Shown here: positions 1 through 64,000 of the stretch, one piece after another
Layout: each line of letters opens with the position of its first letter
Position numbering within the stretch: position 1 is the stretch's first letter
NCBI RefSeq assembly: GCF_900142875.1
Contig: NZ_FRCK01000007.1
Location: 62,001 to 126,000, forward strand
Reading direction: 5' to 3'
DNA from: Paracoccus solventivorans
GTDB taxonomy: Bacteria; Pseudomonadota; Alphaproteobacteria; Rhodobacterales; Rhodobacteraceae
DNA: 64,000 nucleotides
Translations under genes and position numbers: made by a program
The notes under the pieces: model-generated
Told to the model about the DNA's origin: nothing
The model's database searches: none
Seen by the model: the letters and a program-made list of their open reading frames with translations, nothing else

Positions 1-371
1 GGTTCACCGTCGCCGGCAACACCGTGCGCTATCGCCGCCGCATCCGGGTGTTCCAGCGCATCACCCAGGTGTCGCGGGTGCTGGGCTGGGACAGCCGCTT
101 CGTCTATATGGAACAGTCGATGTGGAGCGGGGGCGACTGCGCCAACCACATGCTGCTGCGCGTCGCCATCGTCGGCGGCGCCGCGCGCAAGGGGATGATC
201 CCGCCCGAGGTCTTCATGGAAGCCCTGGGCCACCACGGCCCCAGCCCCGAGCTGCCCGCCTGGGTCGCCGCCTGGATCGAGGCCGACGCCCTGCGCCCCT
301 GGCCACCGGAACTGCCCGCTGGAATCGAGGTACAGTCCCCCGACCTGCCGCCCGCTACGCAGCCCGGCTGA
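1..371 (+). CDS. acyl-CoA thioesterase-like protein (4HBT/THEM6 type), 3' part
   Basis: The gene enters from the left edge. The reading frame is open from base 3 (no start inside the window) and ends with TGA at 369-371, leaving about 122 residues. The segment RYRRRIRVFQRITQVSR followed by W, D and FVYMEQSMW looks like the C-terminal half of a hot-dog-fold thioesterase of the 4HBT_2 (THEM6/DSCD75-like) family, which hydrolyses acyl-CoA thioesters. The N-terminal half with the usual catalytic acid lies outside the window, so substrate cannot be judged. A GTG at 24 is in frame but too deep in the domain to be the start. A member of the intergenic repeat family follows 25 bases downstream. Confidence 0.65.
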   Translation, partial: FTVAGNTVRYRRRIRVFQRITQVSRVLGWDSRFVYMEQSMWSGGDCANHMLLRVAIVGGAARKGMIPPEVFMEALGHHGPSPELPAWVAAWIEADALRPWPPELPAGIEVQSPDLPPATQPG

Positions 372-396
372 ACGCAGGTCGGTCCGGCGTCACCAC

Positions 397-441
397 GCGG
401 GGCGCTGCCCCGCACCCCGGGGTATTTGGCCCAGAAAGAAG
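397..441 (+). repeat. intergenic hairpin/GGTATTT repeat, copy A
   Basis: GCGGGGCGCTGCCCCGC (397-413) is a perfect GC hairpin. It is followed by ACCCCGGGGTATTT and a tail ending CAGAAAGAAG at 441. The same layout is repeated almost base for base at 51479-51523 and, more diverged, at 54073-54118. It lies between the thioesterase gene and the MFS gene. Confidence 0.8.
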
Positions 442-513
442 CCACGCCGCCGGCTTGCGGTGCGGGTGTTCTTGCAATCTTATGTGGGCCGGTGACGCAG
501 GCCCGGGGGAGGC

Positions 514-1872
514 ATGAACCGCAAACGCATCTGGGGCTGGTGGTTCTTCGACTGGGCGAGCCAGCCCTATGCGACGCTGCTGCTGACCTTCATCTTCTCG
601 ATCTATTTCTCCGAGGTCGCGCGCGGGCATTTCATCGCGCAGGGCGCCGATCCGATGCAGGCCGGCGCGCAGGCGCAGGCGCTGTGGGGCTGGGCGCTGG
701 CGGGCGCGGGGGTGATCATCGCGGGGCTTGCGCCGGTGCTGGGGGCGGTGGCCGACCGCTCGGGGCGCCGGCTGCCGTGGATCTGGCTGTTTTCGGGATT
801 CTACGTCGCCGGCTCGGCCGGGCTGTGGGTGCTGCATCCCTCCGGCGCGGGGCTGGTCCCGGCGCTGGTGCTGTTCGGCATCGGGCTGATCGGGATGGAG
901 TTCGCGACCATCTTCACCAATGCGCTGATGCCCTCGCTGGGCAGCCGGGACGAGATCGGGCGCATCTCGGGCTCTGGCTTCGCCTTTGGCTATCTGGGGG
1001 GTGTGGTAGCGCTGGCGATCATGCTGGCGCTGTTTGCCGATGGCGCGGGCGGGTTGACCCTGCTGGGGCGACCGCCGGCGCTGGGGCTGGACGGCGCCGC
1101 GCGCGAGGGCACCCGCTTTGTCGGCCCGTTCACCGCGATCTGGTATGCGCTGTTCATGGTGCCGTTCTTCCTGTGGGTGCGCGAACCCGCGGGCGCGCGG
1201 CGCGGCGGCGTGCAGCTGGGGGCGGCGCTGCGCGACCTGGGGGCGCTGCTGCGCAGCCTGCCGGGGCGGCGGTCGCTGCTGGCGTGGCTGGTCTCTTCGA
1301 TGTTCTCGCGCGATGCGCTGAATGCGCTTTACGGGTTCGGGGGCGTCTATGCCGGCACGGTGCTGGGCTGGCCGGTGATCCTGTCGGGGATCTTCGGCAT
1401 CGTCACCGCGGTATCGGCCGCGATCATCAGCTGGCTGGGCGGGCGCGCCGACCGGCGCTGGGGGCCGCGCCCGGTCATCGCCGCCTGCACGCTGGTGCTG
1501 GTCGCGGTCTGCGTGCTGGTGGTGGGGATGAACCGCGAGCAGATCTTCGGCCTGCCGCTTGCCCCCGGATCGCGCCTGCCCGATGCGCTGTTCTTTGCCT
1601 GCGGGGCGGCGATCGGCGGCGCCGGCGGCGTGCTGCAATCGGCCAGCCGCACCATGATGGTGCGCCACACCTCTGCGGCCCGCGCGACCGAGGCCTTCGG
1701 CCTTTACGCGCTGTCGGGCAAGGCCACGGCGTTCCTGGCGCCGATGCTGATTGCGCTTGTCACTACGGCCAGCGGCAGCCCCAGGCTGGGCATCTCGCCG
1801 CTGATCGTGATGTTCCTTCTGTCGCTGTGGCTGCTAGGGTGGGTAAAACCAGAGGGAGAACCCGAGCAGTGA
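514..1872 (+). CDS. MFS transporter, UMF1 (Atg22-like) family
   Basis: A 452-residue polytopic membrane protein. The N-terminus MNRKRIWGWWFFDWASQPY is the hallmark of the UMF1/Atg22-like branch of the major facilitator superfamily. About 11-12 hydrophobic helices are visible, with a basic loop GRADRRWGPRP at about residue 310 as expected for the conserved MFS loop. Members resemble yeast vacuolar amino-acid effluxers, but bacterial substrates are not known, so efflux of a small metabolite is only an inference. The ATG follows GGGGGAGGC closely. The stop overlaps the GTG start of mepA by four bases, so the two are probably co-translated. Confidence 0.85.
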   Translation: MNRKRIWGWWFFDWASQPYATLLLTFIFSIYFSEVARGHFIAQGADPMQAGAQAQALWGWALAGAGVIIAGLAPVLGAVADRSGRRLPWIWLFSGFYVAGSAGLWVLHPSGAGLVPALVLFGIGLIGMEFATIFTNALMPSLGSRDEIGRISGSGFAFGYLGGVVALAIMLALFADGAGGLTLLGRPPALGLDGAAREGTRFVGPFTAIWYALFMVPFFLWVREPAGARRGGVQLGAALRDLGALLRSLPGRRSLLAWLVSSMFSRDALNALYGFGGVYAGTVLGWPVILSGIFGIVTAVSAAIISWLGGRADRRWGPRPVIAACTLVLVAVCVLVVGMNREQIFGLPLAPGSRLPDALFFACGAAIGGAGGVLQSASRTMMVRHTSAARATEAFGLYALSGKATAFLAPMLIALVTTASGSPRLGISPLIVMFLLSLWLLGWVKPEGEPEQ

Positions 1873-2726
1873 TCCGCAGATTCAAACCCGTCCTGGCCGC
1901 GCTGGCGCTGGCGCTGCTGGCCGTTCCTGCCCAGGCCGAGCCGCTGGCCAAGGATGTGTTCGGCGCCTTCCGCCAGTCGAACGGCGGCCCCGCCGGCGCC
2001 TTCGGCGGCTATTCGCGCGGCTGCGCCACCGGCAATGTGCAGCTGCCCGAGACCGGCCCCACCTGGCAGGCGATGCGCCTGTCCAGGAACCGCAACTGGG
2101 GCAACCCGCAACTGGTCGATTTCCTGGTCGGGCTGTCGCGGACCGCCACCCAGCTGGGCTGGCCGGGGCTGTATATCGGCGACATGAGCCAGCCGATGGG
2201 CGGGCCGATGCTGACCGGCCACGCCAGCCACCAGACCGGGCTGGACGCCGATATCTGGATGCTGCCCCCACGCTCGCTGAGCCTGACGCGGGCGCAGCGG
2301 GAAAACATCTCGTCGCAGTCGGTGGTGGCCAAAGGGGGGTTGGCGCCCAGCCCGCTGTGGTCGGCCAGCCACCATGCGCTGTTGCGGGCGGCGGCCTCGG
2401 ACCCGCGGGTGGAGCGGGTGTTCGTCGATCCGGTGGCCAAACTGGTGATGTGCCAGAACGAACGCGGCAACCGCGCCTATCTGCGCAAGATCCGGCCGCT
2501 GGGCGGGCACGACTATCACTTCCACGTGCGGCTGGCCTGCACCAACCGCGGCTGCGAGGATCAGGCGCCCCCGCCCCCCGGCGACGGCTGCGAAGAGGCC
2601 GCGCAGTGGATCCGCAACCGCATCGACCCGCCGCCTCCCGCCCCCGCCGACCCCAACTATCGCCACCCGCGCAGCTACCGGCTGAGCGAGATGCCCCGCA
2701 CATGCCAGGCGCTGGCCGGGCGCTGA
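1869..2726 (+). CDS. mepA: penicillin-insensitive murein endopeptidase MepA
   Basis: A 285-residue periplasmic zinc enzyme of the MepA (M74) family, which cleaves D-Ala-mDAP and mDAP-mDAP cross-bridges in peptidoglycan. The start is GTG within a GTGA overlap with the transporter. An N-terminal signal peptide (basic MIRRFK, Leu/Ala core, VPAQA-E) is clear. The zinc motif SHQTGLDAD supplies His121 and Asp128 (His113/Asp120 in E. coli), and GGHDYHFHVRL near the C-terminus supplies the HxH pair. Paired cysteines near the end fit an exported protein. The downstream lipoprotein gene starts inside its last codons. Confidence 0.93.
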   Translation: MIRRFKPVLAALALALLAVPAQAEPLAKDVFGAFRQSNGGPAGAFGGYSRGCATGNVQLPETGPTWQAMRLSRNRNWGNPQLVDFLVGLSRTATQLGWPGLYIGDMSQPMGGPMLTGHASHQTGLDADIWMLPPRSLSLTRAQRENISSQSVVAKGGLAPSPLWSASHHALLRAAASDPRVERVFVDPVAKLVMCQNERGNRAYLRKIRPLGGHDYHFHVRLACTNRGCEDQAPPPPGDGCEEAAQWIRNRIDPPPPAPADPNYRHPRSYRLSEMPRTCQALAGR

Positions 2727-3616
2727 GCAGGGCTGCGAGGGCGGCAGCCGCAGCGGCGCTGCTGCTGGCCGCCTGCGCGCCGCCGGCCGCGGCCGCGCCG
2801 GTGGTGGACTATCTCGGCACCTATGTCTGGGCCGAGGCCGACGAGGATTTCGGCGGCTTCTCGGGGCTGGAGCTGACGGCGGACGGCAGCGGCTTCACCG
2901 CGCTGTCGGACCGCGGCACTCTGCGCTGGGGCAGCATCCACCGCGACCGGCAGGGGCGCATCGCCGAGCTGACCACCGCCGGCCACGCACGGTTGCAGGA
3001 CAGCAGCGGCACGCCGCTGAAGCCGGGCTATCTGGGCGATGCCGAGGGGCTGGCGATCGACGCGCAGGGGCGGATCTTCGTCAGCTTCGAGGGGCTGGAC
3101 CGGATCGCGCGCTACGACGACCCCGACGGCCCCGCCACCCGCATCCTCAAGGCGGGCTGGTTTTCCCGGCTGAGGCGCAACCAGGCGCTCGAGGCGCTGG
3201 CGGTCACCGATGCGGGCGACCTGCTGACCATCCCCGAATCCTGGCCCGACGAGGGCAAGGGCTTTCCGGTCTGGCGCTTTCGCGGCGGGGGCTGGACCAA
3301 CCCCTTCCACCTGCCCCGCGACGAGGCCTGGGCGCCGGTGGGCGCCGACGTGGGCCCGGACGGGCGGCTCTACGTGCTCGAACGGCAGTTCCGCGGCCTG
3401 CGCGGATTCCAAAGCCGGGTGCGGCGCTACGAGTTCGGCGAGGATCACATCGGCCCGCCCGAGACCCTGATCGAGACCAGCCTGCTGCAATTCGACAACC
3501 TCGAGGGCATCGCGGTGTGGGAGGACGGCCAGGGCATCCGCATCACCATGATCTCGGACGACAATTTCCTGTTCCTGCAACGCACGGAACTGGTGGAATA
3601 CCGCATCCGCGACTGA
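2702..3616 (+). CDS. phytase/esterase-like beta-propeller lipoprotein
   Basis: A 304-residue protein beginning with an Ala-rich signal peptide and lipobox LLLAAC (Cys near residue 25), so probably membrane-anchored. The body (YVWAEADEDFGGFSGLEL, then repeated DG-GR-RI strands and EGLAIDAQGRIFVSFEGLDR) matches the 'esterase-like activity of phytase' family (PF13449), a predicted six-bladed propeller. Substrate is unknown and phytase activity should not be assumed. I start it at the ATG at 2702 because this gives the signal peptide directly. It overlaps the mepA end by 25 bases, implying coupled translation with mepA. A palindromic repeat pair follows. Confidence 0.8.
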   Translation: MPGAGRALSRAARAAAAAALLLAACAPPAAAAPVVDYLGTYVWAEADEDFGGFSGLELTADGSGFTALSDRGTLRWGSIHRDRQGRIAELTTAGHARLQDSSGTPLKPGYLGDAEGLAIDAQGRIFVSFEGLDRIARYDDPDGPATRILKAGWFSRLRRNQALEALAVTDAGDLLTIPESWPDEGKGFPVWRFRGGGWTNPFHLPRDEAWAPVGADVGPDGRLYVLERQFRGLRGFQSRVRRYEFGEDHIGPPETLIETSLLQFDNLEGIAVWEDGQGIRITMISDDNFLFLQRTELVEYRIRD

Positions 3617-3641
3617 CCCCGGCCCGGCTTCCTCGCAGCAA

Positions 3642-3705
3642 GGGGGGCCGTCTGCCCCCCACCGCCTGCGGCGGCTCCCCCCGAGGATATTTGTGACCGC
3701 CCGAA
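3642..3705 (+). repeat. intergenic hairpin/GGATATTT repeat, copy B1
   Basis: Two adjacent hairpins, GGGGGGCCGTCTGCCCCCC (3642-3660) and CCGCCTGCGGCGG (3662-3674), lead into CCCCGAGGATATTT. The element then runs into the left arm of a long palindrome (3685-3705) shared with copy B2 on the opposite strand. Confidence 0.75.
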
Positions 3706-3738
3706 ACCCCTGCATGATTCGGGCGGTCACAAATATCC
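3685..3738. repeat. perfect 21-bp inverted repeat with 12-base loop
   Basis: Bases 3685-3705 and 3718-3738 are exact reverse complements (GGATATTTGTGACCGCCCGA plus A in the left arm), separated by 12 bases. The palindrome arises because two members of the dispersed repeat family meet head to head. It could act as a strong stem in RNA of either strand between the lipoprotein gene and yhhQ. There is no T tract, so it is not a classical terminator. Confidence 0.85.
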
Positions 3739-3766
3739 TCCGGGGGTCCGGGGGTGGAAAACCCCC
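3718..3766 (-). repeat. intergenic hairpin/GGATATTT repeat, copy B2
   Basis: Read on the minus strand: GGGGGTTTTCCACCCCC hairpin (3766-3750), then ACCCCCGGAGGATATTT. The hairpin is the same as that of copy J at 28933-28949, so B1 and B2 belong to two different subtypes placed tail to tail. Confidence 0.75.
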
Positions 3767-3892
3767 GGTTGCGGCGGCGAAGGACGGGCGGCGTTTCCTT
3801 GACTCTGGCCGAGGCGGGCGCTAGCGACCCTGCGTCCCGCATCGAGCGGGGCCGAGTTGTTCCGCCACCTTGTAAAACGGAAAAAAGACATC

Positions 3893-4495
3893 ATGCGCCC
3901 GCTTGTCCCCGCCATTCTGGCGATGGCCGCCACCGTGCTGGCCTCGAACATCCTCGTGCAGTTCCTGCTGGGCGACTGGCTGACTTGGGGGGCGCTGACC
4001 TATCCCTTTGCGTTTCTGGTGACCGACGTCACCAACCGGGTGCAGGGCGCCGGCGCCGCGCGCAAGGTGGTGATCGCGGGGTTCGTCGTCGGCGTGCTGT
4101 GTTCGCTGACCGCGGCCGCGCTGGACGCCACCACGCTGCGGATCGCCGTGGCCTCGGGGACCGCCTTCCTGCTGGCGCAGCTGCTGGACATCAGGATCTT
4201 CGACTGGCTGCGGCAGCGTGACTGGTGGCAGGCGCCGTTCCTGTCCTCGCTGCTGGGCTCGGTGCTGGACACGGTGCTGTTCTTCACCATCGCCTTTGCC
4301 GCGTTCCTGCCCGCCGACGCCAATACCGGCTGGGCGAACGAGACCGTGCCGCTACTGGGTGCGGGGCCGCTGGCGCCGTTGTGGGCCTCGCTCGCGGTGG
4401 CGGATTGGGGGGTCAAGCTGGCGCTGGCGGCGCTGGCTCTTGTGCCCTTCCGCCTGATCGTCCGCAAAATCTTGTTATCGCCGCTTCGAAACTGA
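3893..4495 (+). CDS. yhhQ: queuosine precursor transporter, VUT/YhhQ family
   Basis: A 200-residue integral membrane protein with about six hydrophobic helices. TYPFAFLVTDVTNRVQGAGAARK is the signature region of the VUT (formerly DUF165/COG1738) family, which imports 7-cyano-7-deazaguanine (preQ0) or preQ1 for queuosine in tRNA. The start is the ATG at 3893; the open frame upstream runs through an AT-rich leader that is unlikely to be coding. That leader contains a small TTCCG...CGGAA hairpin followed by an A-run, noted separately as a possible preQ1 sensor. It stands alone between a repeat pair and an 18-codon ORF. Confidence 0.88.
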   Translation: MRPLVPAILAMAATVLASNILVQFLLGDWLTWGALTYPFAFLVTDVTNRVQGAGAARKVVIAGFVVGVLCSLTAAALDATTLRIAVASGTAFLLAQLLDIRIFDWLRQRDWWQAPFLSSLLGSVLDTVLFFTIAFAAFLPADANTGWANETVPLLGAGPLAPLWASLAVADWGVKLALAALALVPFRLIVRKILLSPLRN

Positions 4496-4557
4496 TTGAC
4501 TTGTGGCAGGCCTGTGGCAGGCTTCCCCTACGAGCAACATCGAAAGGAGGTGGTCCA

Positions 4558-4614
4558 GTGTCGAGAGTGATGTTGGAGAACGGAGCCGGGACAGTCAGGG
4601 GGGTCAGCGCCTGA
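4558..4614 (+). CDS. 18-codon ORF with strong ribosome binding site
   Basis: A GTG-started ORF encoding VSRVMLENGAGTVRGVSA (first residue Met in vivo). It is preceded by AAAGGAGGT seven bases upstream, one of the best Shine-Dalgarno matches in the window. A TTGACT hexamer lies at 4496-4501, and about 75 bases after the stop comes a GC-rich terminator stem. These form a small self-contained transcription unit. I do not recognise the peptide. It may be a leader peptide, a small regulatory protein, or the translated part of a regulatory RNA (4530-4718). Confidence 0.5.
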   Translation: MSRVMLENGAGTVRGVSA

Positions 4615-4689
4615 GGGCAGCCCCAAGGGTGCCAAACCCTGTCTGGGACGGACCTTTCCATCCCTAACCGGACCATCTTCCTGATCTCG

Positions 4690-4718
4690 CGGGCCGTCCC
4701 CAGGGGGCGGCCCGTTCG
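4690..4718 (+). terminator. terminator-like hairpin after the 18-codon ORF
   Basis: CGGGCCGTCCCC pairs with GGGGGCGGCCCG across a one-base loop, followed by TTCGAGTTT. The stem is 12 bp (one G-T pair) and the T tract is poor. It lies between the convergent small ORF and the HhH gene. Confidence 0.6.
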
Positions 4719-4734
4719 AGTTTCCGGGGCTGCG

Positions 4735-4974
4735 TCAGGATGCAGCGCGCGCGACGGCGATGGCATTCTCGATGGCGCGGCGCGCCTGCGGGCTGTTGGC
4801 CCAGCAGGTGGTGCCCAGGCTGGCCGCGATCTGAGCACAGATCACGCCCGCATCCGCCCGCGCCAGGGTGGCAAGATCCGAAAATCCCGCCTCTTCCAGC
4901 CGCTGGACGACCCTAGGACCGACAAAGGGCGCCGCCATCAGCGACGCCCTGTCATTGGCGGAAAAGCCCGTCAA
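4735..4974 (-). CDS. small helix-hairpin-helix protein (Cdd1/pathogenicity-locus-like)
   Basis: A protein of about 79 residues directly downstream of the thiolase. The segment APFVGPRVVQRLEEAGFSDL is a helix-hairpin-helix of the kind found in small Cdd1-like and DNA-binding proteins. The tail CWANSPQARRAIENAIAVAR is helical. The start is uncertain: TTG at 4974 lies eight bases after the thiolase stop behind GAGAAAG, while the first ATG (4938) would give 67 residues. Function is unknown; nucleic-acid binding is an inference from the HhH fold only. Confidence 0.55.
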   Translation of the reverse strand: MTGFSANDRASLMAAPFVGPRVVQRLEEAGFSDLATLARADAGVICAQIAASLGTTCWANSPQARRAIENAIAVARAAS

Positions 4975-4982
4975 AGGCTTTC

Positions 4983-6164
<1,182 letters not shown>

Positions 6165-6359
6165 TCGTCCAATTCCCCAAACACAGAAATGTCCCGGGGA
6201 CATTAACGAGCGCGTTGCCCGCGTGACAAGAGCCGTTGCTGCGATGCGACGGTCCCCGCGTCATCGCGCCCCATCGGGCCGACATGACGCAAAGGCGATT
6301 TCACCTTGGGCCCGGAATCTCTACAGTGGGGAAAAAACGACAAGAACCGGGGCAGAGGC

Positions 6360-6944
6360 ATGAACAACTATCTCAAGCTCGCCATCGTGATGCTGGTGGC
6401 ATCCTGCGGCGGCGGGGGCAGCTACAAGGCGCCGCGCAACCTGGAAAATGCCTGCGCGATCACGGCCGAACGCCCGGCCTATCTGCGCGCCATGCGCGAG
6501 ACCGAGCGGCGCTGGGGCATTCCGATCGCGGTGCAGATGGCGACGATCCACCAGGAATCGCGGTTCGTGGGCAATGCGCGGACGCCGCATCAGTTCGCGC
6601 TGGGAATCATCCCGATGGGGCGGCAAAGCTCGGCCTTTGGCTATTCGCAGGCGCTGGACAACACCTGGGACGAATACCGCCGCGCCACCGGCAATCGCCG
6701 CGCCCGCCGTGACAACATTCGCGACGCCACCGATTTCATGGGCTGGTACATGGACGGCACCACCCGCCGGCTGGGGATCTCGAAACGCGACGCGGCCAAC
6801 CAGTACCTGGCCTATCACGAGGGCCGCGGCGGGTTTTCGCGCGGCAGCCACCTGAACAAGTCCTGGCTGCTGCGGGTCTCGGGCGACGTCCAGCGGCGGT
6901 CGGAAATGTATCACGCGCAGCTGCGCTCCTGCGGGCGGCTGTAG
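6360..6944 (+). CDS. lytic transglycosylase-like lipoprotein
   Basis: A 194-residue exported protein with a short signal peptide and lipobox LVASC (Cys16), followed by a Gly-rich linker. RRWGIPIAVQMATIHQESRF with later GIIPMG and FGYSQALD resembles the SLT (soluble lytic transglycosylase) fold; the Glu in HQES would be the catalytic acid. Such enzymes cleave the MurNAc-GlcNAc bond of peptidoglycan. The C-terminal half is basic and not assigned. The ATG at 6360 follows GGGGCAGAGGC. It is monocistronic and convergent with lolA, with a long-form intergenic repeat between them. Confidence 0.75.
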   Translation: MNNYLKLAIVMLVASCGGGGSYKAPRNLENACAITAERPAYLRAMRETERRWGIPIAVQMATIHQESRFVGNARTPHQFALGIIPMGRQSSAFGYSQALDNTWDEYRRATGNRRARRDNIRDATDFMGWYMDGTTRRLGISKRDAANQYLAYHEGRGGFSRGSHLNKSWLLRVSGDVQRRSEMYHAQLRSCGRL

Positions 6945-6961
6945 GCGCGGCAGGGGCGGAA

Positions 6962-7111
6962 GCGGGGGCCAGCCCCCGCCGCTGCCGCGGCCTTCCTCGC
7001 TGAAAACGATCCACCGGACCATCCGGCGGGAAAACAGCCTTGGGGGCTGTTTTCTGATCCGCCTCCTATTCCAGGCGCTCGGAAGCCCGGGGTATTTCCG
7101 CCAGAAAGAAG
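6962..7111 (+). repeat. long-form composite intergenic repeat, copy C
   Basis: About 150 bases: GC hairpin GCGGGGGCCAGCCCCCGC, then CCTTCCTCGCTGAAAAC, CCGGACCATCCGGCGG, a hairpin GAAAACAGCC/GGCTGTTTTC (7030-7054), GATCCGCCTCCTATTCC, GGCGCTCGGAAGCCCGGGGTATTT and a tail ending CAGAAAGAAG. The same order of blocks appears inverted at 27684-27831. It fills the gap between the convergent transglycosylase-like gene and lolA. Confidence 0.85.
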
Positions 7112-7125
7112 CAGCGGGGCCGCGG

Positions 7126-7734
7126 CTAGCGGCGTCGGTTCACCTCTTGCGTGATCGAGAATGCCGACGAGGGGATGCTGACCCCCTTCTGCATGTCGCC
7201 CAGGATCACCGTGGTGCGCTTGCCGGTGTCGTCGGTGACCACCCATTGCCGCAGCTCGGTCGGGTTGGCGGTGAACACCATCTGGATATTGCCGTATTCG
7301 GGGTGCTGCGGGTCCTGCGCCGTCACCACCGTGGTGTTCTTGCTTTCCGCGTGTTGCGTCACCATGCCGCTGCGGCCCAGGTTCACGTTGTCGGCCAGGA
7401 TGATCGACAGCGGCGTCTTGGCCAGCGGGTATTGCTGCGCGCCGCCGTTCGACTTGCGGTCGAAGATGGCGACCGTGCCGCTCGACGCCAGCACCAGCGT
7501 GTTGTCGCCGCGGTATTCGAAGCGCACGCGGCCGGGGCGGTGGATATAGACCTTGCCCGGCACCACCGAACCGTCCGGGTTCACCTGGGTGAAATCACCA
7601 GCCACGGTTTTCAGGCTGTTGAGATAGCGCGAGATCTCGTTGAGCGGGATTTTCTCGGCCAGCGCGGGCAGCGCGAGGCCAAGGACGATGACGGGCGCAA
7701 GAGCGAGAGAGCGAAGGTTCATGTTCAGGATCAT
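7126..7734 (-). CDS. lolA: outer-membrane lipoprotein carrier protein LolA
   Basis: A 202-residue periplasmic chaperone that ferries lipoproteins from the LolCDE complex across the periplasm. It has a clear signal peptide (LALAPVIVLGLALPALA). It then shows the LolA pattern of a short helix (ISRYLNSLKTVAGDFTQ) and successive beta-strands (GKVYIHRPGRVRFEYR, TVAIFDRKSNGGAQQYPL). Length is typical. Two in-frame ATGs, at 7734 and 7722, could start it, and neither has a strong Shine-Dalgarno. No lolB is nearby. Confidence 0.9.
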   Translation of the reverse strand: MILNMNLRSLALAPVIVLGLALPALAEKIPLNEISRYLNSLKTVAGDFTQVNPDGSVVPGKVYIHRPGRVRFEYRGDNTLVLASSGTVAIFDRKSNGGAQQYPLAKTPLSIILADNVNLGRSGMVTQHAESKNTTVVTAQDPQHPEYGNIQMVFTANPTELRQWVVTDDTGKRTTVILGDMQKGVSIPSSAFSITQEVNRRR

Positions 7735-7826
7735 ACTGCCGTTCCAGACGGTTGCACGTCACGATACCGGGACGGCTGCGCCCCGAACGCTCGCGCCGGG
7801 TTGAGGGTTCCGTGTGCGAAACGCCG

Positions 7827-9050
7827 CTACAGCGGCCGGCCGGTCAGCAGCCGCGGCATCGGGTCCAGCCCCAGCCCCGCCGCCTGCCGCATGAAGCCGC
7901 GCCGCAGCGCCGGGATGGCGGTGACCAGCCCCATGCCCAGGCCCCGCGCCGCGCGCAGGACCGGGATGTCGTTGGAAAACAGCGCGTTCACCCGGTCCAT
8001 CCCTAGCCCCATCGCGGTGGCGTCGAACCGGCGCCAGCGCTGATAGCGTTCCAGCACGTCGGGGGCGCCGATATCCTCGCCGCGGCGGGCGGCATCGACC
8101 ACCACCTCGGCCAGGGCGGCGACATCGCGCAGCCCCAGGTTCAGCCCCTGCCCGGCGATAGGGTGCACGCCATGCGCGGCGTCCCCCACCAGCGCGATGC
8201 GCGGGGCGACATAGGAATCGGCCAGGCTGAGGCTCAACGGATAGGAAAACCGCGGCCCGGCCAGGGTGATGCCGCCCAGGAAATCGCCGAATCGCGGGCG
8301 CAGCACTTCCAGGAAGTCGGCATCCGGCAGGGCGGCGATGGTGCGGGCATTGGCGTCGGTTTCCGACCAGACGATGGACGAGCGGTTGCCCGGCAGCGGC
8401 AGGATCGCCAGCGGCCCAGTGGGCATGAAATACTGCCAGGCGATGCCCTGGTGCGGCAGTTCGTGGTCCAGCGCGCAGACCAGCGCGGTCTGGCCATAGC
8501 CCCAGCCGCGCCGCGCGATCCCGGCCCGCGCCGCCACGCCCGAGCCGCGCCCGTCCGCCCCGACCAGCAGCCGCGCCGACAGCGTGCGTCCGTCGTCCAG
8601 CGCGACCTCGACCCCGCCGGGCGCCACCGCCTGCCCCACCACCTGCCGCCCCGGCAGATGCGTCACTCGCCCCGCCATCGCGTCGACCAGCGCCGCGTAA
8701 AGAAAGCGGTCCTCGAGCATATGGCCCACGGGGCCTTCCTCGATCTCGGCCGAATCGAAGATCAGGTGGAACGGGCCTGCGCCCTCGCCCGGCTGGCCCT
8801 GCGCGGTCTCGACCCGGTTGATCGGCTGCGCATGGGGTTCCAGCCCGCGCCACAGGGCCAGCGCTGACAGCAGCCGCCGCGACACCAGCGCTAGCGCATA
8901 GGCGCGCCCGTCAAAGCCTTCCTGCGCACGGTCGCGCAGGGGGCGGGCGTCGATCACCGCCACCGACAGCCCCGCCTGCGCCAGCGCCAGTGCCAGCGCC
9001 GGGCCGTTCAGCCCGCCGCCCGCGACGATGATATCGTGATCCACTGCCAT
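7827..9050 (-). CDS. UbiH/UbiF/COQ6-type FAD-dependent hydroxylase
   Basis: A 407-residue flavin monooxygenase of the ubiquinone-biosynthesis hydroxylase family. The N-terminal dinucleotide fold GGGLNGPALALALAQAG, the GADGRGS motif near residue 160 and GDAAHGVHPIAGQGLNLGLRD near residue 285 are the three diagnostic FAD-binding blocks. These enzymes add a ring hydroxyl in coenzyme Q synthesis; alphaproteobacteria often use a broad-specificity member (UbiL), so the position hydroxylated cannot be read from sequence. The gene is divergent from the amidase gene and not linked to other ubi genes here. Confidence 0.85.
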   Translation of the reverse strand: MAVDHDIIVAGGGLNGPALALALAQAGLSVAVIDARPLRDRAQEGFDGRAYALALVSRRLLSALALWRGLEPHAQPINRVETAQGQPGEGAGPFHLIFDSAEIEEGPVGHMLEDRFLYAALVDAMAGRVTHLPGRQVVGQAVAPGGVEVALDDGRTLSARLLVGADGRGSGVAARAGIARRGWGYGQTALVCALDHELPHQGIAWQYFMPTGPLAILPLPGNRSSIVWSETDANARTIAALPDADFLEVLRPRFGDFLGGITLAGPRFSYPLSLSLADSYVAPRIALVGDAAHGVHPIAGQGLNLGLRDVAALAEVVVDAARRGEDIGAPDVLERYQRWRRFDATAMGLGMDRVNALFSNDIPVLRAARGLGMGLVTAIPALRRGFMRQAAGLGLDPMPRLLTGRPL

Positions 9051-9195
9051 GTTGCCCGCACCCTAGCGCGGCCGCCGGCGCCGGTCCATCCGCGGCAGAG
9101 GTTTCCCGCTTGCGAAACGCAGATCCCGCCCTCTCCCATTGCTGCGCCGGGGCCGCGGCGCTAGCCTGATCCCCGGACAACCCGAAAGGCAGCGG

Positions 9196-10524
9196 ATGGA
9201 CTGGCTCAAGGCACCGGCAACGGAACAGGGGCGCGCGATCATGGCCGGGCTGGTCAGCCCGGTGGACCTGACCGAGGGCTATCTGGACGCCACCGCCCGC
9301 GCGCCGCTGACGCCGCGCATCTACGCAAGGCTGACCCCCGACCGCGCCCGCGCCGAATCCGTCGCCGCCCATGACCGCGCCCGCGCCGGGCTGCGCCGGG
9401 GGCTGCTGGACGGGGTGGCGCTGGCGTGGAAGGACAATGTCGACAGCGCTCATGTCGGGACCGAGGCCGGTTCCGCCCTGCTCAAGGGGCGCGTCCCCCA
9501 GCGTGATGCGGGCATTCTTGATACGGCGACCGCGCAGGGCGCGGTGTGCCTGGGCAAGACCCACATGACGGAACTGGCGTTTTCCGGGCTGGGGCTGAAC
9601 CCGCCGGTTGCCACCGTTCCCAACGCCTATGACGCGGCGCTGGTGGGGGGCGGCTCGTCGGGCGGCTCGGCAGTGGCGGTGGCGCTGGGGCTGGCGGCGG
9701 CGGCGATCGGCACCGACACCGGCGGCTCGATCCGGCTGCCCGCGGCGTGGAACGGGCTGGTGGGGTTCAAGCCCACCCCGGGCGCCGTCGACATGACCGG
9801 GATCGTGCCGCTGTGCCGCCGCTTCGACGTGGCCGGCCCCATCGCCCGCAGCACCGAGGATTGCGCCGAGATCTTCGCCCTGATCCGCGGCACCACCGCC
9901 CCCGACCTGCGCGGCGCCGAGCCCTCGCGCCTGCGGCTGATGGTGCTGGACGGGCTGCCGTTCGCGCAGGCGCGCAAGGAACCGGTCGCGGCCTTTGAAG
10001 CCGCCGTGGAACAGCTTGCAGCCGCCGGCGCCAGCGTCACCCGCGCAGCTCCGCCCTGCGTGGAACAGGCGGCCGCTCTTTCCCCCGTGCTCTTCGCCCC
10101 CGAGGCCTACGGGTTGTGGCGCGACCAGATCGAGGCGGCGCCCGAGCTGATGTATCCGCCGATCCTCGAACGTTTCCGCGGCGGCCGTGACGTGCTGGCC
10201 GCGGATTACGTCGCCGGCTGGGACCGGCTCGAGCAGCTGCGCCGCGAATGGGCGGCGGCGGTGGCGGGGTTCGATGCGGTGCTCTTGCCCACCGCCCCGA
10301 TCCTGCCGCCGGAAATCGAGCGGCTGGAAACCGACCCGGCGTTCTTCGCCTCGGAAAACCTGCTGTCGCTGCGCAATACCCGCATCGGCAACCTGCTGGG
10401 CCTGCCCGCGATCAGCCTGCCGACCGCGCAGCCCGCCTGCGGGATCATGCTGCTGGGCGCGGCCGGGGGCGACCTGGCGCTGCTGCGCGTCGCCGCCGCC
10501 GCGGAAACCGCCCTGCGCGACTGA
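9196..10524 (+). CDS. amidase-signature family enzyme
   Basis: A 442-residue amidase. The Ser-cisSer-Lys triad is complete: Lys79 in AWKDNVDS, Ser154 in GGGSSGGSAVAVA and Ser178 in GTDTGGSIRLPAAW. It is shorter than typical GatA and lies away from gatCB, so it is more likely a stand-alone amidase (amide or carbamoyl substrate unknown) than the Glu-tRNA amidotransferase subunit. The ATG at 9196 follows GAAAGGCAGCGG. It is probably not in an operon with the aminotransferase 180 bases downstream, since a repeat lies between. Confidence 0.85.
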   Translation: MDWLKAPATEQGRAIMAGLVSPVDLTEGYLDATARAPLTPRIYARLTPDRARAESVAAHDRARAGLRRGLLDGVALAWKDNVDSAHVGTEAGSALLKGRVPQRDAGILDTATAQGAVCLGKTHMTELAFSGLGLNPPVATVPNAYDAALVGGGSSGGSAVAVALGLAAAAIGTDTGGSIRLPAAWNGLVGFKPTPGAVDMTGIVPLCRRFDVAGPIARSTEDCAEIFALIRGTTAPDLRGAEPSRLRLMVLDGLPFAQARKEPVAAFEAAVEQLAAAGASVTRAAPPCVEQAAALSPVLFAPEAYGLWRDQIEAAPELMYPPILERFRGGRDVLAADYVAGWDRLEQLRREWAAAVAGFDAVLLPTAPILPPEIERLETDPAFFASENLLSLRNTRIGNLLGLPAISLPTAQPACGIMLLGAAGGDLALLRVAAAAETALRD

Positions 10525-10547
10525 CCGCCGGGGAACCGGCAAAGGGG

Positions 10548-10569
10548 CTTCTTTCTGGCCCAAATACCC
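10548..10569 (-). repeat. intergenic GGTATTT repeat tail only, copy D
   Basis: On the minus strand GGGTATTTGGGCCAGAAAGAAG. This is the conserved tail of the repeat family without its GC hairpin, lying just after the amidase stop and in the opposite orientation to that gene. Confidence 0.65.
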
Positions 10570-10705
10570 ACCGCAACCGCGCCACCAGGCGCGGCGATGC
10601 CGATCGGGGCGCCCCCGCCCCCGATTCGCCTTTATCTGGACGCATCCGCGCTTTGCCGATACTGTGGGCGCAAACGGGGCGGCACGACCCCGAATGTGAG
10701 GCGCC

Positions 10706-11887
10706 ATGACACCCCCCGAGCGGTTCTCGAACCTGCCGGATTACGCGTTTCCGCGGCTGCGGAAGCTGTTGTCCGATCTGACTCCCGGCCCCGATCCCGT
10801 CGTGATGACGATCGGAGAGCCGCGCCATGGCGTCCCCGGTTTCGTCGCCCCGATCATCACCGAGGCCATGGGCGAGCTGGGCAAATACCCGCCGAACGAG
10901 GGCACGCCGCAGGCGCTGGCGGCGATCTCGGGCTGGCTGGAACGCCGCCACGGGCTGATCGCCGCCCCCGAGGAAATCACCCTGCTGAACGGCACCCGCG
11001 AGGGGCTGTTCAACGCCGCCCTCGCGCTCTGCCCCGAACGCAAGAACGGCGCGGCGCCGCGGATCCTGGTGCCGAACCCGTTCTATCAGGTCTACGCCGT
11101 CGCCGCCGCCGCGGTGGGGGCTGAACCTGTGTTCGTCAACGCCACCGCCGAGACCGGGCATCTGCCGGATTTCGCGGGATTGCCGGCCGAGACGCTGGAT
11201 TCCGCCGCGATCTGCTATCTGTGCTCGCCCGCGAACCCGCAGGGCGCCATCGCCGGGCATGATTACCTGGAACAGCTGGTGCTGCTGGCCGAGCGGCATG
11301 ATTTCCTGATCTTCGCCGACGAATGCTATTCGGAAATCTGGCGCGACGAACCCCCGCCGGGCACGCTGGTCGTGGCGCGCGCGCTGGGACTCGGGCACCG
11401 GGTGGTGATGTTCAATTCGCTGTCCAAGCGCTCGAACCTGCCCGGGCTGCGCTCGGGCTTTGCGGCGGGCGCGCGCGCGCATATCGCCCGGATGCGCACC
11501 CTGCGCAGCTATGCCGGCGCGCCGGTCCCCCTGCCCCACCAGCGCGTGACCGAGGCCGCCTGGGCGGACGAGGATCACGTCGCCGCCAACCGCGCGCTCT
11601 ACCAGGAAAAATACGCTATCGCCGACCGGGTGCTGGGCAATGTCCCGGGCTATGTGCCGCCGCAGGGCGGGTTCTTCCTGTGGCTGCCGGTCGAGGATGG
11701 CGAGGCTGCGGCCCGCCATCTGTGGACCCGCGCCGGCGTGCAGGTGCTGCCCGGCGCCTATCTGTCGCGCGACACCGGCGCGGGCAATCCGGGCCGGGGC
11801 TATGTGCGGGTGGCGCTGGTCGGCCCGGCCGCGGAAACCGAGGATGCGCTGACCCGCATCCGCGACACGCTGTATCAAGAGGGGTAG
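10706..11887 (+). CDS. dapC: class I/II PLP aminotransferase, DapC-like
   Basis: A 393-residue fold-type I aminotransferase. [18 protein letters not shown] style sequence contains the PLP lysine (Lys241, in NSLSKRS). Other family blocks are GEPRHGVP near the start, [19 protein letters not shown] and [10 protein letters not shown]. The N-terminus [14 protein letters not shown] and the overall pattern match proteobacterial succinyldiaminopimelate aminotransferase (DapC) of lysine/mDAP synthesis. Related enzymes act on other amino acids, so the exact substrate is inferred. It ends seven bases before ftsK and is probably co-transcribed with it. Confidence 0.78.
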
Positions 11888-11894
11888 CCGACCC

Positions 11895-14540
11895 ATGGCG
11901 AGCTGGCAGGCCAAGCAACGCGATCCGCTGTTCGACCAGACCACCCAGGCAGCGCTGGAACGCCGCGTCAAGGAACTGATCGGCGCCGGGCTGATCGTGG
12001 CCGGCGTGCTGGTCGCGATGATGCTGCTGTCCTACACCCCCGACGACCCCGGCATCGGCACCGCCACCGACCAGCCGGCGCAGAACTATCTGGGCCGGGT
12101 CGGCGCCTATATCGCCTCGGCGCTGAACATGATCCTGGGGCTGGGTAGCTGGGGGCTGGCGGTCGCCGCCGTGGTCTGGGGGCTGCGGCTGATGCTGCAC
12201 CGGGGCGAGGAACGGCTGATGCGCGGGGTGTTCACCCCCATCGCGATGGTGCTGGTATCCGCGCACGCCACCTCGATGGTGCCGCCGCAGGACTGGACGC
12301 AAAGCTACGGGCTGGGCGGGCATCTGGGCGACATGCTGATGGGCGCCATGCTGGGGCTGATGCCGTTCAGCCCGGCGGTGGGGCTGAAGATCCTCGCGCT
12401 GCTCACGGCAGCGGCGGCGGTGGCGCTGGGGGGCTTCGTGCTGGGCTTCGACCGGCGCGAGGTGACCGTGATCGGGCGGTTCCTCTCGGCCGGGCTGGCC
12501 ACTGCGCGGCAGCTGCTGATGGCGGTGCTGCGCCGCACGGGCTGGGCGCTGGCCACCGCATCCTCGGCCGCCGCGGGCGAGCTGCGCCGCCATGCCGACG
12601 CCCGCCGCGACCGCACCGCCGCCGCCCCCGCGGCAGAAGAGGCAGAGCTGCCCGGCGGGCTGTTCTCGCGCCTGCGCCGCACCGCCGCCGCGGCGCCGGA
12701 TGCGGCCGAGCCCTTCCCCTCGGAACTGGTCGAGCCCGACCGCCATTACGACGACGACGCTCGCGCCCCCGACGCGGATGCGGTCAGCGCCCGCATCACC
12801 GACGCCATCCGCCACCGCACCGAACCCGAGGCGGACGCCGAGGACGACACCGAGACCCGCTCGGTCCTGTCGGCGGTCACCGCACGGCTGACCGGGCGCG
12901 CGCAAAGCGTGCCGCCCGCGCCGCCCACCGACACCAGCCGCGTGGTGATCCCGCCCGCGCGCAAGCCCGCGCCCTCGCGCCAGGCGGTGGCCGAGGCGCA
13001 GCCGAGCCTGGCCTTTGACGCCGCCGCCAGCGGCTATGAACGGCCGCCGCTGGCGCTGCTGGCCTCGCCCGGAACGGTGGAACGCCACGCGCTGTCGCCC
13101 GAGGCGCTGGCCGAAAACGCAAGGCTGCTGGAATCGGTGCTGGACGATTACGGGGTCAAGGGCCAGATCACTGCCGTCCACCCCGGCCCGGTGGTCACCC
13201 TGTATGAGCTGGAGCCCGCGCCGGGGCTCAAGGCCAGCCGCGTCATCGGCCTGTCCGACGATATTGCGCGCAGCATGTCGGCGCTGTCGGCCCGGGTGTC
13301 CACCGTGCCCGGCCGCACCGTGATCGGGATCGAGCTGCCCAACCAGCGCCGCGAAAAGGTGGTGCTGCGGGAAATCCTGTCCTCGCGCGCCTTCGGCGAC
13401 AGCTCGATGCCGCTGCCGCTGGCGCTTGGCAAGGACATCGGGGGCGAGCCGGTGGTGGCGAACCTCGCCAAGATGCCGCATCTGCTGATCGCCGGGACCA
13501 CCGGGTCCGGGAAATCGGTGGCGATCAACACCATGATCCTGTCGCTGCTCTACAAGCTGACCCCCGAGGAATGCCGGCTGATCATGATCGACCCCAAGAT
13601 GCTGGAACTGTCGGTCTATGACGGCATCCCGCATCTGCTGTCCCCCGTCGTCACCGACCCGAAAAAGGCCGTGGTGGCCCTGAAATGGGTGGTCTCGGAA
13701 ATGGAGGACCGCTATCGCAAGATGTCCAAGATGGGCGTGCGCAACATCGAGGGCTACAACGGCCGCGTGCGCGAGGCGCTGGACAAGGGCGAGCTGTTCC
13801 GCCGCACCATGCAGACCGGCTTTGACGAGGACACCGGCGAGCCGATCTTTGAAACCGAAGAGTTCCAGCCCGAATCCTTCCCCTATATCGTCGTGATCGT
13901 GGACGAGATGGCCGACCTGATGATGGTCGCCGGGAAAGAGATCGAGGCCTGCATCCAGCGGCTGGCGCAGATGGCGCGGGCCAGCGGCATCCATATCGTG
14001 ATGGCGACGCAGCGCCCCTCGGTCGACGTGATCACCGGCACGATCAAGGCCAACTTCCCGACCCGGATCAGCTTCCAGGTCACCTCGAAAATCGACAGCC
14101 GCACCATCCTGGGCGAGCAGGGGGCGGAACAGCTGCTGGGCATGGGCGACATGCTGTACATGGCCGGCGGCGCCCGCATCACCCGCGTCCACGGGCCCTT
14201 CGTCAGCGACGAAGAGGTCGAGGAGGTCGTCAACCACCTGAAGAGCTTCGGCCCGCCGCAATACATGTCGAACGTGGTCGAGGGGCCGGACGACGACGTG
14301 GCATCCGACATCGACGCGGTGCTGGGGCTGGGCGGCAGCGACAATTCCGACGACCAGCTTTACGACATGGCGGTGGCGATCGTGGCCAAGGACCGCAAAT
14401 GCTCGACATCCTATATTCAGCGCAAGCTGGCGGTCGGCTATAACAAGGCCGCGCGGCTGGTCGAGCAGATGGAGGATCAGGGCGTGGTCAGCCCCGCCAA
14501 CCATGTCGGCAAGCGCGAGGTGCTGATCCCCGAGGTGTAA
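11895..14540 (+). CDS. ftsK: DNA translocase FtsK
   Basis: An 881-residue membrane-anchored motor that pumps chromosome termini through the division septum. The N-terminus has four hydrophobic segments (residues about 30-190). A Pro/Ala/acid-rich linker spans about 215-370. The RecA-like motor has Walker A GTTGSGKS (about residue 533) and Walker [12 protein letters not shown] (about 665). The C-terminal winged-helix gamma domain ([15 protein letters not shown], then [18 protein letters not shown]) reads KOPS sites. All parts of a standard FtsK are present. The preceding dapC-like gene ends seven bases upstream. Confidence 0.95.
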
Positions 14541-14567
14541 CCCCGGGGCTGCAAGATCGAGGTCGCG

Positions 14568-15296
14568 ATGCCCTATTGGCAGGTCCATTTCCTGAACGCG
14601 CGCCACGCGCTGACCGGCGTCATGCCGGAAATCCGCGCCGCCGTGGCCGAGGCGGTGGCGCTGGTCGCCAGCCACGCCGAGCTGCCCGATTTCGACGTGG
14701 TGGTGCGGGCGGAAGACGGCATCCCCGACTGGGGCGTGCTGGCGCATTCGCCCGCCCCGGGGGTGATCGAGCTGGCGCTGTCGCCCTCGCGTTTCGATTC
14801 GGCGCTGGTGGTGCGGCGCATGGTGCGGGCGCTGTTTCTGGTCATCCGCGGCGACCGTCCGGGCTATGGCCGCTCGCTGGGCGAGGCGCTGGTCAGCGAG
14901 GGGCTGGCCGGGCATTTCGTGCAGGCGGTGCTGGGCGGACGCCCCGACCCCTGGGACGCGACGCCGCTGACTGCGGGCGTGGCCAAGCGGGCGATGACGG
15001 AATGGGCCTGGCTCGATTACGACCGCGCGCTGTGGTTCGAGGGCCGCGGCAATATCCGCAAATGGGCGGGCTACGGGCTGGCGCACCGGCTGGTGGCCGA
15101 GCATCTGGCCCGCAGCGAAGGGGCCGATGTGCTGTCGCTGGCCGCCACCCCCGCCGAGGCGCTGCGCCCCGCCATGCGCCGGTTGAGCGGCGCCGATGCG
15201 GAGCCTGAGGTTGAGGGTGACGCGGAGGCCGAGCCGGAAACGCCGCAGGCCGAGGCGCCGGAGCAAGAAGGGGGCGCTGCCCCCGTCACTTCGTGA
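14568..15296 (+). CDS. DUF2268-like protein of unknown function
   Basis: A 242-residue soluble protein. The centre (SLGEALVSEGLAGHFVQAVLG) resembles the DUF2268 putative Zn-protease family. The expected HExxH is not evident, so proteolytic activity is doubtful. The last 45 residues are a Glu/Ala/Pro-rich tail (AEPETPQAEAPEQEGG). That tail and the stop codon are supplied by a copy of the intergenic repeat: its two hairpins run through 15270-15297. It begins 27 bases after ftsK behind GAGGT and probably shares its transcript. Confidence 0.6.
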   Translation: MPYWQVHFLNARHALTGVMPEIRAAVAEAVALVASHAELPDFDVVVRAEDGIPDWGVLAHSPAPGVIELALSPSRFDSALVVRRMVRALFLVIRGDRPGYGRSLGEALVSEGLAGHFVQAVLGGRPDPWDATPLTAGVAKRAMTEWAWLDYDRALWFEGRGNIRKWAGYGLAHRLVAEHLARSEGADVLSLAATPAEALRPAMRRLSGADAEPEVEGDAEAEPETPQAEAPEQEGGAAPVTS

Positions 15297-15326
15297 CTCC
15301 CCCGGGATATTTCCGTGATGAAGAAG
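15270..15326 (+). repeat. intergenic hairpin/GGATATTT repeat, copy E (overlaps a CDS end)
   Basis: GGGGGCGCTGCCCCC (15270-15284), a second hairpin GTCACTTCGTGAC (15285-15297, containing the TGA stop of the preceding gene), then TCCCCCGGGATATTT and a tail ending GATGAAGAAG. It lies between the DUF2268-like gene and the convergent rhomboid gene. Confidence 0.8.
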
Positions 15327-15339
15327 GGCGGGCGCCGGG

Positions 15340-15957
15340 TCAGCGCCACCGGCGCCGCGGCTGGTAGAGCGCGCCCATCGCCACCCCGGCCAGCGCGCCG
15401 CCCAGATGCGCCTGCCAGGCGATGTTCGGCACGGCCAGCGTCAGCGCCACGTTCAGCAGGATGAACTGCGCGACCGGCCCGGCCAGCGGGCGCAGGCTGC
15501 CGCCCCGCGCCAGCAGGATCCGCCCGGCAATGGCGATTTCCGCCCCCGCCAGCCCGAAGATCGCCCCCGAGGCGCCCACCACCGGCAGCTGGCTGTCCGA
15601 CAGCCACAGCTGCACCGCCCCTGCGACCAGCTGCGACAGCGCGTAAAGCGCGACCATCGCGCCCCCGGGCATCGCCACGGCCAGCGACCGCGCCAGCACA
15701 TACAGCGCCAGCATGTTCATCCCCAGATGCAGCAGCCCGCCATGCAGGAAGCCGTAGGTCAGGAACATGGTCACCTGCTGGCCGGGAAACATCGGCCGCA
15801 CGCCCTCGAACAGCTGCGGCCACAGGGCGCCGTGCAGCAGCAGCCATTCCCGCAGCGCCGGGGCGGCATCGGACAGCAACTGGATGGCGACACACAGCGC
15901 GATCACCGCCAGGAACACGGGCGGCACGGGCGGGCGGTAACGGACAGGGTCGGTCAT
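15340..15957 (-). CDS. rhomboid-family intramembrane serine protease
   Basis: A 205-residue protein with six predicted membrane segments. The catalytic dyad is present: Ser130 in VVGASGAIFGL and His184 in WQAHLGG. The family's HxxxN motif is HLGMN (His77, Asn81). It should cleave transmembrane segments of other membrane proteins; natural substrates are not predictable. It is encoded convergently to the ftsK group, 43 bases from the L,D-transpeptidase gene on the same strand, and could be read with it. Confidence 0.92.
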   Translation of the reverse strand: MTDPVRYRPPVPPVFLAVIALCVAIQLLSDAAPALREWLLLHGALWPQLFEGVRPMFPGQQVTMFLTYGFLHGGLLHLGMNMLALYVLARSLAVAMPGGAMVALYALSQLVAGAVQLWLSDSQLPVVGASGAIFGLAGAEIAIAGRILLARGGSLRPLAGPVAQFILLNVALTLAVPNIAWQAHLGGALAGVAMGALYQPRRRWR

Positions 15958-16000
15958 GGCGCCAGCATAGGGGCGGCAGCGGCGGCGGAAAGACCTATTC

Positions 16001-16531
16001 CTATTGCCGCTGCGCCACCGCCGCGCGGCGGCCCAGACGGCCCGCCAGTTCGTCCGGCACCAGCAGCCGCGTGCCCGGCACGGCGCGGGCCGCCAGCCAC
16101 AGCAGGTCGGCGCGGGAAAAGCCGATGCAGCCGGCGGTGGGATGGCGCGGGCGCCGCCACTGGTGCAGGAAGATCGCCGAGCCCCGCCCCGGCTCGGCCC
16201 GGGGCCAGTTCCAGTCGGTCAGCAGCACCAGGTCATACAGCGGATCGGCGCGCCGCAGCGCCTCGTGGCTGGCGGCCAGCGGCGCGCGGGCCGGCTGGTT
16301 GTAAAGCGGATGGCCAGATTCGTCGCACCACAGATCGCCGGGCAGGATCGGCCGCGCCCAAGGCGCGGGCCGCGGCAGCCGGTCGGGACGATAGAGCAGC
16401 CCCACCACCCGGTGCACCCCGGCCGGCGTCGCCCCGTCGCCCTCGCGCTTGTCGGCCACGACCCCGCCCCGCCCAACCGCGCAGGGCAGCAGCCGCCCCC
16501 GAAACCGCAGCCCCATCGGGGTCAGCACCAT
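16001..16531 (-). CDS. L,D-transpeptidase (YkuD) family protein
   Basis: A 176-residue YkuD-fold protein. The catalytic block HPTAGCIGFSR contains the nucleophile Cys135 in the HxxxGC(I)xxS arrangement. No signal peptide is visible with the ATG at 16531. Upstream codons read into a repeat element, so that start is preferred although its Shine-Dalgarno (AAGGAG) is 16 bases away. L,D-transpeptidases make 3-3 cross-links or attach lipoproteins; the lack of an export signal leaves localisation open. The gene's leader abuts repeat copy F. Confidence 0.82.
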   Translation of the reverse strand: MVLTPMGLRFRGRLLPCAVGRGGVVADKREGDGATPAGVHRVVGLLYRPDRLPRPAPWARPILPGDLWCDESGHPLYNQPARAPLAASHEALRRADPLYDLVLLTDWNWPRAEPGRGSAIFLHQWRRPRHPTAGCIGFSRADLLWLAARAVPGTRLLVPDELAGRLGRRAAVAQRQ

Positions 16532-16557
16532 GTCGCCGGGCCCGACGCTCCTTCGGG

Positions 16558-16665
16558 CTTCTTCATCATCCAAATATCCCGGGCTTCCGAGCGCCCGGAA
16601 AACAGTCCGGTGGACTGTTTTCAGCGAGGAAGGCCACGGCAGTGGCAAGGGGGCTGGCCCCCGCT
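16558..16665 (-). repeat. short-form composite intergenic repeat, copy F
   Basis: On the minus strand: GGGGGCCAGCCCCC hairpin, TGGCCTTCCTCGCT, an 11-bp stem GAAAACAGTCC/GGACTGTTTTC with three-base loop (16598-16622), CGGGCGCTCGGAAGCCCGGGATATTT and tail GATGATGAAGAAG. It separates ribA from the L,D-transpeptidase gene and points the same way as both. Confidence 0.85.
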
Positions 16666-16689
16666 TCGGCGACGAAGCCGATCCAAGGC

Positions 16690-17760
16690 TCACAGCATGT
16701 GACCCGACTTGTCGCGCTTGACCGCCAGATAGGCGTCGTTCCACCGGTTGCGGCCGACGATCAGGGGGACGCGCTCGGTCACGTCGATGCCGTGGGACTG
16801 CATCATCTCGACCTTGCGGGGGTTGTTGGTCATCAGCCGCACCGCACTGAAACCCAGCCGGCGCAGCATCGCCGCGCCCAGGCGGAAGTCGCGCTCGTCA
16901 TCCTCGAACCCCAGCCGGTGGTTGGCCTCGACGGTGTCGAACCCCTGCGATTGCAGGTCATAGGCGCGCATCTTGTTGGCCAGCCCGATGCCGCGCCCTT
17001 CCTGGTTGAGGTACAGCAGCACGCCTCCGCCCTCGGCCCCCATCGCGTTCAGGGCCGCATGCAGCTGCGGGCCGCAGTCGCATTTCAGGCTGCCCAGCAC
17101 GTCGCCGGTGAAACAGGCGGAATGCAGCCGCGCCAGCACCGGCCGGTCGCGGGGCGGGTCGCCGATCTCGATGGCGTAATGCTCTGCGCCGCCTGCCGCC
17201 GGGCGCAGGATATGCAGCCGCGTGCGCTCGGCCGCGGCGATGGGCAGGTGGGCTGCGGCGACCGGGGACAGCGCGGTTTCCGCGGCCAGCTGCGCGATCA
17301 CCGGCGCGGCGGGCAGGCGGGTCAGGCCCTGCGGGATCTCGCCCAGGGGACCCTCGACCAGCAGCACTGCGGGCAGCAGCTGCGCGGATTTCGCCAGCGC
17401 GATGGCGGCCCGGTGGGGCACGACGTCCATCCCGCCGCGGCGCGCGGTCAGCGGCCCCTTCAGCGGCACCCGCAGATCGTCCGAGGGGTCGGCCACCGCC
17501 CGCAGCCAGGCCACATCCGCGCCCTCGGGCAGCTCGATCCGCGCCAGATCGCCGTCATAGGCCGGCACCTTCAGCGTGCTGGCCCGGCGCGCGGTCAGCA
17601 CCAGCACCGGGCGGCCGAAAGCGCGCAACGCCGCCAGCCGGTCGGGCGAAAGCGTCTCGACCGCGGCGGCCAGGTTTCCATCGATCACCACCGGCAGGCC
17701 GATTCGCAGATCGGTCCGCGCGCGGCTGATGGTTTCGGGCAGGGTGGGCAGCAGGGTCAT
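16690..17760 (-). CDS. ribA: GTP cyclohydrolase II with RibB-like N-terminal region
   Basis: A 356-residue riboflavin-pathway enzyme that converts GTP to the pyrimidine precursor, formate and pyrophosphate. The C-terminal half has the zinc-cysteine block [15 protein letters not shown] and the GTP-binding [17 protein letters not shown] and [11 protein letters not shown]. The first 150 residues correspond to the DHBP-synthase (RibB) position of fused RibBA proteins, but the acidic catalytic motif of RibB (DDEDRENEGD type) is missing. Only the cyclohydrolase is therefore expected to be active. The start at 17760 removes a non-conserved upstream frame. Confidence 0.88.
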
Positions 17761-17900
17761 GGCGGCGCTATTCCTGAAACAATCCGTAACATAAGCCCCG
17801 CCCCCGACAACAGCTTGTGAGAAAGATTGCAAGTCGCTGGACCTTACCGGCCTGCGCGCCATCTTGACCGCAATGTGAACCCCCGGGAATGGAGGCTCTG

Positions 17901-18587
17901 ATGGCCGGACTGAAAAAGATCCTGCTTGTGGACGACGAGGACGACCTGCGCGAGGCCCTGGCCGAGCAGCTGGTCGCGACCGAGGATTTCGACGTGTTCG
18001 AGGCCGGCACCGGCGCCGAGGCCGTCGAAAAGACCAAAGGCGCGATCTTCGACCTGGTGTTGCTGGACGTGGGCCTGCCCGACACCGACGGGCGCGAGCT
18101 GTGCAAGCGGCTGCGCAAGCAGGGAGTGAAATGCCCCATCGTCATGCTGACCGGGCACGACACCGACGCGGATACCATCCTTGGCCTCGATTCCGGGGCG
18201 AACGACTACATCACCAAGCCGTTCAAGTTCCCGGTGCTGCTGGCCCGGCTGCGGGCGCAGCTGCGCACCCATGAACAGTCCGAGGACGCGATCTTCCAGC
18301 TTGGTCCCTATACGTTCAAGCCCGCGATGAAGATGCTGATCGACCAGAAGGACCGCAAGATCCGGCTGACCGAAAAGGAAACCAACATCCTCAAGTTCCT
18401 GTATCGGGCGCAGGATGCGGTAGTGCCGCGCGACGTGCTGCTGCACGAGGTCTGGGGCTACAACGCCGGGGTGACCACCCACACGCTGGAGACCCACATC
18501 TATCGCCTGCGCCAGAAGATCGAGCCCGAACCTTCGAACGCGCGGCTGCTGGTGACGGAATCGGGCGGGTATCGGCTGGTGGCGTGA
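17901..18587 (+). CDS. cenR: OmpR/PhoB-type response regulator, CenR-like
   Basis: A 228-residue regulator. The receiver domain has acidic pocket DDEDD (11-15), phospho-acceptor Asp56 in [11 protein letters not shown] and Lys in [10 protein letters not shown]. The C-terminal winged helix reads [20 protein letters not shown]. The sequence closely follows the alphaproteobacterial CenR group, which with CenK controls envelope and division genes; identification is from family memory. No histidine kinase is adjacent, as is usual for CenR. The ATG at 17901 has GGAGG seven bases upstream, deciding it over the ATG at 17889. A strong terminator follows about 100 bases after the stop. Confidence 0.82.
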
Positions 18588-18684
18588 TTTCGCCGGGAAC
18601 CACCGCGCGGCTGCGGCGTTACGCCTGCCGAAGCCCAGTGGTCCGGGGATACGGCCACACCCCCTCTCTCTCTGCGGTATCGGG

Positions 18685-18713
18685 AACCCCGGCATTTCGG
18701 TGCCGGGGTTTTT
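18685..18713 (+). terminator. intrinsic terminator downstream of cenR
   Basis: AACCCCGGCA / TGCCGGGGTT forms a perfect 10-bp stem with a six-base TTTCGG loop, followed by TTT. It is one of the few classical Rho-independent terminators in the window. Confidence 0.88.
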
Positions 18714-18732
18714 GGTTTGCGCGGGAGTCGCC

Positions 18733-18842
18733 GGGGGGCTTCGCGCCCCCGGGCCGCTGCCGCGACCTTGTTCGCTGAAAACAGCCCACCGGACTGTTTT
18801 CCGGGCGCTCACAAGCCTGCGGGATATTTCCACAAGGAAGAA
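18733..18842 (+). repeat. short-form composite intergenic repeat, copy G
   Basis: GGGGGGCTTCGCGCCCCC hairpin, then CGCTGCCGCGACCTTGTTCGCT, a central GAAAACAGCCCACCGGACTGTTTTC stem-loop (18777-18801), GGGCGCTC and CTGCGGGATATTT with tail CACAAGGAAGAA. It is the same block order as copy F on the other strand, and lies just after the cenR terminator and before the convergent reductase gene. Confidence 0.83.
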
Positions 18843-18870
18843 TGGGGCAGAATCGCCGGGGCGGCGCGAT

Positions 18871-19845
18871 TCAGCCCCGCCCGTGCGGTTCGTCCCAGTC
18901 GATGACCGGGTTGATCGGGATCAGCCCGTGCGGGTTCAGCTCGGGGTGGCTGCGGTAGTAGTGGTGGGTGATGTGGTCCTGGCGCACCGTGGGCGCGACG
19001 CCCGGCATCTGGTACAACTCGCGCGTCCAGGCCCACAGGTTCGGGTAATCGCGCAGCCACTGCCGGTTGCACTTGAAATGGGTGTGATACACCGTGTCGA
19101 AGCGCACGGCGCTGGTGAACAGGCGCCAGTCGGCCTCGGTCAGCCGGTCGCCGGTCAGGTAGCGGCTTTGCGACAGTAGCCCGTCCGCCCATTCCATGGT
19201 GTCGAAGACCGGACCGATGGCCTCGTCGTAAGCCGCCTGGGTCGAGGCGAAGCCGGCCTTGTAGACCCCGTTGTTGAAGTTCGGATAGACGCGGTCGTTC
19301 ACCGCCTCGATGCGGTCGCGCAGCTCCTCGGGCCAGAAATGCACGCCACTGCCGGTCAGCGCGTCGAATGCGCTGTCGAACATGCGGATGATCTCGCTCG
19401 ATTCGTTCGACACGATGATGCCGCGGGCCTTGTCCCATAGCAGCGGCACGGTGACCTTGCCGGTCATATGGGGGTCGGCGCGCAGATAGATCTCGCGCAG
19501 CCAGGCGGCACCGAACAGCGGGTCGCCGGTGGCGCCGTCGAAGTCGGTTTCAAACGTCCAGCCCTCGTCGCCCATCACCGGATGCACCACTGACACCCCG
19601 ATGTGGTCCGACAACCCCTTGAGTTGGCGGAAGATCAGCGTGCGGTGCGCCCAGGGGCAGGCGTAGGAGACATAAAGGTGATAGCGCCCGCTTTCCGCCG
19701 CAAACCCGCCCTGCCCCGACGGGCCGGGGCTGCCGTCCGGGGTGATCCAGTTGCGGAAGCCCGCGTTCTGGCGGCGATAGGCGCCCTCGCCCTTGGCGGC
19801 GCCGACGCTGCCTTTCACCCAGGCTCCATCCACAAGCTGGTTCAT
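18871..19845 (-). CDS. glutathionyl-hydroquinone reductase (GST superfamily)
   Basis: A 324-residue enzyme of the Xi-class GST/YqjG family, which reductively removes glutathione from glutathionyl-hydroquinones. The active cysteine is Cys63 in VSYACPWAHRT. The family blocks RVPLLWD-like KVTVPLLWDKARGIIVSNES and the C-terminal helical domain ending NPHGLIPINPVIDW are present. The start at 19845 (MNQLVDGAWVKG) was chosen because upstream codons run into the divergent xthA promoter region. Only 40 bases separate the two starts. Confidence 0.88.
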   Translation of the reverse strand: MNQLVDGAWVKGSVGAAKGEGAYRRQNAGFRNWITPDGSPGPSGQGGFAAESGRYHLYVSYACPWAHRTLIFRQLKGLSDHIGVSVVHPVMGDEGWTFETDFDGATGDPLFGAAWLREIYLRADPHMTGKVTVPLLWDKARGIIVSNESSEIIRMFDSAFDALTGSGVHFWPEELRDRIEAVNDRVYPNFNNGVYKAGFASTQAAYDEAIGPVFDTMEWADGLLSQSRYLTGDRLTEADWRLFTSAVRFDTVYHTHFKCNRQWLRDYPNLWAWTRELYQMPGVAPTVRQDHITHHYYRSHPELNPHGLIPINPVIDWDEPHGRG

Positions 19846-19885
19846 CGGCTTTCCCTTCGTCACGTGGCAGGTTACATGGACCCCC

Positions 19886-20677
19886 ATGTTCACCATTGCC
19901 ACCTGGAACATCAACTCGGTCCGTCTGCGGGCCGGTCTCGTCGCCCGCCTGCTGGGGGAAGAGGCGCCCGACATCCTGTGCCTGCAGGAATGCAAGTCGC
20001 CGGTCGAAAGCATCCCGGCCCAGGTGTTCCACGACCTCGGCTATCGCTGGATGGTCGCGCGCGGCCAGCGCGGCTACAACGGCGTCGCGATCCTGTCGCG
20101 GCTGCCGATCACCGACGCGGGCGACCGCGACTATGCGGCGCTTGGCCACGCCCGCCACGTCGCAGCGCGGCTGGAAAACGGCGTCACCATCCACAACGTC
20201 TATGTGCCCGCCGGCGGCGATATCCCCGATCGAGAGGTGAACGAGAAATTCGGGCAAAAGCTCGATTTCCTGACCGACATGCGCGATGCCTTCCACGCCG
20301 ACCGGCCGGAACGCTCGATCCTGGTCGGCGACCTGAACATCGCCCCGCGCGAGGATGACGTCTGGTCGCACAAGGCGCTGCTGAAGGTGGTCAGCCACAC
20401 CCCGGTCGAGGTCGCCCAGCTGGCCGAGACGCAAGAGGCCGGCAACTGGGTGGACATCACCCGGCAGGACATCCCGGAAGGGCAGCTCTATTCCTGGTGG
20501 AGCTATCGCAACCGCGACTGGAACGCCTCGGACCGCGGGCGGCGGCTGGATCATGTCTGGGCCAGCCGCGACATCGCGGCGGCGGGCCACGGCAGCCGGG
20601 TGCTGCGCCCGGTGCGGGGCTGGGACCAGCCCTCGGACCACGTGCCGGTGTTCGCAAGCTTCGATCTGGCGCCCTAG
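19886..20677 (+). CDS. xthA: exodeoxyribonuclease III
   Basis: A 263-residue Exo/endonuclease/phosphatase-fold enzyme acting as AP endonuclease and 3'-exonuclease in base-excision repair. Diagnostic blocks run in order: TIATWNINSVRLR, CLQECKS (metal Glu), YNGVAILSR, VYVPAGGD (catalytic Tyr), LVGDLNIAPREDD (Asp/Asn), DHVW and SDHVPV (catalytic His). It starts at the ATG at 19886, divergent from the glutathionyl-hydroquinone reductase gene 40 bases away, so promoters must overlap there. Confidence 0.94.
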   Translation: MFTIATWNINSVRLRAGLVARLLGEEAPDILCLQECKSPVESIPAQVFHDLGYRWMVARGQRGYNGVAILSRLPITDAGDRDYAALGHARHVAARLENGVTIHNVYVPAGGDIPDREVNEKFGQKLDFLTDMRDAFHADRPERSILVGDLNIAPREDDVWSHKALLKVVSHTPVEVAQLAETQEAGNWVDITRQDIPEGQLYSWWSYRNRDWNASDRGRRLDHVWASRDIAAAGHGSRVLRPVRGWDQPSDHVPVFASFDLAP

Positions 20678-20771
20678 CGCCGCGGCCTTTTCCCGCTGCC
20701 CCTTCCCGTCCGCCCGCACAGCGCCCATATTGCGGCGCAAGCGAAAGTAACATTCCGGGGATCAGGACGAG

Positions 20772-21683
20772 ATGCTGCTGCAAGGCTCGGGCGAGACGCC
20801 GCCGAACACCGCCGATTTCATCAAGGACGTGTCCGAGGCGGACTTCATGGCCGAGGTGATCGACGCCTCGATGCAGGTGCCGGTGATCGTCGATTTCTGG
20901 GCGCCGTGGTGCGGCCCCTGCAAGACGCTGGGCCCGCAGCTGGAGGCCGAGGTCGCCCGCCACAAGGGCCGCGTGCGCATGGCCAAGGTCAACGTGGACC
21001 AGAACCAGATGATCGCCGGGCAGCTGCGGGTGCAGTCGATCCCGACGGTGTTCGCGTTCTTCCAGGGCCAGCCGGTCGATGCCTTCCAGGGCGCGATCCC
21101 GCCCAGCCAGATCAAGCAGTTCGTCGAAAAGCTGGTGGCGATGGGGGGCGACGACGGGGGCCTGGGCGCCGCGCTGGAAGCGGCCGAGGCGATGCTGGCC
21201 GAAGGCGCGGCCGAGGACGCGGCCGAGACCTTTGCCGCCATCCTGGGCGAGGAACCCGAAAACGCCGAAGCCTGGGGCGGGCTGATCCGCGCCCGCCTGG
21301 CCATGGGCGACACCGAGGGCGCCGAGTCCGCGCTGGCGCAGGTGCCTGCCGCCGCTGCAAGCTCTGCCCCGGTCGAGGCCGCGCGCGCGCAGCTGGCGCT
21401 GGCGCATCAGGCGGCCAACGCCGGCCCCCTGGCCGAGCTTGAAGCGCGGGTGAACGCCGATCCCGCCGACCAACAGGCCCGCTTTGATTACGCCGGCGCG
21501 CTGCACGCCGCCGGGCGGGTGGAAGAGGCGATCGAGCAGCTGCTGGAATGTTTCCGCCGCGACCGCGACTGGAACGACGGCGCCGCCAAGGCGCAGCTGT
21601 TCACCATCTTCGACGCGATGAAGCCCACCGACCCGCTGGTGCAGAAGGGGCGGCGGCGGCTGTCGTCGCTGATCTTCGCGTGA
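20772..21683 (+). CDS. thioredoxin-TPR co-chaperone, CnoX/YbbN family
   Basis: A 303-residue protein with an N-terminal thioredoxin domain followed by a TPR-like C-terminal half (AAEAMLAEGAAEDAAETFAA, then DYAGALHAAGRVEEAIEQLLE). This is the layout of CnoX/YbbN, a holdase that protects substrates for DnaK and GroEL under oxidative stress. Unlike the E. coli protein, the active site is a full CxxC (WCGPC, Cys47/Cys50), so a true redox role is possible. It is followed 13 bases later by the LON-domain gene and then the YcaR-like gene, an apparent three-gene operon. Confidence 0.85.
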   Translation: MLLQGSGETPPNTADFIKDVSEADFMAEVIDASMQVPVIVDFWAPWCGPCKTLGPQLEAEVARHKGRVRMAKVNVDQNQMIAGQLRVQSIPTVFAFFQGQPVDAFQGAIPPSQIKQFVEKLVAMGGDDGGLGAALEAAEAMLAEGAAEDAAETFAAILGEEPENAEAWGGLIRARLAMGDTEGAESALAQVPAAAASSAPVEAARAQLALAHQAANAGPLAELEARVNADPADQQARFDYAGALHAAGRVEEAIEQLLECFRRDRDWNDGAAKAQLFTIFDAMKPTDPLVQKGRRRLSSLIFA

Positions 21684-21696
21684 AAGGCCGCGCGAC

Positions 21697-22341
21697 ATGA
21701 GCGCCGTATTGGGCGCAGGGCCCCTGCCCGACACCATCCCGCTGTTCCCGCTGCCCGGCGCGGTGCTGCTGCCGCGCACCCGGCTGCCGCTGCATATCTT
21801 TGAACCGCGCTACCTGCAGCTGGTCGAGGATGTGCTGAAATCCGGGCACCGGCTGATCGGGATGATCCAGCCGGTGGGTGACGGGCTGGCCGCGGTGGGC
21901 ACCGCCGGGCGGCTGACCATGTTTTCCGAAACCGACGACGGCCGCTTCATGGTGTCGCTGCGGGCGGTATCGCGGTTCCGGCTGGTCGAGGCGATCGAGG
22001 GCTTCACCCCCTATCTGCGCGGCCGGGTCGACTGGTCGGACTGGCGCGGCGACCGGCTGTCCTCGGTCCCCGCCGATCCGGGCTTCGACCGCCCTGCCTT
22101 CATCGCGCGGCTGGGCCGCTATATGGAGGAACGCGGCCTGTCCACCGACTGGAACGCCGCCGAAGAGGCCGACGACGAATTGCTGGTCAACAGCCTGTCG
22201 ATGCTGCTGCCGCTGGGGGTCGAGGAAAAACAGGCGCTGCTGGAAGCCCCCGACCTGGCCGCACGGCGCGCGATGCTGGACGGGCTGCTGGAATACGCGC
22301 TGCACGGCGGCGGAGACGACGACGAGGAGACGCTGCATTGA
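21697..22341 (+). CDS. LON N-terminal-domain protein
   Basis: A 214-residue protein consisting of the Lon substrate-binding (LON_substr_bdg) domain alone: [28 protein letters not shown] at the start, and no AAA or protease module. Such stand-alone proteins have no settled function; a role in protein recognition is inferred from the Lon domain. It begins behind AAAGG after the CnoX-like gene and ends in a TTGA overlap with the next start, so the three genes are probably translated together. Confidence 0.85.
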
Positions 22342-22550
22342 CCCAAGACCCCACTGCCGGCACCCCGGCCACCCCCGGCTTCAACCGCCACATGCTCGAG
22401 GCGCTGGTCTGCCCGGTGACCCACGCCACCCTGCATTACGACGCGGCAAAGCAGGAACTGGTGTCGCGCGCCGCCGGGCTGGCGTTCCCGATCCGCGACG
22501 GCATCCCGATCATGCTGGTGGGCGAAGCCCGGCAGATCAAGGCGGACTGA
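22338..22550 (+). CDS. Trm112/YcaR-like small protein (UPF0434)
   Basis: A 70-residue protein. [43 protein letters not shown] is the YcaR/UPF0434 pattern related to eukaryotic Trm112, a small methyltransferase activator. Only one cysteine of the zinc-binding set remains (CPVTH). It starts at TTG (22338) overlapping the upstream stop by four bases, so translation is likely by re-initiation. A repeat copy follows 15 bases later. Confidence 0.82.
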
Positions 22551-22565
22551 GGCGGGACCGCGGCA

Positions 22566-22633
22566 GGGGGCTGCCTGCCCCCATCGCCTGCGGCGATCCC
22601 CTCCCCCCGGGGGATATTTGCGCAAGGAAGAAG
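22566..22633 (+). repeat. intergenic hairpin/GGATATTT repeat, copy H
   Basis: GGGGGCTGCCTGCCCCC (22566-22582), palindrome ATCGCCTGCGGCGAT (22583-22597), then CCCCCGGGGGATATTT and tail GCGCAAGGAAGAAG. The two-hairpin layout matches copies B1, E and K. It lies between the convergent YcaR-like and DUF1003 genes. Confidence 0.82.
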
Positions 22634-22662
22634 CCGCGGGCGGGGCGGGGCCGCCTTGCCTC

Positions 22663-23247
22663 TCAGCTGTCGCGCGGCCCGGCTGGTCCCTCGTCGTCCG
22701 GCGGGGGCAGGCGCTGCGCCAGCTCCTCGATCCGCACCGCCAGCCGGGCGAGGTCGTCGCGCATCCCGATCAGTTCCAGATGGCGCATCTCGTCCAGCTT
22801 TTCATGCAGCGCCATGATCTCGATTTCCGCCTTGAGGTTGACCTCATAGTCATGGGCGGCGTCGATGCGGTCGCGCCGGGCCTGGCGGTTCTGGCTCATC
22901 ATGATGATCGGGGCCTGGATCGCCGCCAGCATCGACAGCACCAGGTTGAGGAAGATGAACGGATAGGGGTCGAAGGCCTGCCGCCCCAGCAGCCAGGCGT
23001 TGCCCACGGTCCACAGCACCATCAGCACGCCGAACCAGATGATGAACGGCCACGAGCCGCCGAACGCCGCCACCGCATCCGCCAGCCGCTCGCCAAACGT
23101 GCGGTTCGCCCGATACTCGTGACTGGTGTCGCGCGCGATCGGGCTGCGCTCGACCGTGCTTTCCAGCACCCGCTGTTCCGTGGCCCCAAGCGCCGAGAGG
23201 TGCCGCTTCAGCCAGCGCCGCGCCAGATCCTCGACCGAACGGGTCAT
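22663..23247 (-). CDS. DUF1003 membrane protein
   Basis: A 194-residue protein with two central membrane helices (SWPFIIWFGVLMVLWTVGNAW and PFIFLNLVLSMLAAIQAPII). The following segment MMSQNRQARRDRIDAAHDYEVNLKAE is the DUF1003 signature, and a C-terminal coiled-coil is predicted (EIMALHEKLDEMRHLELIGM). Function is unknown. It lies 36 bases downstream of argC on the same strand and may share its transcript, though no functional link is evident. Confidence 0.88.
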   Translation of the reverse strand: MTRSVEDLARRWLKRHLSALGATEQRVLESTVERSPIARDTSHEYRANRTFGERLADAVAAFGGSWPFIIWFGVLMVLWTVGNAWLLGRQAFDPYPFIFLNLVLSMLAAIQAPIIMMSQNRQARRDRIDAAHDYEVNLKAEIEIMALHEKLDEMRHLELIGMRDDLARLAVRIEELAQRLPPPDDEGPAGPRDS

Positions 23248-23283
23248 CGCCGGATCCTTCCGCTGGCGGGCGCCGCTGCCATG

Positions 23284-24189
23284 CTAAAGCCCCGCGGCCT
23301 CGTCGGCGCCGATCATCAGGTTGAGGTTCTGCACCGCCGCACCCGAGGCGCCCTTGCCCAGGTTGTCCAGCACCGCGACCAGCACCGCACAACCGTTTTC
23401 ATCGCTGCCGTGGACCGACAGGTGCAGCTCATTCGTGTCGTTCAGCGCGGTGGGGACGACGCGGGGGGCGGGCTCGACCACCCGCACGAAGCGCGCGCCC
23501 TGATAATGGGCGGCCAGCGCATCGTGCAGGTCGTCGATGCGGCGGCCGTTCAGATGCAGCGGGATCTGCACCGTCATCCCCTGCGCGAACTGCCCGACCG
23601 AGGGCGCGAACACCGGCCGCCTTGTCAGCCCGGCATGGCGCATGATTTCCGGCAGGTGCTTGTGGCCCTGCGCCAGCGCATAGGTGAAATACGCAGGCGC
23701 GCCGGGGGCCTCCATTTCCGCGATCAGCTCTTTCCCGCCGCCGCTATAGCCCGACACCGCGTTGATCGAGGCGATCTCGTCCGGTGCAACCAGCCCGGCC
23801 GCGACCAGCGGCGCCGCCAGCGCGATGGCGCCGGTCGAATAGCAGCCGGGGTTGGACACAAGGGCCGCGCTTGCGATGGCCTCGCGCGCACCGGGGGCCA
23901 GTTCGGGGAAGCCGAACACCCAGCCCGGCGCCACCCGATGCGCGGTCGAGGCGTCGATGAAGCGCACCGGCAGGCCCGCGGCCAGCTCGACCGCCTCGCG
24001 CGCGGCGGCGTCGGGCAGGCAGAGGATGGCGATGTCGGCCTCGGCCAGCGCATCGTGGCGCGCCAGCGGGTCCTTGCGCCGGGCGGGGTCGAGCTGCACC
24101 AGCTCGATATCGCGGCGCGGCGCCAGGCGGTCGCGGATCTGCAGCCCCGTGGTGCCGGCCTCGCCGTCGATGAACACCTTGTGCGCCAT
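23284..24189 (-). CDS. argC: N-acetyl-gamma-glutamyl-phosphate reductase (type 2)
   Basis: A 301-residue NADPH-dependent enzyme of arginine synthesis, of the shorter proteobacterial type. It has an N-terminal KVFIDGEAGTTGLQIRDRL nucleotide-binding start, the active Cys116 in SNPGCYSTG, and SGYSGGGKELI with GHKHLPEI downstream. The ATG at 24189 is preceded by AAAGGGGA and was preferred to an in-frame ATG five codons upstream (24204). No other arg gene is adjacent. Confidence 0.92.
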   Translation of the reverse strand: MAHKVFIDGEAGTTGLQIRDRLAPRRDIELVQLDPARRKDPLARHDALAEADIAILCLPDAAAREAVELAAGLPVRFIDASTAHRVAPGWVFGFPELAPGAREAIASAALVSNPGCYSTGAIALAAPLVAAGLVAPDEIASINAVSGYSGGGKELIAEMEAPGAPAYFTYALAQGHKHLPEIMRHAGLTRRPVFAPSVGQFAQGMTVQIPLHLNGRRIDDLHDALAAHYQGARFVRVVEPAPRVVPTALNDTNELHLSVHGSDENGCAVLVAVLDNLGKGASGAAVQNLNLMIGADEAAGL

Positions 24190-24232
24190 GTCGTCCCCTT
24201 TCATCCACTGGCCTGCGATGTGGCCTGTCGGG

Positions 24233-24577
24233 TCAGCAGGTGCAAGTGGGCGGGCGCAGCACGAAATGCCGGTCCAGCACATTGTCGAGGCTGAAAGCCG
24301 CCCCCCGCCCCGGCACCGCATCCACGATCAGGTCGGTGTCGGCCCATGCGGCGGCCTGCGCGCCACCGGTCCAGAAGGGCGCATCGCCGATCTGGCCCAG
24401 CTGCACGTCGTGGCTGCCGATGCGGAATTCGCCAGCCGGATAGACCATCGGCGCGCTGCCGTCGCAGCAGCCGCCCGAGAGGTGGAACAGGACCGGCCCG
24501 TGCGCGGCCTCGATCTCGGCCAGCAGGTCTTGCGCGGCTTGGGTGGCGGTGATGCGGTTCATGCGAGGCTTTTCCAT
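24233..24577 (-). CDS. DUF779 protein
   Basis: A 114-residue protein with the DUF779 core LFHLSGGCCDGSAPMVYPAGEF and a C-terminal PPTCTC that is typical of the family and suggests metal or disulfide chemistry. In other bacteria DUF779 genes often sit beside aldehyde dehydrogenases (hence 'AdhB-associated'); here the neighbour is a metallohydrolase linked to quinoprotein dehydrogenases, so an aldehyde/alcohol context is plausible but inferred. The start may be the ATG at 24577, two bases after the upstream stop, or at 24562. Confidence 0.8.
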   Translation of the reverse strand: MEKPRMNRITATQAAQDLLAEIEAAHGPVLFHLSGGCCDGSAPMVYPAGEFRIGSHDVQLGQIGDAPFWTGGAQAAAWADTDLIVDAVPGRGAAFSLDNVLDRHFVLRPPTCTC

Positions 24578-24579
24578 GC

Positions 24580-25632
24580 TCAGTCCCATTCCATTTCGGC
24601 GTAAGCGGTGGCGGCGTTGCGGGCGGTGGTGGCGGTGAAGTCCTGCCAATGATCGGCCAGCGGCTGCATCGCCGCCAGCACCGCCGGCACCGCGTCCGAC
24701 AGCCCCAACCCCGCGTCCAGCGCCGCCCGCACCGCATCGCGCAGCCCCGCCAGATACTGCGACTGCGCCGCCGCGGCCTCGGCAAACGACGCCGCCACCG
24801 GCCCGTGGCCGGGGATCACCGGCGCGCCATCCGGCGGGGCGTCCAGCCAGCCCAGCCAGCCCTTCAACGAGCCGTCCACCACCGGGGTCAGCCCGCGAAA
24901 CACCAGATCGCCGGTGAACAGCGCCCCCGTGGCATCGTCGCGCACGGTCAGGTCGGCGTCGCTATGGGCGCGCGGCGCCGGGGTCAGGGTCAGGCTGCGC
25001 CCGCCAAGGTCCAGCGTCTCGGGCGCGGAAATGGTGCGGTCGGGCTGGACCAGCACCGTCCCCGCCCAAGGTCCCGCCCCGATCTGCGCCGGGATCGATT
25101 CGGCCCAGGTTTCGCTGCGCGCGGCCAGCGCCTCGGGCAGGCGGGCGTCGGCGATGATCTCGGCCCCGGCTTCGGCAAAAACCTCGGCCCCGGCGATGTG
25201 GTCGGGATGCGGGTGGGTCAGGATCACCGGGCCGATTGGCAAATCAGTCAGGCGGGCGATGGCGGCGAACAGCGCCTCGCCCTGTTCGCGAGAGCCGCCG
25301 GGGTCGATCACCGCCACCCGCTCCTGCCCGACGACCACGCCCAGATTGGCGATCCAGCCGCGGTTTTCGGGGGCGATGCCGGCATCGGCGCCGCGGTGAA
25401 CATGGACGCCGGGGGCGACCTCGGCCAGTTCCAGCGCCGGCGCCTGAGACAGGGGGGCGCAGCGCCAGCCCTGCCCGGTCAGCGCGGGATGCGCCGCCAG
25501 CCAGCGGGCGGAAAGCGCCTCGGCCCCGGCCTCACACGCGGCGGCATCCGGCGCCCCCCCGGCGGGCAGCAGCCGCGGCGCGCAGCTTTCGGGCGCGGCG
25601 GCGAGGCAGGCGGTCAGGATCAGCGCATACAT
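24580..25632 (-). CDS. quinoprotein relay system zinc metallohydrolase 2 (SoxH-like MBL fold)
   Basis: A 350-residue exported metallo-beta-lactamase-fold protein. It has a short signal sequence (MYALILTACLAAAP), a Cys-containing N-terminal extension, then HRGADAGIAPENRGWIANLG and the metal motif LTHPHPDHIAG. Later ligands include FTGDLVF and PGHGPV. The pattern matches the family named for its link to PQQ-dependent dehydrogenases and to SoxYZ-like carriers. Its reaction is not known. It is divergent from the SoxYZ-like carrier gene with 126 bases between, and followed by the DUF779 gene. Confidence 0.82.
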   Translation of the reverse strand: MYALILTACLAAAPESCAPRLLPAGGAPDAAACEAGAEALSARWLAAHPALTGQGWRCAPLSQAPALELAEVAPGVHVHRGADAGIAPENRGWIANLGVVVGQERVAVIDPGGSREQGEALFAAIARLTDLPIGPVILTHPHPDHIAGAEVFAEAGAEIIADARLPEALAARSETWAESIPAQIGAGPWAGTVLVQPDRTISAPETLDLGGRSLTLTPAPRAHSDADLTVRDDATGALFTGDLVFRGLTPVVDGSLKGWLGWLDAPPDGAPVIPGHGPVAASFAEAAAAQSQYLAGLRDAVRAALDAGLGLSDAVPAVLAAMQPLADHWQDFTATTARNAATAYAEMEWD

Positions 25633-25758
25633 GAGGGCGCAGTCTATGCGAGCCCGCGCCCCTGCCGCCCCCGTTATCCGCCGCTTACGACTTTCGTCGG
25701 GGTCGCGCGGGCGGGCGGCGGGGGTCACCATCGGCAGAGCAGCCGCCAAAGGTTCGCC

Positions 25759-26550
25759 ATGCCCGCCCCTCTGTCCATCCTGCGCAATACCCTTGCCCTG
25801 CTGGCGCTGGCCGCCGGCCCAGCGCTGGCCGACAACCCCCTGCAACCCTCGCCCGCGTGGGAGGATATGCGTTCCGCCGTGATCGGGACCGAGGCGGAGC
25901 CGCCGCTCGACCCGACGATCCTGACGCTGGAAGCCCCGCCCCGCGCCGACAACCCGGCGCTGGTCCCGGTGCGCATCACCCAGCCGCCGGACGCGCCGCG
26001 CATCGTGAAACTGGCGCTGGTGGTGGACCAGAACCCCGCCCCCGTGGCCGGCGAGTTCAGCTTTGGCCCCGCCACCGCGCCGCTGGATTTCGAGCTGCGC
26101 GTCCGCGTCGACGCCTATTCCGACATCCGCGCCATCGCCACGCTTGAGGACGGGCGCCAGATCATGGCCGGACGCTTCGTCAAGGCCTCGGGCGGATGCG
26201 CGGCCCCGGCGGGCGGGGGGCCTGACCCCTATGCCGGGATCGGAGAGATGCGGTTCCGCAGCGAACCCGCCGACGGGCGCGCCATGGGCACGCTGATGAT
26301 CCGGCACCCCAATTTCTCGGGGTTGCAGCGCGATCAGGTGACGCTGCTGAACATCCCGGCCGAGTTCGTGCAGACCGTGGTGCTGGAACAGGGCGGCGAG
26401 ACCCTGATGACGATGGAGGGCGGGATCTCCATTTCCGAAAACCCGGTGTTCCGGCTGGGCTACCGCCCCAACGGAGCCGAATTGACCGCACGGGCCGAGG
26501 ATACCGAGGGCCGGGTCTTTCAGGCGACATTCCCCGGCGCCGGCGGCTAG
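25759..26550 (+). CDS. quinoprotein dehydrogenase-associated SoxYZ-like carrier protein
   Basis: A 263-residue periplasmic protein that fuses a SoxY-like front with a SoxZ-like back half. A signal peptide (LLALAAGPALA) is followed by the SoxY-like domain (WEDMRSAVIGT...LTLEAPPRADNPALVPV). The carrier cysteine is Cys147 in VKASGGCAAPAGG. The SoxZ-like domain (MIRHPNFSGLQRD...) ends the protein. In SoxYZ the cysteine carries sulfur intermediates; what this family carries is not known. No PQQ dehydrogenase, cytochrome c or sox gene is within the window. Confidence 0.83.
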   Translation: MPAPLSILRNTLALLALAAGPALADNPLQPSPAWEDMRSAVIGTEAEPPLDPTILTLEAPPRADNPALVPVRITQPPDAPRIVKLALVVDQNPAPVAGEFSFGPATAPLDFELRVRVDAYSDIRAIATLEDGRQIMAGRFVKASGGCAAPAGGGPDPYAGIGEMRFRSEPADGRAMGTLMIRHPNFSGLQRDQVTLLNIPAEFVQTVVLEQGGETLMTMEGGISISENPVFRLGYRPNGAELTARAEDTEGRVFQATFPGAGG

Positions 26551-26613
26551 GCCACATGGTTGCGTCCTTGCGTCGCGGCTGACAGGTTGCAGCCGCAACA
26601 GACAGGATGAACC

Positions 26614-27672
26614 ATGCTCGACCCCCGCAAGCTCGGCGCGCTGACCATCAGCGCCGTCTGCCTTGGCACGATGACCTTTGGCCGCGACACCCCGGAACCC
26701 GAGGCGTTCGCCCAGATGGACCGCGCGCTGGCCGCCGGGATCACCTTCTGGGACACGGCCGAGATGTATCCGGTCAACCCCGCCGTGGCCGAGACCAATG
26801 GCCGGACCGAGGAGATCATCGGCGCCTGGCTGGCCAGCCGCGGCCGGCGCGAGGAACTGCAGATCGCCACCAAGGCCAGCGGCCCCAACGGCGGCCACAC
26901 CCGCGACGGCCGCGGCTTTACCCAGGACACCATCGCGCAGGCGGTGGACGATTCGCTGCGCCGGCTGCGCACCGATCGGGTCGAGCTTTACCAGCTGCAC
27001 TGGCCCGCCCGCGGCAGCTACGCCTTTCGCCAGAACTGGACCTACGACCCGCGCAAGACCGGCAAGGCCGAGGTGCAGGACCACATGGACGGCATCCTGA
27101 CCGCGCTGCGCGACATCGTGGCCGCGGGCAAGGTGCGCGCCTTCGGGCTGTCGAACGAATCGGCCTGGGGCACGATGTCCTGGCTGGCGACGGCCGAACG
27201 CACCGGCGGGCCGCGGGTGGTGTCGGTGCAGAACGAATACGGGCCGCTCTGCCGGCTTTACGACACCGACATGGCCGAGCTGGGCCAGAAAGAGGACATT
27301 ACCCTGCTGGCCTATTCGCCGCTGGCGGCAGGGCTGCTGACCGGCAAATACGCGGGCGGCGCGGTGCCCGCGGACAGCCGCGCCGGCGGCGACCGCAGCC
27401 GCGGCGGCGACGGGATGCTGGGCGGGCGGCGCACGGCGCGCGGCATCGCCGCCGCCGACGCATGGGGCGAGATGGCGCGCGGGCTGGGGCTCGACCCGAT
27501 CCACGCCGCCATCGCCTTTGTCCGGCAACGGCCGTTCCCGGCAGTGCCGATCATCGGCGCGACCCGGATCGCGCAGCTCGACCACCTGCTTTCCGGCCTC
27601 GACTTGCGGCTGGATGACGAGGCGCTGGCCGCCATCGACAGCTTCCACCGCGCGCACCCGCTGCCCTACTAG
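26614..27672 (+). CDS. aldo/keto reductase, Tas-like
   Basis: A 352-residue NADPH-dependent TIM-barrel oxidoreductase. The tetrad is visible: Asp and Tyr in FWDTAEMYPVNP, Lys in IATKASGPNG and His in LYQLHWPARG. The long loop and the C-terminus AIDSFHRAHPLPY match the Tas/YghZ-like branch rather than classical AKRs. The physiological substrate is unknown. The start at 26614 follows ACAGGATGAACC, and the gene appears monocistronic. Confidence 0.9.
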   Translation: MLDPRKLGALTISAVCLGTMTFGRDTPEPEAFAQMDRALAAGITFWDTAEMYPVNPAVAETNGRTEEIIGAWLASRGRREELQIATKASGPNGGHTRDGRGFTQDTIAQAVDDSLRRLRTDRVELYQLHWPARGSYAFRQNWTYDPRKTGKAEVQDHMDGILTALRDIVAAGKVRAFGLSNESAWGTMSWLATAERTGGPRVVSVQNEYGPLCRLYDTDMAELGQKEDITLLAYSPLAAGLLTGKYAGGAVPADSRAGGDRSRGGDGMLGGRRTARGIAAADAWGEMARGLGLDPIHAAIAFVRQRPFPAVPIIGATRIAQLDHLLSGLDLRLDDEALAAIDSFHRAHPLPY

Positions 27673-27683
27673 CGGGCGCGGGT

Positions 27684-27831
27684 TTCATCTTGCCGCAAAT
27701 ATCTCCGGGCTTTCGAGCGCCCGGAATAGAAGGCGGATCAGAAAACAGCCCCCAAGGCTGTTTTCCCGCCGGATGGTCCAGTGGACTGTTTCAGCGAGGA
27801 AAGCCCCGGCAGTGGCCGGGGCTGGCCCCCG
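27684..27831 (-). repeat. long-form composite intergenic repeat, copy I
   Basis: Read on the minus strand it repeats copy C block by block: GGGGCCAGCCCC, TTTCCTCGCTGAAAC, GGACCATCCGGCGG, stem GAAAACAGCC/GGCTGTTTTC (27741-27765), GATCCGCCTTCTATTCC, GGCGCTCGAAAGCCCGGAGATATTT and tail GCAAGATGAA. It lies after the aldo/keto reductase gene in the opposite orientation and ahead of the monooxygenase-like gene. Confidence 0.85.
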
Positions 27832-27943
27832 CTCCGACCACGCCCCCGGGACTGCTGCTTCCGCAACGTCCCCCGGCCCGCACGGTTGCAGTCCGCCCCC
27901 GCCGCGCCATGATCGCGCCAACGCCACATGCAAGGAACAAGCG

Positions 27944-28912
27944 ATGCTGCCTCCGATCCTGTCGAACCTGCGTATCCCCGTCGTCGCCTCGCCCATGTTC
28001 ATCGTCTCGGGGCCGGAGCTGGTCATCGCCCAGTGCAAGGCCGGGATCGTCGGTTCGTTCCCCGCGCTGAACGCGCGCGAAAAGGACGGCGAGCCGCCGC
28101 TGCTCGACGTCTGGCTGACCCGCATCCGCGAGGAACTCGACCGCCACAACCAAGCCAACCCCGACCGCCCGGCGGCGCCCTTTGCGGTCAACCAGATCGT
28201 CCACCGCTCGAACGCGCGGCTGGAACGCGACATCGAGATCTGCCACCGCCACAAGGTGCCGATCTGGATCACCAGCCTGGGCGCGCGGGTCGAGGTGAAC
28301 GAGGCCGCCCATGACTGCGGCGGCATCAGCCTGCACGACGTGGTGAACGCGACCTTCGCCCGCAAGGCGCTGGAAAAGGGCGCCGACGGGCTGATCGCGG
28401 TGGCGGCGGGTGCGGGCGGCCATGCAGGGGTGCAGTCGCCCTTTGCGCTTCTGCAGGAAATCCGCGCGTTCTTCGACGGGCCGCTGCTGCTGTCGGGCGC
28501 CATCGCCACCGGCCGCGCGGTGCTGGCCGCGCAGGCGGCGGGGGCGGACCTTGCCTATATCGGCAGCCCCTTCATCGCCACGGCCGAGGCAAACGCCCCC
28601 GCCGACTACAAGCAGATGATCGTGGACTGCGGGGCCGAGGACATCATCTATTCCCCCGCCTTCACCGGCATTCCAGGCAACTATCTGAAACCCTCGATCC
28701 GCGCGGCGGGGATCGACCCCGACGGCCTGGGCGACGCCACCCCCGAGGCGATGGATTTCGGCAAGGACCAGCGCAAGGTCAAGGCGTGGAGCCAGATCTG
28801 GGGCGCAGGCCAGGGCATCGGCGCGGTTGACGCCATCCAGCCGGTGGCCGGGCTGGTGGACCGGCTCGAGGCCGAATACTTGGCCGCGAGGCGCGAACTG
28901 GCGCTGGCCTGA
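27944..28912 (+). CDS. nitronate monooxygenase-like FMN oxidoreductase
   Basis: A 322-residue TIM-barrel flavoprotein of the 2-nitropropane dioxygenase/nitronate monooxygenase family (also NAD(P)H:quinone or FabK-like reductases). The N-terminus PVVASPMFIVSGPELV, the glycine block AVAAGAGGHAGVQSP and GSPFIATAEANAP are typical phosphate-binding and active-site blocks. Family members differ in substrate, so oxidation of nitronates is only one possibility. Start chosen at 27944 behind CAAGGAACAAG, since the long upstream frame is repeat DNA. Confidence 0.82.
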   Translation: MLPPILSNLRIPVVASPMFIVSGPELVIAQCKAGIVGSFPALNAREKDGEPPLLDVWLTRIREELDRHNQANPDRPAAPFAVNQIVHRSNARLERDIEICHRHKVPIWITSLGARVEVNEAAHDCGGISLHDVVNATFARKALEKGADGLIAVAAGAGGHAGVQSPFALLQEIRAFFDGPLLLSGAIATGRAVLAAQAAGADLAYIGSPFIATAEANAPADYKQMIVDCGAEDIIYSPAFTGIPGNYLKPSIRAAGIDPDGLGDATPEAMDFGKDQRKVKAWSQIWGAGQGIGAVDAIQPVAGLVDRLEAEYLAARRELALA

Positions 28913-28932
28913 CCGGGCGGCGCGGTCGGAAC

Positions 28933-28982
28933 GGGGGTTTTCCACCCCCGCGCCCCCGGAGGATATTTCCACCACGATGAAG
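28933..28982 (+). repeat. intergenic hairpin/GGATATTT repeat, copy J
   Basis: GGGGGTTTTCCACCCCC hairpin (28933-28949), then GCGCCCCCGGAGGATATTT and tail CACGATGAAG. Same subtype as B2. It lies between the convergent oxidoreductase and permease genes. Confidence 0.8.
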
Positions 28983-29010
28983 GGGCGCCGGCTGCGACGC
29001 CCCTTTGCTT

Positions 29011-30489
29011 TCAATGCGTGTCGGCCTGGGCTGCAGCGCGCGAGACCTCGGCCCTGTCCAGATGGGCGGCGCCGTTCAGGAACCAGTTCAGCGCCACCGC
29101 GGCCACCGCAGCCAGCAGGATGCCGGAATGGGTCAGCACCCGGGTCGATGGCGGCAGCCACTGGTCGAAACTGCCGGCGATCATCGGGATCATCCCCATG
29201 CCCAGCGACACCGCCACCACGAACAGGTTGTTGCGGTTGCCGGCGAAATCGACGCGCGACAGCACCCTTATGCCGGTCGCCGCGACCATGCCGAACATCA
29301 CCAGCCCGGCCCCGCCCAGCACCACCGTGGGCAGCGCCTCGACCAGCGCGCCCATCTTGGGGATCAGCCCCAGCACCACCATGATCGCGCCCCCCGCCAC
29401 GCAGACATGGCGCGAGCGCACCCCGGTCACGCCCACCAGCCCGACGTTCTGGCTGAACGAGGTATAGGGGAAGGTGTTGAAGATCCCGCCCAGCAGCGTG
29501 CCGACCCCGTCCACCCGCAGCCCAGCCGCCAGCCGCGGCTGGTCGATCTTCTGGTCCACCATGTCGCCCAGCGCCAGGAACATGCCGGTCGATTCGATCA
29601 TCACCACGATCATCACCATGGTCATGGTCAGGATCATCACCGGGTCGAAACTGGGCATCCCGAAATGGAGCGGCCGGATCGGCGCGAACCAGGCCGCGGC
29701 GGCGACCTTGTCGAAATGCATCAGCCCCAGCGCGGCGGCCAGGATGCCGCCCACCACGATCCCCACCAGCACCGCGATATTGGACAGAAACCCGCGGGCA
29801 AAGCGCGCGATCAGCATGATCGTGGCCAGCACGATCCCCGCGATCACCATGTTTCCCGGCGCCCCGTAAAGCGGGTTCGGCACGGTCGGCGCCAGCGCCA
29901 GCCCGGCGGGGGCGCCGCCCTCGGCCATGTGCTGTTCCAGCCAGGCCTGCATCACCGGATCGACCAGCCGCGGCGCGGTCGGTCCCTGCGGCAGGCCGAA
30001 GATCCAGTTGATCCCGATCGGCATCAGGCTGACTCCGATCACCAGGATCACGGTTCCCGTCACCACCGGCGGAAAGAACCGCAGCATCCGGCTGACCAGC
30101 GGCGCCATCAGGATCGAGATCACCCCCGCCCCGATCACCGCGCCGAACAGCGCCCGTGCGCCCTCGATCCCGGGCATGGAATTGGCGATGGCGACCATCG
30201 GCCCCACCGCGGCAAAGGTCACCCCCATCATCACCGGCATCCTGACCCCCAGCCACGGGCCTGCGCCCAGCGACTGCAGGATCGAGACCACACCGCAGAC
30301 GAACAGGTCGGCCGAGATCAGGAAGGCCACGTCCTCGGGCGGCAGTTGCAGGGCACGGCCGACGATCAGCGGCACGGCGATGGCGCCGGCGTACATCACC
30401 AGCACATGTTGCAACCCCAGCGCGAACAACCGCGGCGCGGGCAGCATCTCGTCGACCGGGTGGGTCCCGGCCCTGTGGCTCCTGTGCAT
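29011..30489 (-). CDS. NCS2-family nucleobase (uracil/xanthine) permease
   Basis: A 492-residue membrane protein with about 12-14 helices. The NCS2 signature region is QNVGLVGVTGVRSRHVCVAGG, and helix 1 reads LGLQHVLVMYAGAIAVP as in UraA/XanQ transporters. These proteins import uracil, xanthine or uric acid with protons; the sequence suggests the xanthine/urate-type subgroup, but this is inference. The ATG at 30489 follows GGGGAGGAG. The divergent IclR gene is the natural candidate regulator, suggesting control by a purine breakdown product. Confidence 0.88.
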   Translation of the reverse strand: MHRSHRAGTHPVDEMLPAPRLFALGLQHVLVMYAGAIAVPLIVGRALQLPPEDVAFLISADLFVCGVVSILQSLGAGPWLGVRMPVMMGVTFAAVGPMVAIANSMPGIEGARALFGAVIGAGVISILMAPLVSRMLRFFPPVVTGTVILVIGVSLMPIGINWIFGLPQGPTAPRLVDPVMQAWLEQHMAEGGAPAGLALAPTVPNPLYGAPGNMVIAGIVLATIMLIARFARGFLSNIAVLVGIVVGGILAAALGLMHFDKVAAAAWFAPIRPLHFGMPSFDPVMILTMTMVMIVVMIESTGMFLALGDMVDQKIDQPRLAAGLRVDGVGTLLGGIFNTFPYTSFSQNVGLVGVTGVRSRHVCVAGGAIMVVLGLIPKMGALVEALPTVVLGGAGLVMFGMVAATGIRVLSRVDFAGNRNNLFVVAVSLGMGMIPMIAGSFDQWLPPSTRVLTHSGILLAAVAAVALNWFLNGAAHLDRAEVSRAAAQADTH

Positions 30490-30668
30490 GGTCTCCTCCC
30501 CGATGCATGGCGGTCTCGGGCAGTTTTGCGCATCGTGCGGAACCGACAAAGGCTTTCTTGCGCAATTCCACGATGCGGATAGGCGGCGTCCGGGCGGGGT
30601 CCGCACCCGTTGCGGCGGGGACGGGTTTGCGGCAGCTTGCGCGGATCATGGCGCAAGCAGGGGCATCT

Positions 30669-31499
30669 ATGGAATCGACCTCTTCCCGCCCGCGCGGGCG
30701 GCCTTCGGGCGGGGGGCCTGCGGCGGGCTCGGCCGTGGTGGACCGGGCGCTGGCGCTGCTCGAGGTGCTGGCCGCGGGCAACGGCGCCACGCTGTCCGAG
30801 TTGGGGCGGCGGCTGGGGCTGGCGCCTTCGACCACGCATCGGCTGCTGGCGGCGCTGGCCGCGCGGCGGCTGGCCGAGGCCGATCCCGTCACGCAGCTGT
30901 GGCACGTCGGGCCCGGCGCGTTCCGGCTGGGCGCGGCCTTCCTGCGCCGCGGCGGGCTGGCGGAACGCGCCCGCCCGGTCATGGCGCAGCTGGCGGCCGA
31001 CAGTGGCGAGACCGCGGTGCTGGCGGTGGCCGACGGCGACGCCGCGCTGGTGGTGGCTGAAGCGCAGGCGGCGGCCTCGCTGCGGGTGGTGCTGCCCGCC
31101 GGGACGCGGCTCGCCTATCACGCCACCGCGCCGGGCAAGGCGCTGATCGCGCATCTGCCGCTGGCGCGGGTGCGGGCGCTGCTGGGATGCGATGCCCTGC
31201 CGGCGCTGACTCCGCGCAGCTTCACCGACCAGGGCGAGCTGACCGCCGAGCTTGCCACCCTGCGCCACGGCGGCTGGCTGGCCGAGCGGGGCGAGGCGGT
31301 GCCCGGCCAGAACGGCATCGCCGCCCCGGTCTTCGGCGGCAGCGGCGACCCGGTGGCGGCGCTGGGGATCATCGGCCCCGAGGTGCGGCTGGACGAGGCG
31401 GCGCTGGCCCGGCTTGGCCCCGCCGTGGCCGCGGCCGCCGCCGGGCTGGGCGCGGCGCTTGGCGGCCCCGCCCTTTCCCCGCAAGCCGTCAGCGGCTAG
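30669..31499 (+). CDS. IclR-family transcriptional regulator
   Basis: A 276-residue regulator. A low-complexity N-terminus (SSRPRGRPSGG) precedes the winged helix (ALALLEVLAAGNGATLSELG, APSTTHRLLAALAAR). The ligand-binding GAF-like domain with ATAPGKALIAHLP and GIAAPVFGGSGDPVAALGI is characteristic of IclR. It is divergent from the NCS2 permease gene across 179 bases, so it probably controls that gene and itself. The ATG at 30669 follows AGGGG; an in-frame ATG at 30648 is the alternative. Confidence 0.88.
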   Translation: MESTSSRPRGRPSGGGPAAGSAVVDRALALLEVLAAGNGATLSELGRRLGLAPSTTHRLLAALAARRLAEADPVTQLWHVGPGAFRLGAAFLRRGGLAERARPVMAQLAADSGETAVLAVADGDAALVVAEAQAAASLRVVLPAGTRLAYHATAPGKALIAHLPLARVRALLGCDALPALTPRSFTDQGELTAELATLRHGGWLAERGEAVPGQNGIAAPVFGGSGDPVAALGIIGPEVRLDEAALARLGPAVAAAAAGLGAALGGPALSPQAVSG

Positions 31500-31540
31500 G
31501 TTGCGCCGCGATGGACCGCGCCCCCCTTGTGACCGCCTGC

Positions 31541-32992
31541 ATGAGCGACATTCTCTCCGTGATCGACAGCGCCGATGAGGCCCTGACCGCCGGGCTCGCC
31601 CGCGCGCTGGCGGCAGTGCTCGCCCCCGGCGACACGCTGCTGCTGGACGGGCCGGTGGGCGCCGGCAAGACCCATTTCGCCCGCGCCCTGATCCGCGCGC
31701 GCCAAGGCGATGCCCCCGAGGACGTGCCCAGCCCCACCTTCACCCTCGTGCAGAGCTATCTGGACGCGCGCGGGGTCGAGATCTGGCACGCCGATCTCTA
31801 CCGCCTCACCGATCCGTCCGAGCTGGTCGAGCTGGGGCTCGAGGACGCGATGGACCACGCGATCACGCTGATCGAGTGGCCCGACCGGATGACCCCGCCC
31901 CCGCCGGGCGCGCTGACCGTGACGCTGGCCGCCACCGCCGACGACCGCCGCCGCATCACCCTGTCGGGCGATCCTGCCCGCTGGGCGCATGTGCCGCGCA
32001 TGGTGCAGATCGCGCAGTTCCTGCATGGCGCGGGCTGGGCGGGCGCGCGGGTCGAGCCGCTGGCGGGCGATGCCTCCTCGCGCCGCTATTTCCGGCTGAT
32101 CGGGGACAGCGGCACCGCGGTGCTGATGGACGATCCGACCAGCAGCGGCCAGCCCGGCAGCGACATGGCCCGCTATCTGGCGATGACCCGCTGGCTGCGG
32201 GCGCGCGGCTTTCATGCCCCTGAAATCCTTGCGCTGTCGGAACCCGAGGGCCTGCTGCTCGCCGAGGATCTGGGCGACGACCTGATCGCTCGCGTCCTTG
32301 ACCGCGACCCGCAGGCGGCGGCGCCGATCTATGACCGCATCGCCGATCTGGTGGCGGAACTGCATCGCCACCCGCCGCCCGGTTTCGTCCCGCCGCTGGA
32401 CGGCCCGGCGCTGGCGCAGCAGTCGGAACTGTTCGCCGCGTGGTATCCCGCCGCCGCTGGCCGTCCCGGCGCGGGCGCCGGGGTCGCCGCCACCATCGCC
32501 GCCCTGCACGCGCAGCTTTGCGCCGATGCCTCGCCGGCGCTCTCCCTGCGCGACTTCCACGCGGAAAACCTTGTCTGGCGCGGCGAGGCCCCCATCGGGC
32601 TGCTGGATTTTCAGGACGCGGTGGCGGTGCATCCGGCCTATGAGCTCGCCTCGGTCCTGCAGGACGCCCGCCGGGACGTGGCGCCCGAGATCGAGGAGCG
32701 CGCGCTGTCGCGCTATATCGCCGCCACCGGGCAGGATGAGGCGCGGTTCCGCGCCGCCTATGCGCTGCTGGGCGCGGCGCGAAACCTGCGGATCATCGGC
32801 ATCTTCACCCGGCTGTGCCTGCGCGACGGCAAGACCCGCTATCTCGATTTCATGCCGCGGGTCTGGGATGCCATTGCCCGCGACATCGCGCACCCGGCGC
32901 TGGCGCCGCTCTCCGCCGCGCTGCGGGACGTGCCGCCGCCCTCGCCCGACATCATCGCTGCGCTGCGAGCGCGGGCGGGGGACGTGAGATGA
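31541..32992 (+). CDS. TsaE-AmgK fusion: tRNA t6A ATPase + amino-sugar kinase
   Basis: A 483-residue bifunctional protein. Residues about 1-150 are TsaE, the ATPase of the threonylcarbamoyl-adenosine tRNA-modification complex: Walker A GPVGAGKTHFARALI, then VPSPTFTLVQSY and EIWHADLYRL. Residues about 155-483 are an aminoglycoside-phosphotransferase-fold kinase (PLAGDASSRRYFRL, catalytic LRDFHAENLVW, LLDFQDA) of the AmgK type, which phosphorylates N-acetylmuramate/GlcNAc for peptidoglycan recycling. The following murU gene supports the AmgK reading. The start could also be the ATG at 31511. Its stop overlaps murU in ATGA. Confidence 0.88.
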   Translation: MSDILSVIDSADEALTAGLARALAAVLAPGDTLLLDGPVGAGKTHFARALIRARQGDAPEDVPSPTFTLVQSYLDARGVEIWHADLYRLTDPSELVELGLEDAMDHAITLIEWPDRMTPPPPGALTVTLAATADDRRRITLSGDPARWAHVPRMVQIAQFLHGAGWAGARVEPLAGDASSRRYFRLIGDSGTAVLMDDPTSSGQPGSDMARYLAMTRWLRARGFHAPEILALSEPEGLLLAEDLGDDLIARVLDRDPQAAAPIYDRIADLVAELHRHPPPGFVPPLDGPALAQQSELFAAWYPAAAGRPGAGAGVAATIAALHAQLCADASPALSLRDFHAENLVWRGEAPIGLLDFQDAVAVHPAYELASVLQDARRDVAPEIEERALSRYIAATGQDEARFRAAYALLGAARNLRIIGIFTRLCLRDGKTRYLDFMPRVWDAIARDIAHPALAPLSAALRDVPPPSPDIIAALRARAGDVR

Positions 32993-33669
32993 CCGAGACC
33001 CTGATGCTGTTCGCCGCCGGCAAGGGCACCCGCATGGCACCCCTGACCGACACCACGCCGAAGCCGCTGATCCCGGTCGCCGGGCAGCCGCTGCTGGACC
33101 GCGCGCTCGACCTGGCGCGGGCGGGGGGCGCACGGCGCATCGTGGTCAACATCCACCATCTGGGCGACCAGATCGCCCGGCATCTCTCCGGCAGCGAGGT
33201 GATGGTTTCAGATGAAACCGACCTGCTGCTGGATACCGGCGGCGGGCTCCGGCGGGCGCTGTCGCTGCTCGGCCCCGGCCCCGTTTTGACGCTGAACCCC
33301 GATGCGGTCTGGACCGGCCCGAACCCGGTCGCCGCGCTGCGCGCCGCATGGGACGGGGGGCGCATGGACGCGCTGCTGATGCTGGTGCCGCTGGACCGCG
33401 CCCGCGGCCGCATCGGCGGCGGCGATTTCACGCTGGACGCGGGCGGGCGGATCAGCCGCGGCGGCGATCTGGTCTATACCGGCTGCCAGATCATCCGCAC
33501 CGAGGGGCTGGCGGCGATCCCGGAACAGGTGTTCTCGCTCAACCTGCTGTGGGACCGGCTGCTGGCGCGGGGGCGGGTGTTCGGCATGGTCCACAAGGGC
33601 GACTGGTGCGACGTCGGCCGTCCCGACTGCATCCCGCTGGCTGAGGCAATGCTGGCCGGGGGCGCCTGA
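32989..33669 (+). CDS. murU: N-acetylmuramate-1-phosphate uridylyltransferase-like nucleotidyltransferase
   Basis: A 226-residue sugar-nucleotide transferase. LMLFAAGKGTRMAPLTDTTPK is the nucleotide-binding signature, and TLNPDAVW and VHKGDWCDVGRP give metal/product contacts. Its coupling to an AmgK-type kinase reproduces the AmgK-MurU step that converts MurNAc-1-P to UDP-MurNAc, bypassing de novo synthesis and fosfomycin's target. It overlaps the upstream gene by ATGA and the addB start by one base (TGATG). Assignment rests on that context plus the family. Confidence 0.85.
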   Translation: MTETLMLFAAGKGTRMAPLTDTTPKPLIPVAGQPLLDRALDLARAGGARRIVVNIHHLGDQIARHLSGSEVMVSDETDLLLDTGGGLRRALSLLGPGPVLTLNPDAVWTGPNPVAALRAAWDGGRMDALLMLVPLDRARGRIGGGDFTLDAGGRISRGGDLVYTGCQIIRTEGLAAIPEQVFSLNLLWDRLLARGRVFGMVHKGDWCDVGRPDCIPLAEAMLAGGA

Positions 33670-36590
33670 TGCGCGGCCTCTACGCCCTGCCCCCCGGCGC
33701 GGATTTCGCCGCCGGTTTCGTGCGCGGCCTGCTGGCGCGGATGCAAGGCAGCCCGCCCGAGGCGCTGGCCGCGGTCACCGTCTGGTGCAACTCGGGCCAC
33801 ACGCTGCGGGCCATCGAGTCGGCGCTGCGCGACAGTGGCCCGCTGCTGCTACCCCGGCTGCGGCTGATTGCCGAACTGGGCAGCAGCAGTGGGTTTGCGC
33901 CCCCGGCCCCGCCGCTGGCACGGCAGCTGGACCTGGCGCAGCTGGTCGCCCGCGCGCTGACGGGCGACGCGACCGGGCAGTCGGTGCCGACGCTCGCGGC
34001 CTCGCTGTCCACGCTGATGGCCGAGATGCAGGCCGAGGGGCTGGGGCCGGACGCGCTGGAGCGCATCGACGCCGGCGCCCATGCCGCGCATTGGCAGCAG
34101 GCGTTGGCCTTCCTGCGCATCGCTGCCGGCTTCCACCTGCACGGCCCGCCCGTGGACCGCGAGGCGCAGCAGCGCGCGGCGGCAGAACGCCTGGCCGCCG
34201 ATTGGCAGCAGGGGCTGAACCTGCCCGAGGGGCCGGTGATCGTCGCGGGCTCGACCGGCTCGCACGGGGCCACGCGGCTGTTCATGCAGGCGGTGGCGGC
34301 GCTGCCGCAAGGCGCGGTGGTGCTGCCCGGTTATACGCCGATGCCCGAGGGCGCCGCGGCCGCCATGCACGAGGATCACCCGCAGGCCCGTTTCGCGCCG
34401 CTGGTCGCCGCCTGTGGGGAACCGGCGCGGTGGGACGACGCCCCCACGCCCGACCCCGCCCGCAATGCGCTGGTGGCGCTGGCGCTGCGCCCCGCCCCCG
34501 TCACCGACCAGTGGGTGGCCGAGGGGCCCTCGCTGGGCGACCTGCCCGCCGCCACCCGGCGGATGACGCTGATCGAGGCCGACAGCCCCGCGGCCGAGGC
34601 CAATGCGCTGGCCGCCCTGATCCGCGGCGCCGTGCATGAAAGCCGACCCGTCACGCTGATCGCCGCCGACCGCAGCCTGACCCGGCGCGTGGCGGCGGCG
34701 CTGGACCGCTGGGGGATCATCCCCGACGACAGCGCCGGGGTGCCGCTGCCGCTGACCGCGGCCGGGCTGTTCCTGCGCCATGTGGCGGAACTGCCGGGCC
34801 AGCCCTTTGGCATCGACAGCCTGCTGGTCATGCTCAAGCACCCGCTGACCGCCACCGGCGCGGGGGACGAGGCGCGCCGCACCCATCTGCTGCACAGCCG
34901 CGAACTTGAGCTGCATCTGCGCCGCCACGGCCCGGCCTTTCCCGACGGCGCGGCGCTGCGCGCATGGGGCGCGCGGGCCGCGCGCGGATCGGGCGAGGCC
35001 AGCGCCGAACGCGCCGCATGGGCCGCGATGATCGCGGCAGTTCTGGACGCCACTCTGCCGCTGATCGCAGACCCGGGCCCGCTGCCGCTGGCCGAACGCG
35101 CCGCCCGCCACCGCGGCATCGCCGAGGCCTGGGCCGCGGGCACCGGCACCGCTGACGCGTCAAGGCTTTACGCCGAGGCCGCGGGCGAGAAAGCCCGCGC
35201 CGTGCTCGACCACCTGGCCCTGCACGCGCCGCGCGGCCCGGCGATGTCGGCGCGCGACTTTGCCCGGCTGCTGGCGGACCAGCTGCAGGCTCAGGCGGTG
35301 CGCATGGACGTGGCCGCGCATCCGCTGGTGCGCATCCGCGGCCCGCGAGAGGCACGGACCGAGGCCACCGGGCTGGTGATCCTGGGCGGGCTGAACGAGG
35401 GCGGCTGGCCGCAGGCGCTGGACCCCGACCCCTGGCTCAGCCGTCCGATGCGAGAGGACGCCGGGCTGACCCTGCCCGAACGCCGCATCGGGCTGGCCGC
35501 GCATGATTTCCAGATCGCCATCGCCGCGCCGCAGGTGGTGCTTAGCCGCGCGCGCCGCAGTGACGAGGCCGAGACGATCCCGTCGCGCTGGCTCAACCGC
35601 TTGGTGAACCTGCTGGGCGGGCTGCCGGCGCAGGGCGGGCCGCAGGCGCTGGCCCTGATGCGCGCGCGCGGACAGCTCTGGCTGGACCGCGCCCGCGCCA
35701 TCGAGGCCCCGGCCGAGGCCGAGCGGGCGCGGCCTGCGCCGCGGCCCTCGCCCCGCCCGCCCGCGCCGGCGCTGCGCGAGCTGTCGGTGACGGCGGTGCA
35801 GACGCTGATCCGCGACCCCTACGCGATCTATGCGCGGCAGGTGCTGGGGCTGTCGCCGCTGGACCCGCTGCGCCCCGAACCCGACGCGGCCGAGCGCGGC
35901 AACGTGCTGCACGCGATCATCCAGCGCTTCCTGACCCCGCCGCCCACCCCGCAGGACTCGCCGCAGGCCTTGCAGGAGCGGCTGCTGGCCGCGGCGGACG
36001 AGGTGCTGGCCGCGCAGGTGCCCTGGCCCACCAGCCGCCTGTTCTGGCGCGCCCGCATCGGCGGCATCGCCGCGCAGCTGTGCCGCGACGAACACGCGCG
36101 GCTGCAACAGGGCGCGCCGCTGGCGGTAGAGACGCAGCGGCGGCTGGCGGTGGCGGGGCTCGACTTCAGCCTGACCGCGAAACCCGACCGCATCGACCGG
36201 CTGCATGACGGCACGGCGGTGATCTATGATTACAAATCAGGCACCCCCTCGACCCGCCCGCAGATCCTGCAATTCGACAAGCAGCTGCCGCTGACCGCCG
36301 CCATGGCCGAACGGGGCGCCTTTGGCGAGCAGATGCGCGTGGCCGACCTGCGCTATATCCGCCTGGGGGGCGAGGGCGAGACCCGCAGCCACGGCTGGGA
36401 CGCAGAGATGCAGGCGACCTGGGACCAGTTCGTCGAACTGATCTCGGCCTATCTGCGCGGCGAATACGGCTTTACCGCCCGCCGCGCGATGGAGCGGATG
36501 ACCCACGGCTCCGACTACGACCACCTGTCGCGCCACGGCGAATGGTCCGAGGCCGATCCCCCGCAGCCGCAACAGGTGGGCCATGGCTGA
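33669..36590 (+). CDS. addB: double-strand break repair protein AddB
   Basis: A 973-residue helicase-like/nuclease subunit of AddAB. The N-terminal half is a divergent helicase fold without a clear Walker A. The C-terminal nuclease has RGNVLHAIIQRFL and AVIYDYKSGTPSTRPQ (metal Asp and Lys), typical of PD-(D/E)XK AddB. The four-cysteine iron-sulfur signature of Bacillus AddB is not evident, as in other alphaproteobacteria. With AddA it processes broken ends to load RecA. It overlaps murU by one base and addA by eight. Confidence 0.92.
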   Translation: MRGLYALPPGADFAAGFVRGLLARMQGSPPEALAAVTVWCNSGHTLRAIESALRDSGPLLLPRLRLIAELGSSSGFAPPAPPLARQLDLAQLVARALTGDATGQSVPTLAASLSTLMAEMQAEGLGPDALERIDAGAHAAHWQQALAFLRIAAGFHLHGPPVDREAQQRAAAERLAADWQQGLNLPEGPVIVAGSTGSHGATRLFMQAVAALPQGAVVLPGYTPMPEGAAAAMHEDHPQARFAPLVAACGEPARWDDAPTPDPARNALVALALRPAPVTDQWVAEGPSLGDLPAATRRMTLIEADSPAAEANALAALIRGAVHESRPVTLIAADRSLTRRVAAALDRWGIIPDDSAGVPLPLTAAGLFLRHVAELPGQPFGIDSLLVMLKHPLTATGAGDEARRTHLLHSRELELHLRRHGPAFPDGAALRAWGARAARGSGEASAERAAWAAMIAAVLDATLPLIADPGPLPLAERAARHRGIAEAWAAGTGTADASRLYAEAAGEKARAVLDHLALHAPRGPAMSARDFARLLADQLQAQAVRMDVAAHPLVRIRGPREARTEATGLVILGGLNEGGWPQALDPDPWLSRPMREDAGLTLPERRIGLAAHDFQIAIAAPQVVLSRARRSDEAETIPSRWLNRLVNLLGGLPAQGGPQALALMRARGQLWLDRARAIEAPAEAERARPAPRPSPRPPAPALRELSVTAVQTLIRDPYAIYARQVLGLSPLDPLRPEPDAAERGNVLHAIIQRFLTPPPTPQDSPQALQERLLAAADEVLAAQVPWPTSRLFWRARIGGIAAQLCRDEHARLQQGAPLAVETQRRLAVAGLDFSLTAKPDRIDRLHDGTAVIYDYKSGTPSTRPQILQFDKQLPLTAAMAERGAFGEQMRVADLRYIRLGGEGETRSHGWDAEMQATWDQFVELISAYLRGEYGFTARRAMERMTHGSDYDHLSRHGEWSEADPPQPQQVGHG

Positions 36591-39500
36591 CGCGATCCCC
36601 CGCCCGGACGACGCGACCCGCGCGCAGCACATCGCCGCCGACCCGGAACGTTCGACTTGGCTGACGGCGAATGCGGGGTCCGGCAAGACCAGCGTGCTGA
36701 CCGACCGGGTGGCGCGGTTGCTGCTGGGCGGCACCCGGCCGGAACGCATCCTGTGCCTGACCTATACCAAGGCCGCCGCGACCGAGATGCAGAACCGCCT
36801 GCTGGGCCGCCTGGGCGAATGGGCGATGCTGGACGACACGGCGCTGACCGCGCGGCTGGCGCGGATGGGCATCGCGGCCGGCGCCGACCTGCCCGCCGCG
36901 CGCCGGCTGTTCGCGCAGGCGATCGAGGCGCCCGGCGGTCTCAAGGTCCAGACCATCCACAGTTTCTGCGCCGGTGTGCTGCGCCGCTTTCCGCTGGAGG
37001 CCGGCGTGCCGCATGGCTTTGCCGAGCTTGACGACCGCAGCGCCGCCATCCTGCGCGCCGAGGTGCTGGACCGCATGGCGCGCGAGAACGTCCCCGAGAT
37101 GGCGGACCTGCTGTCGCTGCGCTCGGACCACGGGCTGGACGAATTCCTGTCCTCGCTGACCGGCCATGACGCGCCCCCCGACGTGGCGGCGCTGTGGCGC
37201 TGCTGCGACCTGCCGCCCGGTTTCGACGATGCCGCGCTGCTGGGCGATTGCTTCGATGGCGGCGAGGTCACGCTGATCCCGGCGCTGATCCCGCTGCTGG
37301 AACAGGGCGGCAAGACCGATCAGGGCGCCGCTGAAAAGCTGCGCCGCGGCAACTGGGCGGCGGCGGCGGTGGAGGAGCTGGAGATCCTCGAATCCGTGCT
37401 GCTGAACGGGGGCACCGCGAAAGAGCCGTTTTCCGCCAAGCTGGGCAATTTCCCCACCAAGGCGCTGCGCAGCGGCACCTGCGCCGCACTGATGGGCGAT
37501 CTGGACGAGCTGATGAGCCGGGTCGAGGCCGCCCGCCCGCTGCGGCTGGCCTTGGCGCAGGCGCGGCGCACGCTGGCGCTGCAACGCTTCGGCCACGCCT
37601 TCTGCACCCGCTACGCGGCGGCGAAACTGGCCGGGGGCTGGCTGGATTTCGACGACCTGATCGCGCGGACGGCGCGGCTGCTGGACAGCTCGTCCATGGC
37701 GCAATGGGTGCTGTTCCGGCTGGACGGGGGCATCGACCATATCCTGGTGGACGAGGCGCAGGACACCTCGCCCCTGCAATGGCAGGTGATCCGGCGGCTG
37801 ACCGATGAGTTCACCGCCGGCGCCGGCGCCGCCGACCGGCCGCGCACGCTGTTCGTGGTGGGCGACCCGAAACAGTCGATCTATTCATTCCAGGGCGCCG
37901 ATATCGCGGTGTTCGAGGATCGCCACCGGCAGTTTGCCGAGGATTTTGACGCCGCCGGGGCGCCGATGCAGGACGCGGCGCTGCGCCATTCCTTCCGATC
38001 CTCGCCCGCAATCCTGCGACTGACCGACGCGGTGTTTTCCGGCGACGCCGCGCAGGGCTTGGGCGACGCGCCCACGCATATCGCCTTTCACGCCGGGCTG
38101 CCGGGGCGGGTGGATTTGTGGCCGCCGGTGCCCGAGCCCGACAAGCCCGACCCCGCCCCGTGGCACGCGCCGGTGGACAGCGTGGCAGCCAACGCGGCGT
38201 CAAAGGTGCTGGCGCAGCAGGTGGCACAGGCGGCGGCGCAGGCGATCGGCACCCCGATCACCCTGCGCGGCGGCCAGACCCGCGCGCTGCGGCCGGGCGA
38301 TATCCTGATCCTCGTCCAGCGCCGCAACGAGATCTTCCACGAGGTGATCCGGGCGCTGAAACAGGCCGAGTTGCCGGTCGCCGGTGCCGACCGGCTGCGG
38401 CTGGGGGGGGAACTGGCAGTCAAGGACATCCGCGCGCTGCTGTCCGTGCTGGCGCTGCCCGAGGATGACCTGTCGCTGGCCGCCGCCCTGCGCTCGCCCC
38501 TGTTCGGGCTGGACGAGGACCAGCTTTACCGGCTGGCCGCCGGCCGCCGCGGCTATCTGATCGAGGCGCTGCGGAAATCCGGGCACGAGCGGGTCAAGGC
38601 GATCATCCAGGACCTGCAGGGGCAGGCAGATTTCCTGCGCCCCTACGACCTGATCTCGCGGCTGCTGGTGCGCCACGGCGGGCGGGCGCGGCTGGTCGGG
38701 CGGCTGGGCCCCGAGGCCGAGGACGGCATCGACGAGCTGCTGTCGCAGGCCCTGACCTATGAGACGGCCGAGACGCCCTCGCTGACCGGGTTCCTGGTGT
38801 GGCTGGCCGACGACACTGCCGAGGTCCGCCGCCAGCCCGGCAGCGCCGGCGACGGCCAGGGGCTGATCCGGGTGATGACCGTGCACGGCGCCAAGGGGCT
38901 GGAAAGCCCGGTGGTGATCCTGCCCGACTGCGCCGCCCGCAAGGGGCCGGGCCGCACCGGCGCCACCATCCTGCCCGACGACGGCCCGCCCGCGCATTGG
39001 CGCGCGCCCAAGGCGCAGCAGACCCCGTTTCTGGCCGAATGGGTCGAACGCGACCGCCAGCGGCAGGATGAGGAACGCCGCCGCCTGCTGTATGTGGCGA
39101 TTACCCGCGCCGAAAGCTGGCTGATCGTGGCGGCGGCGGGCGACACCGGCGGCGGGCTGGACAGCTGGCACGCGATGGTGGCCGCCGGCTGCACCCGCGA
39201 TCACGGATTGGCCGAGACGCATCTGGACTGCGCGTGGAGCGAACAGCCGATCCGCCGGCTGAGCTTCGGCGACTGGCCGGCGGGGGCGCCTGCGGCCGAG
39301 GTCAGCACGCCCGCAGCCGAGGAACTGCCCGACTGGCTGACTGTCCCGGCACCCCGGCCGCCGCACGCCCCTGCCCCCGTCGCCGCGACTGCGCTGGGGG
39401 GCGACAAGGTGCTGACCGCCGCGGCGGGCGGGGCGCAAGCCGGCCGGCGGGCGACGGCGGCGGCCGATCCGGGGGCGCAGCCGGGCGACCGCGAGGCCGC

Positions 39501-40047
39501 CTTGCTGGCGGGCACAAGGCTGCATCTCCTGCTGGAACACCTGCCCGGCCTGCCGCCGCAGGGCTGGCCCGCCCGCGCCGCCGACCTGCTGGCCGGGGCC
39601 GAGGGCGGGCTGCCCACCGCCCCGGAACTTACCGCGCTTCTGGACGAGCTGGCCGAGATCGCCGCAGCCGAATCGCTCGGCTCGCTGCTCTCTCCGCCCC
39701 CCGGCGCCACCGTGCTGCGCGAGGCGCCGCTGTCAGCACCGCTGCCGGGGGGAAGGGTGCTGTCGGGGACCATCGACCGGCTTGTGATCACAAGCGAGCG
39801 CATCACCATCGTCGATTACAAATCCAACGCCGCCGTCCCCGGCACCCCCGAGGCCACGCCCGAGGGCTATCTGCGCCAGATGGCCGCCTATCGCCACGCC
39901 GCGCGGGCGATCTGGCCGGGGCGCGCGGTGGAGTGCGTGATCCTGTGGACCCGCGCGCGGCAGGCGATGACGCTGCCCGAGCCGCTGCTGGACCTGGCCT
40001 GGGCCGCGGCGCTGCGCGGGCTTGAACCCGCCGCGGCCGGGCCATAG
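36583..40047 (+). CDS. addA: double-strand break repair helicase AddA
   Basis: An 1154-residue UvrD-like helicase-nuclease. Walker A is [15 protein letters not shown] (about residues 26-40). Further helicase motifs are [39 protein letters not shown] and [14 protein letters not shown]. The C-terminal nuclease has [10 protein letters not shown] with [10 protein letters not shown]. It forms the AddAB complex with the upstream gene, starting eight bases before the addB stop. The trxA gene follows after 40 bases but has its own ribosome binding site. Confidence 0.95.
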
Positions 40048-40087
40048 CTGTCTGGTGACCCGTCTTACCCCCTCAAGGAGTTTTCCC

Positions 40088-40408
40088 ATGGCCACAGTGA
40101 ACGCCACCGACGCCGATTTCGACAGTGTCGTGCGCCAGTCCGACATCCCAGTGCTGGTGGATTTCTGGGCCGAATGGTGCGGTCCCTGCCGTCAGATCGG
40201 CCCGGCGCTGGAAGAACTGTCGGACGAATACGCCGGCCGGATCAAGGTCGTGAAGGTGAACGTGGACGAAAGCCCCGACACCCCGGCCTCGCTGGGCGTG
40301 CGCGGCATTCCGGCGCTGTTCATGTTCAAGGGCGGCGAGGTGGTGTCGAACCGCATGGGCGCGGCGCCCAAGGCCTCGCTGAAATCCTGGATCGACGAAT
40401 CGGTCTGA
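40088..40408 (+). CDS. trxA: thioredoxin 1
   Basis: A 106-residue classical thioredoxin that reduces disulfides in cytoplasmic proteins. The active site is [14 protein letters not shown] (Cys31/Cys34), the cis-Pro loop is [11 protein letters not shown], and the length is standard. The ATG at 40088 has AAGGAG eight bases upstream; upstream in-frame codons are rejected because they read into the addA-trxA spacer. A nine-bp perfect hairpin follows the stop, shared with the convergent GGDEF-EAL gene end. Confidence 0.96.
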
Positions 40409-40418
40409 TCCCACCAGT

Positions 40419-40444
40419 CCGCGGCGGTCACGAGGCCGCCGCGG
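40419..40444. terminator. hairpin between convergent trxA and GGDEF-EAL genes
   Basis: CCGCGGCGG (40419-40427) and CCGCCGCGG (40436-40444) form a perfect nine-bp stem with an eight-base loop. It covers the stop codon of the minus-strand gene. There is no T tract on either strand, so its role as a two-way terminator is likely but unproven. Confidence 0.55.
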
Positions 40445-42134
40445 CGACCTCGGCCAGTTCCGCCAAGGGGCGCGGGCGGTCGAAATAATAGCCCTGCACC
40501 AGCCGCACCCCGGCGCGGCGCAGCACGGCAAGCTCGGCGTCGGTCTCGATCCCCTCGGCCACGACGCTCATCCCCAGATCCTCGCACAGGTTGACGACGT
40601 GGCGCAGCACCAGCCAGGCGCGGCGGCTGGCGCAGCAATCGGCGATGAACTCGCGCGACAGCTTGATCCCGTCGAAGCGCCCCGAGCTGACCTGCGACAG
40701 CGCCGCGTATTCGGTGCCGAAATCGTCCAGCACCAGCCGGAAGCCATGGGCGCGCAGCCGCTCGACCTCGACCCCCAGAGCCACCGTGCTGGCCGACAGG
40801 CTTTCGGTCAGTTCGAGCGTCAGCCGGCCGGGGTCCAGCCCGTGGCGGCGCAGGGTTCCGGCGGCGGTATCGGCGAACCCCGGCTCGGCCAGCTGCCGGG
40901 CCGAGACATTGACGTTCAGCCGCAGATGCGCGGCGCCGCTGGCCAGATCGTCGCAGGCGCGGTCCAGCACCCAGCGCCCCAGCTCTCCGATCAGGCCGTT
41001 TTCCTCGGCCAGGCGGATGAACAGCGCCGGCTCGATGCGGCCGTATTGCGGGTGCTGCCAGCGCAGCAGCGCCTCATAGGCTTCGGTGGCACCGCCATCG
41101 ACGCGGACGATGGGCTGATATTCCAGAAAGAACTCGCCATTGCGGCTGGCGGCGCCGATCGCGTGCAGCAGCTTCTGGCGGGCGTCGGCTTCCTCTTGCA
41201 TGGCGGGCTGGAACCGCGCCAGCCCGCTGTTGTTGCGCTTGGCGTGATACAGCGCCAGATCGGCGCGGCGCAGCGCGGTGGAAACGGGGTCCGGCGCCGC
41301 CCAGTCCGCATCGGCGATGCCGGCGCTGATCCCGGTGCGGCAGTTGCTGTCCCCGATCATCAGCCCGGCGCCGCAGATCGCCCCCAGCCGTGCGGCCAGC
41401 GCCTCGGCCTCGGCCTGATCGGCGACCACGGCGCAGAACTCGTCCCCGCCCATGCGCGCGCAGACGGCATGGGCGGGGGCGCTGGCGGTCAGGCTTTGCG
41501 CCAGCCGCAGCAGGAAGCGGTCGCCGATCAGGTGGCCGTGCAGGTCGTTGATCGCCTTGAACCCGTCCACATCGATCATCACCACCGTGGCCGAGGCGTC
41601 CATCCAGCGCAGCCGGTTGAGCTGTTCGTAAAGCGTGCGGCGGTTGCCCAACCCGGTCAGCGCATCGCGTTCGGCCAGATAGCGGGCGCGCTCCAGCGCC
41701 AGCCGCTCGTCATGGATGTCCTCGAAGGTGCCGACCCATTCCGCCGGGAACGCCCCCGAGGCGGCGATCCGCACCCCCCGCGCCCGCATCCAGCGCCAGC
41801 GGTCGTTGGCGTCGAGCACCCGGCATTCCAGTTGCAGCGTATCGCCGATGTCGCGGCCGCGGAAATCGGCCAGCGGCCGGTCCTCGGGGTGGACGCGGTC
41901 CAGCGCCGCCCGCCCCAGCGCCTCGGATTCCGGGCGGCCGGTTAGCGCCCCCCAGCCCAGCGTGGCGAGGATCCGCCCGCCGAGGTCGGCGTGCCACAGC
42001 ACCACCGAGCCGGCCTGAAGCGCCGCGGAATAGCGTTCGCGGCCCCGCGCGATGAAGTCCCCGGCTGAGGCCGCGGCCTGTCCCCCTGTCCCGGGGTCGG
42101 GGTCGACCCAGGGGTCAGGCCACGTCTTCTTCAT
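40428..42134 (-). CDS. PAS-GGDEF-EAL cyclic-di-GMP signalling protein
   Basis: A 568-residue protein without obvious membrane segments. A PAS-like sensor (about 30-150; RVHPEDRPLADFRGRD, WRWMRARG) precedes a GGDEF domain with intact RMGGDEF and an EAL domain with YEALLRW, NVNVSARQL, ELTES, VLDDFGTEYA, KLSREF and VAEGIET. Both catalytic cores look complete, so it may make and degrade c-di-GMP, as dual proteins in this clade do. Signal and output are unknown. It is transcribed alone, facing trxA. Confidence 0.9.
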   Translation of the reverse strand: MKKTWPDPWVDPDPGTGGQAAASAGDFIARGRERYSAALQAGSVVLWHADLGGRILATLGWGALTGRPESEALGRAALDRVHPEDRPLADFRGRDIGDTLQLECRVLDANDRWRWMRARGVRIAASGAFPAEWVGTFEDIHDERLALERARYLAERDALTGLGNRRTLYEQLNRLRWMDASATVVMIDVDGFKAINDLHGHLIGDRFLLRLAQSLTASAPAHAVCARMGGDEFCAVVADQAEAEALAARLGAICGAGLMIGDSNCRTGISAGIADADWAAPDPVSTALRRADLALYHAKRNNSGLARFQPAMQEEADARQKLLHAIGAASRNGEFFLEYQPIVRVDGGATEAYEALLRWQHPQYGRIEPALFIRLAEENGLIGELGRWVLDRACDDLASGAAHLRLNVNVSARQLAEPGFADTAAGTLRRHGLDPGRLTLELTESLSASTVALGVEVERLRAHGFRLVLDDFGTEYAALSQVSSGRFDGIKLSREFIADCCASRRAWLVLRHVVNLCEDLGMSVVAEGIETDAELAVLRRAGVRLVQGYYFDRPRPLAELAEVAAAAS

Positions 42135-42298
42135 CGATTCGCCAACAGAATAACTGCAATATCGCGGGCTTGCCGGATTTCCGCTTCACCGGATTGTTAT
42201 CGGCAAAAACCTGCCGGTCAACCGCGAAACTGCACAAACGGACAGGACGGCGCCCGGTTGACAAAACGCCGCATCCATGGGCCGCGGGAGGCAGAATG

Positions 42299-42325
42299 AA
42301 AAAGGGCGCCGCAAAATGCGACGCC
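42299..42325 (-). terminator. intrinsic terminator downstream of pheT
   Basis: On the minus strand GGGCGTCGCA, a short loop of Ts, then TGCGGCGCCC and CTTTTT. The stem has one mismatch and a good T tract. It lies 35 bases past the pheT stop. Confidence 0.75.
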
Positions 42326-42359
42326 CCCGTGCTGGGCAGCGGCTGCCCGGCTGCCTTGG

Positions 42360-44765
42360 TCAGCCACGCAGCGTGCCGCCGGTGGCGCGCGCCACCTTGT
42401 CGACGATCTTTGCCGCCACCGCCTCGATCTCGGCATCGGTCAGGGTCTTTTCGCGGGGTTGCAGCCGCACGGTCAGGGCGACGGATTTCTTGCCCGGCCC
42501 CATCTGCGCCGCGGCACGCTCGCCCCGGAACTCGTCGAACACCGCGGCGCGGGCGATCAGCGCCTTGTCGGCCCCCTGCGCGGCATTGACCAGCGCCGCG
42601 GCCTCGACCCGCTCATCCACGACAAAGGCAAAGTCGCGCTCGACCGCCTGCAGGTCGCTGATCGCCAGCGCCGGGCGGGTGGGGGTGCGGGTCTTGGGCA
42701 GCGGCACGTTGCCGACATGGACGGTAAAGGCGACCGCCGGCCCCTTGATGTCCAGCGCGCGCAGGATGCGGGGATGCAGCTCGCCGAAGCTCGCCAGCCG
42801 GTTCGGCCCCAGCGCGATGTTCCCCGCCCGGCCGGGGTGCCACCACGGGTCCAGCTTGCGGTCGATCTGCGCCCGCGCCGGTGCGCCGACGGCGGACAGG
42901 ATCGCCTCGGCATCGGCCTTGGCGTCGTAAAGATCGACCATGCGGCGCGAGCCGTAGGGGTCGCGCGGGGCCGCGGCGCCGACCAGCAGGCCAGAGATCA
43001 GGGTGGTCTGCTGCCCCGGCTCGCCGCCCGCGAACACCGGCCCGATCTCGAACAGCGCCAGATCCATGAAGCCGCGCGCCTGGTTGCGCGCTGCCGCCGC
43101 CAGCAGCCCGGGCAGCAGGTCGGGGCGCAGATGGGTCATTTCCGAGGAAATCGGGTTCTCGATCCGCACCGCGTCAGAGCCGCCGCCGAACAGCGCCGCC
43201 GCCGGCTGGTCGATGAAGCTGTAGGTGACGCATTCGTTGTAGCCCAGCGCCGCCGCCGCCCGCCGCACCGCGCTTTCGCGGCGCTGCAAGGGGGTCAGCA
43301 CCGGCTGCGGCACGCCCGCGCGCGGACGCGGCAGCGGCTGGCCCCGCAGCCGCGACAGGCTGGCGATGCGGGCGATTTCCTCGACCAGATCGGCCTCGCC
43401 CTGCACGTCGGGGCGCCAGCTGGGCACCTGCGCCATGTCCCCGTCCATGACGAAGCCCAGCGCCTGCAGCGTGGCGCGCTGCTCGGCCTCGGGAATGTCC
43501 AGCCCGACGAGGCTTTGCGTCCGCGCGGGGTCCAGCCGATAGGCGCGGGAATGATCGGGGGCGGCGCCCGCCTCGACCACATGGCTGGCCTCGCCCCCGC
43601 AGAGATCGAGGATCAGCCGCGTCGCCAGCTCCAGCCCGGGCCGGGTGAAAGCCGGGTCCGCGCCGCGTTCAAAGCGATAGCGCGCGTCCGAATTGATGCG
43701 CAGCGCCCGCCCGGTCGCGGCGATGCCGATGGGCTGCCACCAGGCGCTTTCCAGGAACACCTCGGTGGTGTCCTCGGTCACGCCCGACTCCTCGCCGCCC
43801 ATGATCCCGGCCAGGCTTTGCGGGCCATTGTCGTCGGCGATCACCAGATCGCCCGCACGCAGGGCATAGGTCTTGCCGTCCAGCGCGTGCAGCGATTCGC
43901 CCGAGGCCGCGCCGCGCACGGTCAGGTCGCCCACGACCTTGCCCGCGTCGAACACATGCAGCGGCCGGTTCAGGTCATAGGTGAACAGGTTGGTGATATC
44001 GACCAGCGTGGAAATCGGCCGCAGCCCGATCGCCTTCAGCCGCCGTTGCAGCCACTCGGGCGAGGGGCCGTTCTTCACCCCCCGGATCAGCCGCCCGGCG
44101 AAATGCGGCGCACGGTCCAGCACATCCGGCGCGATGGTCACGCCCAGGGGGCTGTCGAAGCTGCCCGCAACCGGCCGGATCTCCAACGGTTCGAGCCGCC
44201 CCAGTCCCCGCGCCGCCAGATCGCGCGCGATCCCCCGCACCCCCAGCGCGTCGGGGCGGTTGGGGGTGATCTTGATGTGGATCATCGGGTCGATCTTTTC
44301 GGGCGCATTCTGCGCCAGCCAGTCGGTGAACTTCTGCCCGACCTCACCCGAGGGCAGCTCGATGATGCCGTCATGTTCGTCCGACATCTGCATCTCGCGT
44401 TCCGAGGCCATCATGCCGTGCGATTCCACGCCGCGGATCTTGCCCACGCTCAGCGTCAGGTCGATGCCGGGGACGTAATCGCCGGGCCTGGCCAGAACGC
44501 CGATCAGCCCCGCCCGCGCATTCGGCGCGCCACAGACGATCTGCCTTTCGCCCTCGTCCGTCGCGACCCGCAGGACACGCAGCCGGTCGGCGTCGGGATG
44601 CTGCTCGGCATGTTCGATGCGGGCGATGGTGAACGGGGCAAGCGCCGCCGCCGGGTCGTGGATATCCTCGACCTCGAGCCCGAGATCGGTCAGCGCATCG
44701 GTGATCTCGGTCAGGGTGGCCGTGGTGTCGAGATGGTCACGAAGCCAGGAGAGGGTGAATTTCAT
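42360..44765 (-). CDS. pheT: phenylalanyl-tRNA synthetase beta subunit
   Basis: An 801-residue subunit of the alpha2-beta2 PheRS. Domains run in order: tRNA-binding EMAP-like domain (IARIEHAEQHPDADRLRVLRV, residues about 48-68), B3/4 editing domain, B5 domain, a catalytic-like core (YNECVTYSFIDQPAAALF) and the C-terminal ferredoxin-like anticodon-binding domain. The length is normal. Normally it directly follows pheS; here about 680 bases of unrelated, AT-richer DNA separate them. Confidence 0.96.
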   Translation of the reverse strand: MKFTLSWLRDHLDTTATLTEITDALTDLGLEVEDIHDPAAALAPFTIARIEHAEQHPDADRLRVLRVATDEGERQIVCGAPNARAGLIGVLARPGDYVPGIDLTLSVGKIRGVESHGMMASEREMQMSDEHDGIIELPSGEVGQKFTDWLAQNAPEKIDPMIHIKITPNRPDALGVRGIARDLAARGLGRLEPLEIRPVAGSFDSPLGVTIAPDVLDRAPHFAGRLIRGVKNGPSPEWLQRRLKAIGLRPISTLVDITNLFTYDLNRPLHVFDAGKVVGDLTVRGAASGESLHALDGKTYALRAGDLVIADDNGPQSLAGIMGGEESGVTEDTTEVFLESAWWQPIGIAATGRALRINSDARYRFERGADPAFTRPGLELATRLILDLCGGEASHVVEAGAAPDHSRAYRLDPARTQSLVGLDIPEAEQRATLQALGFVMDGDMAQVPSWRPDVQGEADLVEEIARIASLSRLRGQPLPRPRAGVPQPVLTPLQRRESAVRRAAAALGYNECVTYSFIDQPAAALFGGGSDAVRIENPISSEMTHLRPDLLPGLLAAAARNQARGFMDLALFEIGPVFAGGEPGQQTTLISGLLVGAAAPRDPYGSRRMVDLYDAKADAEAILSAVGAPARAQIDRKLDPWWHPGRAGNIALGPNRLASFGELHPRILRALDIKGPAVAFTVHVGNVPLPKTRTPTRPALAISDLQAVERDFAFVVDERVEAAALVNAAQGADKALIARAAVFDEFRGERAAAQMGPGKKSVALTVRLQPREKTLTDAEIEAVAAKIVDKVARATGGTLRG

Positions 44766-44775
44766 CGTTGCTCTT

Positions 44776-45024
44776 TCAATCCAGCCCCGCCGCCTTGCGG
44801 AGCGCCTGATTCATCCGGCTTTGCCAGCCTGCGCCGCCCGCCTTGAACCAGTCCAGAACGTCGGGGTCCAGACGCAAGGTGGTGGAAATCTTCGGCGCAT
44901 CTGCCGGGGGACGGCCACGCCGCACCGGCACGGCGTCGAACCGCTCGATCCATTCGGGCGCCGAGAGGTCGGGAATCTCGTCCTCATCGAAGCCGGGGGG
45001 CATAGGCTTTCTGTTCGCGCTCAT
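44776..45024 (-). CDS. brnA: BrnA-family antitoxin
   Basis: An 82-residue protein with the BrnA layout: an acidic N-terminus (PPGFDEDEIPDLSAPEWIERF) and a ribbon-helix-helix DNA-binding end (KISTTLRLDPDVLDWFKAGG, GWQSRMNQALRKAAG). BrnA neutralises the RNase toxin BrnT and represses the pair. The start has AGGAAGG upstream. The toxin gene that should precede it is only a 3' fragment, so this antitoxin looks orphaned. It is 10 bases upstream of pheT on the same strand. Confidence 0.87.
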   Translation of the reverse strand: MSANRKPMPPGFDEDEIPDLSAPEWIERFDAVPVRRGRPPADAPKISTTLRLDPDVLDWFKAGGAGWQSRMNQALRKAAGLD

Positions 45025-45115
45025 TGGCCTTCCTCATGCTGATGATGCGCCTGGCATCACTGCGGGGCGTCCAGACCAGAACGACCATATGTTCGTCCAG
45101 ACAGCCGAGGCCGCC
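44985..45115 (-). pseudogene. brnT: brnT toxin gene remnant (3' end only)
   Basis: In this frame the minus strand reads about 43 codons: GLGCLDEHMVVLVWTPRSDA then RRIISMRKANEREQKAYAP. This is the C-terminal third of BrnT, including the conserved ISMRKANEREQ block. A TGA stop lies directly upstream (45116-45118) and the N-terminal RNase half is absent. The fragment overlaps the brnA start, as intact brnTA pairs do. The toxin is therefore almost certainly non-functional. Confidence 0.75.
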
Positions 45116-45171
45116 TCATCCGCTTCCATCTCACTTAACAATGAGCGAATGTAATCTTCGCCCCTTCTCAT
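45034..45171 (-). CDS. 45-codon ORF spanning the brnT deletion junction
   Basis: An ORF starting [20 protein letters not shown], whose first residues resemble the start of DUF2513 proteins, then running out of frame through the brnT remnant to TGA at 45034-45036. Its ATG overlaps the stop of the upstream 93-residue gene (ATGA). It may be the truncated start of another gene joined to brnT by a deletion; no function can be given. Confidence 0.3.
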   Translation of the reverse strand: MRRGEDYIRSLLSEMEADEAASAVWTNIWSFWSGRPAVMPGASSA

Positions 45172-45449
45172 TGCGCCATCTTAAAGGATGAAACAGCTGA
45201 CTCCCAGTCAGACTGAACACGCTGGGCTTCATTGATAGAGTCCGTGATTTCACTTTGCAGACATTCGACGTACTCGTTCACGTCTTCAAAGTACTCATTT
45301 ACTTCGTCTTGCGCACGCCCCATTTCTTCGTATGAAGCCGAGTAGCCACTAGGCAGATATGGTTTCGAAGGCTCGCTGCAGAAAACCATTGCTTGCGCCT
45401 GCCCCGAGAAAACCATGGAAATTATCGCCGTCGATAGAACTAGTCTCAC
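45168..45449 (-). CDS. small secreted protein of unknown function
   Basis: A 93-residue protein with a good signal peptide ([20 protein letters not shown]). The short acidic, Tyr/Glu-rich mature part contains two cysteines and a likely helix ([20 protein letters not shown]). It begins at GTG overlapping the pheS stop (GTGA). Codon use and base composition are far more AT-rich than all neighbours, pointing to recent acquisition. I do not recognise the family. Confidence 0.6.
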
Positions 45450-46528
45450 TTGCTCAACCCGCCACTCACCGACGGCACGTCCCCCGCTGCAAACCCGTAA
45501 TGCCGCAGCCAGCGCAGGTCGCTCTCAAAGAACGCCCGCAGGTCCGGGATGCCGTATTTCAGCATCGCCAGCCGGTCGATACCCATGCCGAAGGCAAAGC
45601 CCTGCCACTCGGCCGGGTCGATGCCGCCGGCCTTCAGCACCTTGGGGTGGACCATGCCGGAACCGAGGATCTCCAGCCACGACTCGCCCTGCCCGATCTT
45701 CAGCTGGCCGCCGGACCAGTCGCAGCGGATGTCGACCTCGGCGGACGGCTCGGTGAAGGGGAAATGCGAGGCGCGAAAGCGCAGCTCGACCTCATCGACC
45801 TCGAAGAACGCCCGGCAGAATTCTTCCAGCGTCCATTTCAGGTTCGCCATCGAGATGTCGCGGCCGATGGCCAGCCCTTCGACCTGGTGGAACATCGGTG
45901 TGTGGGTCTGGTCCATGTCCATGCGATAGACGCGGCCGGGGCAGATGATGCGCAGGGGCGCGCCCATCGCCTCCATCGCGCGGATCTGGACGGGGCTGGT
46001 ATGGGTGCGCAGCACATGCGGCGGGCGGTCGTCGCCCGCGGCCCGCGCCATGAAGAAGGTGTCGTGTTCCTGCCGCGCCGGGTGTTCGGGCGGGATGTTC
46101 AGCGCGTCGAAATTATACCAGTCCGATTCGACCTGCGGACCCTCGGCGACGGAAAACCCCATGTCGGCAAAGATCGCCGTGACCTCGTCCATCACCTGGC
46201 TGACGGGGTGGATGCTGCCCGCCGGTCGCGGGCGGCCCGGCAGGGTCACGTCCAGCCATTCCGCCGCCAGCCGCGCATCCAGCGCCGCGTCGTCCAGCGC
46301 CAGCTTGCGGGCGCGCAGGGCGGCGTCGATTTCGTCGCGCAGGCGGTTCAGGGCGGCGCCGCGGGTCTGGCGCTCTTCGGGCGTCATCCGGCCCAGTTCC
46401 TTCATCAGGGCGCTGATCTCGCCCTTTTTCCCCAGCGCGGCCAGCCGCACCTCTTCCAGCGCGGCGGCGTCGGGGGCCTCGGCCACGCGGGACAGCCATG
46501 TGGAACGCAGGGTATCGGTATCGCTCAT
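45446..46528 (-). CDS. pheS: phenylalanyl-tRNA synthetase alpha subunit
   Basis: A 360-residue catalytic subunit. An N-terminal coiled-coil ([20 protein letters not shown]) is followed by the class II core: [17 protein letters not shown], motif 2 around [10 protein letters not shown], and the ATP-binding [10 protein letters not shown] and [20 protein letters not shown]. The start is the ATG at 46528. It is separated from its usual upstream neighbours (rplT, rpmI) by a P450 gene, and from pheT by the brnA island. Confidence 0.96.
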
Positions 46529-46593
46529 CTCGGGCCTCGGCTTGGTGCGGGCCGGGCCTAGCACGGGACGCGGGGCGTTTCTAGCGGGCGGGA

Positions 46594-47949
46594 CTAACGC
46601 GGCGTGGCGCGCAGCCAGATGCCTCCGTCCGGGCGCAGGGTCAGGATCATCCGCGGCCGCGGCACCGCGCCCGGAACCCGCGCGAAATCGAACCGCGCCA
46701 GCAGCGTGGCCAGGATGATCGCGGCCTCTTGCAGGGCGAAATTGGCGCCGATGCAGATGCGAGGGCCGCCGCCAAAGGGCAGGAAGGCAAAGCGGTCGCG
46801 CTCGATCCCCGGCGCAAAGCGCTCGGGGTCGAAGGCGTCGGGATTGTCCCACAGCAGCCGGTGGCGGTGCAGCGCATAGATCGGCAGCATCACCGTGTCG
46901 CCGGGGCGGATCTCGCGCCCGCCCAGAGTATCGGCGCGGCGGGCGGTGCGCGACAGGAACGCGGCCGGAGGATACAGCCGCAGCGTCTCCTGCACGATCT
47001 GCTGGATATAGGGCAGCCGCGGCAGCTCGGCCGCGCCGATGCGAGGGCCGGCGGCCTGCGCCTCGGCCGCGGCGCGCGCCTGCACTGCGGGGTCGAAGGC
47101 GCAGAGATACAGCGCCCAGGACAGCGTCAACGCCGTCGTCTCGTGCCCCGCGACGATGAAGGTCAGCAGGTTGTCGCGCAGCTCGGCCGGGTTCATGCTG
47201 CGGCCGGTTTCCGGGTCCACGCCCCCCCGCAGCAGGTCCAGCAGGTCCGGCGGCACCCGCGGCCCGCGGCGGGCGCGTTCGGCAATGGCGCGGTCGGCCA
47301 GCAGCTTGGTCCGCCGCAGCGCACCCCCCGACACCAGCCGCCCGGGCCGCGGCACCCAGGGCGGCGCCCCCAGCACATCCAGCAGCGACACCCGCGCGGT
47401 CGAGGCGATGTAGCGGTCGATCGCCAGATGCACGGCCTCGCGGTCGAAACCCTCGTCGCCGGAAAAGGTCACGTCGCTGATCACGTCAAAGGTGGCGGCG
47501 ACCATCTCCGCATAGGCGTCGAAGGGCTGCGGCGCGGCGGCGATGCGCGCGGCGGAAGCCTCGGCCGCCGCGGTCATCACCGGGGCCAGCGCCTCGACGT
47601 TGCGGGCGGCGAATGCGGGGGCGGCGGCCAGCCGCTGCCAGCGCCACTGCGCGCCCTCGGCCACGAACAGGCTGTCTCCGATGGCCGGTTCCAGGATCAG
47701 CCGCGTCACGTCGGATTTCGGATAATCCTCGACCCGGTCCTTCAGCACCCGCCGCAGCGCCGCCGGGTCCATCACCATATGCCAGCGAATCCCCAAGCGC
47801 CCCGAGACCATCGGCTGGCGCAAGGCCAGCTCGGGAATCAGCTCCAGCACATTGCGCCGCGCGGTCAGGGCCGAGCCGATGATGCCCAGCGGGCGGCTGG
47901 CCAGCGGCACCCGCGGCGGCAAATCGGACGAATGCGCGCTGTCGGTCAT
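46594..47949 (-). CDS. cytochrome P450
   Basis: A 451-residue soluble P450. The I-helix is [14 protein letters not shown], the ExxR motif is [10 protein letters not shown], and the heme loop is [13 protein letters not shown] with heme-ligand Cys399. All core motifs are intact, so it should be active as a monooxygenase; the substrate is unknown. No ferredoxin or reductase is adjacent. It lies between rplT and pheS, breaking the usual ribosomal protein-pheST order. ATG at 47949 is used rather than an upstream TTG. Confidence 0.9.
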
Positions 47950-48052
47950 GCGCCTCAACCCCCGTTACCGGACAAGGGTTGCACAGTGCGCTGCCAGAGG
48001 CCACTCGCCCATGCCGCACCACCTCGCCGGCTCGCCAAGGCACCCGCTCCAT

Positions 48053-48114
48053 CTTCTGTCTAAAAATATCCTCGGGGGAATCGTCGTATACGACGATGGG
48101 GGCAGACGGCCCCC
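48053..48114 (-). repeat. intergenic hairpin/GGATATTT repeat, copy K
   Basis: On the minus strand: GGGGGCCGTCTGCCCCC (48114-48098), an 18-base perfect palindrome ATCGTCGTATACGACGAT (48097-48080), then CCCCCGAGGATATTT and tail GACAGAAG. It sits after the rplT terminator and before the P450 gene, in the same orientation as both. Confidence 0.82.
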
Positions 48115-48141
48115 GGCCTTGGGGCACGGCGCCCAGAAACG

Positions 48142-48168
48142 AAAAACCCGCGCCACAGGGGCGCGGGT
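48142..48168 (-). terminator. intrinsic terminator downstream of rplT
   Basis: On the minus strand ACCCGCGCC pairs with GGCGCGGGT across a short loop, followed by TTTTT. It lies 27 bases past the rplT stop and should end the rpmI-rplT transcript, leaving the P450 gene to its own promoter. Confidence 0.85.
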
Positions 48169-48194
48169 CCATCCATTCCGAACTGCCGAAACCC

Positions 48195-48554
48195 TCAGGC
48201 CGCGGCTTTCGCCTGCGCCACGATGGCGTTGAAGGCGTCCGGTTCGTGCACGGCCAGGTCGGCCAGAACCTTGCGGTCCACCTCGATCCCCGCCTTGGTC
48301 AGCGCGGCGATGAAGCGCGAATAGGTCATCTCGGCGTCCACCGCGCGCACGGCGGCGTTGATCCGCTGGATCCACAGCGCGCGGAAATTGCGCTTGCGGG
48401 TCTTGCGGTCGCGGGTCGCGTACTGGTTGGCCTTGTCGACGGCCTGGGTCGCGGTGCGGAAGTTCCGCGAGCGGTTGCCGTAATAGCCCTTGGCCTGATC
48501 CAGGATCTTCTTGTGGCGGGCGTGGGTGACCTTGCCGGATTTCACTCGTGCCAT
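48195..48554 (-). CDS. rplT: 50S ribosomal protein L20
   Basis: A 119-residue ribosomal protein with the standard start [19 protein letters not shown] and [14 protein letters not shown] block. It helps early 50S assembly and in many bacteria represses its own operon. It is preceded by AGAGGA and follows rpmI by 13 bases. infC is not within the window next to rpmI. Confidence 0.98.
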
Positions 48555-48567
48555 GGTTCAAGTCCTC

Positions 48568-48768
48568 TCAGCGGTCGTAGGGCATGTATTTCTTGACGAT
48601 CTTCGTGTCCGCCGCGGACAGGATCATGGTCCCGGTCACGTCGCGGATGAATTTCGTCGAGCGCTTGATCATGCCGTGGCGCTTGCCCGCCGGGCCGGCC
48701 TTGACCTTGCCGGTCGCCGTCATCGAGAACCGCTTCTTCGCGGCCGCCTTGGTCTTCATCTTCGGCAT
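48568..48768 (-). CDS. rpmI: 50S ribosomal protein L35
   Basis: A 66-residue basic protein ([20 protein letters not shown], later [15 protein letters not shown]) of normal length for L35. A good AAGGAG lies upstream. It is the first gene of the rpmI-rplT pair; the adjacent upstream gene is an unrelated small membrane protein. Confidence 0.98.
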
Positions 48769-48885
48769 TTTCGTCTCCTTGTCAGAGTGAGCGCGCGACT
48801 CGGCAATGCCTTACCGGCCGGCCGCGCGGAGTCTTGAAGCGCGCCTGATAGCGGCGCGCCGGCGGATTGGCAAGGGCGGAACCGC

Positions 48886-49110
48886 CTACAGCCGGATTTC
48901 ACCGCTCAGCAGCCGCTGCCAGGCCAGGCCCAGGTCCTGCACGCGGAAGGGCGTCGGTTCAAGCCAGGCGCCGGCGAACAGCGCGGCCACCCCGATCACG
49001 AAGGCGATGGCGGCGCCGCGCGGCGGTTCGGTCCGCGCCAGCGAGGCGATGGCCAGCACGACCGACAGCGCCATCAGCACGGTGCCCAGAAGGATAAGAA
49101 GATCGGACAT
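48886..49110 (-). CDS. small inner-membrane protein of unknown function
   Basis: A 74-residue protein with two predicted membrane helices (LLILLGTVLMALSVVLAIASL and GAAIAFVIGVAALFAGAWL) joined by a short RTEPPRG loop, and a cytosolic or periplasmic tail ending LLSGEIRL. Strong AAGGGAG precedes the ATG. It sits 37 bases downstream of pyk and is probably co-transcribed. I do not recognise the family. Confidence 0.72.
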   Translation of the reverse strand: MSDLLILLGTVLMALSVVLAIASLARTEPPRGAAIAFVIGVAALFAGAWLEPTPFRVQDLGLAWQRLLSGEIRL

Positions 49111-49147
49111 GCTCGCTCCCTTGCTTGGGGTCCCGGATGCGGGGGCT

Positions 49148-50596
49148 TTAGTCCGTGTCGCTGCCCGAAAGCAACCTTTCGCCGCAGGAAGCGACGCGCA
49201 GGATGTTGGTCGATCCCGCAGTGTTGAACGGAACGCCGGCGATCACGATCACCTTGCGGGTGACGTCGGCGAACTCGAAATGCTGGGCGGCGGTGACCGC
49301 ATTGTCCACCGCCTGCTTGAAACGCTCCAGCGCCGGGGTCAGCACGCAATGCGCCCCCCAGACCAGCGCCATGCGCCGCAGCACCGGCAACTCGGAACTC
49401 ATCGCCATGATCGGCACCTTGGGGCGTTCGCGCGCCACCAGCCGCACCGTGGTCGAGGACTGGGTATAGGCGCAGATCACCGCGATATCGGTGGTCTCGG
49501 CGATCTCGCGCGCCGCCACGGCCATCGAATCCGCGACGCTGGTGCGGTTGGCGGTCCCGCGCGAGGCGTCGATCACGTCGCGATACACCGGATCCACCTC
49601 GACCGAGCGGGCAACGCTGTCCATCGTCTGCACCGCCTCGACCGGATAGCGGCCGGCGGCCGATTCGGCCGACAGCATGATGGCGTCGGCACCCTCATAG
49701 ATGGCGGTGGCGACGTCGCTGACCTCGGCGCGGGTCGGCATCGGGCTTTCGATCATCGATTCCAGCATCTGGGTGGCGACGATCACCGGCTTGGCTGCCT
49801 GCCGGCAGGCGCGCACCAGCCGCTTCTGGATCGGGGGGACCGAATGCACCGGCAGTTCCACCCCCAGATCGCCGCGCGCGACCATGATCCCGTCCGAGAC
49901 GGCGAGGATCTCGGCAAAGGCATCGACGGCGGCGGGTTTCTCGATCTTGGACAGGATCGCGGCGCGGCCCCGGACCAGATCGCGGGCCTCGGCCACATCC
50001 TCGGGACGCTGGACGAAGGACAGCGCGATCCAGTCCACCCCCAGCTCGCAGGCGAACTCCAGGTCTGCGCGGTCCTTGTCGGACAGCGCCGCCAGCGGCA
50101 GCACCACGTCGGGCACGTTGACGCCCTTGCGGTTGGAAATCGTGCCGCCGGTGGTCACCACGCAATCGGCGAAATCCTCGCCGCAATCCTCGACCCGCAG
50201 GCGGATCTTGCCGTCGTTGACCAGCAGCCGCGATCCGGGCTTCAGCGCCGCAAAGATTTCCCGGTGCGGCAGCTGCACCCGCTCCGGCCCGCCGGGCGCC
50301 GGGTCGAGGTCGAAGCGGAAGCGGTCGCCCTCGTTCAGCTCATGCGCGCCGGCGGCAAAGACGCCCACCCGCAGCTTGGGCCCCTGCAGGTCGGCCAGCA
50401 CCCCGATGGGGCGGCCGGTCTCGGCCTCGATCCGGCGGATCATCTCATAACGGGCGCGCTGCTCGGACTGCTCGCCATGGCTCATGTTCAGGCGGAACAC
50501 GTCGGCGCCCGCGTCGAACAGGGCGCGGATGGTGTCGAGGTCGCTCGACGACGGCCCCAGAGTCGCCACGATCTTGACATTGCGATGACGTCTCAT
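49148..50596 (-). CDS. pyk: pyruvate kinase
   Basis: A 482-residue glycolytic enzyme converting phosphoenolpyruvate and ADP to pyruvate and ATP. Key blocks are KIVATLGPSSSD at the N-terminus, LNMSHGE, the active-site ILSKIEKPAAVDAF with MVARGDLGVELP, and SAESAAGRYPVEAV. The C-terminal allosteric domain is present. The ATG at 50596 follows AAGGAA. It leads a minus-strand group with the small membrane protein and, further on, rpmI-rplT. Confidence 0.96.
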   Translation of the reverse strand: MRRHRNVKIVATLGPSSSDLDTIRALFDAGADVFRLNMSHGEQSEQRARYEMIRRIEAETGRPIGVLADLQGPKLRVGVFAAGAHELNEGDRFRFDLDPAPGGPERVQLPHREIFAALKPGSRLLVNDGKIRLRVEDCGEDFADCVVTTGGTISNRKGVNVPDVVLPLAALSDKDRADLEFACELGVDWIALSFVQRPEDVAEARDLVRGRAAILSKIEKPAAVDAFAEILAVSDGIMVARGDLGVELPVHSVPPIQKRLVRACRQAAKPVIVATQMLESMIESPMPTRAEVSDVATAIYEGADAIMLSAESAAGRYPVEAVQTMDSVARSVEVDPVYRDVIDASRGTANRTSVADSMAVAAREIAETTDIAVICAYTQSSTTVRLVARERPKVPIMAMSSELPVLRRMALVWGAHCVLTPALERFKQAVDNAVTAAQHFEFADVTRKVIVIAGVPFNTAGSTNILRVASCGERLLSGSDTD

Positions 50597-50712
50597 CCCG
50601 GTTCCTTCCTGCAAGTTGCGGGCAAGCCGCGCTGTTTGCGCTATCACTACCCCCCCGCAGCGGGACGGGCAACTGGCGGCGGACGTGGCCGCGGGGTATA
50701 TGCAGCCGCACC

Positions 50713-51477
50713 ATGACCCCGCACGCCCCCTGCCCCGCCGACCCCGCCGCCTTTACCACCGAGGGCGAGGACCGCCCCTCGCGCTGGCTGGTCACCTGCG
50801 ACCATGCCACCAACCGGGTGCCGGGGTGGGTGAACGGCGGCGATCTGGGGATCGCGGCGGCGGACATGGCGCGCCACATCGCCTTCGACGTGGGCGCAAT
50901 GGGGCTGGCCTCGGCGCTGGCGGCGCGGCTGGGGGCGCCGATGATCGCCTCGGATTTCTCGCGGCTGGTGATCGACCCGAACCGGGGCGAGGACGACCCG
51001 ACGCTGCTGATGCGGCTTTACGACGGCACGGTGATCCCGGCGAACCGCCATGCGGATACAGCGGAACGCGAGCGGCGGCTGGACCGGCTCTACCGCCCCT
51101 ATCACCGGGAACTGGCGCGGCTGGCGGCGGCGCATCCGGCCCGCGCGATCTGCGCCGTCCACAGCTTCACCCCGCAGCTGCGCGGGCGGCCACCGCGGCC
51201 GTGGCTGGTCGGCATCCTCTATTCGCACCGCGACGAGCGGCTTGGCCCGGCGATGGTGCGGGCCTGCCGGGCGCAGGGCTGGGTCACCGGCGACAACCAG
51301 CCCTACAGCGGCCATCTGCAAGGCGATTCGATCGACACCCACGCGCTGGCCCACGGCCGCCCGAACCTGCTGATCGAGGTCAGGAACGACCTGATCCGCA
51401 CCCCCGAGGGACAGCAGGAATGGGCCGGGCACCTGGCCCCGGTGCTGGAACGGGTGCTTTCCGACAGCGGCCTCTGA
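50713..51477 (+). CDS. N-formylglutamate amidohydrolase-like protein
   Basis: A 254-residue protein of the N-formylglutamate amidohydrolase (FGase) family, which in histidine breakdown releases formate and glutamate. WLVTCDHATNRVP, ASDFSRLVIDPNRGEDDP, ICAVHSFTP and LLIEVRNDLIRTPEGQQEWA are the expected blocks, with likely metal ligands in CDH and VHSF. No hut genes are nearby, so the substrate may differ. Divergent from pyk, it ends just before repeat copy L. Confidence 0.85.
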   Translation: MTPHAPCPADPAAFTTEGEDRPSRWLVTCDHATNRVPGWVNGGDLGIAAADMARHIAFDVGAMGLASALAARLGAPMIASDFSRLVIDPNRGEDDPTLLMRLYDGTVIPANRHADTAERERRLDRLYRPYHRELARLAAAHPARAICAVHSFTPQLRGRPPRPWLVGILYSHRDERLGPAMVRACRAQGWVTGDNQPYSGHLQGDSIDTHALAHGRPNLLIEVRNDLIRTPEGQQEWAGHLAPVLERVLSDSGL

Positions 51478-51478
51478 C

Positions 51479-51523
51479 GCGGGGCGCTGCCCCGCACCCC
51501 GGGGTATTTCCACCAGAAAGAAG
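51479..51523 (+). repeat. intergenic hairpin/GGTATTT repeat, copy L
   Basis: GCGGGGCGCTGCCCCGC then ACCCCGGGGTATTT and tail CACCAGAAAGAAG: nearly identical to copy A 51 kb away. It begins two bases after the stop of the N-formylglutamate amidohydrolase-like gene. Confidence 0.85.
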
Positions 51524-51534
51524 ACCGGAGGCTG

Positions 51535-51556
51535 CTTCTTTCTGGTCCAAATACCC
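51535..51556 (-). repeat. intergenic GGTATTT repeat tail, copy M (faces copy L)
   Basis: On the minus strand GGGTATTTGGACCAGAAAGAAG, the tail module alone, as in copy D. With copy L it makes an inverted pair (CAGAAAGAAG ... CTTCTTTCTG) with 11 bases between, at the junction with the convergent priA gene. Confidence 0.75.
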
Positions 51557-51599
51557 GATCCGGCAGCGCGGTCCGGCGAGGGGCCTGCAATCGGGTGCG

Positions 51600-53795
51600 T
51601 CAGAGAAAGCTCTGCGGATCGATATCCACCGCCAGCCGCAGATTGGCGGGCGCTTTCGGCGCGGCGGAAAGCCAGCGGGCGATGGCGGATTGCAGCGGCG
51701 CCTGGCGGGGCGCTCGGATCAGCATCCGCACCCGGAACCGCGCCCGCACCCGGGCGATGGGGGCGGGCGCCGGGCCGAACAGTTCGGCCCCGATTTCCGC
51801 CAAGGGCGCGGCGCGGCGGGCGAGCTCCTGCGCATAGCCCTCGACCACCGCCTGTTCGGGGTGCGACAGGATGATTCCCGCCAGCCGCGAAAACGGCGGC
51901 ATCCCGGCGGCGCGGCGCGATTCGGCCTCGGCGTCCCAGAACGCCTCGTCGTCGCCCGACAGGATCGCGCGGATCACCGCGTGTTCGGGCTGGTGCGTCT
52001 GCAGCAGCGCCAACCCCGGGCGGTCCCCCGCCTGCCGCCCGGCCCGCCCCGCCACCTGTCGCATCAGTTGAAACGACCGTTCCGCCGCGCGCAGGTCCGC
52101 GCCTTGCAGCCCCAGGTCGGCGTCGATCACCCCGACCAGCGTCAGCGCCGGAAAATTGTGCCCCTTGGCGACGATCTGGGTGCCGATGATGATGTCGGCA
52201 CCGCCCGCGGCGATGGTGGCGATGGTGTCCTTCAGCGCCCTCGCCGAGCCGTAGAGGTCCGAGGACAGCACCACCGCGCGCGCGTCGGGAAAGCGGGCGG
52301 CGACCTCTTCGGCCAGCCGCTCGACCCCCGGGCCGATGGCGGCCAGCTTGCCCTCGGCCCCGCAGGCGGGGCAGGCGGTGGGGATGGGGCGCGAGGCGCC
52401 GCATTGGTGACAGACCAGCCGCCGCTGGAAACGGTGTTCCACCATCCGCGCATCGCAATCGTCGCAGCCGATCTGGTGGCCGCAGCCGCGGCAGGTGGTC
52501 ACCGGCGCATAGCCGCGGCGGTTGAGAAACAGCAGCGACTGTTCGCCGCGGCCCAGCCGTTCGGTCACCGCCGCGGCGAGCGTCGGGGAAATCCACTGTC
52601 CCGGGGTCATCTGCTCGCGCCGCAGGTCGATGGCGCGCATGTCGGGCAGCTCGGCCTCGCCGTAGCGGGCGCGCAGGTCCAGCCGATGGTACTTGCCGCT
52701 GGCTGCGTTCACCCAGCTTTCGACCGAGGGCGTGGCCGAGGCCAGCACCACCTGCGCGCCCTCGATGCTGGCGCGCAGCACCGCCATGTCGCGGGCGCTG
52801 TAATGAACGGTCTCGTCCTGCTTGTAGGAGCCGTCGTGTTCCTCATCCACCACGATCAGGCCGAGGTCGCGAAAGGGCAGGAACAGCGCCGAGCGGGCGC
52901 CGACGACCAAGCCGACCTCGCCGCGCCCGGCCATGTGCCACAGGCGGCGGCGTTCGCTGCGGGTGATACCGCTGTGCCATTCGCCGGGGCGGGCGCCGAA
53001 GCGGGCCTCCACCCGGTCCAGGAACTCGGCCGACAGCGCGATTTCCGGCAGCAGCACCAGCGCCTGCCTTCCCAGCCGCAGGCATTCGGCCACGGCCTCG
53101 AGGTAAACCTCGGTCTTGCCCGAGCCGGTGACCCCGCGCAGCAGGGTCGTGGCATAGCCGCCGCCGCGCAGCCCTTCGCGCAGCGTCTCGGCCGCCGCCG
53201 ACTGGTCGGGGGCCAGCGGCTTTCCCGGAAGCGCGTGGTCGAGCCGCGGATAGGGCGCGTCCTTGGGCGCCATGGTTTCCACCAGCGTGCCGGCGGTGAC
53301 CAGCCCCTTGACCACCGACACCCCCACCCCGGCCAGCTGCGCCAGTTCCGAGGGCGCGAACCCCGCCCCCCCGTGATCGTCCAGCACCCGCAGCACCGCG
53401 GCGCGGGCATCGGTCATCCGCGCGGGCGGCGGGCCGGCACGGTGGATCACCCGGCGCGCGGCCGGCGGCTGGTCCAGATCCGGCGCCCGCAGCGCCATGC
53501 GCAGCATCACCGGCAGCGGCGTCAGCGTATAGTCGGCGGCGCGCTGGATGAACTCGAGCATCGCCGGGGACAGCGGCGCGGCCTCGACCAGCCGTGCGAT
53601 CGGGCGCAGCTTGGCCGCGTCGAACCCGCCTTCCCCCTTCCCCCAGACCACGCCCAGCACCCGGCGCGGCCCCAGCGGCGCCACCACCGGCTGGCCCAGC
53701 GCCACGCCGCCCTGAGGCGCGAGATAGTCGAGCAGCCCCACCGGCTCGGTCGTCAGCACGCCGATGCGGGCGCCTTGGGGGAAATGGGTGGCCAT
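51600..53795 (-). CDS. priA: primosomal protein N' (PriA helicase)
   Basis: A 731-residue replication-restart helicase that reloads DnaB at stalled or recombined forks. Walker A is RGVTGSGKTEVYLEA, and the DEAH box is VVDEEHDGSYKQ. The eight zinc-binding cysteines lie in TTCRGCGHQIGCDDCDARM and CHQCGASRPIPTACPACGA. Helicase motif VI is QVAGRAGR. The ATG at 53795 begins MATHFPQGARIGVL; the upstream open frame is rejected because it crosses another small gene. Confidence 0.96.
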   Translation of the reverse strand: MATHFPQGARIGVLTTEPVGLLDYLAPQGGVALGQPVVAPLGPRRVLGVVWGKGEGGFDAAKLRPIARLVEAAPLSPAMLEFIQRAADYTLTPLPVMLRMALRAPDLDQPPAARRVIHRAGPPPARMTDARAAVLRVLDDHGGAGFAPSELAQLAGVGVSVVKGLVTAGTLVETMAPKDAPYPRLDHALPGKPLAPDQSAAAETLREGLRGGGYATTLLRGVTGSGKTEVYLEAVAECLRLGRQALVLLPEIALSAEFLDRVEARFGARPGEWHSGITRSERRRLWHMAGRGEVGLVVGARSALFLPFRDLGLIVVDEEHDGSYKQDETVHYSARDMAVLRASIEGAQVVLASATPSVESWVNAASGKYHRLDLRARYGEAELPDMRAIDLRREQMTPGQWISPTLAAAVTERLGRGEQSLLFLNRRGYAPVTTCRGCGHQIGCDDCDARMVEHRFQRRLVCHQCGASRPIPTACPACGAEGKLAAIGPGVERLAEEVAARFPDARAVVLSSDLYGSARALKDTIATIAAGGADIIIGTQIVAKGHNFPALTLVGVIDADLGLQGADLRAAERSFQLMRQVAGRAGRQAGDRPGLALLQTHQPEHAVIRAILSGDDEAFWDAEAESRRAAGMPPFSRLAGIILSHPEQAVVEGYAQELARRAAPLAEIGAELFGPAPAPIARVRARFRVRMLIRAPRQAPLQSAIARWLSAAPKAPANLRLAVDIDPQSFL

Positions 53796-53833
53796 GCGGG
53801 TCCTGTCGCCCGGCCGCGGCCGGGCGTCAACGG

Positions 53834-53989
53834 TCAGATCTGCGACAGGAACGACCGCTTGACCACGAAGATCGTCACCGCGATGCCGATCACCGCGGGA
53901 ACCATGGCGCCTTCGGAAAACGCCCAGACGGTCAGGCCGATCGCCACCGCCGTCGCGAGCAGGCGCAGGAACAGGGGCCAGTCGGTCAT
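53834..53989 (-). CDS. 51-residue membrane protein
   Basis: MTDWPLFLRLLATAVAIGLT, then TVWAFSEGAMVPAVIGIAVTI and a basic end KRSFLSQI: two predicted membrane helices. GAGGAGG lies seven bases before the ATG, one of the best ribosome binding sites in the window, so translation is very likely. It is 38 bases upstream of priA on the same strand. Function unknown. Confidence 0.7.
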   Translation of the reverse strand: MTDWPLFLRLLATAVAIGLTVWAFSEGAMVPAVIGIAVTIFVVKRSFLSQI

Positions 53990-54072
53990 GGTCGCCTCCT
54001 CTTGCCGGGCTTGCCCCAGCCTGCACCGGGAGGCGGGTGAAAGGCAAGCCATGCGCCCGGCGCGGGGTGGAA

Positions 54073-54118
54073 GCGGGGCCCTGCCCCGCACCCCGGGACA
54101 TTTTGGGGCAAGATGAAA
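54073..54118 (+). repeat. intergenic hairpin/GGACATTTT repeat, copy N
   Basis: GCGGGGCCCTGCCCCGC (54073-54089) then ACCCCGGGACATTTT and GGCAAGATGAAAG. It is a diverged member of the A/L subtype, lying between two minus-strand genes and opposed to their direction. Confidence 0.7.
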
Positions 54119-54145
54119 GAGCCGGGCCGGCGCGAGGGCGAGGCG

Positions 54146-54640
54146 TCAGGCGTCGACCGGGACCATGGTTCCCAGCAGCGTGGCGACGTGCTTGCGGCCG
54201 CCCTGGTGGGTGGCGCCCTCGGCGAAGACGTCGGCCGCGACGGTGACGATGCGGCGGCCGGGGCGCAGGACGCGGCCCTCGGCGACCAGCCGCTCACCCA
54301 CGGCGGGCGAGAGCAGGTGGATCTTCATTTCCGCGGTAACGACCTCGGCGCCCTCGGGCAGGGTGGTCAGCGCCGCGTAACCCGCAGCGCTGTCGCCGAT
54401 GGCAAAGCTGACCGCGGCATGGGCGAAACCCTGCTGCTGCAGCACATGCGGCGCGATCGGGGCGGCGATGCGGGTGCGGCCGGGGCCGACGTCCTCCAGC
54501 GTCGCGCCCAGCGTCTGCATCATGGTCTGGCGCGCGAAACTGTCGCGCAGGCGGCGCTCGATCGCCTCGGGGGCGCGGTCGGGTGCCTCACCCAGCCCCA
54601 GCCCCTGCCCCTGACCCGTTCCCGGCGTCGCGTCATTCAT
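54146..54640 (-). CDS. PaaI-family hot-dog thioesterase
   Basis: A 164-residue acyl-CoA thioesterase-like protein. [30 protein letters not shown] contains the hot-dog helix with the HGG-like catalytic region (GFAHAA) and the family Asp. The C-terminal strands [27 protein letters not shown] follow the PaaI pattern. Substrate unknown. It overlaps the ruvB stop by four bases (ATGA) and is the last gene of the ruv operon. Confidence 0.82.
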
Positions 54641-55683
54641 TCGAACAATCCTCCCTGCGTGCTGTCCTGCGGGCGCGGCGCATCCAGCCCCAGATGCCGC
54701 CAGCCCGGCTGCCCCAGCATCCGGCCACGCGGAGTCCGCTGAATCAAGCCCTGTTGCAGCAGATAGGGCTCGATCACCTCTTCGATGGCATCGCGGCTTT
54801 CGGACAGCGCCGCGGAAAGGGTTTCCACGCCGACCGGGCCGCCGCCGTAATGCTGCGCCATCAGCGTCAGATAGCGGCGGTCGGCGCCGTCCAGCCCCAG
54901 ATCGTCCACCCCCAGCCGGGTCAGCGCCATGTCGGCCAGCTCGCGGGTCAGCCGCCCGTCGCCCTCGACCAGCGCGAAATCGACCACCCGGCGCAGCAGC
55001 CGCCCGGCGATGCGCGGCGTCCCGCGGGCGCGACGCGCGATCTCGCGCGTGCCGGCCGGCTCGGCCGCGACTCCCATCAGCCGCGCGCCGCGGGCGACGA
55101 TCAGGTCAAGTTCGTCCACCGTATAGAACTGCAGCCGCGTCGGGATGCCGAAACGGTCGCGCAGCGGCGTGGTCAGCAGCCCCAGCCGAGTGGTGGCGCC
55201 GACCAGGGTAAAGGGTTGCAGCTCGATCCGCACCGTGCGCGCGGCCGGTCCCTCGCCGATCACCAGGTCCAGCTCGAAATCCTCCATCGCCGGATAGAGG
55301 ATCTCCTCGACCGCAGGGTTCATGCGGTGGATCTCGTCGATGAACAGCACGTCGCGGGCTTCGAGATTGGTCAGGATCGCGGCCAGATCGCCCGCCCGCG
55401 CCAGCACCGGCCCCGAGGTCATGCGGAAGTTCACCCCCAGCTCGCGCGCCATGATCTGCGCCAGCGTGGTCTTGCCCAGCCCGGGCGGCCCGTGGAACAG
55501 CGTGTGGTCCATCGCCTGCCCGCGCATCCTGGCGCTGTCGATGAAGACGCGCAGGTTGGCGCGAGCCTCGGCCTGGCCGACGAATTCTTCCAGCCGCTGC
55601 GGGCGCAGGGCGCGGTCTTCGGGCTCGCCCTCGATCGCTTCGCCGCGCAGGGCGGGGTCGGGGGTGGTCGGGGCGGGAATCAT
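54637..55683 (-). CDS. ruvB: Holliday junction helicase RuvB
   Basis: A 348-residue AAA+ motor that drives branch migration of Holliday junctions with RuvA. Walker A is [15 protein letters not shown], Walker B is [12 protein letters not shown], sensor 1 is [11 protein letters not shown] and the C-terminal winged helix includes [12 protein letters not shown]. Length is standard. It overlaps htpX upstream and the thioesterase downstream, each by four bases. Confidence 0.97.
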
Positions 55684-56546
55684 GCGCGCGGCACCCGCGG
55701 GATGCCGCTGCCCGCGGGCTGCATCTGCGCCAGCAGGTCGATGCGTTCCTGTGTCGAGGGGTGGGTGGCAAACAGCCGGTCCATGCGCATCGCCCCCAGC
55801 GGGTTGATGATGAACAGCGCGGCCGAGGCCGGGTTGCGTTCGGCCGGGATGTTCACCGTGCGCCCGGCCGCATTGGCGATCTTGGCCAGCGCCGAGGCCA
55901 GCGCCATCGGGTTGCCGCTGATCTCGGCCCCCGAGCGGTCGGCGACATATTCCCGCGAGCGCGAGATCGCCAGCTGCACCAGCGTCGCCGCCAGGGGCGC
56001 CAGGAACATCGCCAGCAGCGCCCCCAGCGCACCGCCCTGCCGTTCGCGGTTGCCCATGAACAGCATCATGTTGCCCAGCATGGCGATGGCGCCCGCCATG
56101 GTCGCGGTCACCGTCATGGTCAGCGTGTCGCGGTGGCGGATATGGGCCAACTCATGCGCGATCACGCCGGCCAGCTCGTCACGGTCAAGGATGCGCAGCA
56201 GCCCCTGCGTCACCGCCACGGCCGCGTGCTGCGGGTCGCGACCGGTAGCAAAGGCGTTGGGCTGGTCGGTAGCCAGCACATAGACCGCCGGCATCGGCAG
56301 CCCGGCGCGAGAGGCCAGCTGGCGCACCAGCCCGACCAGCTCGGGCGCCTGCGCCTCGGTCACCGGGGTGGCGCCGTGCTGGCGCAGCACCGCCTTGTCG
56401 CTGTTCCACCACGCCCAGACGTTGCCGGCCCCCGCGACCAGCAGCGCCAGGATCGCGCCCCCCTGCCCGCCGATCAGCCAGCCCATCCCCATCAGCAGCG
56501 CCGTCATCGCCGCCATCAGCAGGAATGTCCGCAGATTGCCCGTCAT
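55680..56546 (-). CDS. htpX: membrane metalloprotease HtpX
   Basis: A 288-residue M48-family protease of membrane quality control. Two N-terminal helices ([21 protein letters not shown] and [17 protein letters not shown]) precede the zinc motif [13 protein letters not shown] and the third ligand in [11 protein letters not shown] second hydrophobic pair follows the active site. It degrades misfolded membrane proteins with FtsH. Its position between ruvA and ruvB, overlapping ruvB by ATGA, is notable. Confidence 0.93.
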
Positions 56547-56571
56547 CTTGCCGCCCCCGATCCTCGCCTGC

Positions 56572-57273
56572 CTATTCCTTCGGCGCCAGCAGCCGCAGCG
56601 CCGCGCGGATCAGCGTGGGCGTGGCCGCGCCTGGGTCAAGCGCCGCGGCCTGCGCCACCGCCGCCGCCGCCTCGGAGGCAGCATAGCCGAGATTGGTCAG
56701 CGCCGACAGCGCATCCGCCATCGCCGCCGCCGAGACCGCCGGCGCCGCCGCGGGGGGCTGCGCGGCCGGGGCGGCCGCGGCGGCGGGGGCGGGCTCGACG
56801 CCCGGCCCGGCCGCAATCTCTGCCCCGCCGGCGCCCGCGTCCACGGTCAGCGCGCCGCCCATGGCGATGATGCCGGGGGCCTTGTCCTTCAGTTCCAGCA
56901 CCACCCGCTGCGCCAGTTTCGGCCCGACGCCGGGGGATTTGCGCACCGCCGCCCAGTCGCCCAGCGCGATGGCGCGGCCCAGCCCCTCGGGGCCCAGCGT
57001 GCCCAGGATCGCCAGCGAGACCTTGGCCCCGATTCCCTGCACACTGGTCAGCAGCCGGTGCCATTCCTTTTCCAGCAGCGACGAAAACCCGAACAACTGC
57101 AGCAGATCCTCGCGCACCAGCAGCTCGGTATACAGCGCCGCCGCCTGACCGACGGGGGGCAGCGCCGCCGCGGTGCGTTCGTTGACATGGACGATGTAGC
57201 CGACGCCGCGCACGTCGATCAGCACGTGGTCGGGGGCGCGGTGCAGGATCACCCCGGCGATGCGGCCGATCAT
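56572..57273 (-). CDS. ruvA: Holliday junction DNA-binding protein RuvA
   Basis: A 233-residue protein that binds four-way junctions and recruits RuvB. The N-terminal OB domain begins [20 protein letters not shown]. Tandem HhH motifs include [14 protein letters not shown] and [19 protein letters not shown]. An Ala/Pro-rich linker ([16 protein letters not shown]) leads to the small C-terminal RuvB-contacting domain. The linker makes it slightly longer than usual. Its ATG overlaps the ruvC stop. Confidence 0.96.
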
Positions 57274-57764
57274 GCCACCACCTTGATGCGCAGGCTGCGG
57301 CCCTGCAGGTGGCGGGCGTGGCAGATGGCGATGGCCAGCGCGTCGGCGGCGTCGGGGCCGGCGATCTCGACCCCCGGCAGCTGAAAGCGGACCATATGCT
57401 CGACCTGTCCCTTTTGCGCGTGTCCGACCCCGACCACCGTCTTTTTCACCGCGTTGGGGGCGTATTCCCCGACCTTCAGCCCCGCCTGCGCCGGGGCCAG
57501 CAGCGCCACCCCGCGCGCCTGCCCCAGCTTCAGCGTGCCCACCGCGTCCTTGTTGACGAAGGTCTGCTCCACCGCCGCCGCCTCGGGTGAATGCGCCGCG
57601 ATCACCGCGACCAGCCCGGCGTGCAGTTCGCACAGCCGCGCGGCAAGGCTGTCGGCGCGCGAGCGGATGATCCCGTTCGCCACGTGCCGCAGGCGCGAGC
57701 CGTCGGCGACGATCACCCCCCAGCCCATGTTGACCAGCCCGGGGTCGATGCCCAGGATTCTCAT
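57270..57764 (-). CDS. ruvC: Holliday junction resolvase RuvC
   Basis: A 164-residue nuclease that cuts Holliday junctions. RNase-H-fold catalytic acids are visible: Asp7 in [13 protein letters not shown], Glu in [12 protein letters not shown], and the C-terminal [12 protein letters not shown] pair. MRILGIDPG at 57764 is the normal start. It heads the ruvC-ruvA-htpX-ruvB-thioesterase operon, with successive stop-start overlaps except at the ruvA-htpX boundary. Confidence 0.97.
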
Positions 57765-57951
57765 GCGCCGCACCCCTTCCCGCACGGCGCGGCCCCTGCC
57801 CGAAGCCCCGGCGCGACCACCTGCCGCGCCCCTGGGGCCGGGTTGCCGCAAAGCCCTTTCGGGTCCGCCCTCATGCCTGCCGCCTCTTGTTGCGTTTTCC
57901 CAAGCCGCTAGCACGAAACGCGAACATCGGCCAGCAATTTCGCCCGCTTGC

Positions 57952-57980
57952 TTGACATTCCCCGTGCAGGTCGGTGACTC
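57952..57980 (+). promoter_or_regulatory. candidate promoter of the mrp/pha operon
   Basis: TTGACA (57952-57957) is a perfect -35 box. The -10 position 17 bases later reads TGACTC, which is weak. It lies about 20 bases upstream of the mrpA start at 58001, in the 236-base gap between divergent ruvC and mrpA. No other regulatory site was recognised there. Confidence 0.4.
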
Positions 57981-58000
57981 AGGCCCGAAACGGGGGAACA

Positions 58001-60823
58001 ATGACGCCAGCCTTGATCGTCGCACTGCCGTTTCTGGGGGCAGCGCTGCCGGGCCTGATGGTCCGCACCAGCCGCAACGCGGCCGCCATCGCCTGCGGCA
58101 GCTTCACCCTGCTGGCGCTGCTGGGGCTGATCGTCAACATCCCCGCCGTGCTGGCCGGAGAGGTGGTGGCCACCCGCATCCCGTGGATGTCCCAGATCGG
58201 GCTGGATGCGGATTTCATGCTGGACGGGCTGGGGCTGCTGTTCGGGATCCTGATCCTGGGGATCGGGCTGCTCATCATCCTCTATGCGCGGTTCTACCTG
58301 TCCCAACAGGACGCGGCGGGGCCGTTCTTCACCTATCTGATGCTGTTCCAGGGCGCGATGACCGGAATCGTGCTGTCCGACAACATCCTGATGCTGCTGG
58401 TGTTCTGGGAACTGACCTCACTGTCCTCGTTCCTGCTGATCGGCTTCTGGAAGCACCTGCCCGAGGGGCGGCAGGGCGCGCGCATGGCGCTGAATGTGAC
58501 CGCAATGGGGGGGCTGGCGATGATCGCGGGCTGCCTGTTGCTGGGGCAGGTCGCGGGCAGCTATCGCCTGTCCGACATCATCGCGCAGCGCGAGGCGATC
58601 CAGTCCTCGGCGCTCTACCTGCCGGCGCTGTTGCTGATCCTGCTGGGCGCCTTCACCAAATCGGCGCAATTCCCGTTCCATTTCTGGCTGCCGCGCGCCA
58701 TGGCGGCGCCGACGCCGGTCAGCGCCTATCTGCACTCGGCCACCATGGTGAAGGCCGGGATCTTCCTGATGGCGCGGCTGTGGCCGGCGCTGGCGGGCAC
58801 GCCCGAGTGGTTCGGCATCGTCGCCACCGTCGGGCTGGTCACCATGCTGATTGGCGGCGCCATCGCGCTGTTCCAGGACGACCTCAAGGGGCTGCTGGCC
58901 TATTCCACCGTTAGCCACCTGGGGCTGATCACCATGCTGCTGGGCTTCGGGACCGAGGCCGCGGCCACCGCCGCCATGTTCCACATCGTCGCCCATGCCA
59001 GCTTCAAGGCCGCGCTGTTCATGGGCGCGGGCATCATCGACCACGCCGCGCATACGCGGTCGATCCGGCGGCTGGGGGGGCTGCGCACGCTGATGCCGCT
59101 GACCTTCGGGCTGGTGCTGATCGCCTCGCTGTCGATGGCGGGGATCCCGCCGTTCAACGGCTTCCTGTCCAAGGAGATGATGCTGGAACAGGCCGCCAGT
59201 GCGGCCGGGTTGTTCGGGGCGGTGGCGACGCTGGCCTCGGTGTTTTCGGTTGCCTATTCGCTGCGGCTGGTCGCGCATGTGTTCCTGGGGCCGGTGCGCC
59301 ACGATTATCCCACCGCGCCGCACGACCCCGGCGCGGGGCTGTGGCTGGGGCCGGCGCTGCTGGTGGCGGTGGTGATCCTTAGCGGGCTGTTCCCGAATGC
59401 CACGCTGGGCTGGATCGTCACGGCGGCAGCCTCGGCGGTCACCGCGCAGGCGCTGCACCCGCATTTCGCGCTGTGGCACGGCGTGAACCCGGCGCTGCTG
59501 ATGTCGGCGCTGGCCGTCGCCGGGGGTGCGGCGCTGCTGGTGCTGTGGCAGCCCGCCGACAGGCTGCGCCAGGCCCTGCCGCACATCGACGCCAAGGCGA
59601 TGTTCGACGCCATCGTCGGCGCGGCCGAGCGTCTGGCCGCGGCCTTTACCGACGGGTTTTCCAACGGCTCGATGTCGCGGGCACTGGCGGCGCAGCTGCT
59701 GCTGGCGCTGATCTGCGGGCTGGCCGCTTGGCACAGCGGATTGGCAGGCCCCGCCGCGCGCCCGATGCTGCCGGTCACCCCGGTGGCGCTGGTCGGCTGG
59801 GTGATGATGCTGGTCGGCATCGGCACGCTGGTGGCGCTGCACCGCCGCCGCATCCTGGCGCTGGTGCTGGTGGGGATCGTCGGGCTGATCGTCTCGGTCA
59901 CCTTCGTCTATTTCTCGGCCCCTGATCTGGCGCTGACCCAGATCTCGGTCGAGGTGGTCACGGTCATCCTGCTGCTGCTGGCGCTGAACTTCCTGCCCAA
60001 GCGGACGGTGCTGGATACCTCGGACCTCAAGCGCGGCAGCGACGCCTTTGTCGCAGCGCTGGCGGGGCTGGGGGTCGGCGGGCTGGCCTTCGCGATCATG
60101 CGCCGCGATTTCGCGTTCCCGTCGATTTCCGGCTACATGGTGGAAAACAGCTACAAGCTGGGCGGCGGCGACAACGTGGTCAACGTGATCCTGGTCGATT
60201 TCCGCGGCTACGACACCTATGGCGAAATCACCGTGCTGGGCATCGCCGCCCTGACCATCTTTGCCCTGACCGAGACGCTGCTGGGCGGGCGCGGCGCGCA
60301 CCGGCTGCACCAATGGGTGCGCGACATGCGCCGCGCCGGCGACCGCCACCCGCTGATGCTGGGGGTGGCGACGCGGGCGCTGCTGCCGCTGACGCTGGTG
60401 GTCGGGCTCTACATCTTCCTGCGCGGGCACAACGCCCCGGGCGGGGGCTTCGTCGCCGGGCTGATCGTGTCGGTGGCGCTGGTGATGCACTACATGGCCT
60501 CGGGGTTTGCCTGGGCGATGCAGCGCCAGTCGATCCCCTATCACGCGCTGATCGCGCTGGGGGTGCTGGCGGCAGGCGTCACCGGCGCGGGGGCGTGGTT
60601 CGCCGGGCAGCCGTTCCTGACCTCGGCCTTCGGCTATGTGCATCTGCCGGGGATCGAGCCGATCGAGCTGGCCACCGCCATGGGCTTCGACACCGGGGTG
60701 TTCCTGTGCGTGGTGGGCGCGGTGATGCTGGCGCTCAATTCGCTCAGCCGGATCGCGCGCGAGGCGGGGCGGGACCATGCCGCCGCCGATGCCGCCGCGC
60801 CCATCCCAGCAACCCAAGCGTAA
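58001..60823 (+). CDS. mrpA: Mrp/Pha cation:proton antiporter subunit A (fused A+B)
   Basis: A 940-residue membrane protein. The N-terminal two-thirds are NuoL/ND5-like ([11 protein letters not shown]-type [34 protein letters not shown]). The last 250 residues are an MrpB-like domain (VFYFS-type [19 protein letters not shown], then [15 protein letters not shown]). This matches the PhaA (PhaAB) form of rhizobia, which exchanges K+ or Na+ for protons. It starts at 58001 after GGGGGAACA; all seven subunit functions follow. Confidence 0.94.
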
Positions 60824-60836
60824 GGAGGCCGGCAGG

Positions 60837-61184
60837 ATGGAGTTCCTCATCGCCTCGGCCATCGGCAGCCTGACCGCCGCCGGAGTCTATCTGTCGCTGC
60901 GCAAGCGCAGCTTTGCCGTCGTGCTGGGTATGACGCTGCTGACCTATGCCACCAACCTGTTCCTGTTCGTCACCGGCCGGCTGGTGATCGACCAGCCGCC
61001 GGTGCTGCGCGAGGGCGTCACCGCCTATACCGACCCGCTGCCGCAGGCGCTGGTGCTGACCGCCATCGTGATTTCCTTTGGCATGACCGCGGTGGTGGTG
61101 ATGATGGCGCTTGGCAGCTTCATCGAGGGGGGCGACGACCGCATCGACCTGCCCCGCCGCGACCGCGAGGGGCCGGGCGCATGA
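60837..61184 (+). CDS. mrpC: Mrp/Pha antiporter subunit C
   Basis: A 115-residue NuoK-like subunit with three membrane helices (LIASAIGSLTAAGVYLSL, AVVLGMTLLTYATNLFLF, LPQALVLTAIVISFGMTAVV). The DPLPQALVLTAIVI stretch is the MrpC hallmark. A strong AAGGAGG precedes the ATG. Its stop overlaps the mrpD start (ATGA). Confidence 0.94.
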   Translation: MEFLIASAIGSLTAAGVYLSLRKRSFAVVLGMTLLTYATNLFLFVTGRLVIDQPPVLREGVTAYTDPLPQALVLTAIVISFGMTAVVVMMALGSFIEGGDDRIDLPRRDREGPGA

Positions 61185-62731
61185 ACCACTGGCTTGTCGT
61201 CCCCGTGGTGCTGCCGGCCTTCGCCGGGCCGCTGATCGTGCTGGCGATGCGGCACGATCTGGTGCTGCAACGGGTGTTTTCCACCGCCGCCACCGCCGCG
61301 CAGCTGTTGCTGGCGCTGTGGCTGCTGCTGCAATCCATGGGCGGAGAGATCCAGGTCTATCGCCTTGGCAACTGGGCCGCGCCCTTCGGGATCGTGCTGA
61401 TGCTGGACCGGCTGGCGGCCCTGATGCTGGTGCTGGCCGGGGTGCTGGGGCTGGTGATCCAGCTTTACGCCATCGGTTCCGGCTGGGACCGGCGCGGGCG
61501 GCATTTCCATTCGCTGTGGCAGTTCCAGCTGATGGGGATCAACGGCGCCTTCCTGACCGGCGACGCCTTCAACCTGTTCGTGCTGTTCGAGATCCTGCTG
61601 ATCGCCAGCTACGGGCTGATGATCCACGCGGGCGGAGAGCTGCGGCTGCGCGCCGGCGTGCAATATGTCGTCTACAACCTGCTGGGGTCGTCGCTGTTCC
61701 TGGCGGCGCTGGGGACGCTTTATGCCGTCACCGGCACGCTGAACATGGCCGACATGGCCGCCAGGATCGCCCTGCTTCCGGCCGAGGATACCGCCCTGCT
61801 GCGGGTCGGCGCGGTGCTGCTGATGCTGGTGTTCGCGGTCAAGGCGGCGCTGGTGCCGCTGCATTTCTGGCTGCCGGCCACCTATGCGCGGGCGCCGGGG
61901 CCGGTGGCGGCGCTGTTCGCCATCATGACCAAGGTCGGCATCTACGGGATCATCCGCTTTTTCACGCTGGTGTTCCCCTCGGACGACGCGCTGATGCGGC
62001 TTGCCGCCGACATCCTGCTGCCGGCGGCGCTGGTGACGCTGGTCGTGGGCCAGCTGGGGGTGCTGGGCGCGCGCCACATGGGGCGGATGACCGCCTTCGC
62101 CGCGCTGGGGTCGGTGGGGACGGTGATGGTGGCGGTGGCGCAGTTCCAGCCAGCCGGGCTGGCGGCGGGGATCTGGTATCTGGTGCATTCGACGCTGGCT
62201 ACCGCGGCGCTGTTCCTGGCGGTGGACCTGATCGGCACCCGCCGGCAGGGCGGCAGCCTGTGGCTGCGACCGGCGCCGCCCATCGTGCAGGCGGGCATCG
62301 TCGCCGCGCTCTATTTCGCCGCCGCCATCGCCATGGCCGGGCTGCCGCCGCTGTCGGGGTTCCTGGGCAAGCTGGCGGTGCTGCAATCCGTGCGCGAGGG
62401 CGACCTGACGGCGCTGATCTGGACGGTGATCCTGGTCACTTCGCTGTTCGGGATCGTGGGGCTGACGCGGGCCGGCTCGATCGTGTTCTGGAAGGCGCAT
62501 GAGGACGGCACCCCAGCCCCCCACCCCGCCGAAGAGCCGCAGCCGGATGCGCCGGGCTTCCCCTCGGCCGCGCTGGCGCTGACCTCGGTCGGGGCGCTGA
62601 TTGCCGCGATGGTGGTGCTGACGGTGCTGGCCGGGCCGATGATGCGGTTCGCGCAAGACACTGCCGCGCAGCTGAGCGACCCGCAGCGCTATATCGAGGC
62701 CGTCCTTGAACGGCAGGAGGGGGTGAAATGA
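61181..62731 (+). CDS. mrpD: Mrp/Pha antiporter subunit D
   Basis: A 516-residue NuoN/NuoM-like subunit with about 14 membrane helices. VFAVKAALVPLHFWLPATYA and the transmembrane Lys and Glu residues (FEILLIASYGL) are those that carry protons in the family. It is followed directly by mrpE with an ATGA overlap, as is usual in the operon. Confidence 0.95.
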   Translation: MNHWLVVPVVLPAFAGPLIVLAMRHDLVLQRVFSTAATAAQLLLALWLLLQSMGGEIQVYRLGNWAAPFGIVLMLDRLAALMLVLAGVLGLVIQLYAIGSGWDRRGRHFHSLWQFQLMGINGAFLTGDAFNLFVLFEILLIASYGLMIHAGGELRLRAGVQYVVYNLLGSSLFLAALGTLYAVTGTLNMADMAARIALLPAEDTALLRVGAVLLMLVFAVKAALVPLHFWLPATYARAPGPVAALFAIMTKVGIYGIIRFFTLVFPSDDALMRLAADILLPAALVTLVVGQLGVLGARHMGRMTAFAALGSVGTVMVAVAQFQPAGLAAGIWYLVHSTLATAALFLAVDLIGTRRQGGSLWLRPAPPIVQAGIVAALYFAAAIAMAGLPPLSGFLGKLAVLQSVREGDLTALIWTVILVTSLFGIVGLTRAGSIVFWKAHEDGTPAPHPAEEPQPDAPGFPSAALALTSVGALIAAMVVLTVLAGPMMRFAQDTAAQLSDPQRYIEAVLERQEGVK

Positions 62732-63219
62732 TCCGCCGCATCCTTCCGCATCCGCTGCTGTCGCTGTTCGTGGCGCTGATCTGGATGCTGCTGGTCAACC
62801 GCTTTGCCTGGGGCTCGCTGCTGTTCGCGCTGGCGCTGGGGGTGATCATCCCCATCGTCACCGCAAGCTACTGGCCCGACCGCGCCCGCATCCGCAACCC
62901 GCTGGCGATCGCGGGCTATGTCGTGATCGTCCTGCACGACATCATCAAGGCCAATATCGACGTGGCGAAGATCGTGCTGTTCAAGCCCTCGCGCGATCTG
63001 CAGCCGGCCTGGCTGGTGGTGCCGCTGGAGATCACCACCCCCGAGGCCATCGCCGTCCTGATGGGCACCATCACCCTGACCCCCGGCACCGTCAGCTGCG
63101 ACCTGGCCGAGGACGGCAGCGCGCTGCTGGTCCACGCGCTGCACTGCCCCGACCCGGAAAGCACCATCGACGAGATGAAGACCCGCTACGAGGCCCGCCT
63201 GAAGGAGATCTTCCTGTGA
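62728..63219 (+). CDS. mrpE: Mrp/Pha antiporter subunit E
   Basis: A 163-residue subunit. Two membrane segments at the N-terminus (LLSLFVALIWMLLVNRFAWGS, LLFALALGVIIPIV) and the soluble part (KANIDVAKIVLFKPSRDLQP, TITLTPGTVSCDLAEDG) match MrpE. It overlaps mrpD and mrpF by four bases each. Confidence 0.94.
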   Translation: MIRRILPHPLLSLFVALIWMLLVNRFAWGSLLFALALGVIIPIVTASYWPDRARIRNPLAIAGYVVIVLHDIIKANIDVAKIVLFKPSRDLQPAWLVVPLEITTPEAIAVLMGTITLTPGTVSCDLAEDGSALLVHALHCPDPESTIDEMKTRYEARLKEIFL

Positions 63220-63491
63220 GCATCCTCAACCTGGCGCTGCTGTTCGCCTTTGGCTGCTTTTCGCTGGCGCAGCTTCTGTGCCTGTACCGGGTGATGCGGG
63301 CCACCGGCTTTTCCGACCGGGTGCTGGCGCTGGACACCATGGCGATCAACATGATCGCGCTGCTGACGCTGTTCGGCATCCAGCGCGGCGCGCAGGTGTA
63401 TTTCGAGGCCTCGATGCTGTTTGCGATGGTCGGATTCATCTCGACCGTCGCATTCGCCAAGTTCATCCTGCGCGGGGATATCATCGAATGA
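63216..63491 (+). CDS. mrpF: Mrp/Pha antiporter subunit F
   Basis: A 91-residue subunit with three membrane helices (LNLALLFAFGCFSLAQLLCL, MAINMIALLTLFGI, EASMLFAMVGFISTVAFAKF). It starts at GTG in a GTGA overlap with mrpE. The block DRVLALDTMAINMIA is typical of MrpF/PhaF. Confidence 0.93.
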   Translation: MSILNLALLFAFGCFSLAQLLCLYRVMRATGFSDRVLALDTMAINMIALLTLFGIQRGAQVYFEASMLFAMVGFISTVAFAKFILRGDIIE

Positions 63492-63892
63492 GCATCCTCG
63501 GCGAAATCCTGATCGCGGCGCTGCTGGTGTCGGGCGGCGTCTTCGGGCTGGTCGGGGCCTGGGGGCTGGTGCGGCTGCCCGACATGATGACGCGGCTGCA
63601 CGGGCCGACCAAGGCGGCGACGCTGGGGGTGGGGTCGGTGCTGATCGCCTCGATGCTGCATTTCTGGCTGCACCACGGGGTGCTCAGCTGGCACGAGTTG
63701 CTGATCACCATCTTCGTGCTGATCACCTCACCCATCACCGGGCTGTTCATCGCCAAGGCGCATATGCACCTGTCCTGGCAGCAGGGCGAGCTGCCACGCC
63801 CGCCCTCGGGGGTGGAGTGGTGCACCTATGGGCGCGGCGCGGAAAACAGCCCCATCGTGACCGTGGACGGGCCGGAGAAACCCTGCGAGTGA
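63488..63892 (+). CDS. mrpG: Mrp/Pha antiporter subunit G
   Basis: A 134-residue subunit with three membrane helices. GLVRLPDMMTRLHGPTKAAT is the MrpG signature, followed by ITSPITGLFIAKAHM. It overlaps mrpF by ATGA and ends the operon. The C-terminal 30 residues (PRPPSGVEWCTYGRG...) are a longer tail than in Bacillus MrpG. Confidence 0.93.
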   Translation: MSILGEILIAALLVSGGVFGLVGAWGLVRLPDMMTRLHGPTKAATLGVGSVLIASMLHFWLHHGVLSWHELLITIFVLITSPITGLFIAKAHMHLSWQQGELPRPPSGVEWCTYGRGAENSPIVTVDGPEKPCE

Positions 63893-63952
63893 CGGGCTGC
63901 GGCACTGTGTCTGAGCATCTTCGGGCGCGGAGCCGCTTTCCCTGAAAACGCT

Positions 63953-64000
63953 TCAGCGCCGCGGATGCGCGGCGCGGTGCACGGCCAGCAGATGCGCGTC
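63953..64000 (-). CDS. 3' end of an unidentified minus-strand gene
   Basis: From the right edge the minus strand reads DAHLLAVHRAAHPRR followed by TGA (63953-63955). Only 15 codons are in the window, so the product cannot be named. It would be convergent with mrpG, 60 bases away. Confidence 0.35.
   Translation of the reverse strand, partial: DAHLLAVHRAAHPRR

Follow-up and report, generated by a model that had tools for sequence, protein, structure and literature searches.

A SoxYZ-like carrier, a SoxH-like hydrolase and a DUF779 gene in Paracoccus solventivorans are probably the leftover edges of a larger PQQ gene cluster

Why should a carrier and a hydrolase of families associated with PQQ alcohol dehydrogenases lie next to a DUF779 gene, in a stretch of DNA that encodes no such dehydrogenase? 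The stretch in question (hereafter referred to as the window) spans 64,000 nucleotides of the Paracoccus solventivorans genome, and corresponds to C4:62001–126000 in own-genome contig labels; the assembly is 3.37 Mb long, in 27 contigs, and 99.5% complete. The original prediction described a SoxYZ-like carrier with a candidate cysteine, Cys147, divergent from a SoxH-like hydrolase that is followed by a DUF779 gene, and proposed that the trio may serve a distant dehydrogenase. Coordinates, strands and family scores all confirm the arrangement. The absence of a PQQ dehydrogenase or aldehyde dehydrogenase from the window also holds, for PF01011 and ExaC relatives: the window contains no PF01011 match, all three of those in the genome falling outside it, and no ExaC relative at E ≤ 0.001, all 11 own-genome matches again falling outside.

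The carrier gene (25759..26550, plus strand) encodes a fused protein with Pfam SoxY and SoxZ domains, scoring 233.8 bits against TIGR04557 (cut-off 140) and covering positions 1–226 of the 226 in the profile. As had been claimed, residue 147 (codon 26197–26199) is a cysteine; it lies within a GGC motif, in the linker after the SoxY domain. Cys147 is invariant in alignment A3, and the motif is present in 70 of 71 extracted carrier ORFs, the lone exception (L087) being a split SoxY rather than a fusion. The N-terminus appears signal-like by eye. The predicted structure (pLDDT 73) has as its top PDB matches the SoxY chains of the Paracoccus pantotrophus SoxYZ complex, with a TM-score of about 0.8 by target. 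An identity as canonical SoxYZ was nonetheless rejected: the protein is a single fused chain with an internal cysteine, lacks the C-terminal GGCGG arm, and scores below the cut-offs for true SoxY (56.2 vs 125 bits, TIGR04488) and SoxZ (47.3 vs 76 bits, TIGR04490).

The hydrolase gene (24583..25632, minus strand; Pfam Lactamase_B) encodes a SoxH-like zinc metallohydrolase of the quinoprotein relay system hydrolase 2 family, with 323.4 bits against TIGR04559 (cut-off 280). It has the complete dizinc ligand set of metallo-beta-lactamases (H140, H142, D144, H145, H223, D242 and H276), each position showing at least 99% conservation across 70 hydrolases. A search of solved structures returned three matches, the third of which is the hydroxyacylglutathione hydrolase 2xf4. 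The protein is not a subclass B1 metallo-beta-lactamase, since it scores 42.3 bits against NF033088, for a cut-off of 200. On the same strand, and separated from it by 20 bp, is the DUF779 gene (24233..24562, minus strand), matching PF05610 with an E-value of 1.8e-35 and 121.5 bits (gathering cut-off 25). No signal sequence was seen by eye in this protein, whose family has an invariant core, HxSGGCCDG, across 56 sequences. A solved-structure search gave a single match at E 0.07, and a structure model built from a five-row alignment (mean pLDDT 54) was too poor for structure searching. The CTC tail of the protein, to which attention had been drawn, carries no weight as a functional mark: its last C is absent in four aligned near relatives, and the tail lies outside the conserved columns of the 56 sequences. 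Relative to locus L211, dN/dS from a Nei-Gojobori script is 0.18 for the carrier, 0.23 for the hydrolase and 0.23 for DUF779, values which indicate that all three genes are still under purifying selection.

The partners that these families would call for are found elsewhere in the genome, as the original prediction had suggested checking. Contig C18 encodes a XoxF-type PQQ dehydrogenase, scoring above the TIGR03075 cut-off and possessing vicinal cysteines at residues 139–140; beside it are the genes for its cytochrome, a MoxJ-like protein, a PQQ-associated propeller, ABC components and a class III alcohol dehydrogenase. The complete pqqA to pqqE set is on C2, and ExaC with its regulator on C15. 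The fused carrier above the cut-off exists as a single copy in the genome, as does DUF779, on C4. A dehydrogenase operon with a carrier of its own would have weakened the proposed link; the search of the xoxF region (L004) for a carrier gave no match. A CXXCW motif sought in the ORF at L004:4016–4575 was absent. A further PF01011 match, on C14 (L003, L005), lies in a 494-amino-acid frame with weak scores, and was taken by eye as a BamB-type propeller. By eye, the genome also possesses a canonical-looking sox cluster, apart from the carrier.

In order to place the trio among its relatives, I used a genus sample of 125 genomes and compared 42 loci, namely 40 picked by hand (12 for a fairly close gene pair, and 28 others), L083 and the window itself. 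The common order in the genus is argC-DUF779-ExaC-regulator-hydrolase, diverging from pqqABCDE-carrier. ExaC is located between DUF779 and the hydrolase in 36 of the 42 loci. A gap of about 3.4–3.6 kb separates the hydrolase from the carrier in 34 of them; in every one of the 34 it encloses pqqB, C, D and E, and the carrier comes after pqqE and shares its strand. Next to the hydrolase, pqqA could be identified in 32 of the 41 loci scanned (all but L220).

In the window and L211, all of these intervening genes are gone, and it is only in these two loci of the 42 that DUF779 and the hydrolase are in contact. Several loci show partial versions of this state. L212–L215 keep a topoisomerase IB gene as the sole intervening gene, L083 retains the topoisomerase, ExaC and the regulator, and L216–L218 still have pqq at the site. 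At the species level, P. alkenifer (L281) possesses the same arrangement as the window, and P. chinensis and P. salipaludis have only the topoisomerase between. In a tree of the locus, obtained by a short search with SH-aLRT supports only, and built from the locus itself rather than from the species, the window groups with L211 (100), then with the topoisomerase-only loci (95), within a ten-row clade (100). This comparison places the window at the end of what would be a stepwise series of losses. L083 and L221 likewise lack the pqq block here, and more than one lineage is without the regulator-to-hydrolase block.

The genes that are missing from the site have had different fates, as judged from ExaC and PqqE trees that were both obtained by short searches. 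The ExaC on C15 shares a clade with the ExaC of the L083 and L216 clusters (SH-aLRT 95), joined next by L217 and L218 (98); because it groups with cluster copies, it is the same lineage in a new place. For PqqE, the copy on C2 forms one group (98) with those of G397, G410, G447, G469, G477, G262 and G411, and this off-site group stands apart from a 35-row cluster group (98; L233 was omitted for short coverage). Forcing the off-site group, which was defined only after inspection of the tree, together with L216–L218 costs 113 log units and is rejected (AU p 0.0002), which speaks against a move of pqqABCDE from the site to C2. Since the PqqE of C2 groups apart from the cluster copies, the pqq operon of the site appears to have been lost, with another lineage present on C2. 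On these sequences, the pqq link is broken by replacement and not by a simple move; conclusions on the pair and on DUF779 do not depend on which of the two occurred.

The divergent region between hydrolase and carrier (25633..25758, 126 bp) is thus where 34 of the 42 loci have some 3.4–3.6 kb with pqqBCDE. It contains a palindrome, CGACTTTCGTCG (25688..25699), the sole perfect match to CGACYTTSGTCG in the 64 kb. With up to two mismatches allowed, it recurs at a comparable place in 30 of 41 loci, the same loci from which the motif was derived. In the relatives this place is upstream of pqqA, where pqqA, and not the carrier, diverges from the hydrolase. A match with one mismatch is found upstream of the genome's own pqqA (L288:12051), as one of three such in 18 kb. 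In the xoxF region, a single match with at most one mismatch lies inside xoxF, and allowing two mismatches yields 13 matches in 19 kb, one of them in the xoxF-xoxG gap. A shared regulon based on this palindrome is only suggestive for this genome. A simple promoter and terminator scan detected nothing.

Does the carrier go with a PQQ dehydrogenase across genomes? I defined co-occurrence as a carrier above the TIGR04557 cut-off together with a dehydrogenase above the TIGR03075 cut-off. In the genus, 90 of 125 genomes possess such a carrier, and the dehydrogenase is present in 89 of these 90, vs 13 of the 35 others (Fisher p 1.8e-14); the figures are 24/26 vs 23/123 in the family (p 1.1e-12) and 15/20 vs 36/220 in the class (p 8.8e-8), for sets that overlap slightly and genomes that are related, so that the draws are not independent. 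The dehydrogenase gene is inside the carrier locus in 13 of the 26 family genomes and in 12 of the 20 class genomes, one of the latter being a contig-end fragment (stretches of 3.5–19 kb). Elsewhere in the family, outside the genus, the pair often neighbours FlhA-FGH-XoxF-XoxG-XoxJ. The genus also has 21 lower-scoring carrier copies (151–169 bits), the sole copy in three genomes, and for at least 19 of the 21 a PQQ dehydrogenase is no more than about 2.1 kb away. A carrier above the cut-off is missing in 13 of the 102 genus genomes with a PQQ dehydrogenase.

Retention of the trio in genomes without any PQQ dehydrogenase had been named as the observation that would refute the relay link; carrier genomes with no such enzyme above the cut-off are rare, at 1/90, 2/26 and 5/20 in the genus, family and class, respectively. 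Both exceptions in the family look decayed, even if such gene breaks may be sequencing errors: G286 has no dehydrogenase, a hydrolase broken by a frame change and a pqqE with two in-frame TAG codons, and G259 has three stops in its dehydrogenase gene and no pqqE above the cut-off. Among carrier genomes in which no dehydrogenase exceeds the cut-off, G130 (97% complete) and G485 (86% complete) possess pqqE, and G155, G087 and G191 have no pqqE above the cut-off either; in G181, a dehydrogenase fragment lies at a contig end. Conversely, carrier and dehydrogenase are both present in G349, G364 and G336, where no pqqE exceeds the cut-off.

DUF779 follows a different partner. Outside the genus, it is found in 13 of 147 genomes of the family, and all 13 have an ExaC homologue nearby on the same strand (73–82% identity), within 160 bp in 11 and within 2.9 kb in two. 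The loci in which it lies near ExaC are L088–L100, L216–L250 and L083. This usual context, an adjoining aldehyde dehydrogenase, is absent here, with ExaC on C15 and DUF779 on C4. In the genus, DUF779 is present in 103 of 125 genomes, 86 of the 90 with the carrier vs 17 of the 35 without, a correlation that is expected from shared linkage and is also compatible with a functional tie; it is found in 10 of the 23 genus genomes without a PQQ dehydrogenase above the cut-off. From these comparisons, DUF779 is best seen as no part of the carrier/hydrolase unit, but as a gene that goes with the ExaC acetaldehyde dehydrogenase, and which adjoins the hydrolase because ExaC left the intervening site.

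Taken together, the trio is probably what is left at the edges of a larger PQQ cluster, with the pair serving XoxF in trans and DUF779 stranded from ExaC. The window would hold both edges of a former argC-DUF779-ExaC-regulator-hydrolase cluster diverging from pqqABCDE-carrier. Its middle genes would have left the site in ancestors of P. solventivorans, ExaC and the regulator to what is now C15, and the cluster pqqABCDE by loss; the topoisomerase gene that relatives have here would also have gone. By comparison with the relatives, these losses would have left DUF779 adjoining the hydrolase, and the carrier next to the former pqqA promoter region. Co-occurrence and purifying selection suggest that carrier and hydrolase are one unit serving a PQQ system in trans, and the distant XoxF on C18 is its likely client, given the place of the pair beside xoxF or after pqqE in relatives and the location of XoxF on another contig. 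DUF779 most likely still serves ExaC, presumably a cytoplasmic acetaldehyde dehydrogenase, from a distance. Of the original proposal that the trio serves a distant dehydrogenase, the part concerning carrier and hydrolase is thus supported, by co-occurrence, by the xoxF/pqqE neighbourhood and by the XoxF on another contig, while the membership of DUF779 is not, as its partner is ExaC in 13 of 13 genomes of other genera and in 36 of 42 genus loci.

How the pair might act is a more tentative matter. The export of both proteins, their client and their cargo are putative, and one mechanism that may apply is that Cys147 of the carrier takes up a cargo (nucleophilic, sulfur-based or a PQQ-linked adduct), the zinc hydrolase releases it, and both PQQ and the PQQ enzyme with vicinal cysteines stay functional as a result. 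A rival possibility, maturation or repair of the vicinal disulfide in XoxF-type dehydrogenases, the carrier swapping thiols with the adjacent cysteines and the hydrolase resolving mixed species, seems rather unlikely. The adjacent cysteines 139–140 of the genome's own XoxF, the frequent place of the pair beside FlhA-FGH-XoxF-XoxG-XoxJ in other genera of the family and the lower-scoring carriers beside PQQ dehydrogenases would fit, and vicinal disulfide formation or cofactor stabilisation is one of two ideas proposed in section 15 of a review of the ped cluster (PMC12997753). However, most of the genus loci examined have the carrier after pqqE and not after a dehydrogenase gene, disulfide chemistry is not an obvious task for a metallohydrolase, and P. 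aeruginosa ExaA has the same disulfide yet the pair is absent, according to the same section. The other idea of the same section, protection of PQQ from sulfur nucleophiles, would have the carrier trap sulfite, thiosulfate or persulfide, as a putative sulfur cargo, and the hydrolase clear it. The SoxYZ fold of the carrier, hydroxyacylglutathione hydrolase 2xf4 as third of the three structure matches of the hydrolase, the sox cluster recognised by eye and the PQQ-sulfur adducts that, as that section reports, have been suggested for H. denitrificans are consistent with this; I regard it as doubtful too. The location of the carrier at the end of the pqqABCDE row, with the hydrolase transcribed away from a shared control region, also leads to an improbable but distinct reading, a periplasmic PQQ carrier: PQQ would be bound to Cys147 through its reactive quinone carbonyl, as a thiol adduct, and passed on to apo-XoxF, and the hydrolase would free stuck adducts. 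That the carrier outlasted the replacement of pqq fits recognition of PQQ itself, and not of the Pqq enzymes. More generally, the carrier after pqqE and the hydrolase divergent from pqqA add weight to a cofactor role, and the retention of the pair under selection after pqq loss or replacement points to PQQ itself as much as to the dehydrogenase.

Two further readings fare worse. The trio could be a genuine new unit specific to this clade, with DUF779 recruited into the hydrolase operon; the 20-bp spacing on one strand, the recurrence of the arrangement in P. alkenifer, purifying selection on each of the genes and the DUF779-carrier correlation in the genus are in line with it. Set against these, the contact is confined to the window and L211 among 42 loci, sister loci are intermediate, with topoisomerase or ExaC in between, the usual partner ExaC persists elsewhere in the genome, and by eye DUF779 has no visible signal sequence, unlike the exported-looking carrier, all of which makes a new unit very unlikely. 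Decay of the kind seen in G286, where the dehydrogenase is absent and hydrolase and pqqE are interrupted, shows what a non-functional relic awaiting loss would look like. The window, with intact frames, catalytic residues present, dN/dS of about 0.2, and both XoxF and a pqqABCDE set in the genome, bears so little resemblance to this that a relic is scarcely credible.

The preferred reading, of leftover cluster edges, implies that the odd trio is the product of rearrangement, and keeps apart two modules that annotation would otherwise treat as one. In addition, it yields a lead on the role of the quinoprotein-associated SoxYZ-like carrier, through its link to the PQQ synthesis genes. The carrier-after-pqqE arrangement is not described in the portions consulted of the literature surveyed, which was mostly without subscription journals and included PMC11582611, PMC5934484, PMC12423496, PMC12826043 and PMC6548844.

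Compared with known systems, the carrier shares the SoxY and SoxZ folds and the GGC cysteine of P. pantotrophus SoxYZ, but is fused, with its cysteine internal and not in a C-terminal GGCGG. The ped cluster of Pseudomonas putida encodes the same TIGR04557 and TIGR04559 families (PP_2677/PP_2678), likewise in association with PQQ alcohol dehydrogenases; there the pair lies between pedG and pedH, and according to section 15 of the review (PMC12997753) their disruption had minimal phenotypic consequences on alcohols when rare earths were absent. The window has no dehydrogenase near, and most genus loci examined have the carrier after pqqE. In the xoxF5 clusters of a Roseobacter and of Rhodobacter sphaeroides, a SoxH-type gene accompanies FlhA/AdhI and XoxF (PMC5934484); unlike in those clusters with soxH and adhI, the hydrolase and xoxF of this genome are on different contigs. 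DUF779 follows ExaC, often directly, in relatives, and an ALDH-DUF779 pair lies within a PQQ gene cluster of Azospirillum brasilense (PMC12826043), whereas in this genome DUF779 and ExaC are on different contigs. Carrier and hydrolase form a known quinoprotein-associated module, displaced from its usual setting and ordinary in kind.

Away from the usual site, a second pqq lineage is present in part of the genus (L288, on contig C2 of the P. solventivorans genome, and loci L278, L265, L266, L268–L270 and L276). In the PqqE tree, it is separate from the copies located at the usual site, and the clade possessing this second lineage has apparently exchanged one pqq operon for another. In the window, the region 25633–25758, separating the SoxH-like hydrolase from the divergent SoxYZ-like carrier, appears to have been the pqqA promoter region and to have been taken over by the carrier after the departure of the pqq operon from this site. 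Three Rhodobacteraceae genomes (G349, G364 and G336) possess the carrier and a PQQ dehydrogenase, with no pqqE above the profile cut-off, and are possibly users of PQQ from outside.

In L089, a tandem pair of DUF779 genes (10974–11754) immediately follows the gene for the acetaldehyde dehydrogenase ExaC, close to a PQQ-ADH gene set. An FlhA-like alcohol dehydrogenase (28–30%) lies between DUF779 and ExaC in L219, L220, L222, L236, L240, L242, L243, L245, L248 and L250, and its place is occupied by a topoisomerase IB gene in other relatives.

Elsewhere in the P. solventivorans genome, a split SoxY/SoxZ-like pair (L087:9609–10466; C2:65827–66426), which scores 108 bits against the carrier profile TIGR04557 when translated across the stop separating the two genes, lies outside the sox-like cluster of contig C15. 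That cluster (L101, C15:510000–528000), whose genes I identified by eye, resembles a canonical sox cluster and includes its own SoxYZ; the organism may therefore oxidise thiosulfate.
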